DNA of 64,000 nt from Sialis fuliginosa. Lineage: Eukaryota; Arthropoda; Insecta; Megaloptera; Sialidae. The DNA lies in contig OY540810.1 in assembly GCA_961205875.1 (NCBI GenBank), positions 30,442,001-30,506,000 on the forward strand, given 5' to 3'. Under the pieces are notes generated by a model. The model saw only the letters and a program-made list of their open reading frames with translations. It was not told the origin of the DNA and did no database searches. Every line of letters begins with the position of its first letter. The stretch's first letter is position 1. Of the stretch, positions 1 to 64,000 are shown piece by piece. A program made the translations under genes and the position numbers.

Positions 1-726
1 AAATATTTTTTATGTTTTGATACAATTATTGCTAAAATGCTACAAACAAAAAAATCCTTAGGGGGTTACGCTACTGGTCATTCCAAACGTTGTTGGTTTT
101 ATTTCGTGCATTGTTCTTTATCAGACGCTCGGGGTTTTCGTTCAACGAACTCAACGTATCGTATATGTAGTATGTAGTATGTACAGTTGTTATATTTCTC
201 AAAAGCTCTCTAGAAAACTGTACAGGGAAAGTTTTGTCGATTTGCGCAACTGTGTTATTGTATCGACAAGTAGATATGCAAAAAAACACCATCTGGTTTC
301 GTAAATAATACATTACTGCATTTGTTCGACATTTACGGATTCTGTATTTGCGGTTATTCAATAATGGCATAAATGCGTCTGTATAATTACACAGGCTAAC
401 ATCATTTTTGGTGTCTCTAAGTAAATAGGTGATTTCGGAGGCTTTTGGCGTGCTGAAACTGAATCCGTCATCTAAACTGCTCTATCACGTCAGGTTTTTT
501 TATATAACATAACCTAAAAGTGTCCAATATGACGATTTTGGTAATATTTAAGAATTTATTACCAAGTAGATAAATTTTTTCTAAAGTTTTCGTACATTAT
601 AAGAAGTAGTACTATCTTTCCTCTTTAAAATAAATTTTTACTTTCTACTATACGATTTTTTTCACCGAAATAAACTAGTTTGAAGTTATTATTATATTTA
701 ATGTATAGTAAAGTAAGTCCATTGTG
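1..726. other. gene-free AT-rich stretch
   Basis: No exon-like reading frame, splice-bounded coding block or RNA gene is visible on either strand. A 99-residue open frame on the minus strand (71-370) has no recognisable motif and reads like chance in AT-rich DNA. Confidence 0.5.
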
Positions 727-1008
727 TTACTGAGAGTGTTCACGTCTGACCAAAAAACGGAACAACGATCTTTGATTGGTTGATTCATGGAATTTCTGGT
801 GAAATGTACCAGAAATTAAAAGAATGTCATTTTTTAAGCGTGTAAGGAACTAGTTTCTATCTCTATCTGGTTACTTCTTTCTCACTTCCTTACACGCTTA
901 AAAAATGACATTATTTTAAGTTCTGGTACATTCCACCAGAAATTCCATGAATTAACCAATGAAAGCTCGTTGTTCCGTTTTTGGTCAGACGTGAACGCTC
1001 CCACTGTG
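727..1008. repeat. fold-back MITE (about 282 bp)
   Basis: The two halves are near-perfect reverse complements. The left arm (729-840, with GTTCACGTCTGACCAAAAAA) pairs with the right arm (890-1008, ending in TTGGTCAGACGTGAACGCTC). The unpaired loop is only about 40 bp, near 850-888. Almost the entire element is terminal inverted repeat, as in fold-back or MITE elements. There is no coding capacity. The autonomous family is not identifiable from the sequence alone. Confidence 0.85.
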
Positions 1009-1430
1009 TCTACTCTATTAAGAAAAATATCATATATTCAAACTAGTATACAGTAAAACATCATTAATGCAGAATCATTTGGGGTAAGGTGATAATCCGA
1101 TTAGTGAAATACAAAATAGTCCTAAAATACTGTTTCTCAAACGGAGGTTTTCGAACACACAAGCTGTGTCAATGGGGTTCAAATAAAACAAAATATATTT
1201 TTATAGTATTGTCAAGTTTCTCATTATATTACTTTTAATTATATTATGGAAGTTTACCGAATAAAACTCACTTTGTAGGGAGTCTTTGATAATAAAAGAG
1301 GGACGTGACCAGACGTACTGATTTATTCAGTACATTACTAACTCTGCACTGATTAAAATGTGAATTTAAGGAAAACAAATCTGAATGTATAGAAACAAAA
1401 TTATCAGTGTACTTTGTTGTATCCATTATA

Positions 1431-2380
1431 TTTCACCGTGACAATTATATTCTGATACAACTCTTTACCGACGATGTATCGTTACTGGCGTTGTATTAAC
1501 AACTCATTCTTTACCAAAAACAATTAAAAGTACCGTTATGTTATTATTTTATCTAGTATATCATGTAAAACAATTATGAAATTTAAATTAATCGTAATAC
1601 AAATTTCGAGCATGAAAGTATATCGAGAAATAATAATCAGAAAATGACTTGGCACACTGGTGATGAATTTATATTTTCTGATGAGAAGTTATTTGTTCTG
1701 GAGCAATCCCACAATTCCCAGTATGACAGAGTTTGGTCTGCTAGGATTGAGGACTTCCCGGAAGACAAAAGCTACGTTCTAAGATACTAGAATGCTGCGT
1801 CGGTCATAGTTTGGGGCGCCATTAGCCCAAGAAGCAAATTACCCTTAATTTTTATTGAAAAAGGCGTAAAAATCAATGCAAAATACTATTTGGAGGAAGT
1901 ATTGAAGAAAAATGTCATGCTAAATGCCAAAAATTTATTATTGATTTCAACAAGATGGAACCCCCTCCCACACAGGAAACATTATTCAAGCATGGTGCAA
2001 GGATAATTTGGTTGATTTTTTGTTGAAGAATGAACGGCTTTTCTCCCGATTGCAATCCTCCGATTATTTTATATAGTCATATACGTTGTCTAAGCTCCCA
2101 GATTACAAATTTTCAAATTTGCAGCAATTTAAGAATTTTATTATCAAAATTTGGGACAAAATGCCAATGGAAACAGTGCGTGCCGCTTGCAATGACTTTG
2201 AAAGAAGATTGAAGCTACTTATCAAATTTAAAGGAGGAGTTATTCCCAAACACTTATTATAAATTTTTCATTAAATATGTCTAATTTAGGAATTGAATAA
2301 AAACTTTACTGAAACTTTATTATAAATTTAATATTTTAGCGTTTTCATTTGTATCAGAATATAATTATCACGGTGTATAT
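1431..2380 (+). mobile_element. dead Tc1/mariner-superfamily transposon with both terminal repeats
   Basis: Matching terminal inverted repeats bound the element: CACCGTGACAATTATATTCT near 1434-1453 and its complement at 2354-2376. Plus-strand translation between them gives broken pieces of an IS630/Tc1/mariner transposase. A first catalytic block reads FIFSDEKLF (about 1667-1693). This is followed by a VIVWGAIS-like block near 1807-1830, a third-Asp block FSPDCNPPDYFI near 2039-2075 (frame change inside it), and a C-terminal KMPMETVRAACNDFERRLK tail near 2158-2214. In-frame stops and frameshifts separate the pieces and the N-terminal DNA-binding region is not recognisable, so it is inactive. 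The open frame at 2030-2212 is a piece of this relic in the wrong frame for most of its length. Confidence 0.85.
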
Positions 2381-4709
2381 CCTTTTAGTACAGACAACAT
2401 TGGATTAGTAAGTTGGGCTTCATATTCACAATTGTCAAAAAGTCGAAATAATATAATAATACAAATTCAGAAAATCTGGTGAGTTTATAATTAAGTATTA
2501 TTAATAATTATTATACATACAGACATGATCTTATACAATGTAAAAACCCAGTATTTATATATATAAGTAAATAAATAAATCTATTTCATTAAATGCATTT
2601 TACCTCAATCCCTTTTCAAAAGAGCAAATAAATAATACAAACATTTTAAGATTATTGGTTTACTTTCTACGATGGTCCTTGCACGTTTCTTGACCTTTAC
2701 TTCTGATCGAATTTTTTATTGTTTCAATTTATTTAAATTGAATTCGATACTGTGCAAATTTACATATTATTACATTAAAACGTAAATGCGTAGTATCTGT
2801 TATAATATTTTTCTTGTCTATCATATTACATCGCCTAAGATCAACAAAGCGTGACTCGGGTATAATATTGGTTTTACATGATACATCATCTTTTAAAAGT
2901 TTTAACAGTCAACGACACTTTCTTTTGTGACGCTTAACACTTTGAGCTTTAGATAAAAGCTTTGGGGCGTGGATCAGCAAGTTAGTAATAATAAAATGTA
3001 TTTTTCAGAACCCCAGCGGAAAATTTTATTTTTTACAAGCTTCCACATGCTTGAGGATTAGAAAACGCAATTTTCACTCAGAAGCCAAGATGTACAATAA
3101 TTCTACTATATGTCATTTTTGTTTTTTATTAATATTATATTGGGGAGAAATGAGTGGTATATTTTTAAAATTCAATCCTACAGGCTAAAATATTCTAAAA
3201 AATAAAAAGTTAGTGCTCGCTTGTTTCTGTACTCCAAATCATTAGTTATGATGTATTAAATTTTTACTTTTAGTGGGCAAATGGGTGTTACAAGAAAACT
3301 TTAAAATATATCTTTACACTGGTTTTAATTTGAACATTTTTTTTTACATAAAGAACTACATGTTAAGTTAATTTCTATAAACGTCCTCCCTTTTTTCAAA
3401 AAAGGGATGAGAGGAAGTAAATTAATGTTTTACATTAATTACATTATTACCATGGAGGAATTAGGTGGTAAAATTTTCTAACCCCCACCAACCCATCATC
3501 GGTATTTGTAAAAAAGTAAGGGTATTAACATAGTTTCATACAAGTATGTACTAAAAAAAAGAAAAATGCAACTATTCTTTTTTGTAGAATATTATTGTAA
3601 AGTCGAACAAAGTACAAAACACGTTTCAAAATCAAAAAAAAGATATGCCGACAAGAAAATTTACTGTGCTATTTTGGATGCAAAAAAACGGTTAATATAT
3701 TTTTGCCATAGTTTAAGAAACAATACATACATTTATGCATTTGTTAGAGCTTTAAAGTTCATATCAAGCAAATATAAACATTTCTAAAAAATAGCACCCA
3801 ATTACCCTTAACACCCATCCCCCCACTTACCCTATTTAGTATTTACTAATAATAATTGTCATTGTCAATGTTGCCCAACGCGGTAGGCCCACAAAATTAT
3901 TTTTGTTCATCATGAATAAAATACATTTTTCATTAAAAATAATTAATTAGTTTGTATTTAATCTTACTACATTTGTATTTTTGGCAATGTACTCTCTTTT
4001 AATTAACCTGCAAAGTAACAAATTATGTAAAGAAAGGTGTTGTGATCCGTTAAAAATTTACAAAAGAAAAATTAACCCGCAGTCTCATAAATGCTGGACA
4101 GAGTTGATTTATCCTATACTCAATCTATTTGTAGAATTAACCCCTTATGCTTATTAGTAATTGTAATTATCATACATATATTAAATTTGTTATAAAAAAA
4201 CGGGACAAAATGAAACACTAACACATTTTCAAGTTTGAACATAAAATATTTATTTCCGGGAACATAAAATCACATCATCATTTATCTTACTTAAAGGTGC
4301 TATGGGGGCCATAAATACCTACTATAGTGTTCCGTGTTGTGCGGTTTGTCCTTGAAAGGATAACATAAAAACTATATACATTTTGCATATATACATGGTC
4401 CAAGGATATGAATTTATCCATAACGTTTTTGCTCCTTTTTGAAATACATATTATATTACATTTGGAAACAAGTCCATATTTTTTTAAAATAAAATAAAGT
4501 GGACAAATAAGAAACATTCAACTAAATTCAAAGCAAGATAAAAGCAAGGTGTTCAAAGTTTAGGTTATACAAATTTGTTCTACAAATTAAACAAATTTCG
4601 AAGCCACTTTGGATTAAGTTAGGCGTGTGAGTAATTTTTGATCACGAATTGTATCGTGACAAAATTTAATATATCATGTTATAAATTATCTTTTGTATGC
4701 ATTCAAGTA
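2381..4709. other. gene-free AT-rich stretch
   Basis: No conserved coding block, RNA gene or clear terminal-repeat element was found. Small open frames at 3566-3787 (+) and 4287-4517 (-) have no motif and no splice-site context, and are taken as chance. Confidence 0.45.
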
Positions 4710-5295
4710 TTTCTATGAAAAGTTGAATTTTTCTATGAAATTTCTATGAAAAGTGAAATTAAAACCATGAAATTTAACTAAAAAAATTTGAGTTTTACAT
4801 TTCCTTAAAAGTATGTTTTTTATATAGAAAATAATGTGAAAAGTTGAAATTTTCAAACCGCAGGTCTGTATCTCAAACCGTTATCTGTAACTTTTGAACG
4901 CGTGATTGGAATTGATTTTAGTTGACGAGTTTGAAATCATCATGTCAAAATCTATATAATAAAATGTAAAATACTTCCAAACTCGACAAAAAAAATCGAA
5001 AGAATGTCGATTTTTGGCCAATTTTTTTTGGTCAGATTTTGAAGTGTTATACATGTCATTATATAGATTTTGACACTCTGATTTCAAACTCGTCAACTAA
5101 AATCAATTCCAACCACGCATTCAACAGTTACGGCTATTTTTCCCCAAAATTTTGAAAAAACTGAAACTTTGACGAGCTAAATTTCAACTTTTTACCTCAT
5201 TTTCTATACAAAAAACGTTTAACGAAATCCAAAATTCAATATTTTTTAGTCATATTTCATGCTTCAAATTTCAACATCATAGAAAAATCAATTTA
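4710..5295. repeat. fold-back element (about 590 bp)
   Basis: Long imperfect inverted repeat. The left arm (about 4766-4990) has ATAGAAAATAATGTGAAAAG and later TTTTAGTTGACGAGTTTGAA. The right arm (about 5020-5261) carries their complements, TTTCAAACTCGTCAACTAAA at 5081-5100 and TTTTTACCTCATTTTCTATA near 5190-5210. Outer segments containing TTCTATGAAA (left) and CATAGAAAA (right) extend the pairing to roughly 4710 and 5295. The minus-strand open frame at 4881-5096 lies across the fold and is not a gene. Confidence 0.75.
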
Positions 5296-7451
5296 AAGTT
5301 AAGAAAATTATAAGTAACATCATAACTTACTTTATAAATAATAATTTTCATTTCAATTTTTTTTTAATCATACATTAAAATGCGCGAATATCAAAAAAAT
5401 AAAATAGCTTACGCTCACGTCGGATCACAATCATGACCCCACCCACCCCCATATACCCTAAATTCAACGCCAATGCACATAAAACATAATACATTTAAAA
5501 ATTATGGCAATTACAACGAAAATGTTTAACAACTAATTGTAAGTTAGTTAAGTTATAATACTCGTACGTAAATGAAACAATATTTTAAATGTTATTTTAA
5601 ATTACTTAAAAAAAACGTTATTAAATATAATTTGTTCAAATGTGGCCGCGGGCAAAATTAAAAGAAAGAACAAGCAAGGGCATAAAAGGAGTTCGCATAT
5701 GCACTGTTACTATACTTCATAATTTATGTTGTAAGTTAAAAATGTGACTGGCGCCCACGAAAACGCCAAGTACCAAAATTAATGAGTTTTTTCACTGATA
5801 TTTGTAATTTTAATCTAAATCCAAACTTGTCTACTTCAAAATTCGATAAAATGTTGCAATATTTAAATACCCAAGCAATTTTTCTATGTATAACTACATA
5901 TAATCTAATGGATGTTATTGATAATTATAATTACGGATTTTACTTTAAACATCATAAAAAAGGTATACCTATTATATTCCAAATCGAATTTATCAAACAA
6001 AAACGCATAAAAGTAAAATGTTTCTGTAAAAAGCTTTCAATTTTCATTAACAGGATTACAATTTTCCCGTCAGGTGGAGTGGATAATTAGATTTTAAGCA
6101 GTCGATCATTGTTATCATCGATAACTGCGTGTAAACCGTTCAGAAGCCAAAACAAGTAAAACTAGGTAAGTTTTGATACTATACCCCTCCCTCAAATATT
6201 ATATAAGCTAATCAGCATATTATATGACGTCTATTTTCAATACCGTCATAAGTTGTTTTGAGTAAAATGCATTTGATGTACGTAATTCACTTGTTTTCAA
6301 TAACGTCTACAAATAGACTCCTTTTTGAATTGAAAAAATTACATCACCAGTTTCGAATCTATTTTCTGAAATATGGAATTTGAAAAAGTGTTCTATAATT
6401 TAGGGCGCACGCCGATACGAGAGTGCCTTAAATTCGAACGTGACGAGAATTTGGTAACGAGGCTTTGGTGGGACTACCAACAACAAGTACTAAAGTCAAC
6501 AATATCAATTTTAGATAAATAGGGAGGGGCCTCACAGATTTTATAATTTTTATATGTATCTAGGCAAGTTTAATAAAAAAATTTTTCTAACTCAAAAATG
6601 CAGCTGTAAGTAGCTCCAAACAGTCCACGTAGTATGTACTTCGGAACCCTTATAGCATACACCCATGTATGTTTTGACCGAATTTTTTATAGTTTCTTTC
6701 TGGTTTGGAAGTACGAATAATTTTATAAAGAATTAACTGACAAATCTGACAATTTAAGTATTTTAATCATTTGAATTGTCCTTAACATTTATTATTATAT
6801 ATACATAGCCACTAGTCATTAACAAGAGTAAAACAATATCTCAAACCTTAATAATGTACCTAGGAACCCATACTGGTAAAACTAGCAATAAGAAAAAAAT
6901 ATAGATATTTTAATTTTTTTTAAATCTTTCAATAATTACAACATTTTACATTTTTAAGAGCGGAGAAAGTCGATTGCATCTAGGGGCTTCAAATACATTA
7001 ACGCTTCTATGCTATACCCTATACGTAAATCCAACTCTGATAAAATTGAATCGCTACGATTTATTAAATATTAATCAATCAATCCTGTGTAATCAATCAA
7101 ACAATTTAATTTAATTATAAGTACACAAACATTCTATTATCGTTTTAAATTCTAGGTAACGATATTTAGATACATATCAGTCGTACATATTGTCGCGTGA
7201 ACCAATCAACCAACACTCATCAATCATTGACATTAGAGTGTTTTCTCGCGTAACCTTTCAATCACATGTAGAACGAGATAAATTATATTAATATTGCATT
7301 TACACTAATGTTTGTACCAAAGTCAGTGACGTATTTTCCTTAGGGCGTAGGGGGCAATCGCCCGGAGCGGCCGGTCTACAAATGGCGGTCTCTCCGGGCG
7401 TTTTGGCGGGCACCCCCGATGGTTTCCGGCAGCTGCACTTCGAATGCCCGG
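5296..7451. other. gene-free stretch with a small GC-rich transposon scrap at its end
   Basis: No recognisable gene. A 102-residue open frame at 5782-6090 (+) has no motif I recognise, an ordinary AT-rich composition and no obvious ribosome or splice context, so it is not called. From about 7324 a short GC-rich patch begins with CAGTGACGTATTTTCCTTAG and contains GGGGGCAATCGCCCGGAG. This looks like the end of a hAT-type element, but no partner end was found. Confidence 0.4.
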
Positions 7452-7778
7452 TATTATAAAGAATTTGCTTGGCTGCAATGCAAATTAGCTTCCAGCTAAC
7501 GCTATCTAATTGGTGTCAAATTGTTATAAAATTGCTCGATATTTTAAAACAGTGGTAATAAATGTATAATAATGTAAATGTTATGCATTTTATGAGGTAC
7601 ACTTGACAGCACTTATTTTAAGTCGCTGATTTCTACTTAATACGCATGCGTCAAAGTCATCATATGTGCGATATCATTGGCTACATCTGTAAGTGGTTGT
7701 CATTTTATTTAATACCTTGCAGATAGCGTTAGCTGGGAGCTAATTTAAATTTGCACTCAAGCAAATTCTTTATAATAT
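7452..7778. repeat. MITE with about 55-bp terminal inverted repeats
   Basis: TATTATAAAGAATTTGCTTG at 7452-7471, followed by TTAGCTTCCAGCTAACGCTA, is mirrored at 7722-7778 by TAGCGTTAGCTGGGAGCTAA and AAGCAAATTCTTTATAATA. The interior of about 220 bp has no coding potential. Confidence 0.8.
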
Positions 7779-10000
7779 GTTTACTATCCGATTAAAAAAT
7801 TTATGATAACTCCTTACATACGAATTAGATAAATGTGTGTAAACAGGTACTAAGCCCATATTCTCGAGTTCGCTCGACCTTTTTATCGTTCGACTTACTA
7901 GTAAGTAACTAAGTTATTCTCTAAAGTTTCGAACGCAACGAAAATAACGTATTCTTGAATCTCGATTCTACTTTTCGTTCATAAATGTCGAATGAAAAAT
8001 CTGCATGCGAGATTATAAATCTCGCTCGACTTTTTTAATTGTTTACACATGTTCACAAAAATACTTTTTTGGCATGCCAGATTATTAGTAAATAGTTTTT
8101 CGATAGTGAATGTTCTCGTCTGAGAAGAAACTTTGAAATAGAAAATATGTTGACTATAATAATGACTGTGGAATAGTATAGCAAGGTTGTTATGAAGAAA
8201 AAAATTGATGAAAAACAAATCCATAGTAAAGTTGTAACCACGTACACTTTTTATTAATATTTGCTCCAGAGCATCGTGCATGGATACAAATAATAAATTG
8301 ACAACTGGCGAGCTGATCTGCCAGTTCGTGTTTACACGTGCAAATCATGCAAATATTTATTTTTATCGATGCCATGAGTCGTGAGTCAGTGACAGACTAA
8401 AAGAATTGTTGGTACCCGAGGTGGAATTTTATATAATGTTATGCACCCGTCCCCCTATCATTTTTTTTAAATTTAGTACTGATTTTTTTTACACATTATT
8501 AATTAATTGTTAATCTTTTCATTACACCCCTGCCTGTCTGATTTTTTCCGCCCATGCATGGATTGTTTCAACTTTTTACGCAATTTTATTTTTCTGTCGT
8601 GTCAGTAATAACTGGGCCCTTGGCAAATTTTTAACATGGGGCCAATTAAAAAAATAAAAAGTTTAGCAGCTCAAGAGATAAAGTGGCCAAATAGGTTACT
8701 GAACACCTGTAGCGGGCCCCCTGGCTTTTTGCCAGTCCAGTCACCCTGTAGTTACGCCACTGAATGGCGCCACCAAATCTATGTATCCGACACTGCATGC
8801 CAGAATATATACAATACAGAATATACGTTGATTTATAAAATCTTATATAGAAGACAATTACTTCTATTAAAATACAATTAACTGATAATTTATATCGATA
8901 GTAAAGTCTTGTAAAATAAATATGAAAACGATGTGCCTTTTAAAATACTGATTAATTAATTTAATACCGGTAGTACATTATACAGAAGGTTATAAAAAAA
9001 TACAGTACCTACATGATGTAATTTAAGTGCAAATGAAGTTTATTGCGGTTTTAAATATACCTTTGTATTCCATTTCCAAGGTTAATATTCTACAAATTTG
9101 ATATCGATATCGAATTATACTTATCTAAGGAATTATACATATAATATAAATATTATATCAGATATGCTTATAATGAGCACATACAAGTATATACATACAA
9201 TCATAACAATGTAGGTATATTATTTAAAAAATAATTAAAAATTAATCCTTACCTTTCAAAATATTGACAGTAGCACATTTAACATTAACATAAAAACGTA
9301 AATAAAAATGTCTAACAAGATAGTCAAGAATTACATTTTTCACACACGTAAATAGAAATATAAATAGTCCGTACTAAATTATGAAACAATTACATTATTT
9401 TCATAAAACAATAATTACTGATGTTTTTATACAACAAAAATAAATCTGCACAAGCATGACATTTATCTGAAATTGCAAATGCGCATGTTTGAAATGAGTG
9501 TTCTCTATCGACCTTTGGTAGATGAGATAGAGAGAGTGAGATATATCAATATTCAAATGAGTTAAAATGGAATGTCGACTGTCAATACAAGAAATACAAG
9601 CAACATTGTTGGGTTTTTTTGCAGAAAATTGTTTTTTGTATTTATTATTTACCAATATTGAATTTAATGTTTATTTAATTTACCAGTTCTTCAAGTGATG
9701 CTTATTAAAAATGACTTGCTACTTTTTATTTTACAAATGATAATTAATTTTGTAACGTTTTCAAAAGACAAGTAGTTATTATACGCCTCACAGAATAATA
9801 TACGCCTTCAGTCATAGATATAGAGACGAGGACTGTACATTCTGTATAATCGTAATGATAATGTGTAAAATTTGGTTCGCATAAGTGAAGATAAAGATAA
9901 ACCCCAACCAATACTCTATGTTTAAAGAAAGAGAAATTTAGCTCTCTCTTTCTTTTATAATGACTTTTTTTTAATCAGATGCACATCCATACTCTGTCTA
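7779..10000. other. gene-free stretch with transposon debris
   Basis: No gene was recognised on either strand. Around 8605-8765 there is a more GC-rich scrap ending in GTAGTTACGCCACTG, which resembles a hAT-type terminus (complement CAGTGGCGTAACTAC). The left end is not certain. A patch at 9810-9850 (CATAGATATAGAGACGAGGA, then ACTGTACATTCTGTATAAT) resembles one end of the small element described at 16533. Open frames at 7979-8375 and 9401-9655 lack any motif. Confidence 0.4.
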
Positions 10001-10147
10001 AAAGCCTCTATACACCACCCAATTTGACATCCGATCTGCAGAGTTCCTGCAAATCAGGATGATTGTACATATAAAACACTACTTACTAAAACACTACCCA
10101 ATTTACCCCCATTCTACCTCCTGCAAATTGGGTGTATAGAGGCTTTA
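10000..10147. repeat. short MITE just downstream of MOCS3
   Basis: About 148 bp with terminal inverted repeats AAAGCCTCTATACACC (from 10001) and GGTGTATAGAGGCTTT (to 10146). A further inner match extends them (CCCAATTT on the left, AAATTGGG on the right). It lies about 85 bp beyond the MOCS3 polyadenylation signal. Confidence 0.8.
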
Positions 10148-10231
10148 AATAAATTATTACCATCTAAGGTTAATAAAAAGGTTTCAAAGATAATATAATA
10201 AAAATAATATACAATAAAATAAAAATACACA

Positions 10232-10237
10232 TTTATT
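10232..10237 (-). terminator. MOCS3: polyadenylation signal AATAAA of MOCS3
   Basis: TTTATT on the plus strand is AATAAA on the minus strand, 36 bases beyond the MOCS3 stop codon, which is a normal spacing for a short 3' UTR. Confidence 0.6.
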
Positions 10238-10272
10238 TATCATATGCCTAATACAAATAAATCGCTCTATAG

Positions 10273-12234
10273 TTAATATATAGGAAAATTTGGATCACAA
10301 TTTTCATGCCATGCATAAAGACCACCAATTATATCATAAAACTGAGCTTTAAAAGTTTCTGAATGTTTATTTAAAATAGAAACTGCTAATTGTGAGTCAT
10401 TTCCACAACGGCACAAAACACAAACTAAAAAAAATTGTTATTATTTTACATTAAAAATTAATTTATAGTTAACTTTATAATTGGAGGACCACTGATCTTA
10501 CCAAGAATGTCCGTGTCCACAGCTACCCTTTCTCGCACTTCATTGATCTTATTCAATAACTTCCTGTGTTCTGATCTGTTTTTTATCTGTGTTATAGGAA
10601 AGTTGATAGAATTAGGTAACCGGCACATTTCATATTCGGATTGAGATCGGACATCTACTAATAAATGCGGTATACTCTGATCTATAATCTGGACTAGATT
10701 CTCTACAGAGATTCTTTGATCTTTTGAGATTACCTCTGGGGGAGGATATTTATTCTACAATTAAAAAGTAATATAAATATCTAAAAACAATATAAATAAT
10801 TTAATTGAAAATGATCTAACTAAATCTGTTTACAAACGTTGATTTTCAGAACTGGTTAATAATTGGAGTTCGTTTTTTTTTTACTCTTAAACAGCATATT
10901 TATTTCACAGCAACCTAAGAAAATAATTACGTACAGGTTTTTCTTGGCTATCCATTTGACACCAAGCTTCATAATCAGGTAAAGACTGAAGAGTGACTAT
11001 TTGTTTCACTCCACAAATAACACAATTGTCACGAGGTGATCGTAAACTCATATGACGGAATTTACCATTCTCTCCTTCAAATATAGTTAATTTACCAAAC
11101 AATTTATTTTCTTCATGTATTCCACAAATTAATTTTATTGTTTCAAGAGCTTGCAATACTCCAATTACTCCAGGCACTAAAATGTTGTTAAATAAATTGA
11201 ACTTTAGAATATAAAAACATTATTATTATATGTACACTAAAACAATAAATAATCATCTATTTTACCTGCGCCAAGAACACCATCCTCGTTACAAGACCCC
11301 ACACATTCTAAAGATGGCGGATTAGGATAGAGACATCTGTAACAGGGTGTTTTGCCAAAAATGTAAACTGCCATCTGCCCTTGAAGTTTGATTGCATTCC
11401 CAGCAACCATAGGTTTACCCAATAGCATACAAATATCGTTAATTAAATATCTTGTAGGTACATTGTCAGTACAATCCAAAATAATATCATAGTCTTTAAA
11501 AATTTTTGGTGCATTCTCTTTTGTTAATTTTATTTTAAATGGTATGCATTTGACGTTGCTGTTTACTCTAAAAGAATAAATACCTTCAGAAATATTAAAT
11601 ACAATGTCTCACTATTCTTACTTTGTAATTCTACTGCATGCAATTTCTACTTTAGGTTTTCCAATATCTATTTCTCCATACAGGATTTGTCTGTGGAGAT
11701 TTGATATGCCAACTATATCTCTATCCACTATGCCTATTGTTCCTGCAAAAATATATTAGAAGTTACATTATAATATATAATATTGTTATCATTTGAAATA
11801 TTATTTTAATTTACCTATGCCAGCTCCAGCTAAATATTGAATTGCAGGGCATCCTAAGCCCCCTGCTCCAATAACTAATACTTTTGAGTTTTTCATAGCA
11901 TTTTGTCCTAAAAATTATATTTTTTACAAAAATCAAATTATACAACAATGAAAAAAATTATAATTTTAAAAATACCTTCAACGCCTATTTGTGGTAAAAT
12001 TGTTTGACGACAGTATTTAGCAATTTCTGTTTTTGAAAAATAATTAGAATACATGTTGATTTCGTTGGACTACAAGAACAAACAGTGATTAGTTTTAATT
12101 TAAAAAATTGTTTATAATATATAAATTACATATTTTATAGCTTTCAGCTCATTTTCCTTATGCTGTAATACTTCACGCAGATTGTCAATTTCTTGTTCCA
12201 GTTTTTTTATGTATTCTTCTTTGTGAAGTTCCAT
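10273..12234 (-). CDS. MOCS3: MOCS3/Uba4, adenylyltransferase and sulfurtransferase
   Basis: Eight exons on the minus strand: 12130-12234, 11976-12069, 11815-11907, 11622-11742, 11266-11567, 10935-11176, 10502-10754, 10273-10424. All junctions are GT-AG and phases close to give 453 aa, the usual size of the family. MOCS3 adenylates the C-terminal glycine of Urm1 and of MOCS2A and transfers sulfur to it, for tRNA thiolation and molybdopterin synthesis in the cytosol. Seen in the translation: an N-terminal Lys/Glu-rich helix (1-35); a ThiF/E1-like fold with the nucleotide loop GAGGLG (80-85), DRD (104-106) and NLHRQ; a zinc site CYRC (213-216) paired with CVIC (290-293); and the conserved E1 cysteine C230 in [12 protein letters not shown]-terminal rhodanese domain carries [12 protein letters not shown] and an active-site loop [10 protein letters not shown] with C408 as persulfide cysteine. 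The ending DPNFPIY is typical. All key residues are intact. The start is the first ATG of exon 1 and keeps the family N-terminus. Confidence 0.96.
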
Positions 12235-13008
12235 TTTTTCTTTTTTACATGAAAAATAATACAAGATCCAACAAGTTTAACAATAAATTGAAGCCCATGT
12301 CATCATGACATTAAATTAGTCATTGCTGCCAACATAAACTATTAATTTTATGTTTGTTTTACTAAAACACCGTTGAGTGTCGCTGTATGTAAGTATCAGT
12401 GATCATCAAACTGTTTTATACGAAGAAACCGATGAATGATCAATTTTTATGTATGTGTAAAGTATTTTAGATAAATAAGCCCATTTATAGCTCACTAGTA
12501 TCCTTTTTCAGAATTATCTAGAATCTAAATGAAATCTCCTGTTTTATTTGTGGTTTTCTTCTTTAATACGAGGTTCTTTGAGACCCTTTTTGAGAGTCAC
12601 TGATATATAGTATCGAATTGTGTATATTTATATTTATTGTTCTGTCTTATTTTGTTTGTGAATTCTACCTTTTTGCAATCAGTTTTGTGAAATAAATAGT
12701 ATTCATGATAATTATTATAATATTACATTAAGTATACATATTTGAAATCAACACCATTATTAGTACAATAGTGTATAATATTATGTGTCGATCTTAAAAT
12801 TCTTGTCAACTGACATTTTTCGAATGAATATCAATATACTCTGATTTAATGAAAATCACGAATTAGAGAAGCTAAAGTAGTTATAATGTTCTATTTAAAG
12901 GTAACTTTATTCATTAATTCATTTTTAAATGAATTACTTCCACAATTGCTATATTTTTTAAATATACAAATTGGTTATGTTTTAAAAATGCTTAATTTTT
13001 TCAGGAAA
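12235..13008. promoter_or_regulatory. divergent intergenic region between MOCS3 and the STPR gene
   Basis: The two start codons face away from each other with about 0.77 kb between them, so this stretch should hold both promoters and the 5' UTR of the STPR gene. No convincing TATA or initiator motif stands out. A good 3' splice site (TTTTTTCAG at about 12996-13004) lies 5 bases before the STPR start codon, with a possible donor AAAG|GTAAC at 12900. This suggests a small 5' UTR intron of about 104 bp (12901-13004). Arrangement is seen; the promoter role is inferred. Confidence 0.5.
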
Positions 13009-13767
13009 ATGTCAAATTCAAAAGAAAATTCGATGCACTTACTTACATTAATGCCTAATCTGTCTGAACATAACACACCTGACAGTTCACTGTTGGATAA
13101 AAACGCAGCGAAGAGGGAGTATATGAGATTAAAACGTCTTTCTATGAGCCCAGAGAAAAGAGCATTCGTCAGAGCTTTAGAGACAGAACGAGTAAGAATC
13201 AGAAGAATGAACCGGTCCTCTGAAGAAAAAGATGTCGACAGGCAAAGGGATGCTTATCGAATGAAAATGAAACGACTAGAAATGTCTGAAGAAAAAAAGG
13301 CTCTCATAAGATTAAAAAACGCTGAACGTATTAGATTAAAAAGACAGTCACAGACTCCTGAAGAACGTATGATGGAAAAGCAAAAGGGGGCAATTGCTAT
13401 GAGGCTTAGGAGACTATCAATGACAGAAGAGGAAAGAAGAATGGAACGATTTAAAAATGCAGAAAGAATGAGGCAAAAACGTAGACTTCAGACACCAGAA
13501 GAGAGGAGAATAAAAAGGCAGCAAGATGCGGAATCTAAACGGGAAAAACGTGTATCTCCACCACCGATAACAGAAGACCAAAACTCTTTCCGAAGATTGC
13601 TTGAAACTTCAGAAATACGGGAAATCAACCTCACTGATTGGGGTAATAGGTTTAGAAGAATGAATGACAAGAATCCATTCTTTTTCAATTCGTGTTGTAC
13701 AAAACCACCGCCTGCACAGAATCTAGAATATGTTGAAGTGAATGTAGATCCATATTATACATCGTAA
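13009..13767 (+). CDS. STPR-repeat DNA-binding protein, FMBP-1-like
   Basis: A single coding exon of 252 aa. Residues 33-181 are tandem 23-residue repeats: six full copies (starting at 33, 56, 79, 102, 125 and 148) plus an 11-residue partial. Each has the pattern xxAxRxRxKRxxxTPEERxxxxR. This is the STPR domain first described in Bombyx fibroin-modulator-binding protein 1, where the repeats form a long basic helix that binds AT-rich DNA. The family is widespread in insects, so the name does not imply a silk role. The tail (182-252) has a PPP stretch and ends VNVDPYYTS. The frame stays open upstream to 12886, but that part is hydrophobic, intron-like and ends at a clear CAG acceptor, so ATG 13009 (context AAAATGTC) is preferred. 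Published FMBP-1 is slightly shorter with four repeats; the extra repeats here are an observation to verify. Confidence 0.85.
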   Translation: MSNSKENSMHLLTLMPNLSEHNTPDSSLLDKNAAKREYMRLKRLSMSPEKRAFVRALETERVRIRRMNRSSEEKDVDRQRDAYRMKMKRLEMSEEKKALIRLKNAERIRLKRQSQTPEERMMEKQKGAIAMRLRRLSMTEEERRMERFKNAERMRQKRRLQTPEERRIKRQQDAESKREKRVSPPPITEDQNSFRRLLETSEIREINLTDWGNRFRRMNDKNPFFFNSCCTKPPPAQNLEYVEVNVDPYYTS

Positions 13768-13939
13768 AAAACACTCAAGTTTGTGTTAGTGTAAAAAATA
13801 TATAAGTATTAACTGTCTATTTTAAGGTTAGTAAATTATATAACTCAAATTAGATAATATTTACTTATTTATACAGATCAATAGTATTATTTTAAATTTA
13901 ATCTATGTTTTAAAAGTAAAGATAATTATATTATATACA

Positions 13940-14363
13940 CAGGATGTCCCGTAACATACCACCAAACTTTCAGTAGATGTCGAAACGAGTTAATAAAAAA
14001 ACTAAAAGATGTCACCAAAAATTGTATAAAAAAAATTTCTTTACATTCATTGACTAATTTGAAGCACTATTCTTTGCAAATTTTTCTAAAAGTTTAACCT
14101 TTCCGAGATAAAAAAAATAAAATATAAACATAAAATCATATTGATTATAAAATGTTTCAATTATGGATTTGGTAAACTATAAACTATCATTTCCACAAAA
14201 AATTTCAACCAAAAGGTAAAATTCATTGCTTTTGTGCAGGATCCTTTCTATTGCTCTACTGCTATAACAGGTCGTTTGCTGACGGGTTTATTAACAAAAA
14301 GCAATTGTTTTAATACCCTCGACAACTCCTAAAAGTTTGTCGGTATGTTTAAAGGATAGCCTG
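13940..14363. repeat. MITE with ACAGGATGTCC-type ends
   Basis: The left end ACAGGATGTCCCGTAACATA (from about 13939) and the complement of the right end, ACAGGCTATCCTTTAAACAT (ending at about 14364), are clearly related and both sit next to TA. The interior is non-coding. Similar ends occur at 41616 and 58643, so these may be one loose family. Confidence 0.7.
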
Positions 14364-16034
14364 TATATACATATAATTAAAACAGTGTACATTTATATTT
14401 TCATAGATGCAAATCAAAATACAGAGAACTAAAGCATTTATTTTTATACCGCCGGGGAAATAAAAGGCCTCTCGAATACTTGCTGCCCTGGGGCCCCAGA
14501 GCCTCTAATTATGGTCCTGATGTTATGTGTACTTATATTATTTTTAGTGTTCGGCGTCTGTCTGTCTGTCACAGGCAATTTTCTCTGAAACTTTTCAACA
14601 TAAAAAATTGAAATTTAGCACAGACATTGGGTATGGTGGCCTAATTATAGACGTGAAGTATAAAAAGTTTAATTTTGATTCTGGTGGTTAATCTCAGGGG
14701 GTAAATTGGGAAATAGAAAAAACATTTTATTTCATGAGTATTGTGTGGGGTGTCAAATTTTATATGATGTTTTTTTGTGCATTTTTTGAGAAAAACGCTT
14801 AAGAATTGCGGCCCCCACCCTTATCACCAAAAGGATCACTTAGAAAAATCATGAACATTGAGAATTATGTGTAGATTGAGCCAAAATTATCAGGAATGAA
14901 AAATTCTAATATGATTAATTGTTATAAACAATTTAATTGCTGAACCATCGGTTTTAGAGAAAAAGTTTTTCAACACAAAATATTTCTCACTATGTAAGGA
15001 ACAACTTTTGTCCTTACACATATTTCAAAATTTTCTTAAAGAATGGCATGGAACACTTATTGTGGAAGTATAGCTCTTGCACTTGTCTTAATTTTTTAAA
15101 TTAAAAACTATTTAAAACATTGAATAAAAATGATTTCATGGGAAAAATGGAGAATAAATTTTCAGTATCAAATTAACTGTAACTAGTTTTAATATATTTT
15201 TGGCACTTGATAACATAAATATGAATACAAACCATATGAAGTATGTCCTTGGTGTTTCAACACGTAAACAACAACTATGGTAGTAACGGTTATCTTTGCA
15301 TATTCAGTGTATGTTATTTTCAAGCCATTTTTACTACACATTTCTGTAATTGTACATATACAAATTAAGATTTGCGTCATTTTAATTTGTATTCTTTAAG
15401 AATGCTGTAAATACTTAATTTAGGGATAATAGGGTTTACCTACAGGCATCATAGATATTTTCTCATATGTTTAAGTTAAAATTATAAATGTCTGTATTTG
15501 TATAAACTATAACATTGTGTTTAAAATTAATTAATTAATGAGCAAAATTATAATTTAAGTGATGATAATACAAAACTGTGTATCTTTCATTTTAAAGCCT
15601 AAATATTTAGTCATAAACAGGAATTGTATATTTTTTTTAAATTATGAGTAATTTTATTGTATTATATTTTCAGATACTGTTTTTATATTATAAGAAAATA
15701 ACAATAAAAAAATAAAATAAATAATAAATATTTCTTATTAGCCCCTCAGAGATATTATAAATATAATATATACATTTATTATATATATATTTATTATTTA
15801 ACTATACTACATTCGTTATTACACAAATATTTAACTAATATAAAAATATAGTGCAAACATTTTAATATTGCTTTGTACATAAAATTAAATTATTTATAAT
15901 AAAATTGTACTAATGAACAAATATTGATTTTTTTATATTAGTTATTTAATTAATATTATAAAAAAATATATCACAAAACTATAGACTAATACTGAAAACT
16001 TCACAAGTAATTTTTAATTTATATAACATTATTT
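14364..16034. other. gene-free AT-rich stretch
   Basis: No gene was recognised. A short (TCTG)n tract lies at 14558-14572, and long AT-only tracts lie near 15640-15990. The 63-residue open frame at 15189-15380 (-) has no motif. Confidence 0.45.
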
Positions 16035-16763
16035 CAGTGAGTACATTTACACAGCGCTGTTGTTTCGGTTTTACTGTAACCGATGTAATAAAACCGGGTT
16101 TGAAAAAGCGTGTAAATAGCGCATTACACCCGACAACTGATCAGGTATAGTTATGCTATTCGTCTTGACCTACAGATATAGGATAACTAAACCGGAATAA
16201 AGACGCGTGTAAACTGTATGGACATAGTTATATCTATTTATTGTTAGTCAACTCCAAAAAATATAAGTATCTACGAGGTATACGGATTTCATCGTAATGC
16301 ACTTCGCATTAACATTTTAAAAAGCGTCGTCAGTTAGAACACCTGAGACGAATAGATGGAAAACAAAAAAAAACGTGATTCGCGGGATGTAGAGGAGACG
16401 AAGTATTTTTGGGATTTCTTGTTAGTACGCTATCAATCTTATAGCGTACTTCAAATCGGAATTATAATTCCATATATAAACAGCACCGCTTAAAATGGTT
16501 TATCTACATCAGTTACAGTAAAACTGGAATAACCATAGACATAGAGGAATGGACAGTGCATTCTGTATTAACTCAATGGTGTAACATCTGTTCAAAAAAG
16601 GAGAGAGAGATGCAGTGTAGTTTGGAACATAGACATAGAGTTACACAGTTATTCCATACCTGTTTCTATCTCTTTCTTTTGACACGGTTCTGTGTTCGAG
16701 TCAGATGCCTGGTCCATTCTCTATGTCTATGGGAATAACAGTGCTGTGTAAACGTAGTCACTG
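16035..16763. repeat. MITE family A, copy 1 (interrupted)
   Basis: Begins CAGTGAGTACATTTACACAG and ends CTGTGTAAACGTAGTCACTG. Next to these termini, GTTTCGGTTTTACTGTAACC pairs with CAGTTACAGTAAAACTGGAA. The interior matches a second copy at 33095-33648 along most of its length (for example TTTCATCGTAATGCACTTCG in both). Removing the insertion at 16533-16732 leaves an element of about 530 bp. Confidence 0.85.
16533..16732. repeat. small MITE nested in copy 1 of family A
   Basis: About 200 bp with ends CCATAGACATAGAGGAATGG and the complement of CCATTCTCTATGTCTATGG. It is flanked by a direct repeat GAATAA (16527-16532 and 16733-16738). The second copy of the host element has an uninterrupted sequence at this point. 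The 60-residue frame inside it is not a gene. Confidence 0.85.
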
Positions 16764-17910
16764 AGTATAACCACAAGGAAATATTATAAAAAATCGAACG
16801 TTAATAATAAGTCAAATCTGGAAAAGGATTGGAAAATCTTCACATTTCGTTACTTTCTCTATCTAATGTCTAGTATTATAAAGAAATTGAATAACATTTG
16901 TTGCTTTATAACAAATACTTTGAGCGAGGTACATATTAATTATTTGATATTCTCTATGGATTTATTTTTCGAACAGCGGCACATTTACTAACATAAAGTT
17001 GGTAACTCTGGTCTCTGACCATACAAGATATCACCACTGTTTTAATACCCAAGGTTAGTAAATAGTAGGCAACTTGTGTATAAACTAAATACACAGGTTG
17101 CCTCAGTAGCTTTTGACCAATCAGCTTGGGCACCCCAGATGACGTATTTTCCCCTTCTCGCGCCGAGTTACAAGGCTATATTTGTTATGATTGGGCGTAT
17201 CTTCCCCCCTCTTTACATTTGAGCACCCCAGATGACGTATTCCCTCTCAGGCTGAGCTAACTGAGGCTACCTTGTACTTCACATGCGCTAAACATTTAGA
17301 AATGTCATGGAACTGTCATAAGTTTAATGCCCCGTTCAAAATGCTTGCTTGTTTGCTAAAAAAAATCTTTATAATACAGGACATAAAAAACACTTTCTTG
17401 TAACCGAAATAAAATAAAAATTCAACAATTTGATAATTTAAAACAAAAATATTAATGCCTATATTAAAATATATATAAGCAATTTCTTATTTTAATTACA
17501 ACCTGTGAAGTTCTATTTTAATCACAATTTAAACAGTGGGTAAGAAGAAACCACGGACATTGGTATTTTAAGGTTCACTGATATGGCCACCGTTACACAC
17601 AGGCAGATTAAGTGGCCACCTGTAATAAAACCACATTTAAAGGGGCGCCAAAATGATAATTTGTATTTACTTATTATTTTCTTTTTCCATGTTTGGTACT
17701 ACTCATATTTTGCAAAGTCGAAATAAAAGCCGACGCAATCCAAAATAGAAATTTTATCCTTTTCCAAGCGATTTTCGCGCTGTTTAAAGTTGCTAGTGTG
17801 TAAGGAGTCTAAGACTGAAAAAGTCTGAATTTTTTTTCATGATCCCCATGTTCTAATTACGCCACTGATTTTAATAAATGAATAATAATTTACTAATGTC
17901 ACAACTCTGT
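16764..17910. other. intergenic stretch with a probable hAT-type remnant
   Basis: No gene. The phrase GCACCCCAGATGACGTATT occurs twice (near 17129 and 17222), marking a partial duplication. From 17534 (CAGTGGGTAAGAAG) to 17867 (complement of CAGTGGCGTAATTAGAAC) there may be a degraded hAT-type element. Flanking octamers AATTTAAA and ATTTTAAT agree at 6 of 8 positions. The ankyrin gene's 3' UTR must also lie in this stretch, reading leftwards. No canonical AATAAA close to the stop codon was identified. Confidence 0.4.
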
Positions 17911-20900
17911 TCAACAACTCTTCGCGTGTCTATGTTTGTTGATGTCATTGTCACTGTCAGGCTGACCTTTGACAGTAAACGTCACAAAGTACTTCTTGTT
18001 CTGATCCAATTTGTCAGCTGGCAGTGTCACAAACTGTCTGTCCTCTCCGTGGATCAACTCCAGAGTGACCACGTCCTTTTCTTTGTTCTCAGATGGTAGT
18101 TTCGGTAAGAATCCTTGTTTCTTTCCAAAACCAACTTTTGGTATTGTGTGATGATTGATTTTCGTAACTAAAATTGATAATTCGTTAAATTCAGTTATAA
18201 AAATGCTATATTTCGAGTAATAAATAATTTATATTAAAAAGGCTATGTTAATGGTAAACTTTGGTTTATTATTGATCTATAAAGAATTACGAAAGTCAAC
18301 ATTTCTTAAATGATTTTTTCATTTTTAAGACATCTTAAAAAAACTTGGGCCTTATTAAACTATGGTGGTATAATAAGGCCACTTAAATATTTTCAGGTAA
18401 TTGTAATTTTATTTTACATGGGAACTATGTTTTAATCAACATTTTGCGTAGTTTTTTTATCCATAACGTGCCGATGCTGCATCCATAGCAACTGCTAAAC
18501 TCTCGCCAAACCACGTTATTTCTTCGTTGTAGATGATTTTTTTACAGAACTATTAGTAAATAAAAATGACTAATCTAGAACAAAATATGTGATCATAAAA
18601 TGTAATAAATAATAAAAAGCCCAATCTTAAATTTGGTGGGCCTTATTATCCCTAAGGTACTACGGTAATTTTTATTTTGTTTTATAAAGCAAAAATTTAA
18701 AAAACAATAGAAATCAACTTGCACCATAAACTTTAAAAATCGAACTATTACCTGAGCAAATTAGAAACAGAAAATACATAAAAAAATTTTACAAAAATTA
18801 AGATTATCTGTTGGTGTTTTTTATAAAATTGAGCATTCGTCACCATCTCTCGCAACAAAATCAGAAGTACCGAAAAGTTAGCGCGGTGAGAGACTAGTCG
18901 GTGTGTAGTTAGCTTTGTATAAGTATCTTCTATGTGTACATAAAAACTCAGACCGATCCAACTATTGTAAATGTGTTTTTATTTACATGGGCCTTTTACA
19001 CCCATAGCCTTATTTGCCACAGATACTAATTGTTCATTTGGGAAGCCAAATAAACTGCTTTCCGCGTGTAAAATTGATGATTTTCATCAATATCAGTTAT
19101 AAACACATAAATCGGACGTTCAAAAGTCAAAACGAGTAATTTTCGTAACTAAAATTGATGCCTTTCATTAATTCCACTTATGTTTTTAATCGCCCTATTC
19201 GGAAAATAATATGACTACTATTGGAAACTAAATTAGGTCATTTCAGAAGGCAAAACGACTTATTTCATTTAATAAGAATTTATTTAACAAATATAAAACG
19301 AAGATAATTGCTGTTACTCAGGAACAACTAAATATTCGTATAGGTTAATTAGTAATTAAATGCGCTTTATCAAAATAGCGTTACATGATATTGATTTGAG
19401 AATTCATGGTTGTAGTTTTGTTTTAATGTTCACTTAATTGTAACTTTATACTTTAATCGATAGAGGTTGTATAACCTGTAAAGTAGTGACAAATAAGAAG
19501 TGACGATTTCAAGTATTGACTAAATGTTTCTAAACTGTTTTGTTTTATATTCTAATTTTTGATACTTTAAAGCAGTGGCACACAAAATTTTCCCTTATAA
19601 CGGTTGTTAAAAATTGTATAATTCTATATTCGCAGGTTTGGGGAATTGAATGTATTTTACATAATGAGAAAAGTCAGAAAAGTAAATTTTGTTTGTTATA
19701 TAATAATAATTTTTTTTAATTCCACAAAAAAGAAATTATTTTGGATCCAAATAATGGACGTAATTTTTTTTGCTCGTTATGTACCTGAAATTATTTAAAA
19801 AATCGAGTTTGCAGCACTGGAAAAAACACGAAGTACATAGTTCGCTCGCTTAAATATAAAAGTTAGATATATATGGTATCGCGGAGTTTATTTTAGATCT
19901 TTTTATTCTATACAATTTTTTATTACATTATATTGTTCAATATTTAACGGTTTAGGCAGCGTATTGCAAAAAGCGCGCTGACGGCAAACTTTTTTCTGAT
20001 TTGATTTGACTATTATTGTTACTATTCTTTATGTTACTTAACGTATCAAAATATATACTGAAACCTGGACAAAGAACACATATATGAATTTAAAAAAAAA
20101 ACTCGTAAATCGGATAAATGGTTCTCGAGTGATAAGTGCATTTACGGACAGACAAAGAGATATTGCGTTTTATAATATGTAAGGCACGGTGCTCTGGAAG
20201 CCAACCTAAATAAGAATAAGTTTTCTTAAGGAACATTTTAAGACCAAAAAGAAAAAAATTGCCTTGGCGCTTTTAATTCATAAAATAAGAAATAGGTACA
20301 TATAAACTGTGTACCGCGATTTTGTTTTACAATATTTATCGTTTATTAACTGTTTTACTCTACAAAATAAATTTAAAAAATATTGGGATTCGAACTCGTG
20401 ACCCTTAGTTTACAAGATCTGTTATAATTTATTGTAAATTTTAAAATATCAACCAAACGGTATTTTATATCGAAATATCACAAGAGATACAATAATTTGG
20501 TTTTATTGAGAGGATTCTAAAATATATTTTATAAATCGATAGTACCCAAGTTATGAATTATTTTTTGTTTTATGAATTATTAAAAAAAAAATCGCCTCGG
20601 CGATTTTTTTCTTTTTGGTCTTAAAATACCTCTTAAATACTAAATAATTGGACTGTACAAACAGATCAGAGGTAATCCATTTAAAAAAATTTAAATTGGC
20701 TTTCATAGCACCGTGAAGGATAAGCAATAAGAATTTAAAAATAAACAAGAAACTTACCATAAGCCGCACACGGAACTCCTGTATACGCGTGAGTAGCATG
20801 CGGACACTTCAAGGTACTATGGGTACACTGTAATGGAGACACAGTCTCGGGTAGCTTCTCCAGATACTTAACTTTACCTTTCTGCAACTTCCGTAAACTA

Positions 20901-23900
20901 TCGTATAGAAACTTCTCAAAACTTTTGAATGATAATTCTTTCTCCGTGTAGCGTCCAGCGCCTACCGTTGTCAGACACGATCTGTGGTAGTTATCAATGG
21001 CTCTTTTAACGAGAACCGCTTCGTTAGCTTGTCCCGTGCGTATTTGTAACCGTTTCAGTTCGAGTAGGTGTTGGAATATCTTTCGTTCAAGATGGTATCT
21101 GTAATTGACAGGAACCAAAATGATTAAGCTCAGTGGCCAAAAAATTGCAATAAAATCATCTGCCAAGTGATTGCTCGTGTTAAATTTTGTAAAGGGTGTT
21201 AATTACTGAAGAATTTTAATAAATACCGATAAACTAATCTAATGCATACTAGATTGTTCAATAAACCTAAAAAATGTATGGCCCAATTTTGCCTGTAAAT
21301 AATAAAAGAAAATATTAATTGTATTTTTTTTTGTGTTAACGGACGTAATTATACGATATATGTATGTACATTTTTCGTTTATTAATTAAATTAATTTAAA
21401 AAATTACCACATTTTATTTTTATGCAATTTTATTTAATAATTCAGAAATTATGAACGTGAAACTTTTTTTTAGTTAATTTTGAAAAAATTAATAAAAGGC
21501 TGTACTATATACAAAATACATATAAAAATGTCTTTTGAAATAATAAACATAAAACACAAAATCTCATAAAATATCAACTTAAAAATAAGAAAAATCATAA
21601 TTTATTAACTAAATAAAAAATCTTATGGAGCCACGCTGATGTGGATACCCCCCCCCCCCCCCCCCCCCCGGATTCGGTGCCTATGGGCATAACAATTCAT
21701 TTCGATCTATATACATTTTTACCACAGTTACATATCCTTTTGTACAAAAATTCCGAACTTGTCATTTATTTGTTGATGAAACAATTTCCATATACCTCGG
21801 GAAAACCCATGACTAATTCTTACCTTCTGATATTAGTCTGTATGCTCTGAGTAACCGAGGTCATATTGATCTCCGGCTTGTTGTTGACGCACTTGTGACG
21901 CGGTATGCGGCTACTCCGTGGACTGGGCTCGAACCCAGAGTCCATGAGCTGGCTGTCGCTACCATAGCTTTCTTTAGTAGCGCTTTTAGATCTGCTCTTG
22001 ATTCGTCGCTTTCTTGCCGTAGATGCTCGTTCATCTGCGCTGTCTGAATCGTCACTATACTTCTCTCTACCAGCTGAAATTCAAGGTTAGTAAAAGAATA
22101 ATGAAAAAACATTTTTATAAGGATTTTCCAATCTCCAATTTTTTTTATAAAAAGTAAAATTTCTAACGGCATAATAAATTAACAATGACTTTGTGAATGG
22201 AATTTTTAGTACCTGAGGCCGATTTTCTAGTTCTTGGTATTTTAATAAAACTCTGAAACTGTTCAGACTGATCTTTGGAAGAATCGTCATCTGAAGAAGT
22301 CCTTGTATAATTTTCCTGTACACTTTTTGATCGCATATCTTCTGTGCTCAAAGAATCCACTGATGTTTTTTCTCTACTTGTTAATTTTGGTAAACTTGTT
22401 TTCTTTACAGTGCCTAAAAATAATTTATTTACGTAATATAGTGTTTATTATATTCTTCTATACACAAATTACCTTTTTCTTGAAGATTTCGTCCTTGATT
22501 TATTTTATATTCCTTTTCAACTATAGATTTATTATTATTTTTTATATCGTTTAAATTTTTCCTGTTGGTTTTAAGAATTTTATTTTGACTAGCAGGAGTT
22601 TTATTTGCAATTCCTTTCACTCCAGAATATGTTTTATTGTTATTAATTTTTATTCTTTTATCTACAATATTCGACCCATCTTCTAAAACACTTTTCTTTA
22701 CACTTTTCAAACCTTCTTCATTATCAGAAATAATAGTAAAAGATTGAAACCCTTGTTTATCTTCACCATTTACCTGAGAATCATCATTTTGTTCTGATTT
22801 TTCAAAACTAGAATCCTCATTTAACGTTTCGTATTCTTTTAATGTTACTATTTTTAAAATTGCTTTATCTTCGTACACATCATCATTTACATCAGTTTCT
22901 TCAAAATGGTTTTCTACTTTATCACCTAAATATTTTTCATCTAAAACTATAACACTTTTCACTTCATTATTATCTATTAACTTTACATCTACTTCTATAT
23001 TGTTATCTATGGACTCGTTGATGGTTTTGTTTACTTCAGAAATATCTATCGATGTATTTTCTTCAATATTTTTTTCCTGTGTTTCAGACGACTCTTGTTT
23101 TTCGGTATCTATTTCTTCCAATACTACACTTTTTTTATTTTCTGACAATGAATCTGAACTATCTTTAGTTTTATTTTTGTCTACTTCATTTTCTTTATTG
23201 CCAAGTTCATCTGTAACTTTTAAACTATCCGATTCTTTCTCTTCTAATGTGTCAGTTTCATTTTTTTCTTCGCTTATTTTATCATTTACAATTTCTTTTT
23301 CATTTCTAACATCAATATCCATTGATTTTTCATTTGTTTCTTTTTCTAAATCCATTTCTTTATTTTCTTCTTCTACTCCTGTAGTTTCAATCACTTGAAA
23401 TGCCTTTTCTTCTTTTTCAAAAGAAACTAATTTTTCTTTTAGAGGTTCGTTTTCTTTCTCCTCAACAATTTCTTTTTTTGCAGTCGAACTTTCATCTAAT
23501 ACTACCTCTGTACTTTTTTCTTCCGAAGAACTCTTCTTTTCTTCATTAACTTCAACACTCGATATTTCTTCAACTTTTTCTTCACGCTTCAATTGTTTTT
23601 CTTCCTGTTCTGCATGAACCATTGCCTCAATAACAGTTTCACTATCTTTAATGTTATCCACTAAAGCCACATTATTATCTTCTTGTTTTAAACCTTCTTC
23701 TCTCTCCTCCGTTTTCTCTTCACCATTCTTCTTAATTTCATCATCTAATTTATCTCTTTCTATTTTTTCTTTGCTATCTTCTTTACTTTTATCTACATCT
23801 GGAGGTAAGTTCTGTTCTACATCTAGAAGGATGTTATCTTGTTGTTGTATGTTGTTTGGATTTATAATCGGCACGGCGACAAAACGTTCATCTGTCTGTA

Positions 23901-26900
23901 CTTGTGCCGAGGTAGTTTGTACGCGATGGGAGTATAAGCAAGATGGCGATGGAACACTTAGGGAGCTGTCAGAGTCAGCACGTCTCAGCCGTCTGTCTGT
24001 CTCTGAAGTTAGTAATTCTAAATAATTATTATATTCAAAAAGTTACAATTATGATAGTAACATAAGTATAGTATTGAGCATTTGTTTCTAGTCTAGAAAT
24101 GTTTTGTTTGTGTTACCTCTTTCTTCAATTCAATTACAAAGATTACTGCTAATATACATTATTGTATAAAGAATCATATAAACATAATACTAATATAATT
24201 TATTTACAAAACATGTCAAGAAAAAAGTCTTACCTTTATCGAGTTTTAACTTCCTCTTATGTCTGTAGGCTCTCTTTCTTTGTTTTCTCGTCCACGCGTC
24301 GACTGCATCGCTATCGTCTGATTCAGGGACGGCAGCGCGGGCTCGGCTGGTCCTACCACTAGATAACACAGGCGCGGTTTCAGGCAGGGGCTGAGCTCTC
24401 AGGCGTGTATACGGAACGCCACCACTAAGTTGCAGAAACTTGGCGGTCGAGCGGAAACTGCGACGCAGTGCGCAGTCCAGAGGAGTCATCAGGACATTCT
24501 TGGATGTTCGCATTACACAGTTTGGGTTTGCTCCGTGATCCAATAAGATCTTGAGGAGAAGAGGTTTTTTTTTAAAGTTTTGTTGTTTAGAAAAACTGTT
24601 CCATTAAATAATTCGTTGAATGTTTGATTTTTGTATAACCTATTTAATTCCATCAATTATGATATAAGTAAAATTGTACATGTTGCTCATTTGCTGCATC
24701 ATAACTCAAAAATTGTGATTTTTCAGAAGAGAGACACGTTTTTTATATGATAACTTTCAAATATATTTATGCTCTCTCGTAGTAAGTTAAAGAAGCTCAG
24801 ATATGTTGTTCTTGCTGTATAAAGTACATGTATTTCCTGTATAAAAAAACTCAAAAATAGCAATTTTTGAGTTTTGACGTTGCAGCAAATGAGCGATGTA
24901 TATTATTTTAGATACTTTTATGCAATCTTGATTCTGTAATACGTTCCTGCTCTGGCGTGACTAATAAAGTGCGTAAAATATCCAGAACCTCAAAAGGTGT
25001 GCACCGCAGTTATGCATATTCGATAAACGTCTCATATCCATGACAACGTAACTAGGTACTAATCTATACCTGCTGTCATTCACTTACAATTTCTTCGGGT
25101 ATACGCTTAGAAAAATACACTTAACACATCTTAACCACCAAAATGCTTAATATATACTTTAAATATTGTAATATATAAAAATTACATTTATGTATATGCT
25201 CTAAATAATGTTACTTAACAATATTTTAATTTAAAAATCATTCATAGTAATACAGTTTTAAACGTATTTATTATTTGTAGTGAGTAAACTATTTGACTTT
25301 CCTACAAGCATTCAAAATGAAAATTTCATATTTTGATTTTAGTAATTTAGATTAGATTTACATACTTTTAACACATACTAACCGTACAACATATCTTTAA
25401 TTAACATGAGGAACTAAAAATACTCATAGTTAGATCAATTAAAACACTGAAACATCTGCAAACTTATTATTAAAAGACCGTCGTCGCCTATGGAAGAGGT
25501 ATTTTTGCAGAAAAATATATTTTTAAAAACATTTTTTTCACTGTATTTATGTAATGTAACGTACCTTACACATGTCCGCGTTGTCCCTGAGCGACGCAAT
25601 ATGTAACGCCGTCCTACCATCGCTATTCGCCGCGTCTACTTGCGCCGGACGCCGCGCCAACAACCACCTGACTAGCTGCCTGCGTCCAGCCACAGCTGCC
25701 TCATGAAGCGGCAAGTCGCCGCGGGCGTCTCTCGCCCAAAGTTCGCCTCCGTGAGCCGCGACCAATCTCACTGTCTCAACCTTTGTAAAGTGAACAATCA
25801 TAGATTGATTTTAAGCCAAAAGCTGGATGATTAAAAACCATTATTAAAAGAGATATTTGATGTAATTTATTTTAGGGGCTGATGTAAGAGATATATACTA
25901 ATGTATATACCTGTCCTTTAGCAGCACCGCAATGAGCAGGCGTGCGACCTCTTCTATCGCGTCTGTTCACGTCCGCTCCGTGAGCTAGTAACAAAGCTGT
26001 TGCGTCAGCGTGGCCCAGTGTTACAGCGTAATGTAATGCAGTGCAGCCGTTACTGTCTGTTATATATAAATACATTAATAATATAACACAATAGTGTTCG
26101 TACCAAATCGAAACAAACAAGTAAATAGACAGAAAGACAGCAGGAGAAAAATTTAGTACAAATCATGTATAATTAATATGATATGATGATAAAAATACTA
26201 GATATTTATGTGGTGATATTTCAACATTCACTCAGGCAACCCAACTAGAAACTAACAAAAGCCTATACCTATGAGATCAGGCTGAACACCACACATCAAC
26301 AACAGCGCCTCCAGACAGTCCGTGTGTCCTCTGGACGCCGCACAATGCAGGGCGGTGAGTCCGTCTGTGTCCGCGGCATCAGCACGTGCTCCGGCAGCTA
26401 CAAGTGCCATGACGGCAGACGCCGCCCCCGCACTCGCCGCCCAAAGCAGCGGCTGTCTCCCGGCGCCGTCCACCACGTCCGTGCGGGACCCGGCGTTCAG
26501 TAGGGTCTCTAGTACTTCGAGACCTAACCGGCGCGTGTCTCTGCTCTGTAAGGGAGTGTTAGTTTAAATCAGACGTGGGAAAAAGCCGGGCCCATCTGAA
26601 TTAGTCTAACCCGTGACGATATTTTGATTATCACTAATTTTCCATGCCAAGGAAATTTAAATAAAGAAAATTTAATTTTGTAACTAATTTTGAAGCTATA
26701 GCTCGATATTTCATGCAAATAATTTTTTAAATGATTTTTACTCAATAATTTTATAGTTTTCACCTTCATAAGATTACGAGCTCAACCGTTACAGGGGTGA
26801 AAACTTCCAAATAAAAACTTTTAAAGATTTAATGTAAAGTGAAAAATAAAATAAGTTATAATATTTAATCCCGTCAAAGATATTTGCCCACAAACTAGTT

Positions 26901-29900
26901 TAGAAGGTTCGTATCAAAATTAAGAGAATCATTATCACAACAATTCTAAATTTCTAAATTTTCAAATTCAATCAATTTTTTACTTTTTCTACTCTTGTAT
27001 TGTAAAAAAAAGTCGCTACCAAACAAAAGAAATTTTTTTTGTAAAAGTTGTTGCCAACCATATACAACATAAATTATCATTCTCTTTATAATATTATTAA
27101 GGATGTATTAAACATATTATAAGGAAATCAAACCAACTGAGAAGTTGTTTATACAGGGTGGGGCATTTAAAGTGTTACAGTTGATTATCTCAGAACCATC
27201 GCATATTTGAAAAAAATGTTTCAACCAAAAAATCTTTGGTTGTAAGAGGGTAATCGAATAGTAATATTTATTTGCTATTTTAAAGTGGCCTTCAAGGATA
27301 TTTGAAGATCAACATCATTTTTTTAAATAGGAACCTATAGTTTACGCCTATAGTAGTATACGCATCTTAAATGCTTTACTGGCATCCCTGTTAATGTTTT
27401 CGCAGTAACTAACAATATACGTACATAAGTATGATACTTACATTATCTGCGCCGCTGTCTGTATTAGCCGAGGGCGCCCGATGGTCTCCACACATCTGCG
27501 CCGCGTAGTGCAGAGGATACCCTCCGTGCACGTCTGGTGTAGAGGCCGGTGCACCCACCGCCAGTACAGCTCGTAAAGCTCCAGCCTCACCGCATACTGA
27601 AACAACATTCGTAGAAATCAATGACGCACAGAAAATATTAGAATGTATCGCTGTTGTCTACGTGAAAAATAATCATAGAGATAATACGTAGATAGTCTAT
27701 ATTGTATACTCTATGATACAGCATCGTACGTTATGAACAAATACTTACAACAATATGTAATATGTTCTAATATTAGTTATTATAAAACATTAATAAACAA
27801 AATATGTAGGCATGTACATATTAAATTAAATTTCACACAAAACTGTATTTACTGAAAAATAAGTACTTAATAAAATATAAAGTACAAATAATAATGATTT
27901 CCTGAATCACTTTAAAAACTACAACACTATAGAAATCACGAAAATCTGAAGAAGAAAATTATCATAAATTTCCATAATATGTACAAATAAATACAACATT
28001 TTTTACATTAACTATATTGTTACTAACAACTGAAACTGAAAGTATACTAACAATTTATTAATATATTTTCAAATACAACAAATATCAACAATCCTAGCTT
28101 CCTTTGATACACAGTACATTAGCCTTCAAAACAAAACTTTTACACGATTCTTGCAAAACATAAAACTTGACTACGAAATTCAATCCGAACGAACTTTTAA
28201 TGAGTCTTGAAAAACTTTTGCAAAGTGGAGCTTTTTGACGTACATTTCACTATAATACACACAATTTTATCGCACTAAATAATATTGTTAACAGTATAAC
28301 AGTTCTTGTCTTTCGCTCTCATAACACTTAGCTTCAAAAATTAAGTAATATAATATTTTTTTTATAATTAACATGCATCATTTTGTTTTAATAGCATAAA
28401 TTATTCTTTTTGGCTTTTAGAATTAAGTATATACAAAATAATTCGTATTGTGCATATGAAAAAGAACAAAGGTTGGAAAATGTCTCATTTTCCCCACCCC
28501 TAGTATCGAATTTTATAATCAAATTGTAAAAGAAATTTGTTGGTGTAATTATTTGTCTAAAATTGAAAAAATTGTCTGCTTCGCCCCTGACAAAGAGAGT
28601 ATTAGGCCATAACATGATAACTGTGAAGTTGTGTTTCTCAGGAAAGTGATTTGAAAAAAATACCTATATACTGAATATACACTTGTTTTATTCAGTTTTC
28701 ATTAAATTTTTATTTAGTTTAATGTTTTTTTTCGAATGAACACACAAAACCAAATCGAAATAAGGAGTATACCAGAAAATTTCCAAAATGTTAGTTATGA
28801 CCTAAGACTATCAATGTACATAGTATTATGTATACTTCATTCACAAGACAAAAAGAAGCTAACTTCGCTTACATACATATATATTGAGACGCTTAAGTAA
28901 ATAAAAATTATAATATACTCGTATTATAGATCATTTGAGCGAAATTAGTTTTTTTGTCTTGTGAACGAATTATACATAATAATATGTACATTATTGTAGT
29001 CTTAGGTGATCCATTAATTAAGTTGAGCAGTGTATGCTTATATGGTTTTTCTCCGCTATATTAAAGTTAGTCATATTGAGTATTAACTATGAACAATACA
29101 TAAATCGACAGACTCAAACCTCAAGAAAAAAGAGGAAAAAGGGTGATTAAAAAAGTTTATATGCGCATATTCAAATATCAGCACAATAAATAATATAAGT
29201 GTACATAATTATAATATTATGTATAAAAAGAGGACGCTGTTTTTTTTATATTGTAAAACAACCCATGTTTATTGCTAATAATTACAATTTCAGATAAACA
29301 AAAAAATCCAATGAAAAACAATAAATCCAAGGTTAATAACTTACATGCGATTTTATACATATTTTTGTTTCAATAATTATGATTGATGGTAACATGGTGC
29401 GAGTGTGTATATTGCGTAGATGTGTGAAGGTTTTGTTTATTCGCATTGAGGGGGTGTAGATGCAGTTCAAGGTCGCATGAATAGTTCTGCAGTCAATACT
29501 TTATAGTCTAGTCCTTCGACAACGGAAACTGATCTGTTTATTCATAAGGAAATGATTATTTAGGTTACAATGGATCGCTTTGTGGCCTTTAGATACACAG
29601 ATATACATATATACAAGTTATACAAACCTCGAAATTAATATAAATTCTTACTAGTTTTGTAATAATTAGGAATTAATAATTTATATTTTTAGATAAATAC
29701 TGAAATATTTTTTTACAATACCAACTAAAATAATTTTCAGTAAAAATATAAATTTATTTTTTCCATTTATCTTAATCTGAATCTATACTTAAATGAATGA
29801 AGAAAATGTACTATTTAATATAAATATTTGCAAGATTATATATTCATATTTCCTTTTATTTATGATTGCTATCTTTTATTACCATATTTTTCTTTGATAT

Positions 29901-32900
29901 TTTGTAACTTATATCTTCATTTAGCTCGAATGAACGATGTTTTACCCCACATTATAATCACTTTTACATTATAATAGACAATATTTAATAATGTATACAT
30001 CCTTGTTGTAATATATAGATCTGATTCTAGCAAATTGTCGATTAATAAATCAAAATTAATATTATTCATAAAGAGGCCTCGATAGGTGATAAAGCGTTGT
30101 TACACATGGCCATATCGATTGTTAATATGTATACAAAGCATATTATTATGCGTCTCTTATTCAGGGGCGCGTCAAGCGAACAATAGAGGCCAAGGAAATA
30201 ATAATTGAAATAAATATTGCTACCACGATTTTTTTAAATCCATTACTTTTTTATCTTCCCCTCCTTTCTTGAAAATTATTCAAGAAGCACCTATGCACTA
30301 CATGGGCTGAAAACTCTATAATGTAAAACATACAGATGGCGACATAAACAAAAAAATCCTTATGCTTCCCATAGAGTACCAGCCTTAACTAGAATACTGT
30401 CAAAATTTCATGACATTTCATGTATGTATTCTTGTTCAAGTTACAGCTTTCGAAGTGACGCTACTTTTGTTATTCTTTTAATCATAGAAAAATGTGAGTT
30501 TCGTGTTTTGATTAAACATTGTTTTTGATGGAGAAAAACATCGTCCAAACAAAGGAATGGCTTGATCTCACAAGGCTCACGTTACGACCGATAAATTGAA
30601 GGAATTGTGATATGAATTGGTTCCGCAACCACCGTATTCTCTCTACCTGACCTCCAACGACTACTACTTTTTTTCGAAATTGAAAATGTAGCTCTCTGGC
30701 AAATGATTTTACTTTAATGAAAAGGTAGAGTTGGTAACAAACATCTATTTTGAAGGATTTGATGCGAACCACCATAAGACCGATATCGAAATGTTAGAGG
30801 ACCATTACTCTAGATGGAGATTATGTCGAAGAATAAAATAGTTTTTTCATTGTTAAGCCAAAGACTTTTCAGCCCATGTAGTATGTATAAAAAATAGGGG
30901 AATGTATATTGTATATAGAACTGGCACCCGGGCTGCAACTAGCCTTGACGCGCCCCTGCTATCACTCAACAACTATTTCTATATTTAAATTGACGCCATT
31001 TGTGTACTGATAATAATACTTTATTCATATTTCGCACACTCGCGTCGATTCTTTATTTTTAGACAGGTGAGAGACAACATGTTAACTTTACTACGAAGAA
31101 ATCAATTCCTTGCGTCTTTTAAACACATCGACATCAAGGCAATAAAATACACTGTATAAACTCATATAATAAATCAAAAATTACAAACTTAAAAAATAAT
31201 TTTATTTCTTTCAGGTAACTTTTGTTTTATCAACGTGTATGTATTTGGATAAATAAAATAATTCAAAGCCAGTTTAACAAACTTCAGTCGAAAATCGATA
31301 TTTTTATTAAAAATTAATAATAAAATATGGAAATAACAGCCCGAAAAAAATTCGATCACATAGATGAAATTAGATTAATATTTTTTTAGAATTTAGATTT
31401 ATGTCGTTTACCATAGACCTTCGTCGGTTGCCATAGATCTAAGATCAACGTAGATCTAAGAAATGAAGAAGGTTAAATTAAATTTTAGATAAAATTAGAT
31501 CTTCGTCAATCTATTTTTTTTTCAAAATGTATATGTACTACGTCGATTATTGTTAAATTAATTATATTTATGGTAGTGAACGTAGATCTATGGTAAACGA
31601 TGCAGATCTCGTTTTTTTTTTAACTGAATCTAATTTTTTTCATTCCGTCTTATTTTAAAAGTTCAAAAGAATAGATATAGTTAAAGCATTGTAAATAAAA
31701 TACTATTTTATTCAAGGTTTGTTATTTGGGGATATTTTACCTCCATTTAATTAAAAATTGTAGACTATATAATAACTATACATATGTCTATCAAAAACTA
31801 TATATAGAATATAGAATATAGGCAAGTGAACGATACAAACCAATAAATATAAAGATTGAAAATAAATTATCGATACTGTAAGAATTGGGCGCATTGAGAG
31901 TGTATCGCATGACAAATATCAGTTTTGGCAAAAATTTTACATCATTAAATCATCAATATTAACAAAATCCGTTAAAGTTCAGATTTATATGCCTGCAAAT
32001 AAATATTGCATCCTTGGTAAATCAAAAATAAATAAAATAACACCAAACTTGTATGCATATGTACAAGTGTAGTCAGTTTGTAAAGTTGGTAGTTACATTT
32101 GGAAAATCGAAAGAGTGGTTTACTAAATATCCAAACCTAAGTTCATTTGATTATTGTGTTTAGAATGTTTATTTTGAACACTTTATTGAAATATCGAAAA
32201 TATTAAACTATTATTATTTAACTATCCCCCATTTTCACCAGTCTGCTATTTCTAACAGCCTTATATATCTCCAAATGGACAAATCAGTATCTAGTATTTT
32301 CTATTTAACAGTTGTGTATCAAACTGTTAACCAAAGCTGTGAAGTCGATAGAAAGGTACTGACTCCGATTTCGTTAATCAATTTATGGTTTTTGCACACT
32401 TATTATTTTTTTTTAAGATTATATTAATTTTTTTTTTCAAAAATCAATAAATATAAATAACACGATAATTACGGATTGTAGGTAAAGGGCATATTTTACT
32501 ATATATGAAGTGTATTGAAAGTTACATACACCCAATTTTGTATTTAAACGGTTATATGATATGATATACATAAAAAACAGGGGATTGATTCCAAAGGCTC
32601 AAAAAACGTAAAAATAATTTTTTACAAATAAAACATTATTTTAATTTTATATGACTTTTTTATATGAAAAAAATGAAATGTATAGGGAAATCCCCAGAAA
32701 ATATACATACAAAAAACTAAAATATATTAATGTAACAAGAAAAAAAAATTTGCATACAAAATGAATCGTGCAAAAAAATATTGTATTGTTATTGACCATG
32801 CTATTTCAAATTCGTGTAAAAACAGAATTTGGTGTACTATAAAATACAAAAATATGGGATGTTCCATTGATTTTTATAACTTTTGATACAAAATTTAACT

Positions 32901-35900
32901 GTGCTCCAACATTAAGCCCTATCTAAAATCACCATTTTTTCAAAAATTATTTTTTATTTCATAAATCCCTCAACGATTTTCAGAAATCCGGTACACTGTA
33001 TAATTCACGTCGTGGTGAGGAAGTGCCTTGTGCTACCTTTGAGTACACGAGTCGTATCTTTTTATACCGACTCCACAGACAGACTGGTAACATAGAGTAC
33101 GTTTACACAACGCTTTTATTCCGGTTTAACTATAACCGATGTAATAAAACCGGGTGTAAAAGTCCGTTAAACGGCACTTTACACCCGACATAACTAATCG
33201 GGTTTAGTTATGCTATTACTCTTGGTCTACGGGAATAACATAAGTAAACCGGAATAAAGCAGGAATAAAAATGCGTGTAAACTGCATGGACTTAGTTATA
33301 CCTATTTAGCCAACCTCAAAAAAATATAAATATCTACGGAGTGTGGGGATTTCATCGTAATGCACTTCGCATTAACATTTAAAAAAGCATCGTCAGTTAA
33401 AATATGGTTAAAACACCTAAGACGAAGAGATGGAAAACAAAAGAAACGTGATTCGTGGGACATAAAACAGACGAAATATTTTTGAGATTTTTTGTTGGTA
33501 CACCATCGAACTTATAGCGTATTTCAAATCGGAATTATAATTCCAGCTGACGTCACTTATTCTCGTATGTGTAAACACCACCGCTTGAAACGATTTTATT
33601 ACATCAGTTATAGTTAAACCGGAATAAAAGTGCTGTGTAAACGTACTCATAGATCGTAGAAAATGAGCATAAATAAGGCATATTTTAAAATTCATCCATA
33701 AATTATATAGTAACTTTAGAACATTACCAAACAAACCAAAACAAAAACAAGACATATTTTTATCCACTTGGTAATCCTTAATATATATAAAGCTCAACGT
33801 CTCTCTGTCTGTCTGTCTGTCTATCTGTCTGTCTGTCTGTCTGTCCGTTAGTTACCTTATCACTCGAGAACCACTTATCCGATTTACATGTTTTTTTTTA
33901 ATTCATAGGTACGTTCTCTGGCCAGGTTATAGGCTATATTTTTTTACGTTAGGTAACATAACAACTAAGCAGTGACGATAATAGTAAATCAAGTCGGAAA
34001 AAATTTTGCCGTCGGCGCGCTGTTTTGTAATACGCTGCCTAAACCGTTCAATATAGAACAAAATAATGTATTAAAGAATTGTGTAGAATCAAAAGTTCTA
34101 CAATAAAGTCAGCGACACGATATGTCTAACTTTTATATTTAAGCCACAATGACTGCTTTTATGTTACAAAGAAAACATAAAATATTTGGGTTCTGTTTAC
34201 ATGGACTTATGACCTGCAAAACATTAATCCTTATAAAAATAAATGATTTCATCGTCATAAGTACTTAATGTAGATATAATTTGCCATTTACAGCATCCAA
34301 TTTGGTCGTATAGTTTAGAAAATATCGAAATATACATATTAGAACATATTATTCGCGCGATTGTGACCGTGCGCGGGGAGCGGCGAGGGAACATGCCAAC
34401 ACGCTGGGAAGAACAGGCCGGTATTCTATTGATTGTTAATTGTTTATTTTGTTTTCAATAATTAACTTTTAAATTTAAATAGAACAAAAATTATTTTTAC
34501 TTTTTATTCTGATTCGTTTTTGTTAGGTAGGTAATTTAAGTGTTATTTGGTTTTTATTACATTAATAACTAATCGTGTTTGTAATTAATTCAACTATATA
34601 TTTTTTAAATCCTAAACAATAATTCCGTAGTCCACGCGAGCGAAGCCGCGTGGGCCCAGCTAGTTATATATAAAGTAATGTTGCATGTTCGTAGTTATAC
34701 CATTTATTATTGAAGGATACGGTTATATAATAACCAGAGTTATCTATGAGTAAACTTTTCATGTTTGAGGTGTTACAGTGTAGATAAAAGGTTGAGGACC
34801 GTTGACACAGCTCAAAGCAATCGCGCAAAAACACGACACACACGGCCTTCTCGATACCGATCAGATTCACGCGTTGTTGTTTTTCTTTTCTAATCAGCAG
34901 TCTGTCGGGTTATTTATAGACAACGCTGCAAAACTGATTTTCTATTATTAGATATTAAATATAAATATAGTGTAATACATTTTACCATCAAAACTAGAAA
35001 ACTTAATAAATCTATTTTTTATGTAACAATTTTAATGTTAACCAGAGTCCATAAATAAGAAAATAAATAATTTATTCTAACCAAATAATGATAAGTATCG
35101 ATGTTATAAAAGAAAATATAAAATGTTAAGATATTAAAAACAAAACGTTATTATATTTTAAATACATACATTATAAATATGGCCAATGTCATTTTTGTTA
35201 GTTCCTTTACAATGCCGAATTGATTTAAATAAAATTAAAGGTTAAAAGTAGAATTTTTAAGCATACCTACACGCAAAGATCACTTGGGAAAAAAGAGTCT
35301 AGGGTGGTATGGAAAAACTCGAAGGTCTTCTTTACGAGAAAAAAATGTCATAAATATAATAATGCAATTTAATTTTTTTTAAATCAATATAATTTTTAAT
35401 TATTATTTTTTTATTCTAATAAAAATGTATTCTTTATTTTCGTCATGAAAATTTGGCCATAGCGACCGTAAGTATAAGTTTTTGTACATAAAAATAAATT
35501 ATATGTAAAAAATACTTTTTACAAACAAGCTTTTATTATTTTGGTCCGTATTCTACTAGCCAAACCCTATAATTTGATACCCATGCCAAAGGGATTGTGA
35601 AGAAAAAGATAATCCGCTATCTTTGGGTGTCCGCCATATTGAACAATATTAGATATACTATATTGTATTATCACCGGACTTGTACATGTGCACAAAATTT
35701 AAAGCTCTAGTTTAATTAGAACTAGTCGAAATTTCGATTGCAATATTTGATATAACATATTAACTGGTGAAAATATAAAGCTTGTAAAAAGCACTAAACA
35801 AGTGAAGGTAATAACAATGGCGGACTGTAGAAGGCTGCGGTTCGGGACAAAATGTTCGTTTTGGACCATCCCTTCACTTTACAACAATGACAAAATTTAC

Positions 35901-38900
35901 CTTTACCTTGCCGCCCAAGGCCACTCTTGCACTTGGGGCCCGGGGTGGAATGCCTCATTCACCCACCCCTTTAGTTAACTACTGGTTGACAATATTGATA
36001 CTGATCAAAATACTGACTGTAAATTTGAGAAGAAATAAGGCCACCATAAGTAGTATCAAGAATATTCACTAAACAAGTGACCATCAAAAAATGAATACAT
36101 TTTACAATGTTGAAGAATGGAAATTTGACAAGACAATATGGCCACCGCAAGGCCACCGTAAGTATACATAGAATATTCAGTAAACAAGTGAAGATCAACA
36201 ATAAATTGATTTTCATGACACAGAATTGACCTTGACTGGACGTTCGTATGACCACCGCTGGCACTGCAGCAATGCTTCGTCGGTCGATCAACTGACCTCT
36301 GCACGATATCTATATGTACAGTACGTATATACTATGTACAAATGTACATATTATGTATATACACGTAATATATACATACATTATTCATTCATTTACATGT
36401 ATATATAAAAACTGTTTTGCACTAAAGTGATAAAACAAAAAACAAGAATAGATTTTGTTTTTAATAAATGATATAAAAAATTTTTTTTGGTTTCTTTATT
36501 TTATTTCAGAACTAATTTGATTTTCTCTGCGCAATGAGAATCTTAATTTTTAAGACATTAATAATATCCATTTGACAAGATAAGCTAATTAGATTGAGTC
36601 ACTTAAAAGTTTTTTTTTCGCTAATTTGTTCTTAGACTTTATTTAAGGTTCCAAACTACCAATAAGAAACATATAAGGTAAAGGCACCAGTTATGGCCGC
36701 TATAAGAGCAAGTTTTCTGTTTCTTGGACTAAAAAGCTTGTTTTTTGTAATTCTCATGAACTTATGTTACTAATAATATAAACTCTTTATTTAATCACCA
36801 AAGTCCGCAAATATAGTTTGTTTTGTTAATGTTTTTTCTCCAGTAATGGCAAAGGTAAAACCAGTAATGAGCACGCAGTGATGGACACTTGCTAATGATT
36901 ACAAAGGAAATGGTAGTAATCAAATATCAACATATATTTCTAATTCAGTACATTTAATTAAAAATTTGCCATTACTGGGGTCCTTGCCAAGACTGGTGCC
37001 ACTACCCTATAAGAAATATATTCAAATTAAAGAAAACAGTGCCCCTATAACTAAAAATGAATATCTTAATTATTTTTAACCTTATTGATTTGAAATTTTT
37101 ATATTCAAAAAATAACTGTAAAAATTAATATGCGGAAAATATCAGCTTAGAAAATGATACGAAAAATTACATCACATATAATAGCCAGACATGAACAATA
37201 AGATATTTTATATAAACACACGGAAATTGAAATTTAAAAAAGAAACCAATAACAATAGTGGCTCTGTGTTTGAACCATCGCATAAAAAAATATTATACTT
37301 CAATTTATAAAACTTTACTTTACATATCATACACAATATACATAGGTAATACATATATGTATGTGTTACATATATACAATATACATACATACATACATAT
37401 TACGTGTTATAACGTTTCTATATGTAAAAATATAACTACATAACTATATGTATATAAACTTGAAATGCAATTCGTAAGTACATATTTACCGTAGGTATAT
37501 ATACACCTACTCCTACACTTTGTTTACTTTTTTATTGTTTCTAGAAATAAAATAACATTCGTTCTTAATTAATCAAAGTAAGCTAGAAAAGATATTATAT
37601 TAGTAGAAGTTAGTGTGACTTTAATCAGTGATAAGAAAACTCTATCACAGTTTTAAAAGTGGGAATAAATAGCGTGTTTTATTAGCTAGACCAGCAGTAG
37701 ATAATCGTTCGGTCATTCAAAAGTCTGAACAACTAAGTTCATAGAATAAACCGATGTATTTACAAACAGATTTAGGTTTATGTTGGTGGTTTTACAGTTC
37801 TGATACATAAATTAAACTAGTTATATTTATATAGTAAATTATTTCATAATCTGATAACTATTTTTGATTTTAAAATGGTCAAAAGAAATTGAAGTCGCTT
37901 TAAGACAGTTATTTATCAATATTTATATATTAAATACGAGTTACTAGAATTTTTATATTTTTTCTGATCAGTTCCATTGAAAAAAAAATGAAAAACTTTA
38001 TGTTGACGAATTTTACAATTTATTTCTAAATTAAAGAGACTCTATAAAATATTTCACAGGTTAGTTTCTTGACATGATTTATCTCTTCAGATATTTTAGT
38101 GTTTTTTTCTGGTTAGACGCCGGTTGAAATTTTTATAATATCCAAATAAGCTTTAAAATACATTAAGACTATCGAGCCGGTCTCTGTTCGGTCTCATTCC
38201 AATCAAATATAAATAAACAATAAACAATTAAACCATTCACACTATAGGTATCGGTCAGATCTCGGTCCAATCACGCTTCGATACAGTATAGTATCGAAGA
38301 ATATTTTACTAGAGCGTGATCGAACAGGGTATAGATTGTTGTGAATACGAACTTCAGTTCATCTTCGACCATTCTAGTACTGATCAGCGAGTAAAGCATG
38401 ATATAAACTTGCTCGATAATGTGAATACCATAAGATTTAATGGACTTGACGCGAACTACTATAAGACCGGAATTGAAATGTTAGAGGACCATTGGAACAA
38501 GTGCATTACTCTAGATGGAGATTATGTCGAAGAATAAAAGAGCTTTTTCATTAACCCATTACGGCCTAGCAGGACGTTTTTCGGCCGCACTTTTCAACCA
38601 CTGTATTTTCAGTGGAATCGGGGTCTCAGAAATATCGGAATAGTCAATTTCGACGCAAAATTTAATGAATTTTCGGAGGTGATTTTAGAAAATCGGATTT
38701 CCCATATTTTCCGAAAATCCAAAAATCTATCAAAAAATTTTGAAAAAATTCACAGTGTTTTTTGATCAATTCTAAGCACTTTTTGTTCTATAACTTTTTT
38801 TCCTAAAGCTCTTCGTTTTCGAGTTAAAAATTCCGAAAGTTTTCATTTCATTTTTTTGGGTCTGGCCGCCATTTTGTGCGTTTAAACGTTTTTCCGTCGA

Positions 38901-41900
38901 TCTAAATCATCATAACTTTTAGTTTAGGGTTCGAAAACGCGATATTTGTACGTAAAACGCAAGTATTTCAATGATTTCCATTTTGAAATCGAAATGAAAA
39001 CGATTTTTTTTTCTCAAACCACGTTTTTTTTTATAAATTTGTTTATAACTTTTGAACCACTCATCTTTTGCAAAATCAGAGGTCGGATTCTGAAAGATCA
39101 TTAAATTTTGCGTTGAAATTGACTTCCGATATTTTTGAGACCCCGATTCCACTGAAAATACAGTGGTTAAAAAGTGCGGCCGAAAAACGTCATGCTAGGC
39201 CGTAATGGGTTAAAAGAATCGTTTTTTCATTATTAGGCCAAGGACTTTTCAGCCCAAGTAGTATTTACTGAATTTCTAACTGAATTATAGCAACAATACG
39301 TTTAATCCTTCAAATGGACATAATTTAACATACTGAAACTTTTAGAAATATGAATGTAAAACTAATCTTCAGTGGATTTACACCCTTATAGCGAATTACA
39401 AAAAACTATATCCCAGAAATATGTGCCTAAACCGCTATTATAATATATTCACTCACGACACTCACCTGTGGCCCAGTGCACGACAGTGTGTCGCTCCAGA
39501 TCCATAGCGCGTGGGTTAGCGCCGTTAGCCAGTAGAAAGTTAACTAGCGCGACGTTCCCAGCAATGGCGGCGAGATGTAGCGGCGTCAGTCCGTCCACGT
39601 CGGTCGCATCCACCAAGTCCCTGGCGGCGCTCAGCACCAAGTCTGCGCAACGTGCAGTGCGAGCCTCTGCGCAGTAGTGTAACGCGATCTTCTGCGTGCG
39701 ATCGCGCTCGCGAGCAAGATTCGGCTGGAAAATATACAAAAAATATATAAAAATATAAAAAAAAAACATTATTTATTTGGAACGTTAGTCTATATCTAAT
39801 TTATATTTTTTTCTTGATTACAAAGTCGTCTAGTATTTTTATGTTTTAAAAAATTTCAAAATTTAAACAAAACCCGCGGTATATAAAATTATAAACATTT
39901 CATTTTATTAGTAACGATAACATACAGTGATACGTTACCCAGTAGGCACTTTATAATAGGCAACTGCCTTCCTAGGCTCCTCCCTAGGGTCCCGAGGTAA
40001 AGGGGAGTCCGAGCCGACGAAAGGGACCTCGAAGTCTAAGATGTGTTATAATTTACAACAAACTAGAAATTATATTTTATAACTTATGTAATGTGTAGTT
40101 TGTGAATATCTTTTTTTAGAGCATAATAAAAAGCCCTAACATTTTTGTGGTACCCAGGTACTAGAGATCAGTTTGGGCCGGGCCGGCCCGAAACTATCCG
40201 AATTTATCCCGGTCCGAACTTCGGATCGGATCGGACCGGGCTTAATTTTTGTTTGTCATGTTCGGGCCGGATCGGATCGGACCTTAGTATAAATCAGACC
40301 GGGTCGGATCGGACCTGTCTGAACCTTGGTATACATCTTAAAGAATAAATAAATATATTATTTTTTCAAAACAAAACTTTTACTTACAATTACTTTTATT
40401 ATTATTTTATATATTATTAACAAAATTATAATTTTACTAATTTGGCTTATAATTTCATTAAAAAAAGAAATAACCTAACCTATACGCAATAGTACATTGT
40501 ATCGCTAGTATTTTTTAAGAAAACCCTGCACCGAGGTATTTTTAATATTTTTCATTAGTTTTACTTATTTTATTTATAAAAGAAATTAAATATTTTAATT
40601 GAACGTATATCAGTGATTTAATTGTTTACTAAACATTGATTAAGTCAGGTTAGAATTAGTATATTTTTATATTATATACTTCCTTTTTAATATATATAAT
40701 TTATTATATGAATTATCAAAAAAAAATTGTATTGTAATACAATACAATTTTCTTAGATCAGTTCGATTCGGGCCGGCCCGAAATACCCGGTCCGAAATTC
40801 GGATCGGATCGGACCGGGCTTAATTTTTGTTTGTAATGTTCGGACCGGACCGGATCGGACCTTAATATAAAATCTTATAAATCGGACCGGATCGGACCGG
40901 GTCGAAAAAAAAAAGTTTCGGATCGGATCGGGCCACTATTTTAAGGTCCGATCTGATCTCTACCAGGTACCCTATAACATTTTTTTATTTTATTATAATT
41001 TATTATTGTTTTTAATTATTAAAAACAATTATTGTTATTAATTTATTGTGTTTTTTCACAAATTTTTATTCTTCCTACAGCCTCCAATCGTCATAACGTG
41101 ACACTAACATAACTATATTTCACGGGGATAGTGAATTCCGTCCCAACAAGCAAAATAAAGAAAATTATTATAACAAAATTTATTTGACTACTAATGCCAT
41201 TATTCAATAACTGCAAATACAAAATTCACAAATATCAAAGAAATGCTACAATATTTTATTTCCGATATCATATTATGCTACTTCTGCATCTCTATATATA
41301 GGTACTAATGGTTACAATAATAATATAACACCATAAATTGACATCACTTTTGAGGAAATATCTACTGTACATGCATACGACACGTTGAGTTCGTTGAACG
41401 AACAATACCCTAGAAACTGAGAGAGAACAACGCGCGAAATAGAACCAACGACCCTTTGGATGACACTTTTATACATAAACTATGTATATTCAGTTTAATA
41501 AATAATAAACAATTGATTTCACCAACTCACTCACGTTACAGTTCTAGTTTTGAAACTATTGAACTTTGAATGTTAATACATTATAATTATAGTTCAGAAG
41601 TCAGAGAAATTAATACAGGGTGGCCCAACGTTAACGAAACGGCCGCGCTTTTGGAAAAATCAGCCTACTTTATTTTAAATTTTAGTTGTAAATGTTTGTT
41701 TTATTGATCAGAAAATAAATGCGTTGTTTAGAATGAAAAAACCTTTCAAATGAGTTATCACTTGCCCTATCATGCTATTTAAAATTTTAAGGGTTGTGCT
41801 CATAGCGCAGAGGGTTAGAAAGATTCTTGCACAAGTTTTATTGCAAAAGATATCTCCCTTGAAAACAAAATCGATATGTTCGAGCGTTTTTTCTAAATCT

Positions 41901-44900
41901 TATTTTAAGTGTCCAAAAGCGCGGCCGTTTCGTTTTCGTTGGGCCACCCTGTATATTTAATTATCAATATATTTTTTGTAAATATCACACATTAAACGTT
42001 CGATGAATATGTTTATAAAAACATCTGTTCATTTTGAATTCAGAAATGTTCTTGGAATGAATATTTTAAGCTTTTGCAAAAACGTGATTTGATTTTTTTT
42101 AATTCTTAAGCGTTTTCTACGTAAAAGCACACATGTATCATGTATCAAAAGAATATTCCCAAAAGCTTATCTTTGTTATTTTCTGGGATTTTTTGAATAC
42201 ATATAAGTCTCATCTCGTTTCGATTAAAATCTTATCTCGGACTTGTCTCTTAAAAAACTAAGCTAGTCTTATCTAAATCTCGTCTTGTACCCGTACGAAG
42301 ACCGATAAAAGTCAATCTCGTGTGAACAAATAAATTCTGAAATATAACGAATCTTATAATATATATTTTAATTAATTATAAATTTAAAGAATTATATCAA
42401 ATAGTGCATTTTTATAATTATTCATAATTTTTATACTGAGACTCTCGGCGAGACCTATAAATAAAGTTGATATCATTTAAAATTCAAGTGGTAGCGTGCG
42501 ATTCTATACAGAGCAAATGCATACATATAACATGTATCGGGTTCGGTTCGGTTTCAAATATAAATTTTGATTCGGATTTAGGTTCAAAAACCGTTATATT
42601 TTTAGGTTTCAGGTATGGTTTCGGGTTCAAGTTTGTAATTGAAAGAAAATTATTTTGTTCGAAAAAAAATATAATTAATAAATAAAATATTTTCTGAAGA
42701 AGAAAAAAACATTAATCGTATTTAAAATACTGCTAGAAAAAGGGCAAAAAATAAAATTACATTTTAAAGATTGAAATCTCTACTTTTCAGATATTTTTTT
42801 GCAGATTGAAATGTAATTCAGTTATAGAATTTTAAAAAAGTAAGAAATATGTAAATTTTAGTAGTGGACTTGATAACATCACATTATAAAATTCAAACAG
42901 ATTTCCAGTTTGTACATTTTATAATCTCTTTTAAAAATCATTGAAGAAAAGAATTTAAAATTTAAAAATAATTTATTGAACCTTCTAAAAATATATGGTT
43001 CCCGATTATCCATGAAACGGTTCGAATTCAGATTCAGGTTCGTTTACTTTGAAATATAGCTGTTCATTTCAGATTCAGGTTAATGGAAAATACGGATTTT
43101 TTTGGGTTCAGGTTCAGGTCTCTGATCTTAAATATTATAGATTTATCTTTATGTACCCTTTAATTAGTTCTACAATCAGTATACAGGTAAACGTCGTTTT
43201 ACGCCGGGGTTCTGTTCCGAGAGACACCGGTGTAAAAAAAATCGGCGTAAAATGAACACAAATATAATGGACAATATAATTTTATTATTTTTTATTTTTC
43301 TTAAAGACAAAACGAAAACTAGGTAACTCGGAAACAATTTCACACACACAATAGGCTGCTCGCATACACGGTAATAGAATAAAACAATGTGTAAAAGTGT
43401 GTCTGCTATTAGAATCGCGGCGCCTACTGTCGTCTGGTGTCGGCCGAACCGGGGAATCCCACGCCGGCACCAACCGGCGTAATTGTGAATCGGTGTAAAT
43501 CGAACTGGCGCAAAACGACGTTTACCTGTATATTTAATATAACTGTAAAAATTACTTTTCAGTCCATGCATAATAAACTGTAAATCCAATCACTTAATTA
43601 TATATCAAACAAAGAGTTTATTTTTACAATAAGTTCAGAAAACATTAGCATAACAATAAGTAGAACGTTTAACAAATTATTCAAACATACACGTACATAT
43701 TATAATGAATTAGGTCTCTTTATAAAACAAAACTATTAACAGATTAAACATTAAACTGAAAATATTTCATAAGTAAACCATAATGATAAAAGAAAACAAC
43801 CAATTTTATATCGCAAACTATAATTTAATATAGTATTTTAGCATAATGCATGCACAATGTTCATTCAGAATACATTAACTCGTGTAGCTGATGTTAATTT
43901 GTAATGTTAATAAATTTAAATACGTACTAATCAAAAGAAAGTCACTTTTCTTTGGATGTGAATCAACAATGGCTAATATTTAGGACAAAAGTTTACTATA
44001 CAGTAAGTATAAGCTTTATAGTTGTTTGTTTTCTTTTTAAATTGTATTTATCAAGTGCGATTGCCATAAATTAATTCATCGTATAGAATTAGAACAATTA
44101 TTATAAAAAGTAGGACTTTTTTGATATTATTGTTAGTCATTTTGGCTTATGAACGGTTCATTTATAGTAGAAAAAAATTGTACTTCGCACCACACATTAA
44201 ATAAAAGAACGAAAATTACCATATGAACATTTTTCATCAATGTGAACTTATATGGGTATTTAAGGCCTGTCAATTTTAACATAATAAAATAAATTCTGGA
44301 AACTTTAAAAAAAATAACAAAAATATAAAATAAAAATTTCAAATTATCAATAATACTTTCAAACAAAAATAGGAAAAATCAATATCCATTATACGAAAGA
44401 AACAGTGACATATGAATTGTTTATATTTTATTTTTATTAATGTTCTGTACTGAAATCGGATAGTAAGAAAACACTTCCAAAATCAACACAGCGTTTGTAT
44501 ATCTGTTTGTTTGTCACATCATTCTAGCTACTGAACCGTTTGATTTAGAAAGCTGAGATTTGGCATAATTATTTGGGCCAAGAAAATTTGTTTTATTAAT
44601 ATTATTTCTTAATCCAAGTATATTATTTTTTTCTTCCGACAATATTGCTTTAAAGAGAAACAATAATTTTTTGGATTAATAGTATATTCTTATATTAAGA
44701 AATAGTCCAGTACATTTAAACGAAAAATAGCTGTGTCTGGGGAAAAATTCGCAATAAGCTGAATTTTTGTATAGGCCTTCATTTTGTCTTTATAAATAAG
44801 ATACCAAAAGTCCCCAACAATCCCATGCGAGCATACCTTTTTACAGCCCACAAAAGGTGCTAACAATTAGTTTTAAGTAAATATCTCTGTATCTATTGGT

Positions 44901-46973
44901 TCTATGACTAAAATAGTTATTAGCAAATATAAATTTTAGAAAATTACCTACAATAAAGATCTTATAACTTTTTTCGTACAAGTAATCGTTTTCGCTTATT
45001 AAGAGAGTATTCTAGTCTAAAAATGTGAAAATATAAAAAAATTTTTTTGCATTTTATCAATAAACAGGGTTTCAAAAATATGTGTTCAAAACCCTATACC
45101 TCAATTCCAAAAACTGACAGAGTTACAGCGATTTGAAGATGATGCGTAGCATTGAATAGCCAGCTATGTATAAACTTTAAACGCGTTTTTCTCGAAACTG
45201 AAAACTGAAAATGGCTGCCATAATATCACAAGATCTACTGAACCAATTGACTTCAAATTTGCTGTGCATATACCTTCAGTACACATGTTTTTAGCACCGT
45301 TAGCAGAATTGAGTCAAAAACTTTTTTTTTATTGTATAGATAGCGAAAGATTAAAAACATAAAAAAAATAACAATGAATAGTCACTTTTCAAAATGCCGC
45401 CATTTTTTTATTTTAATTATTATTTTTATTTTTTTGCAACCCGCAATAGCCACACTTGTATATATAAAGAAAGTTATTGGTTTTATTGGCCACTGATATA
45501 ATTTCGATAAAAATTACCTACATACAATTCATTTTTATTTTTTTTTTTTTTTTTATCTTTCGCTATCTATACAATAAAAAAATGTTTTTGACTCAATTCT
45601 GCTAACGGTGCTAAAAAGATGTGTACTGAAGGTATATACACAGCAAATTTGAAGTCAATTGGTTCAGTAGATCTTGTGATATTATGGCAGCCATTTTCAG
45701 TTTTCAGTTTCGAGAAAAACGCGTTTAAAGTTTATACATAGCTGGCTATTCAATGCTACGCATCATCTTCAAATCGCTGTAACTCTGTTTTTGGAATTGA
45801 GGTATAGGGTTTTGAACACATATTTTTGAAACCCTGTTTATTGATAAAATGCAAAAAAAAAATTTATATTTTCACATTTTTAGACTAGAATACCCTCTTA
45901 ATAAGCGAAAACGATTACTTGTACGAAAAAAGTTGTAAGATCTTTATTGTAGGTAATTTTCTAAAATTTATATTTGCTAATAACTATTTTAGTCATAGAA
46001 CCAATAGATACAGAGATATTTACTTAAAACTAATTATTAGCACCTTTTGTGGGCTGTAAAAAAGTATGCTCGCATGGGATTGTTGGGGACTTTTGATACC
46101 TTATTTATAAATACAAAATGAAGGCCTATACAAAAATTCAGCATATTGCGAATTTTTCCCCAGTGAAAACCTAATGTTCCTGGACTAAAAATATTGATTT
46201 CGTTTTATAGAAAGCAAGGATTTCTTGGCCCAAGTCAACTTTTATACTCGTGTAGAAATGAGTTATACATATTAATAAAATTTTAAGTTTTTTAAGAGGT
46301 GCAAATTGGTTACTAATAAAATGTTTTATCTAGTTCCGGCGAGCGAGTTATCAAATGAAAGCTAACAATTCAAGAAATTTAAATATGTTAACATTTTATC
46401 ATTATTAAAATTTTTGTTTGACAGGTTTTCAAAAAAAATATTTTGTCCACCAGAAAAAAATGTTATATCAAAAGAAAATCATCAGCATTCACCATATTTT
46501 TCAAATAATCGAATAAATTAAAAACCTATAAGGTACGAGACACTATCCAGTCATTATTGGCATACATATTTTTACGATTTTTTTTAATTTTAATAATACA
46601 AAACGTTTACATATTTAAATTTCTTAAATTGCCAGCTTTCATTTGATACCTCACTCGACTTTAGATAAAATATCGCTTCGCATGATTTCAAAACCACATA
46701 AAAAGAGACCCAACTGTATTTAAAAACATGGGATTATCAATTACATACGTTTTGACGCACGAGCCTTGCGACTTGGTCGACGTCGCCTTGCTGGCACGCG
46801 TACATGAGCGCCGTGCATCCGGGCGACGATCCTGCATTCTTCGCATCGTTCGAAGGTTTTACACCGGGCTTACTTGCCGCAGCGCCTGTTGCCGGGCCAG
46901 TGGCCGCACCGACGCCGTCAACGGACTTGCTGTGCGACCGGTTGGTTTTCGTCTGCTCACGTGTGTTACCCAT
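17911..46973 (-). CDS. large ankyrin-repeat protein, function unassigned
   Basis: Twelve exons: 46749-46973, 39466-39724, 27442-27596, 26269-26545, 25911-26056, 25565-25780, 24234-24549, 22473-24017, 22213-22413, 21824-22073, 20758-21098, 17911-18167. All have GT-AG borders, and phases add to exactly 1396 codons (1395 aa plus stop). Residues about 50-470 are a run of roughly a dozen ankyrin repeats; GLTPLHLAAIAGNVALVNFL, GYPLHYAAQ, GCTALHYAVTLGHADATALL and GRTALHIASLRDNADM are clear. Residues about 530-1046 (exon 8) are extremely Glu/Lys/Ser-rich and probably disordered. Residues about 1180-1310 form a separate basic, helical module (MTSVTQSIQTNIRR, then YHLERKIFQHLLELKRLQIR). The final exon (85 aa) ends HAKSC. 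It is probably a cytoplasmic scaffold; inversin-like proteins are one comparison, but I cannot assign orthology. Joining exon 11 directly to exon 12 rests on phase only, so a missed exon is possible. Intron 2 (11.9 kb) and intron 1 (7.0 kb) are packed with transposons. Confidence 0.88.
18150..19190. repeat. repeated segment that includes a splice acceptor
   Basis: The sequence TTTTCGTAACTAAAATTGAT at the exon 12 acceptor (18160-18179) recurs at 19142-19161. A weaker copy (GTAAAATTGATGATTTTCAT then CAGTTATAAACAC) lies at 19068-19106. Each is followed by a related ATTCAGTTATAAA-like tail. Read on the minus strand, both strong copies contain TTTTAG|TTACGAAAAT, so a decoy acceptor sits about 1 kb upstream of the used one. 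Confidence 0.5.
19820..20165 (-). mobile_element. diverged Helitron fragment, same family as 33775-34663
   Basis: Its reverse complement aligns over about 330 bp with the head of the Helitron at 33840-34150. Shared blocks include TTATCACTCGAGAACCA, GCAATACGCTGCCTAAACCG (with one change) and TCTAACTTTTATATTTAAGC, and the blocks keep the same order and spacing. The 3' hairpin/CTAG end was not found, so it looks truncated. Confidence 0.75.
20185..20715. repeat. inverted-repeat element beside exon 11 of the ankyrin gene
   Basis: CACGGTGCTCTGGAAGCCAA at 20185 is mirrored by TTGGCTTTCATAGCACCGTG at 20696-20715. Inner segments TTTTAAGACCAAAAAGAAAA (20239-20258) and its complement near 20610-20625 also pair. 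The outer end lies about 42 bp from the exon 11 splice donor (GT at 20756-20757). The open frame at 20551-20799 runs through it and is not a gene. Confidence 0.65.
20384..20430 (-). other. tRNA-Thr-like 3' half (relic)
   Basis: Minus strand reads GATCTTGTAAACTAAGGGTC followed by ACGAGTTCGAATCCC. This resembles the anticodon loop (TTGTAAA, UGU anticodon) and T arm (GAGTTCGAATC) of a threonine tRNA. No D arm or acceptor stem is present and the T stem does not pair well. It is a pseudo-tRNA or the tRNA-derived part of a SINE, not a functional tRNA. Confidence 0.4.
21648..21669. repeat. homopolymer run of 22 C
   Basis: Uninterrupted C tract in intron 10 of the ankyrin gene (a G tract on the coding strand). 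Length is probably polymorphic and prone to sequencing error. The short open frame starting at 21641 is an artefact of this run. Confidence 0.95.
24677..24901. repeat. MITE in ankyrin intron 6
   Basis: About 225 bp. Left end TACATGTTGCTCATTTGCTG followed by ACTCAAAAATTG; right end CAATTTTTGAGTTTTGACG then CAGCAAATGAGCGATGTA. The arms pair over about 45 bp. Confidence 0.8.
27152..27360. repeat. fragment of a CAGGGTG-ended element
   Basis: Starts TACAGGGTGGGGCATTTAAA next to TA, like the ends at 41616. Contains the block TTTCAACCAAAAAATCTTTG. No matching second end was found, so it is probably truncated within intron 3 of the ankyrin gene. Confidence 0.4.
28801..29006. repeat. MITE in ankyrin intron 2
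   Basis: About 206 bp. CCTAAGACTATCAATGTACA at the left, mirrored by TGTACATTATTGTAGTCTTAGG (split: TGTACATTATTG, TAGTCTTAGG) at the right. An inner pair CACAAGACAAAAA and TTTTTGTCTTGTG extends the arms to about 65 bp. Confidence 0.85.
30162..30958. mobile_element. hAT-type non-autonomous element carrying a mariner
   Basis: Terminal repeats CAGGGGCGCGTCAAG and CTTGACGCGCCCCTG are perfect over 15 bp. Flanking octamers CTCTTATT and CTATCACT match at 5 of 8 positions, in line with a decayed 8-bp hAT target duplication. Most of the interior is the mariner copy at 30299-30882, so the host element was only about 210 bp. Confidence 0.7.
30299..30882 (+). mobile_element. deleted mariner copy
   Basis: Terminal repeats ACTACATGGGCTGAAAA (30299) and TTTTCAGCCCATGTAGT (to 30882). 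The interior translates in broken frames to the C-terminal third of a mariner transposase: the third-Asp region degenerate (PYSLYLTSNDYYFFSKLK), then EGFDANHHKTDIEMLEDH. After DH it has lost 14 bp relative to the copy near 38500, between two CATT repeats, and the frame shifts. The 5' two-thirds of the gene is absent. Confidence 0.85.
31363..31648. repeat. inverted repeat with internal AGATCT motifs
   Basis: TCGTTTACCATAGACCTTCG at 31402-31421 pairs with CGTAGATCTATGGTAAACGA at 31580-31600. Outer ATGAAATTAGATTAAT pairs with ATCTAATTTTTTTCAT. GTAGATCTA-like motifs recur inside. There is no coding capacity. Confidence 0.6.
33095..33648. repeat. MITE family A, copy 2 (uninterrupted)
   Basis: About 554 bp. 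Left end GAGTACGTTTACACAACGCT; right end TGCTGTGTAAACGTACTC. TATTCCGGTTTAACTATAAC pairs with GTTATAGTTAAACCGGAATA. Long blocks match copy 1 at 16035-16763. The minus-strand open frame 33417-33797 spans its right half and is not a gene. Confidence 0.9.
33775..34663 (+). mobile_element. non-autonomous Helitron
   Basis: Starts TC (TCCTTAATATATATAAAGC) and ends CTAG (34660-34663) after a GC-rich hairpin CACGCGAGCGAAGCCGCGTG at 34633-34652. It sits between A and T, the Helitron target preference. A TGTC-repeat tract lies near the head (33805-33844). This 3' end is common in lepidopteran genomes and is the main taxonomic hint here. No Rep/helicase coding is present. Confidence 0.85.
35990..36200. 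repeat. two-copy tandem repeat, period about 105 bp
   Basis: AAATTTGAGAAGAAATAAGG, GGCCACCATAAGTA and AATATTCACTAAACAAGTGA (36020-36080) recur as AAATTTGACAAGACAATATG, GGCCACCGTAAGTA and AATATTCAGTAAACAAGTGA (36121-36192). A third partial, CACTAAACAAGTGA, lies at 35793. The overlapping minus-strand open frames reflect the repeat. Confidence 0.7.
38400..39264 (+). mobile_element. 5'-truncated mariner, split by a piggyBac-type MITE
   Basis: Reads GLDANYYKTGIEMLEDHWNK and CITLDGDYVEE then stop at 38537, the conserved C-terminus of mariner transposases. The 3' end (AAGGACTTTTCAGCCCAAGT at 39240-39259) matches the terminal repeat of the copy at 30299. No left terminal repeat was found. The C-terminal coding is intact here but N-terminal parts are missing, so it is dead. 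Confidence 0.85.
38555..39209. repeat. piggyBac-type MITE flanked by TTAA
   Basis: Exactly TTAA at 38551-38554 and 39210-39213. The element starts CCCATTACGGCCTAGCAGGA and ends TCATGCTAGGCCGTAATGGG. Terminal inverted repeats run about 140 bp with few changes. TTAA target plus CCC ends is the piggyBac signature. The insertion point is 14 bp after the mariner stop codon. Confidence 0.9.
40150..40980. repeat. GGATCGG short-period repeat element in ankyrin intron 1
   Basis: Two related GC-rich patches (40160-40330 and 40760-40960) are built from GGATCGGATCGGACCGGG-like units. Both carry CCGGGCTTAATTTTTGTTTG. They enclose about 420 bp of plain AT-rich DNA. The outer ends are inverted: GGTACCCAGGTACTAGAGAT (left) and ATCTCTACCAGGTACC (right). 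The composition is unlike anything adjacent. The 67-residue open frame at 40145 is not a gene. Confidence 0.7.
41616..41951. repeat. MITE with CAGGGTGGCCC ends and TA target
   Basis: 336 bp, flanked by TA on both sides. CAGGGTGGCCCAACGTTAAC then GAAACGGCCGCGCTTTTGGA on the left; TCCAAAAGCGCGGCCGTTTC then GTTGGGCCACCCTG on the right. The internal open frame is not a gene. Confidence 0.9.
42530..43120. repeat. GGTTCGG/GGTTCAGG short-period repeat patches
   Basis: GTATCGGGTTCGGTTCGGTT at 42533-42552 and later GGTTTCGGGTTCAAG begin the first patch. CGGTTCGAATTCAGATTCAGG and GGGTTCAGGTTCAGGTCTCT (43018-43120) form the second. The layout (two short-period patches around an AT-rich core, ending near CTCTGATC) parallels the element at 40150. 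Confidence 0.5.
43184..43528. repeat. pogo/Tigger-like MITE with TA target
   Basis: 345 bp flanked by TA. Starts CAGGTAAACGTCGTTTTACG and ends CAAAACGACGTTTACCTG. Further inner GGCGTAAA/CCGGTGTAAA copies resemble degraded end repeats. End type and TA target fit the pogo/Tigger group (inference). The long minus-strand open frame across it is not a gene. Confidence 0.8.
44571..46227. repeat. giant inverted repeat, arms about 640 bp, in ankyrin intron 1
   Basis: The left arm 44704-45355 and right arm 45552-46190 are reverse complements with roughly 15 differences by eye. The loop is about 200 bp of T-rich, unpaired sequence. Markers: AAGATGATGCGTAGCATTGA (45135-45154) versus its complement at 45752-45771; AGATAGCGAAAGAT at the loop edge versus ATCTTTCGCTATCT. 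Outer pairs TTGGGCCAAGAAA and TTTCTTGGCCCAA extend it to 44571 and 46227, with a small extra segment (about 44605-44700, itself a minor inverted repeat) only in the left arm. No protein coding is seen in the arms. Confidence 0.92.
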
Positions 46974-49900
46974 AGTCTCCGCTCATTTGATCATCTGTTC
47001 AAAACAATCATATCAAAGTTTTAATAAAAATAGTTTTATTTTTAAAAAATATCTAAATAACTTGAAATATATTAAAATGCGCTTCAAGAAACAAAATGGG
47101 TAATAGTTAGTTGATAAATAATAATGTTTGATTTTAATACTAATTTGTAAGAACATATATTTTTAACAAAATATTTCAAAGAAAATGTTGATACGCCAAT
47201 ATAACAATAATATTCAGATTCGTACTTATGCACAGGCGCCAGTGTAATAAGGAGGGGGGGGGGGAAGCAAGGCGCTAACCTAGTACAAGGGTCACTAGAT
47301 GAACAATATAGAGCCAGCCAATTAGGGTCGAACAGATTTTAAAAGATGGTTACTTTAATACTTTTTTAATACTGAAGAGCAAAAAAGTTCTCGAATGAAT
47401 ATGGTAACTTAACGTTACACTTTTTTAGTAAAATTTTTATGAATAATAATTATTTTTTTATATTAAAAAAAATCAATAGGACCATATTTTGCGCCTTGAG
47501 CCTGTGTTAATACGCCTCTGGTAATATTGTATTTACATAAAGTATCACAAATTAACGATATTTAAGTAATAGACTTAAATATCGTTAATTACCCAGTATC
47601 GTCAACAAAACTTAACAAATGGTGGAGGCGCTGAGTAATAATTATTTTCTCAATTTTGTAAAAAAAAACAAATAGTTACAATATTGTGTTACTCTAATTA
47701 TGCACTATATTGGGACTACTGACGAAGTTGAATTCAGAGGAGGTAAGAGGAATTCTAAGTCAAATAATAAAAATACAAAAAATCGTGGAATTCATTGTCA
47801 GTAAAACTATATTATCGCGTAAATTGTTACTAAAACAATTGAACAACTACGTCGGACGGCGACAGCGAGTGTGTCACATATGACCGGTGAGGGGGTCTGG
47901 CCTCGATTTAGCGATAGGCCTGCATCCTCACGCAAACCAACCACCGGCGGTCAAGTGGGTCACTATAACTAGGCCAAAGTCCGAGACCAAACACAAATCT
48001 CAGGTACACCTAATTACCTACTACCGCCGCTAACTGATCTAAATATAGCGGCATGCAAATAAAATTATTTTTATTAACATATTCATGATAATCATATTCC
48101 ATTTCACTGGTTTTAAAACTTTTTTAGTAGAGGCACCCTCGTATAATTTTTTTACATTTGTAAAAAGAAATATCTCGGTACCTACTTATGTATAGGGATT
48201 TCCTAAACGGTAAGAGATTCAGATTTGGTTAAATGAGATGAATTATTTGTAAGGAATGGGTGAATTACTACATCAAAAATATTAATAATTCTATGTGGTT
48301 TAGGCGGTATACGGAAAAATCTGAATATTCAGAAATTCTTTAAATGGTTATAACTTTTTTGTCAAAGTAGATAAATACTTTTTGTTTGCGGTTTCTTAAA
48401 GTACTTTTTGTGTACAATTGATTGGTGTATTTAGAATTTTTATATTACTTTTAGTTTCCAACTTACAAGCCCTAACTTTAGTTTTTCTTATGAGCCAATA
48501 AGTTGTCTATAGCATACAAATTTATTCAACATTATGAAATATTAAATTAGAGTATTTATGAAACATTTTCATTAATATTAAGAGTAAATTAAGGTAACAG
48601 CAGATGAACTTTTAAAAACATAATTTTTTGTGTTTTTATCAGCCGGTTTCATAAATAATTGATAATCAAATGACTTTTTGGGAGGAGTTTGTAACGTTAT
48701 CATATAATGAAGTATGTATTAGTAAATAGGAACAATTAAGCTCCAACTTTAATAAAAACTGCCAATAATGAAAGAAAGAAGAAAAAAAGTGTGATAGTTG
48801 TTTCAGAACAGAATGGATATTTATTGTTATTTTTTGTCAGTTTTGGGTCATAGATTTAGAAATTATAATCTATAGCCATAAGCTGCGAAAAAAATGTTTT
48901 TGGTAACTAAATAAAAAAGCACATAGATAATTACAAAACATTTAAAAATTAAATATTTACGGCACTACATGTTATGAGAATCACTGCTCTATAATAAACC
49001 AAGTACAATCATAAAATGAGTAAATTTTGTAATGTACTTAACAATGTTGTTTAGAAAATATGTAGAGAAGTTAAGTACTTACACTTCAAGTACTATTTAA
49101 AGTATTTTACTTGAATTATTAACAACTCTGTACTCAAATTATACATATCAGTGTTAAAATTTTTGAAGATTCGTTGAATAAATACAGCAAGTAAAAATTA
49201 ACATACTCCAACCTATGATGAATAATGATTTTTAATAAGTTTCGTAAAAATGACTTTATAGGAGACTGTACTTTTAAAGTGGTTTTAAATCAAGATTATT
49301 AAACGAATTTAAAGTGTATTTGAATTTTTTATTTACATATTTTTATTTTTTTCCTGTATAAAAATATTTTATACAGTTATACACCTAAAAAAATCAGTAC
49401 GAAAATAAAACTAAAAATTAAAATTTTGTAAAATAATAAAACGAATAAATAAAAATGTGAAATATAAAATTTTACTTTGTTTTAGTTCAATTTTTCGAAA
49501 CCGGTGAATTTTAAAATTAAGTCATTTTTACATACATTTTTATTTTAGAGAGATATTTTCATTTAAATCAATACTAATAAATAAATAAAAATTCGTAAAC
49601 ATAAAAAAATATTATTTTAAATAAAAATCTACCCTTGAACCAAATATTAAATATTATTTATTTTCATTTATAATTAAATGAATACATTAATAATAATTGA
49701 TACAGGAACTACCTATGATTATATACAGGCATACATTCATAATATTATCAACATAAACATACCAACGAGTGCATAACCTAACAAACAGCGCTATGGATAA
49801 GAAAATAACTACAAATCATCTTCTCAAACGAAACATGATGACTACCTACAAAGTAAAATATACATAATCACACTTTACCTTTTAATATCATCACATAAAA

Positions 49901-50831
49901 TTAAAAAACATCACACAATAAAAAAATATATCATTCTAAGTGTACATTGTTGATTAAATATATATCATATATGAAAATATAAAAGTACTTTTAATATTTA
50001 TTGTATACTATACACAACAATTAAAATTTACATTTCAACAAACAAGTATACCGACTTCCAACACCTTAGGTCTCTAAATATTTACTCCACACATGTAGGG
50101 GGTGTTATTTTAAATGAGGCGTTAGTATTGTCGGTTGCTTAGCAACAAGACACATACACTCCTTGCTCTTTCCGAATGACTGACAAGCAAATGTTGTTAT
50201 CTTTGTTTAATATGAATATTAGTGGAATTTAATCTTGATTCGAAATTTCGACCAGAATGCAATTATTAATAATATGTAAATATTATGCAAATAGTTAATA
50301 CACATAATTAAATTAATATAGTTGTAAATGTTTTTTTGATGTAATATTAAAATACACTTTTATTTTGTATTATAAAATATTATTTTTATATATTTTGTAA
50401 TTTCAAAGGGTAAAATTTAATTAATTGAAATCATATTTAAATTATTAATTTCTTAAATAATTCGAAATAGTGCTTATTAATTTTTACACTTGAAAACAAC
50501 AACACCTATATGTGTAGAGTTTGTAAAATATTTATCACAAGTCACAAATTATAATTAAAGCATTAATAATATTGTGTTTGGCATTTGGCGATACACTAGG
50601 TCAATTTAAAATTTTCCATTATTAATATTTAAAAATTCAAACCAATACTAGAGCTGCCATCTTTTGTTATATTAAAGAACCAAGTATGAGTCATCTGAAA
50701 AAATGACTAATTTTTTGGAAAAAGAACTCTGTTTTATCAATTTATTTGACGTGTAAGAAGTTTGTGCAATATAAAGAGGAAATAATATTTTTCACATTTT
50801 TATACATTTCTTTCATTTACTTACACTTGCC
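46974..50831. other. divergent intergenic region between the ankyrin gene and Yif1
   Basis: No gene was recognised. It should hold both promoters and possibly a non-coding first exon of the ankyrin gene, since TTGAACAG| just before that start codon could be a splice acceptor. A G tract lies at 47256-47265. Around 47860-48060 a GC-richer patch (GACCGGTGAGGGGGTCTGGC, then CAACCACCGGCGGTCAAGTG) looks like transposon debris of unknown family. A GCGCCTTGAGCCTGTGTTAA scrap at 47491 is similar debris. Confidence 0.45.
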
Positions 50832-52429
50832 ATGAATTATAATGCTAATACTGGAATGCGACATGGTAAATATTTAAGAGTTTCAATTTTGGTTACATAT
50901 TGACAATATGTTCTTCACAGGTACTGTTCGAAAACCGAAACGAGTAAGTGATGTTAATGCAGTTGGTTCATCGATACCGACACCTATGCAAAACCCTTAC
51001 ATACCGTATGACCCATATACTGCAGGGGTAAATACTGCTGCTAGCTCGGAATTCATACCAAATTTACCTAACCAACCTAGTTTCGGTAGGTTATAATATT
51101 ATATAGTGCATATTTCTTAAATTTTAATTGATATTATGATTTGTAGATTATAACCAACAATATGGAGCACAGCCTGCTTATCCAAACAGCCAACCGCAAG
51201 TGCCGATATCAAATCAGAATGCATTTTCAGTACTTTCGCAGCCCATGGTGCAGAACATGGCATTCCAATATAGTCAACAGGTAAGTGATAATTGATCATT
51301 TGAATATAAAATATGTCTGTTTAATATGAGGATATTTGTTTTTAGTTAGCTGACACAGGCCGAACAGTAGTTAAAGAAGAAATAGAGAAATATGTACCAG
51401 TCTCTCGGTTAAAATACTACTTTGCTGTCGATACTAAATATGTAATGTCTAAGTTACGGTTACTGTTCTTTCCATTTACACATAAGGTAAATTAGTATAA
51501 TACATGTAGCTTAAATTTAGTTTAGTTTTAATTAGGTTAACCATTTTGTTTAGATGGGATTTTTTATGTCATACTTCCTATAATATAGTTCTTGAGATAT
51601 TAAATAAAGATACACATATTTGTCATTTTGTTATTTATAGCTGCATTATTGCAGCTTACTAACAAACACTGTCTTCATAATATTATATTTAAAATTAAGG
51701 TATTTGAATCGAAAGAGTTAATCCAGATAATATTAGTTTGCTGGTTAAAATAAAAATAAAACAAATATTTTTGTTACAAAGAAAATTTTGTTTATAGGAT
51801 TGGTCAGTCAAATATGAACAAGATAATCCGGTTCAACCACGGTTTGAAATCAATGCACCGGATTTGTATATACCCATCATGGGGTATGTTACTTACGTAG
51901 TTATTGCTGGTCTTGTTCTAGGTAAGAATATATACATGAATAAAATAAAACATATTATTAATTATTATTACTTCTAGGTATGCAAGACAGATTTAATCCT
52001 GAACAAATCGGAATTTATGCATCTTCATCTTTAGCATGGAGCACGGTAGAAATAGCAGTCTACATGGCGACACTATACATCACGAACATAGAAACTACTC
52101 TAAAAATGCTAGATCTACTCGCGTATAGTGGCTACAAATACGTAGGAATAATTTTTAGCATTCTCATCAGCATCGTATTCGGTAGACTTGGTTATTATGT
52201 GTCGTTAGTTTATTGTAATATAGTATTGGGCTTCTTCCTTGTTCGTTCACTGAAAGCGCAAGTATTACCAGAGCGACAGAACGATCACACTCAGCACTAT
52301 GGAACCCCGGCTATTGGATCCAAAAGACGGATGTATTTTTTGTTGTTTGTAGCTGGGACACAGCCTGTTCTTAGCTGGTGGTTGTCGTCTAGTTTAATAT
52401 TATCGGCTGTCCCTAAATCAACAGTTTAA
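50832..52429 (+). CDS. Yif1: Yif1 (YIF1A/B), Golgi membrane protein
   Basis: Six exons: 50832-50865, 50921-51085, 51147-51280, 51346-51486, 51798-51921, 51978-52429, with GT-AG borders and closed phases giving 349 aa. Yif1 pairs with Yip1-type proteins in ER-exit and Golgi membranes and acts in ER-Golgi transport. Seen: a Gln/Pro/Tyr/Asn-rich cytosolic N-terminus (about 1-112; [15 protein letters not shown]), then the conserved block [20 protein letters not shown] leading to [18 protein letters not shown]. Next is [16 protein letters not shown] (first membrane segment), followed by four more hydrophobic segments in the last exon ([57 protein letters not shown]). Length and order fit the family. 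The A/B paralogue split is a vertebrate matter and does not apply. Introns are short except intron 4 (311 bp). Confidence 0.95.
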
Positions 52430-52513
52430 TATATTTATTAAATGGCAGATATTTAATATTTTTCTAATATACATAGAGTAAGTGCTTGAATCTATCTATT
52501 AATTTGTTATATA

Positions 52514-52555
52514 AATAAAATGTAACCTATTATTTGTATAATATTTTAAAATAAA
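52514..52555 (+). terminator. Yif1: Yif1 polyadenylation signals
   Basis: Two AATAAA hexamers, at 52514-52519 and 52550-52555, lie 85-126 bases after the stop codon. Confidence 0.6.
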
Positions 52556-53065
52556 GTTGTTTTCTTTAAGAACTTACTAATAGAATAATTAATTTTATTT
52601 CTTAAAATAAAATTCTATTTTTAAAGTTATTGATGAAGTTATCACATTGTCTAAATACACTTTTTATTTCTTTAACACTGTTTATTTTGTTATTATTACA
52701 GGTAATTAGACGTACTGATTATTAACATACCATTTAATTATAACTAATTAGGTACTTATATTAAATAAAAATAAAAAGAACCGCAAGTGATTTGTACAGC
52801 AAATTTGAAAATATTTTTCATAGATAAGATACAAATATGTAAATAATGCAGTTTTCGTGATTCACCATATTGGTATCTATGAATGTTATTCTTCTTTTTC
52901 TGTGTCAGTGCCAATCTAACCAAGTGACCAATTCCAATGCGATGTATAACTGTTCAACATGATATCATTAAGGCTGGGTTACTTGTGTATCGCCTCGACA
53001 AATATAATCTGTCAATGAAACTAGATAACATATGTAACGATAAAGATTACTACAAATAATTCACC
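52556..53065. other. Yif1-cindr intergenic spacer
   Basis: About 0.5 kb between the Yif1 poly(A) signals and the cindr start codon; it must include the cindr 5' UTR if no upstream exon exists. No clear core-promoter motif or repeat is seen. Confidence 0.4.
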
Positions 53066-56000
53066 ATGGGTACGTAGCACCGAGTATAATGAATGATTTA
53101 TTTATATTGTTTTATTTTGACACTTGGTAATATATTATTTCAGTAGAAGCAATAGTAGATTTTGATTATACTGCCAAAGAGCCTGACGAATTGACTCTTC
53201 ATAAAGGTGATGTTTTAAGAAATATTATTATGAAACCCGGTGGGTGGTGGGAAGGTACTTTAAATGATAAACGAGGAATGTTCCCAGATAATTTTGTACA
53301 TATAATCGAAGAAGACAACGATGTTATAGTGAGGTAGGTCTGGTGTTTTATTTAAAATACTATACTCTGCATGCTCATAGAAAATGCAACATGAAATAAG
53401 GAATATACAAAACGTGTATTCAATATTCATAGATGTCGATCCTACTACAGACACTTTCAATTTTAGTTACAAAAAGACTAAAATCCTCAATATAGTGTCT
53501 TTATTTTCTAGTTTTGCTTGTAAAAAGTTTATTAAAATCCCAATTATAAAAGATTTGAGTAAACATTTTTATTGGTGAATTACAGTGCAAGCTCACTAAT
53601 TAGACACTACGAAAACTATCCTATAGTCTAATAATTGAATGCGCCTTAACTACTGAATATATATAGAAAATAAAGAACGAATTTTGCTTCAATCAACATT
53701 TAACTACATACTACATATAGTGTTGAAACATATCTAATTACCAATTGTAGGAATGTTAAAACTGTTTAACTATAGAAACTACTTAGGAATTGCAAGCTCA
53801 ATTATTGAGTATAACTAACAAACATCTGATTAGGTAGCTTGTTCTGTATTTGAATATTTGTTATGATTATTATATGATTTTCAATGTTGAAAAAATTCAT
53901 TTCCCTAGCCCTAAGTTATTTTTCAATGTATTACAAAATTATAATTCTGAACTTTTTATATTTTTAAGATAAATAGGTACCGGTCTACTATACACCCGCC
54001 ACTATGAACATAGACTATGGAGTACGTATACGCACTCCTTCAATATGTTCTAAAGTCATTTTTTTGTAAGTTTGTATAATACATTTTATCTTATTTATCT
54101 AAAAATACTAAATATAAACAAGATATTTACATGTAAACAAATCATTCTTAATGTATTCCATAGTCAATGTTTGTAGTGATGGGTGTATAGTAGACCAGTA
54201 CCGAAAAATGTTTTCGAAGTATTGTATAAAATATTAATCTTATGATTTTCATAAGAAATTATTTTTTGAAGTATTTTTAGTTTTACTAAATTAACATAAT
54301 ACTCAGAAGTTTAAAAGTATTCTAGTAGAAGTTTGAAAAAAAAATTGTCATTGTATTTTTTCATCTGTAAAATATATTCGTAAATTTGATGTTCTAGAAT
54401 TAGAGGTTTGAAATAGTAGTAGTATAACCAGTGGTGAGCTATGACATTTTTAACAAAGGGCTTGCTCATAGTTAAATTTAAAAATAATATTGTTAATGAT
54501 ATGGTTTATTTATAAAAATAATACATATACCATTTATGAAAATGGTCACCAAAAATAACAAGGGACTTGCAAATTATAGAACAATTTAACAAAGGGCTCA
54601 CGCAAGCCCCCTTACAACTCACCACTGAGTATAACTTATCAAAGCAGGTACACTCTGGCTCGTATTGAAACTAATTGTAAGTCATATTCTAAAGAAACTA
54701 GCTTACAATTTTTGTGTTAAGTTAAAAATTAAAATGTTTAATTCTATGTAAAAAAGTACCCCAAATACCATTTATAGACAAAAGTACTGTAGTAAGGAGT
54801 TTAATATTAACACCCCAAATTATGTTATTTATTTAGTCATTTATTATTTTGCACACAGCATAACTGATGAATACACCATGATAGGCAACAGTCAATATAA
54901 AACAAATATTAAAATTGTGTGATATTATTTCAACATCTCAGATTGTTTCGGTTGATTTTGAATATGTATAAGTTTAATTTTAAGAGAATAATATTTTGTT
55001 TTGTTAATTTTAGAAATATAAAACATGAAGAGAAGAGACAATGTAGAGCAATATTCAGTTATGAGCCAGTTCATGAAGATGAACTGCGTCTAAATACTGG
55101 CGATGTGATAGAAATCCTCGGAGAGGTTGAAGAGGGCTGGTGGAAGGGAAAACTGAACGAAAAGGTCGGGGTGTTTCCATCGAATTTTGTTAAGGAAATA
55201 TTCACAGACGGTTCTGGCACAAATTTAACAAATAAAAAAAGTAAGATGAACAGCAAAGAAGATTTAACAAATATTGAAATGGATCTCAATGCTCCGTCTC
55301 TACCTCCAAAACCAGGTAATTGTAAATAATTTAAATATTATTGTGTGCAGTTAATCTATATATAATAAAGTGCGCAGCATTTTCTTTTTATCTTTTGCTG
55401 TAAATTGGTTTCTGTATCCATAAATATAGGGGATTTAATATTTTTTAAAATATAGTATAATTTATAAAATATTTTTTTAATTGATAATGTAGCAGTTTTT
55501 TTATGTTAGGAAACTTACTTACATATAATGTTATCCATACTAATATTATAAATGCAAAAATATCTCTGTCTCACTGTCTCTTTGTTATCTTTTCACAGCT
55601 TAACCGCTAAACCGATCTTGATTAAATTTGACAGGGAGATAGTTTGTATCCTGAGGAAGGACATAAGCTACTTTGTATCCTGAAAAATTGATTAGATTAA
55701 AAAATGAATAGATATCAAAACATAAAAACTGTTTTATCGACTAACATAACAGAAATATATATTACCTAACCTGTATTCCACACGGATGTAAATCGCAGAT
55801 AACAGCTAAATACATATTTCTGGGTTTTGATTCAGTTAGATAAACTTTTTCAAGGTCTCCTTATAAATATTTATTTATATTTTATACAAATAATAAATTA
55901 ATATATTTTTTAACTACAATGAATTTACATTAAACTTTTAAGTACCGCATTTCATTCTGTAGGTAATATTTTATCAATTGATAGCAAGGTTGTTTATCTA

Positions 56001-57758
56001 AATTTTATACACTTGAAAATTAATAGTTTAGTAAACATGCAAACATCTACAGTTAGTAAATTTTCATTGTCATCTACTTGTAATTTATTTTTACACATTA
56101 TTATTGAATATATGTTTTTGTATTATATTATTTTATATTCCTGTAAATAACATTATTGGGTTCTATATATAAGCCAAGTTTTGGCTACAGAGATCAATAT
56201 AATCGTTTATATAATTACAAAAAAAATGTTTTTTAAATTATTACACTACTGAGAAAAAGATTACAGTGTCACTTAAATAAATATTTTTTATGTACGTATA
56301 TTGAAGATTGTGTTATTTTTAATAGCATGGAGTAAGTAATAAGTTTGCAATTGTATATATATTTTTGTTTCAGTAAAAATCCTTTGCCAAGTTCTCTACC
56401 CTTACAAAGCTTGCAGTGATGATGAACTGACATTAAACATCGGTGACATAATAACTCTAATCAGCAAGGATGGACAAGACAAGGGTTGGTGGCGAGGAGA
56501 ACTAGATGGTCACGTAGGCGTCTTCCCAGACAACTTTGTAGCAATTCTAACAACCACTGATGCAAAGCTAACCGATCAGCAGAAACTAGCCAAGAAATCC
56601 GTACAACAAAACAATACAGTACAGAAAGAACCATCTATAAGACAACAAATATCTAATGTTGCGCTCCATAGGAAATCATTAGATCCAAAATCAGAGGTAC
56701 CGCCTATTCCTGGGAAAAAACCGGCAATTCCGATAAAGAAATCTCCTTCGTTATCTGGTACAGGGAGTATTTTTGCTGGATTGAAACAAAAAGTCATGGG
56801 CGTCGAGCCAAAATCGACTGAAGTTACTGATGGTATCTGTTACAGCACGAATAAAACTTCCGATTCAAAGGAGAGTAATAATAACGATACAGAAGAACGG
56901 AATGAATTCGATCATGTAGAGCATAGTGGTATGTTGGCAGACCCTAGAGCTAACAGAGCCAAAGCTCCTGGTCGTAGACCACCAAGCATGATTCTACGTG
57001 ACTCTGAAGTAGGTCTGACCAATGGAAATTTAGAACACCAAAATATAAAAATGGAAAATATAGAACACCAAAATATAAAGACAGAAATTGTCGATTCTGC
57101 ATATAAAACACCTGAAGAAGTTGATTCTGAGTTGAAACTTAAACAAACTGATTGGGTAAAACAAGAAAGTGAGTCTGAAGTAAAACCTAAACAAAGAGAT
57201 TGGGAGAAACATCGAGCACCGTGGATGGAGGAGCTTAAATTGAACCAAGCAAAAAAGACTTCGCCAATTAATCTGTCGCCTAATTCTAAACTAACATCGC
57301 CTGAGCAAAATTTAAAAACAAGCAACGAGAAATTAAATTCATTAGAAGATAATGAAATGAGTAGATCTCTAAGATTAAGAACACCAACTCCCGATCTGTT
57401 GGTGAAAAATAAAAACCCTACAACAACTACACCTCCAAGACCGCATACGATACTTGGTGACCCAAAATCGTTTGAAAATGTCACTAAAATATCACCTGTC
57501 AGTTTGATAAGAAACAAGTCACCGTCTCCTGTAACTAAACCACCAATCTGTGAGAAGTCTGAAGCGTTTGTTAGTATCAAACAGTTTACAGATCTAGAAG
57601 AGACTGTGAAGAGTTTGCAAGCTCTATTAGAGAAACAAGAGCATATGTATAAAAGTAAGATAGAAGAGTTGACGAGGAAACTGGAAACGGAAATTGAAAT
57701 GCGCCACCTGCTGCAACAGCAAGTGAATAAGTTGGAACAGTGTATTACACAGGTTTGA
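53066..57758 (+). CDS. cindr: cindr (CD2AP/CIN85 family) three-SH3 adaptor
   Basis: Four exons: 53066-53069 (only ATG plus one base), 53144-53333, 55014-55315, 56374-57758; phases close to 626 aa. The family links receptor endocytosis, cell junctions and actin. SH3-A (1-60) starts [20 protein letters not shown] and has GGWWEG and MFPDNFV. SH3-B (about 71-127) has [22 protein letters not shown] and VFPSNFV. SH3-C (about 166-223) has [21 protein letters not shown] and VFPDNFV. Proline motifs SLPPKP (near 160) and [11 protein letters not shown] (near 280) are potential SH3 ligands. Around 353-370, [18 protein letters not shown] matches the CapZ-interacting (CPI) motif of CD2AP/CIN85, with Arg, Lys and Pro positions kept. 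The last 60 residues are a heptad-rich coiled coil ([15 protein letters not shown] to LEQCITQV). Between these lies a low-complexity linker with a local [18 protein letters not shown] duplication. The start is fixed by the family N-terminus MVEA. Confidence 0.95.
53975..54204. repeat. MITE in cindr intron 2
   Basis: GGTCTACTATACACCCGCCA then ACATAGACTATGGAGTA (left) pairs with TACTCCATAGTC-type sequence TGTATTCCATAGTCAATGTT and TGGGTGTATAGTAGACC (right). Arms are about 55 bp. Confidence 0.8.
54429..54627. repeat. hAT-type MITE with perfect 8-bp target duplication, cindr intron 2
   Basis: 199 bp. Ends CAGTGGTGAGCTATGAC and complement of CAGTGGTGAGTTGTAAGG. The octamer AGTATAAC flanks both sides (54421-54428 and 54628-54635), diagnostic of hAT insertion. 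The preserved duplication and repeated AACAAAGGGCT in both halves point to a fairly young copy. Confidence 0.92.
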
Positions 57759-58642
57759 TTTAAATTTAGGTTAAAATAATTTGTACTTATTGTGCTCAAA
57801 AGGTTATGCTATCTCTTCTATATTGAATTGCTCATTAGTTTTTTTTGTATTGGTTAGAATAATGTTGAATAATGACCATTCCATTAATACATTTTTTATA
57901 TATATATCTATAATACATAAAGTATATTTTTACCTGTAGTATTTTTTCTTTTTTTTGATTAAGTCCAATTTGAGGTGTAAGATTCTTATGCTCGGTGTTA
58001 TAAAAAATTGCATCTAGACTAAAACCTAACCAGATTATTATATGGTATTTATTAACGATTTAGTGCATGCGCTCTAAGTAGAAATCAGTGGTCTAAAAGC
58101 ATAGGTGATTGGTGTAAGTAAAGTATAGAAAGGATAGCAACTTTAAATCATTTTAAATTTATTACCACTGCTTTAAAATCCAAACCAAATTCTTAATGAT
58201 TGGTTAGGATTTGGTCTAAACCAGATTTTTTATAATAATGTGCATTATATTAACAGTAGAACAGGGTAGAGATATTAACATTATCGGCATGTGTTAGTAC
58301 TCAAGTAGAATACAACAATTGTTTCAGAACGGTGGTATGAGTATAAATTATTATCGTAAATTGAATTAATTTATATATTTTGAAAATTTATACATACACA
58401 ATTGATTTTACAAATAAGCAATCCCCGCTTATCTTAATATCGCTTAATAACGACAGCTGTTTCATAAAATTAACGTTTCGTCGTCTATTGATGACAGCCA
58501 TAGTTAAAGAGTTAACAAAGTATGTTATTATAAATAATTAAACGTTCATTTGTTTTTTATAAATTTTCGCTAAAATGTTTTATGTTTGATTATTTCCAAT
58601 TATTATATGTATTTTAATGATACAAAAAACTTTCATAATATA

Positions 58643-59030
58643 CAGGATGTGTCATATCAGGTGGAACAAACTGTAACAGTTAATCAAGAAAAATATTTAA
58701 AGCAAAAAAGTTCATATGAACGTGTGTATAGAAATTCTTCGTGAGAGAGCTAGATACCCTCAAAGATTTTGTCTAAAATTAGTTTTTATTTAATATCTAA
58801 ATTATTATTGGTTGATACTTCAAATCATTAACACTTATTAATACTTAACTGCTTATCAAATTTCATAACTAATTTATATAAATTCATAAAACTAATTTTA
58901 TGCAAAATCTTAGTCTGTAATTCTCATGAAGAATTTCCGGGCACATGTTCGAATATGATCTTTTTTGCTATTAATATTTTTAACTAACTGTTTTTTTGTT
59001 TTTTGTTCTATCTGATGTGAGTTAATGCTG
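58643..59030. repeat. MITE with CAGGATGTGTC ends
   Basis: Left CAGGATGTGTCATATCAGGT; the complement of the right end is CAGCATTAACTCACATCAGA. Both lie next to TA. Inner segments (GAAATTCTTCGTGAGAG / its partner near 58920, and AAAATTAGTTTTT against AAAACTAATTTTA) continue the pairing, so most of the 388 bp is a diverged fold-back. Confidence 0.75.
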
Positions 59031-62000
59031 TATATAAATTAATTCATAATAATTATTCATACTTATACCACCGTATCCACCTATGTTCTGACTATCCTGT
59101 GAATCTGAAGAAAGTGATTACCTCATAATCGAACTTTTAATCTTTTTTTTGTTACTTCTGAAATACAACCAGGTAAATTAATATAAATTATAAATCGATA
59201 CCTAGTTGAAAATCAGGAGTAACATGTTGTATACAATTCCAGAATAAAAATTAGATGTTAACTGATTATAAATTTTAATTTATTAACATAATATATTTTA
59301 GTTTTTCATTAATTGGCAATGAACACATAAGTGTATAAAAATTTATTTTTTAAGTTTTTAAAATAGAAATATTTATACTTGCATATATTGGCTAAAACAT
59401 GTATTAAATAATTATTATAAATACCATTAAAATTTCAAAACAAATTGTTTGTGAGATTTGTAATAATTAGTTACATATATATATTTGCTAAAATGTACAA
59501 ATTGGAAACATTTTAGAATTAAATTATTAACTGTACATTAATTATATTAAAGATAGCGAATTTTTTTAAATTAAATTGTAGATAAATAATTTTATTAAAA
59601 TGCATGGTGTTTAAAAATAATATTTTATAAATAAATTTTTCCATTTGAAACGTGTATTGTAATAATATTAACATATGAAATCTTAATGAACATTTTGATA
59701 ATCTTTAAAAATAAATAAAGGATGGAGGTATTAAGAAAAGGTATTAACAGATAACTCTTTCTTGTATAAACAACTTTTTATTAATTTTATCAAAGTAAAT
59801 TATAATTAAGTTATTGAATTTTTATTTCTAACACAAACTTCCAGTATATTTAGTCAATAATACAGGCAGTTTAAATGAGTCATTCAAATGCCAAAGTGAC
59901 TTATATAAATGGTCAAACATTTTTTTCATTACTGACTATTTTTTTCTGAAAACAACTACCAATGAAAGCCTTGGCAAACAAGACAACACTAGCATTTACC
60001 TCGAGAATTCAAACCATGTAAATGAATTTAGCCACTGGCAACAATGTTACAGCGTTGTCATATTTACCAAGGCTTAAGTCTGTAATCACTTTGGCTTTTG
60101 AAAATATTTACCAGTCAAGTAGAAAGAGTTATATATACAATTTTGTTTAATTTTATTAATAAAGCATAGCTAATAAAAACTAAAAATATAATAGGTTGGT
60201 AAGGAATAAAAAAAAGAAATCTAGAACTTAGAGCAGGTCATTTTAGGAATTTTTTTCATTAATGCTTTCAATTTATTTATAAGAAAAATTTAGTTTAAAT
60301 ACTAAATAAATAAATAATAGACCAGTGATGTGCTTCTAAACAACAACACAGATGGTCTACATTTTAACGTAGACACTCAGGGATTTTTTTTTAATTAAAA
60401 AAGTGCCGGAGCACACTTCTTGTCAAGCTTTTTGCTGAAAATTATATTCAAATATCATGCCGTTCGACCGTGTTACATGACAAAAAAAGCCCTGTAGACA
60501 CTTAATATGTAAACTATACAGATTTATATTATTATCTATAAAAATAATTAAATATTAATCAGAAGAGAAATACTGAAAAAGGTATTCTAATTTTGCGAGG
60601 TCTACCGTTGTTTATATGTCATATTGCAACAAACAATTTTGAATGACGATGTTAGAATAGACTGTATATGACAAGATTTCTCTGCTTTTTATATAGTTTA
60701 CAATACTTACATAGTCTACATGAGAAATGTAAACAATGCATAGGCAATCTATATTTATAGACTGCATTTCATAGTTTACAACACAACACTGATGTAGACC
60801 ATAATTAATTAGCATGTTTGATTGTTAGTTTTTTACAAATATGAATGTTTATTTCGCACCAGCCTAATATAAAGTGTATAGCAAACGTTAGATTATATGA
60901 TAGTTTAATGTTTGTGTTCCACATTGATTTTAAAAATTAAATATTCCAAATATTTATGTGCATATTATTATTATTATGAGATATAAATAGAACATTGAAA
61001 ATACTTTTAGTGCCATTCCTAAAGATGTTATTTATAATTTACGAAAATAAGAAGAACGATATATTATATTCTTATTTAATTTTATCTTATTTTATTTTAA
61101 ATAGTCAGCATTTTGTATATTTTTTTAATTATTTAAGAATTGAAAAAGAAGAAAAACATGGGTATTTTTTAATAATGCAGAGTACATATTATACTATTTA
61201 TTAATAATTTCTATGAACATATCTTGTAAAAAAATATAATTCCTAGTTAACTTAATTAATATACATTCCATATAAATAATATTTATCCTCCTATATATAT
61301 TTTTTATTTTAAGTGGCAATGATACCTACAATGAAGTTGTAAATAAAAGTACAACAATATTGCAAAGAGTGAAATTAATTTAGATTTGCGCCAAATGTCT
61401 GGAAGTGACTATCAAAGAAACCAAATATGCATCGCTTGTTGAATCGCAACTGTAAGAAATCTACAGAAGATCGTAATAGAATAATTGGTTGTAAAGTACT
61501 GTCACGTTATAGTCAAGGGTTAGAATAACATTATTTTTGTTAAGCATTCCCTTAAAAATAGATAGAAATGCAGCTGAATAATATTTTTTTATACATATGT
61601 CCACTCACATCTCATAGGCAAGAGGCAGATAGCTTTAAAGGGTTAAGTAACCATGGGGGTATAATTGCAAAAAAATAGTTAGACATTTATTATAAAAATA
61701 TTCAATTTTCTTCTGAGATAATGGTGGAAAATTAGCCTCTATGTTATATCATTTCATCGGATAAAATTTCACAAAACTTGCTAAATATTTTTGTAATAAT
61801 GACTTTTTTTCTAAATGGCTATTTGTCTATCTATCTCTTGCCTACTTTATCTATATGCATTATGTAAGATAATATTCGATAATAAATTTAGTGTTACGTT
61901 TATTATGAATGTTAAGTATTAGAAATGACAATAGGTTTGTAAAAAGTGAGTGGGTATGTACGTATATGCACAATTTTTCAATTTTGTGATTTATATAATA

Positions 62001-62810
62001 TATTATACAAGTATAAAGTTTAATAAGTGCTCATATATATTTTTTCATAAGGTATTAATTTTGTTGCTTTATTATATTTAATTGTAAAAAATATCATTAT
62101 ATTTTGTACAAAGAAAAGTGGAAATAAATCCCTATAAAATATATCTTAACTATTTTTTATTAAAATGAGAAAATTATTTGTAAATAAATTAAATACCAAG
62201 CCATTTGCTTTGTTTTCAGAAAAATACTTATACTTCATTGATCAAGCATTTGGGTGTTAAAATTAACATATCAAAAAATTTGGGATCTGAACGACTGCTT
62301 ACGTAGGTATTCTACTCTTCCTGTTTCCCCGCTGTGGCTGATAGCTACGCCCCTGATACGATTGCAACAGGTACCGTATTATCTAGCGCCGATTAAGGGC
62401 ATGGTTACCGTACTCAGATAAAAAACATAATTCTAAGAAAAATACAACTATTTTCACATGTTACAATGAACTATTGTTTCTTGTTCTATATTATTCATAA
62501 GTTCTAATACAGATAATTATGTTTTTCAACGTAAATTCATTAATATTACTTATTATTGTACTGATTCAGTACGCATGCGTATTAGATATTTTCAAAAAAA
62601 TGTCAATTGGTCTTGGTTAGTAACAGAAAAGTATTTGTAAAAGATTGAAATATATGGTATTGTTAAATTTTCTGTGAAGTTTAACCGTATTTTACACGAA
62701 ATAACCAAGTTAGTTTCGTATATTTTTTTATAAATCGACCTTGATCAGCGCCGTAGTCGAGAGGAAACTAAAGACATTGTCTCGCTTCAACTCTTTGTAT
62801 GTACTTTTTC

Positions 62811-63124
62811 CAGTGGCGCAGTTGGAGTGAAGTAAAATAATGACTGCCCACACTAGACGTAATTATAATAATGCATTTACCTGTTAAACAAGCTACAGCA
62901 GAGCTAACAGATCAATCGTGATCTGTCAGTCGATCGCGACGAATTTTGAAGATTTTAAAATAAATGGTTTGACCGGGTAATGCATTAAGTAAATAATCAT
63001 GAACGATTATTTATTTAAGTAAGCAGTTGTAATGTTTACCCGCGGGCGCCAAAGTTTCTTGGGCCGACGCTGGACGGAAATTGATTCCATTTTTTATCTA
63101 AAATAACCCCCAGCTTCGCCACTG
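62811..63124. repeat. probable hAT-type element
   Basis: Left CAGTGGCGCAGTTGGAGTG; complement of the right end CAGTGGCGAAGCTGGGGGT. The first 17 bases agree at all but three positions. No 8-bp duplication is preserved (ACTTTTTC against TAGATTAT), so it is old or the ends are misjudged. Confidence 0.55.
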
Positions 63125-64000
63125 TAGATTATCCTAGTAATTAAGAATACTTGGTAAATACGGAGAACATGGGTTTCCCGACGTCAAACTATCAAAAATC
63201 ACGTGTTGATGTGTTAGAATAGAGTAGAATGTGCTGTATCTATTGTAACATGTAGGAATTTTTATTTGACAATTTTTTAATAAAAACAGTTCGTTGCAGT
63301 GGAGATTGAATCCCCGTTTTTATACTATATTAGCCCCATTTCACCCCAATAGCCCAATAGATTGTCCTAACCAAGGACAGTTAAAGTTAGAGCATCAAGT
63401 CTATTCTGAATAACTACATACGTGTTTTTGTTAGTGTAACGTGGGGCCACCCATGTTCTCCGTATTAACAAAATACTTAATTATTATTAAAAATTGTATT
63501 ATAATTTACATACGCATAATACACACTTATAATATAAGTTCATAGTTAAGTCATTTACTTTTTTTTTCAACTCATCACATATTTCTGTCGGCGCCACTAG
63601 TTTTCTTACCGACTCTTGTACCTGGCTTTACGAGAAACAGGTAGTCTTTGCAACAACTTAGTGGCATTTTACTGTGAAGTGTCAGTATTTTGTTATTTCA
63701 CACTGGAAATCTGTGTTTAATTAACTAATTTATCGATATTATATGATATAAATAAAGTGATATTAAAAATAAGTGTAGTTATTATATTTTCAAGTTCCTC
63801 TTTGGTGATTTCATAATAAATAATGTACCTATATCATAGTTTTGTGTTGATGATTTTTTTTTATTATTACTACAGACTTTCTACTTTGAAAGTTGATAAA
63901 TAAAATAATATAAAACGATATTTTTTAAAACTAATTTGTGTGGGCACATGCATATTGGCGTAATATGTTTTAGTAAAATATAAATTAAAAAATAACTAAT

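Follow-up and report, generated by a model that had tools for sequence, protein, structure and literature searches.

A long intronic inverted repeat in Sialis fuliginosa is very probably one copy of a multi-copy foldback DNA transposon

Introduction

The window analysed here, a 64,000-nt stretch of Sialis fuliginosa contig OY540810.1 (positions 30,442,001 to 30,506,000 of the forward strand), contains a long inverted repeat with near-identical arms inside a putative intron of an ankyrin-repeat gene. Is this repeat a locus that makes a hairpin RNA for the host, or is it a mobile element that landed in the gene? The original prediction, made from the letters of the window, named a hairpin-RNA locus and held that a foldback transposon or an inverted duplication was equally plausible. 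We analysed the structure of the repeat, its relatives in the genome and its insertion site. There is little doubt, in our view, that it is one copy of a multi-copy, non-autonomous foldback DNA transposon, which inserted into an older intronic repeat and is most likely neutral there.

Results

The inverted repeat belongs to a 1485-bp foldback element

Comparison of the window with 20 loci fetched from the genome gave the common ends of the element, TAGTCCAG...CTGGACTA, and resolved the feature into the following parts (window coordinates).

44703..46187, no strand: complete foldback element, 1485 bp, with ends TAGTCCAG...CTGGACTA; termini common to 19 complete copies
44700..44702, no strand: target-site duplication, left copy, AAA
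44703..44737, plus strand: left end of the element, outside the arms, 35 bp; 254 genome matches
44738..45382, plus strand: left arm, 645 bp
45383..45523, no strand: loop core, 141 bp; both orientations found among copies
45524..46162, minus strand: right arm, 639 bp, 97.0% identical to the left arm
46163..46187, plus strand: right end of the element, outside the arms, 25 bp; 265 genome matches
46188..46190, no strand: target-site duplication, right copy, AAA

The long, near-identical inverted repeat is present as predicted and is far above chance expectation. End-to-end alignment of the arms gave 19 substitutions and 3 gap runs over 639 aligned bases, so the near-identity stood, whereas the predicted figures of some 15 differences and a 200-bp loop had to be revised. 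The arms make up most of the element and surround a middle loop, which is the foldback layout. The two ends of the element have their terminal 8 bp in common and are otherwise unlike.

The arms had been described as lacking recognisable coding sequence, and this description held. The longest open frame overlapping the element was 62 aa, a Pfam scan of 5 of the 32 overlapping frames returned no match at E ≤ 1, and an Rfam scan of the whole window returned no match at gathering scores.

The element lies between two candidate exons of an ankyrin-repeat gene

Two open frames on the minus strand mark the surrounding gene.

46737..46982, minus strand: open frame with the first coding-exon candidate of an ankyrin-repeat gene (MGNTREQ...); Pfam Ank
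39449..39772, minus strand: open frame with the next ankyrin exon candidate; Pfam Ank_2, E 1e-10

In the first frame, MGNTREQ stands close to the beginning and an ankyrin repeat towards the end; the Pfam Ank match has E 7e-4 and, at 20.2 bits, falls short of the 21.1-bit cut-off. As judged from these candidate frames, the element is placed in one of the first introns of an ankyrin-repeat gene on the minus strand. The predicted location in intron 1 agrees with a position between the first two coding-exon candidates; the intron number would be higher if the gene also has a non-coding exon upstream. A second inverted repeat (46340-46397 / 46600-46657), with 58-bp arms that are 88% complementary, lies between the foldback element and the first coding-exon candidate.

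A position inside a gene would suit a locus-specific hairpin-RNA gene, in which the intron RNA would fold and be cut by Dicer-2 into endo-siRNAs that serve the host. Transcription of the element would give a strong hairpin RNA: the predicted folding energy of its minus-strand transcript was -1037 kcal/mol, a single value given without a shuffled control at such length. Drosophila hairpin-RNA loci can, moreover, have transposon-derived arms, according to excerpts of PMC10317233. In the same excerpts, these loci are recognised by Dicer-2-dependent siRNAs together with homology to a target. The window repeat resembles them in being a long inverted repeat that could give duplex RNA; unlike them, it is a dispersed transposon and is known from sequence alone.

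Copies with the same ends are dispersed in the genome

A genome search with the left arm returned at least 46 matches, the window itself included, with the best 40 of 1694 first-look candidates scored. Most of the best matches began at query positions 130-133, corresponding to about 44700-44703 and not to 44571, where the repeat had been predicted to start. All 20 of the fetched matches, drawn from the best for this arm, proved to be copies of the foldback element. A 29-base left-end pattern (up to 3 mismatches) matched the genome 254 times and a 22-base right-end pattern (up to 2 mismatches) 265 times, these being counts of ends and not of complete copies; the reversed patterns gave 0 matches each. 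Outside the genome, the left-end pattern had no match in viral contigs, and an 18-base right-end pattern had 2 matches in prokaryote genomes, no more than chance in such a collection.

We assembled 19 complete copies of 1473-1497 bp, consisting of the window copy, 16 of the 20 fetched loci and two further loci, L033 and L042; the other four fetched loci (L012, L013, L016 and L025) were left out as incomplete within the fetched stretch. An exact 3-bp direct repeat flanked 16 of the 19, against 0.47 expected from base composition, and L011, L017 and L028 were the three without one. The duplicated triplet was AAA in the window and CTA, TAA, TTA, TAT, CAA, ATA, AAA, TTT or TAC in other copies.

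These results bear on what the repeat is. The original prediction had proposed that many dispersed copies would indicate a transposon and a single copy a locus-specific duplication; the 254 left-end and 265 right-end matches, with none for the reversed patterns, favour a transposon. It had also named hundreds of similar copies, together with a lack of 21-22 nt reads, as evidence against a hairpin locus, and the end matches are that numerous. A dedicated hairpin-RNA gene is thus very improbable: all 20 fetched relatives of the left arm (from at least 46, window included, with the best 40 of 1694 candidates scored) were copies of the element, and no target gene was found among these 20 (again with the best 40 of 1694 candidates scored). 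The window hairpin appears to be an ordinary copy of a transposon and not a locus dedicated to silencing genes, and with this a candidate regulatory hairpin has been settled as a transposon copy.

Palindromes are prone to inverted duplication and to assembly artefacts, and the repeat could in principle be a one-off product of either kind. The same ends, arms and loop recur at many loci whose flanks differ and which have duplications of their own. An assembly artefact is therefore unlikely, and the dispersed, independent copies refute a one-off origin, for which we see virtually no chance. Of the two other readings in the original prediction, the transposon was thus borne out by matching termini, 3-bp duplications and insert-free sites (see below), and the one-off inverted duplication was not.

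Spliced-out introns are usually degraded, and long RNA duplexes may be edited instead. Both points weigh against a further reading, compatible with a transposon copy, in which the hairpin is a passive source of siRNA: transcribed copies would occasionally be diced, and the resulting family-wide endo-siRNAs would silence the family. In favour of it, there are hundreds of ends in the genome, each complete copy is able to fold back, and endogenous small RNAs of insects come mostly from repeats, as stated in the excerpted text of PMC4423592. We regard such a role as possible, with the odds rather against it.

The element interrupts an older palindromic repeat

The sequence on either side of the element forms a feature of its own.

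44573..46254, no strand: older self-complementary repeat, split by the foldback element into 44573-44702 and 46191-46254

When the two flanks were joined with a single AAA and used as a query, 38 other scored genomic places matched at 81-91% identity, beside the window's own two halves. All 38 crossed the insertion point without an insert, indicating that the element landed inside an older, self-complementary repeat; this repeat is abundant, with 1870 first-look candidates for the joined flanks. In 17 of the 38 the two matched lengths were equal, in 8 they were one base apart, and in the other 13 the difference was larger; these figures come from the matched lengths and not from inspection of the alignments. 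Equal or one-base-different lengths are expected if a single AAA is left.

The predicted limits of 44571..46227 were too wide for the transposable unit, which spans 44703-46187. The outermost complementary pieces, TTTGGGCCAAGAAA / TTTCTTGGCCCAAG, are part of the host repeat and not of the foldback unit. Because the element inserted into a palindromic repeat, the outer limits first drawn fell in complementary stretches of the host repeat itself.

Arms within a copy evolve in concert

Arm divergence was measured over a 560-bp stretch per arm in the 19 complete copies (38 arms). The two arms of a copy differed by 2.6% on average (range 0.9-5.1%), and arms of different copies by 3.9-4.0%. The contrast is conservative, since choosing loci by their similarity to the window arm should lower the divergence between copies. 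For 19 of the 38 arms, the nearest neighbour was the arm's own partner. Both arms of a copy shared minor states in 80 cases, whereas 1000 reshuffles gave 24.9 on average and never more than 49. This excess supports concerted evolution of the two arms throughout the family, whether in the copies themselves or in the sources they came from. Among private variants, 20 were present in both arms of a single copy and 131 in a single arm.

The window copy is typical for the family in the identity of its arms. These differ by 2.3% over the 560-bp stretch, inside the family range, and each departs from the majority sequence of the 38 arms by 2.9%. Both have the right arm of L015 as nearest neighbour (1.6 and 2.2%), not each other. 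The window copy has none of the 20 both-arm private variants, and all seven of its both-arm minor variants recur in one or both arms of L015; two of the seven are common to exactly the window copy, L015 and L020, in both arms of each. Since the both-arm variants of the window copy are shared with other copies, homogenisation took place at least partly before these copies dispersed, and conversion, where it happened, can predate the window insertion.

The high arm identity had been read as a sign of recent origin or of conversion at the locus. With a typical 2.3% and no private both-arm variant, this reading was not upheld, and exceptional or locus-private arm conversion is ruled out. A dedicated hairpin-RNA gene gains no support here either, the window arms being no more alike than those of other copies.

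The loop occurs in both orientations

Among 22 copies, the loop pointed one way in 7 and the other way in 15, as exchange between the arms predicts. On a loop tree of 142 columns, orientation changed 3 times, compared with a shuffled mean of about 6; this tree has one starred branch and an unsettled bootstrap, and on starred branches alone no more than one change is required. Constraining the 7 loops of the rarer orientation to a single clade was rejected (p-AU 0.0086). The clustering of orientation on the loop tree suggests that flips are occasional and not frequent. Exchange between arms would be the simplest cause of the flips.

Rearranged and one-ended copies

Two of the fetched loci are rearranged copies. 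One, L013, was noted as such; the other, L025 (G000:C13:9480700-9484800), consists, in this order, of two facing left ends, 4-5 bp of left flank in inverted orientation and a right end; such a snap-back structure is expected from template switching during repair.

Other ends lacked a partner. On contigs C1-C7, 32 of the 79 listed left ends had no listed right end (100 of the 254 left and 100 of the 265 right ends being listed). We examined 17 of these 32 (L033-L049) with about 9 kb of sequence each; 6 were two-ended, and 11 had no right end by BLAST. Eleven one-ended copies among 17, within about 9 kb, are many for simple cut-and-paste and count against it. For seven right ends that had no left end among those listed, about 500 bp was read; all seven matched the element for at least 60 bp from the end. 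Three left-right pairs of 6.0, 5.1 and 3.5 kb (L030-L032) lacked frames of at least 150 aa; they look like copies split by other sequence.

Discussion

Relation to known foldback elements

The arrangement of the family can be accounted for as follows. A transposase made elsewhere would recognise the short, unequal ends and insert the element, probably by cut-and-paste, with a 3-bp duplication. Arms paired inside an element may recombine and convert each other, which would keep them alike and flip the loop, and the same pairing may favour deletions and snap-back rearrangements. One such copy would have inserted into the older palindromic repeat in the early intron of the ankyrin gene, where it is most likely neutral and probably serves no host function.

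Much of this is already seen in Galileo, a foldback-like element of the P superfamily in Drosophila. In excerpts of PMC3573991, the repeats of one Galileo copy are 98-100% identical and 64 of 170 copies are solo repeats, and exchange and conversion between repeats were proposed by the authors as the cause; excerpts of PMC4168063 give a target duplication of 7 bp, or 8 in three copies, and class Galileo by its transposase. Compared by description with what these excerpts report (PMC3573991, PMC4168063), the window family is like Galileo in its long inverted repeats, non-coding derivatives, one-ended or solo-repeat copies and exchange or conversion between repeats. It differs from Galileo in its 3-bp instead of 7-8 bp duplication, the latter being characteristic of the P superfamily, and in that its transposase was not found.

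Tetris, a foldback element of Drosophila virilis, has 8-10 bp duplications, tandem repeats in its arms and only three structurally complete copies, as far as excerpts of PMC4079207 describe it. By that description, the two families share a non-coding foldback layout, the lack of an autonomous partner among the sequences found, and rearranged copies; they differ in the duplication and in the tandem repeats in the arms of Tetris (PMC4079207). The 8-10 bp duplication is also that of Mutator-type foldback elements, in contrast to the 3 bp found here. By description, therefore, the 3-bp duplication distinguishes the family from the foldback elements compared, both Mutator-type and P-type.

A literature search, including one by TAGTCCAG, found no description of the window family among the entries listed; one under another name, or an entry held only in a repeat database, would escape such a search. 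Since Galileo already shows much of the same in the excerpts of PMC3573991, the foldback element is a new family of a known kind, set apart from Galileo and Tetris by their descriptions. The family offers natural material on which conversion between inverted arms, and inversion of the loop, can be measured. A more far-reaching reading would combine 3-bp duplications, conversion-kept arms and a repeatedly flipping loop with intronic copies that act as a distributed, family-wide source of endo-siRNA, and would perhaps place the family in a superfamily so far unlinked to foldback elements; we consider this combination unlikely.

Search for a transposase

No transposase or autonomous partner with the same ends was present among 20 extended loci of 4-9.5 kb. 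Frames of 150 aa or more occurred in only four of them, L033, L036, L039 and L041, always outside the recognised element stretch. One frame of L039 encodes an RRM protein, its second frame and those of L036 and L041 had no Pfam match, and the frames of L033 were retroelement-like by eye.

PIF/Harbinger elements, like those of some other superfamilies, have 3-bp duplications. The window family resembles PIF/Harbinger in the length of the duplication and differs from it in having varied duplications, whereas Harbinger prefers TWA targets, and in its ends, Harbinger end motifs being different. Searching the genome for the Harbinger-type domain DDE_Tnp_4 (PF13359) gave 92 hits, with 150 of 189 candidates scored. 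None lay within 10 kb of the 153 element ends compared (200 listed of 519 counted); with the nearest scored hit 10.9 kb from these ends, no link of PF13359, as a candidate transposase, to the family was seen. Of the 92 hits, 35 fall on a single contig, C14 of the same genome (G000).
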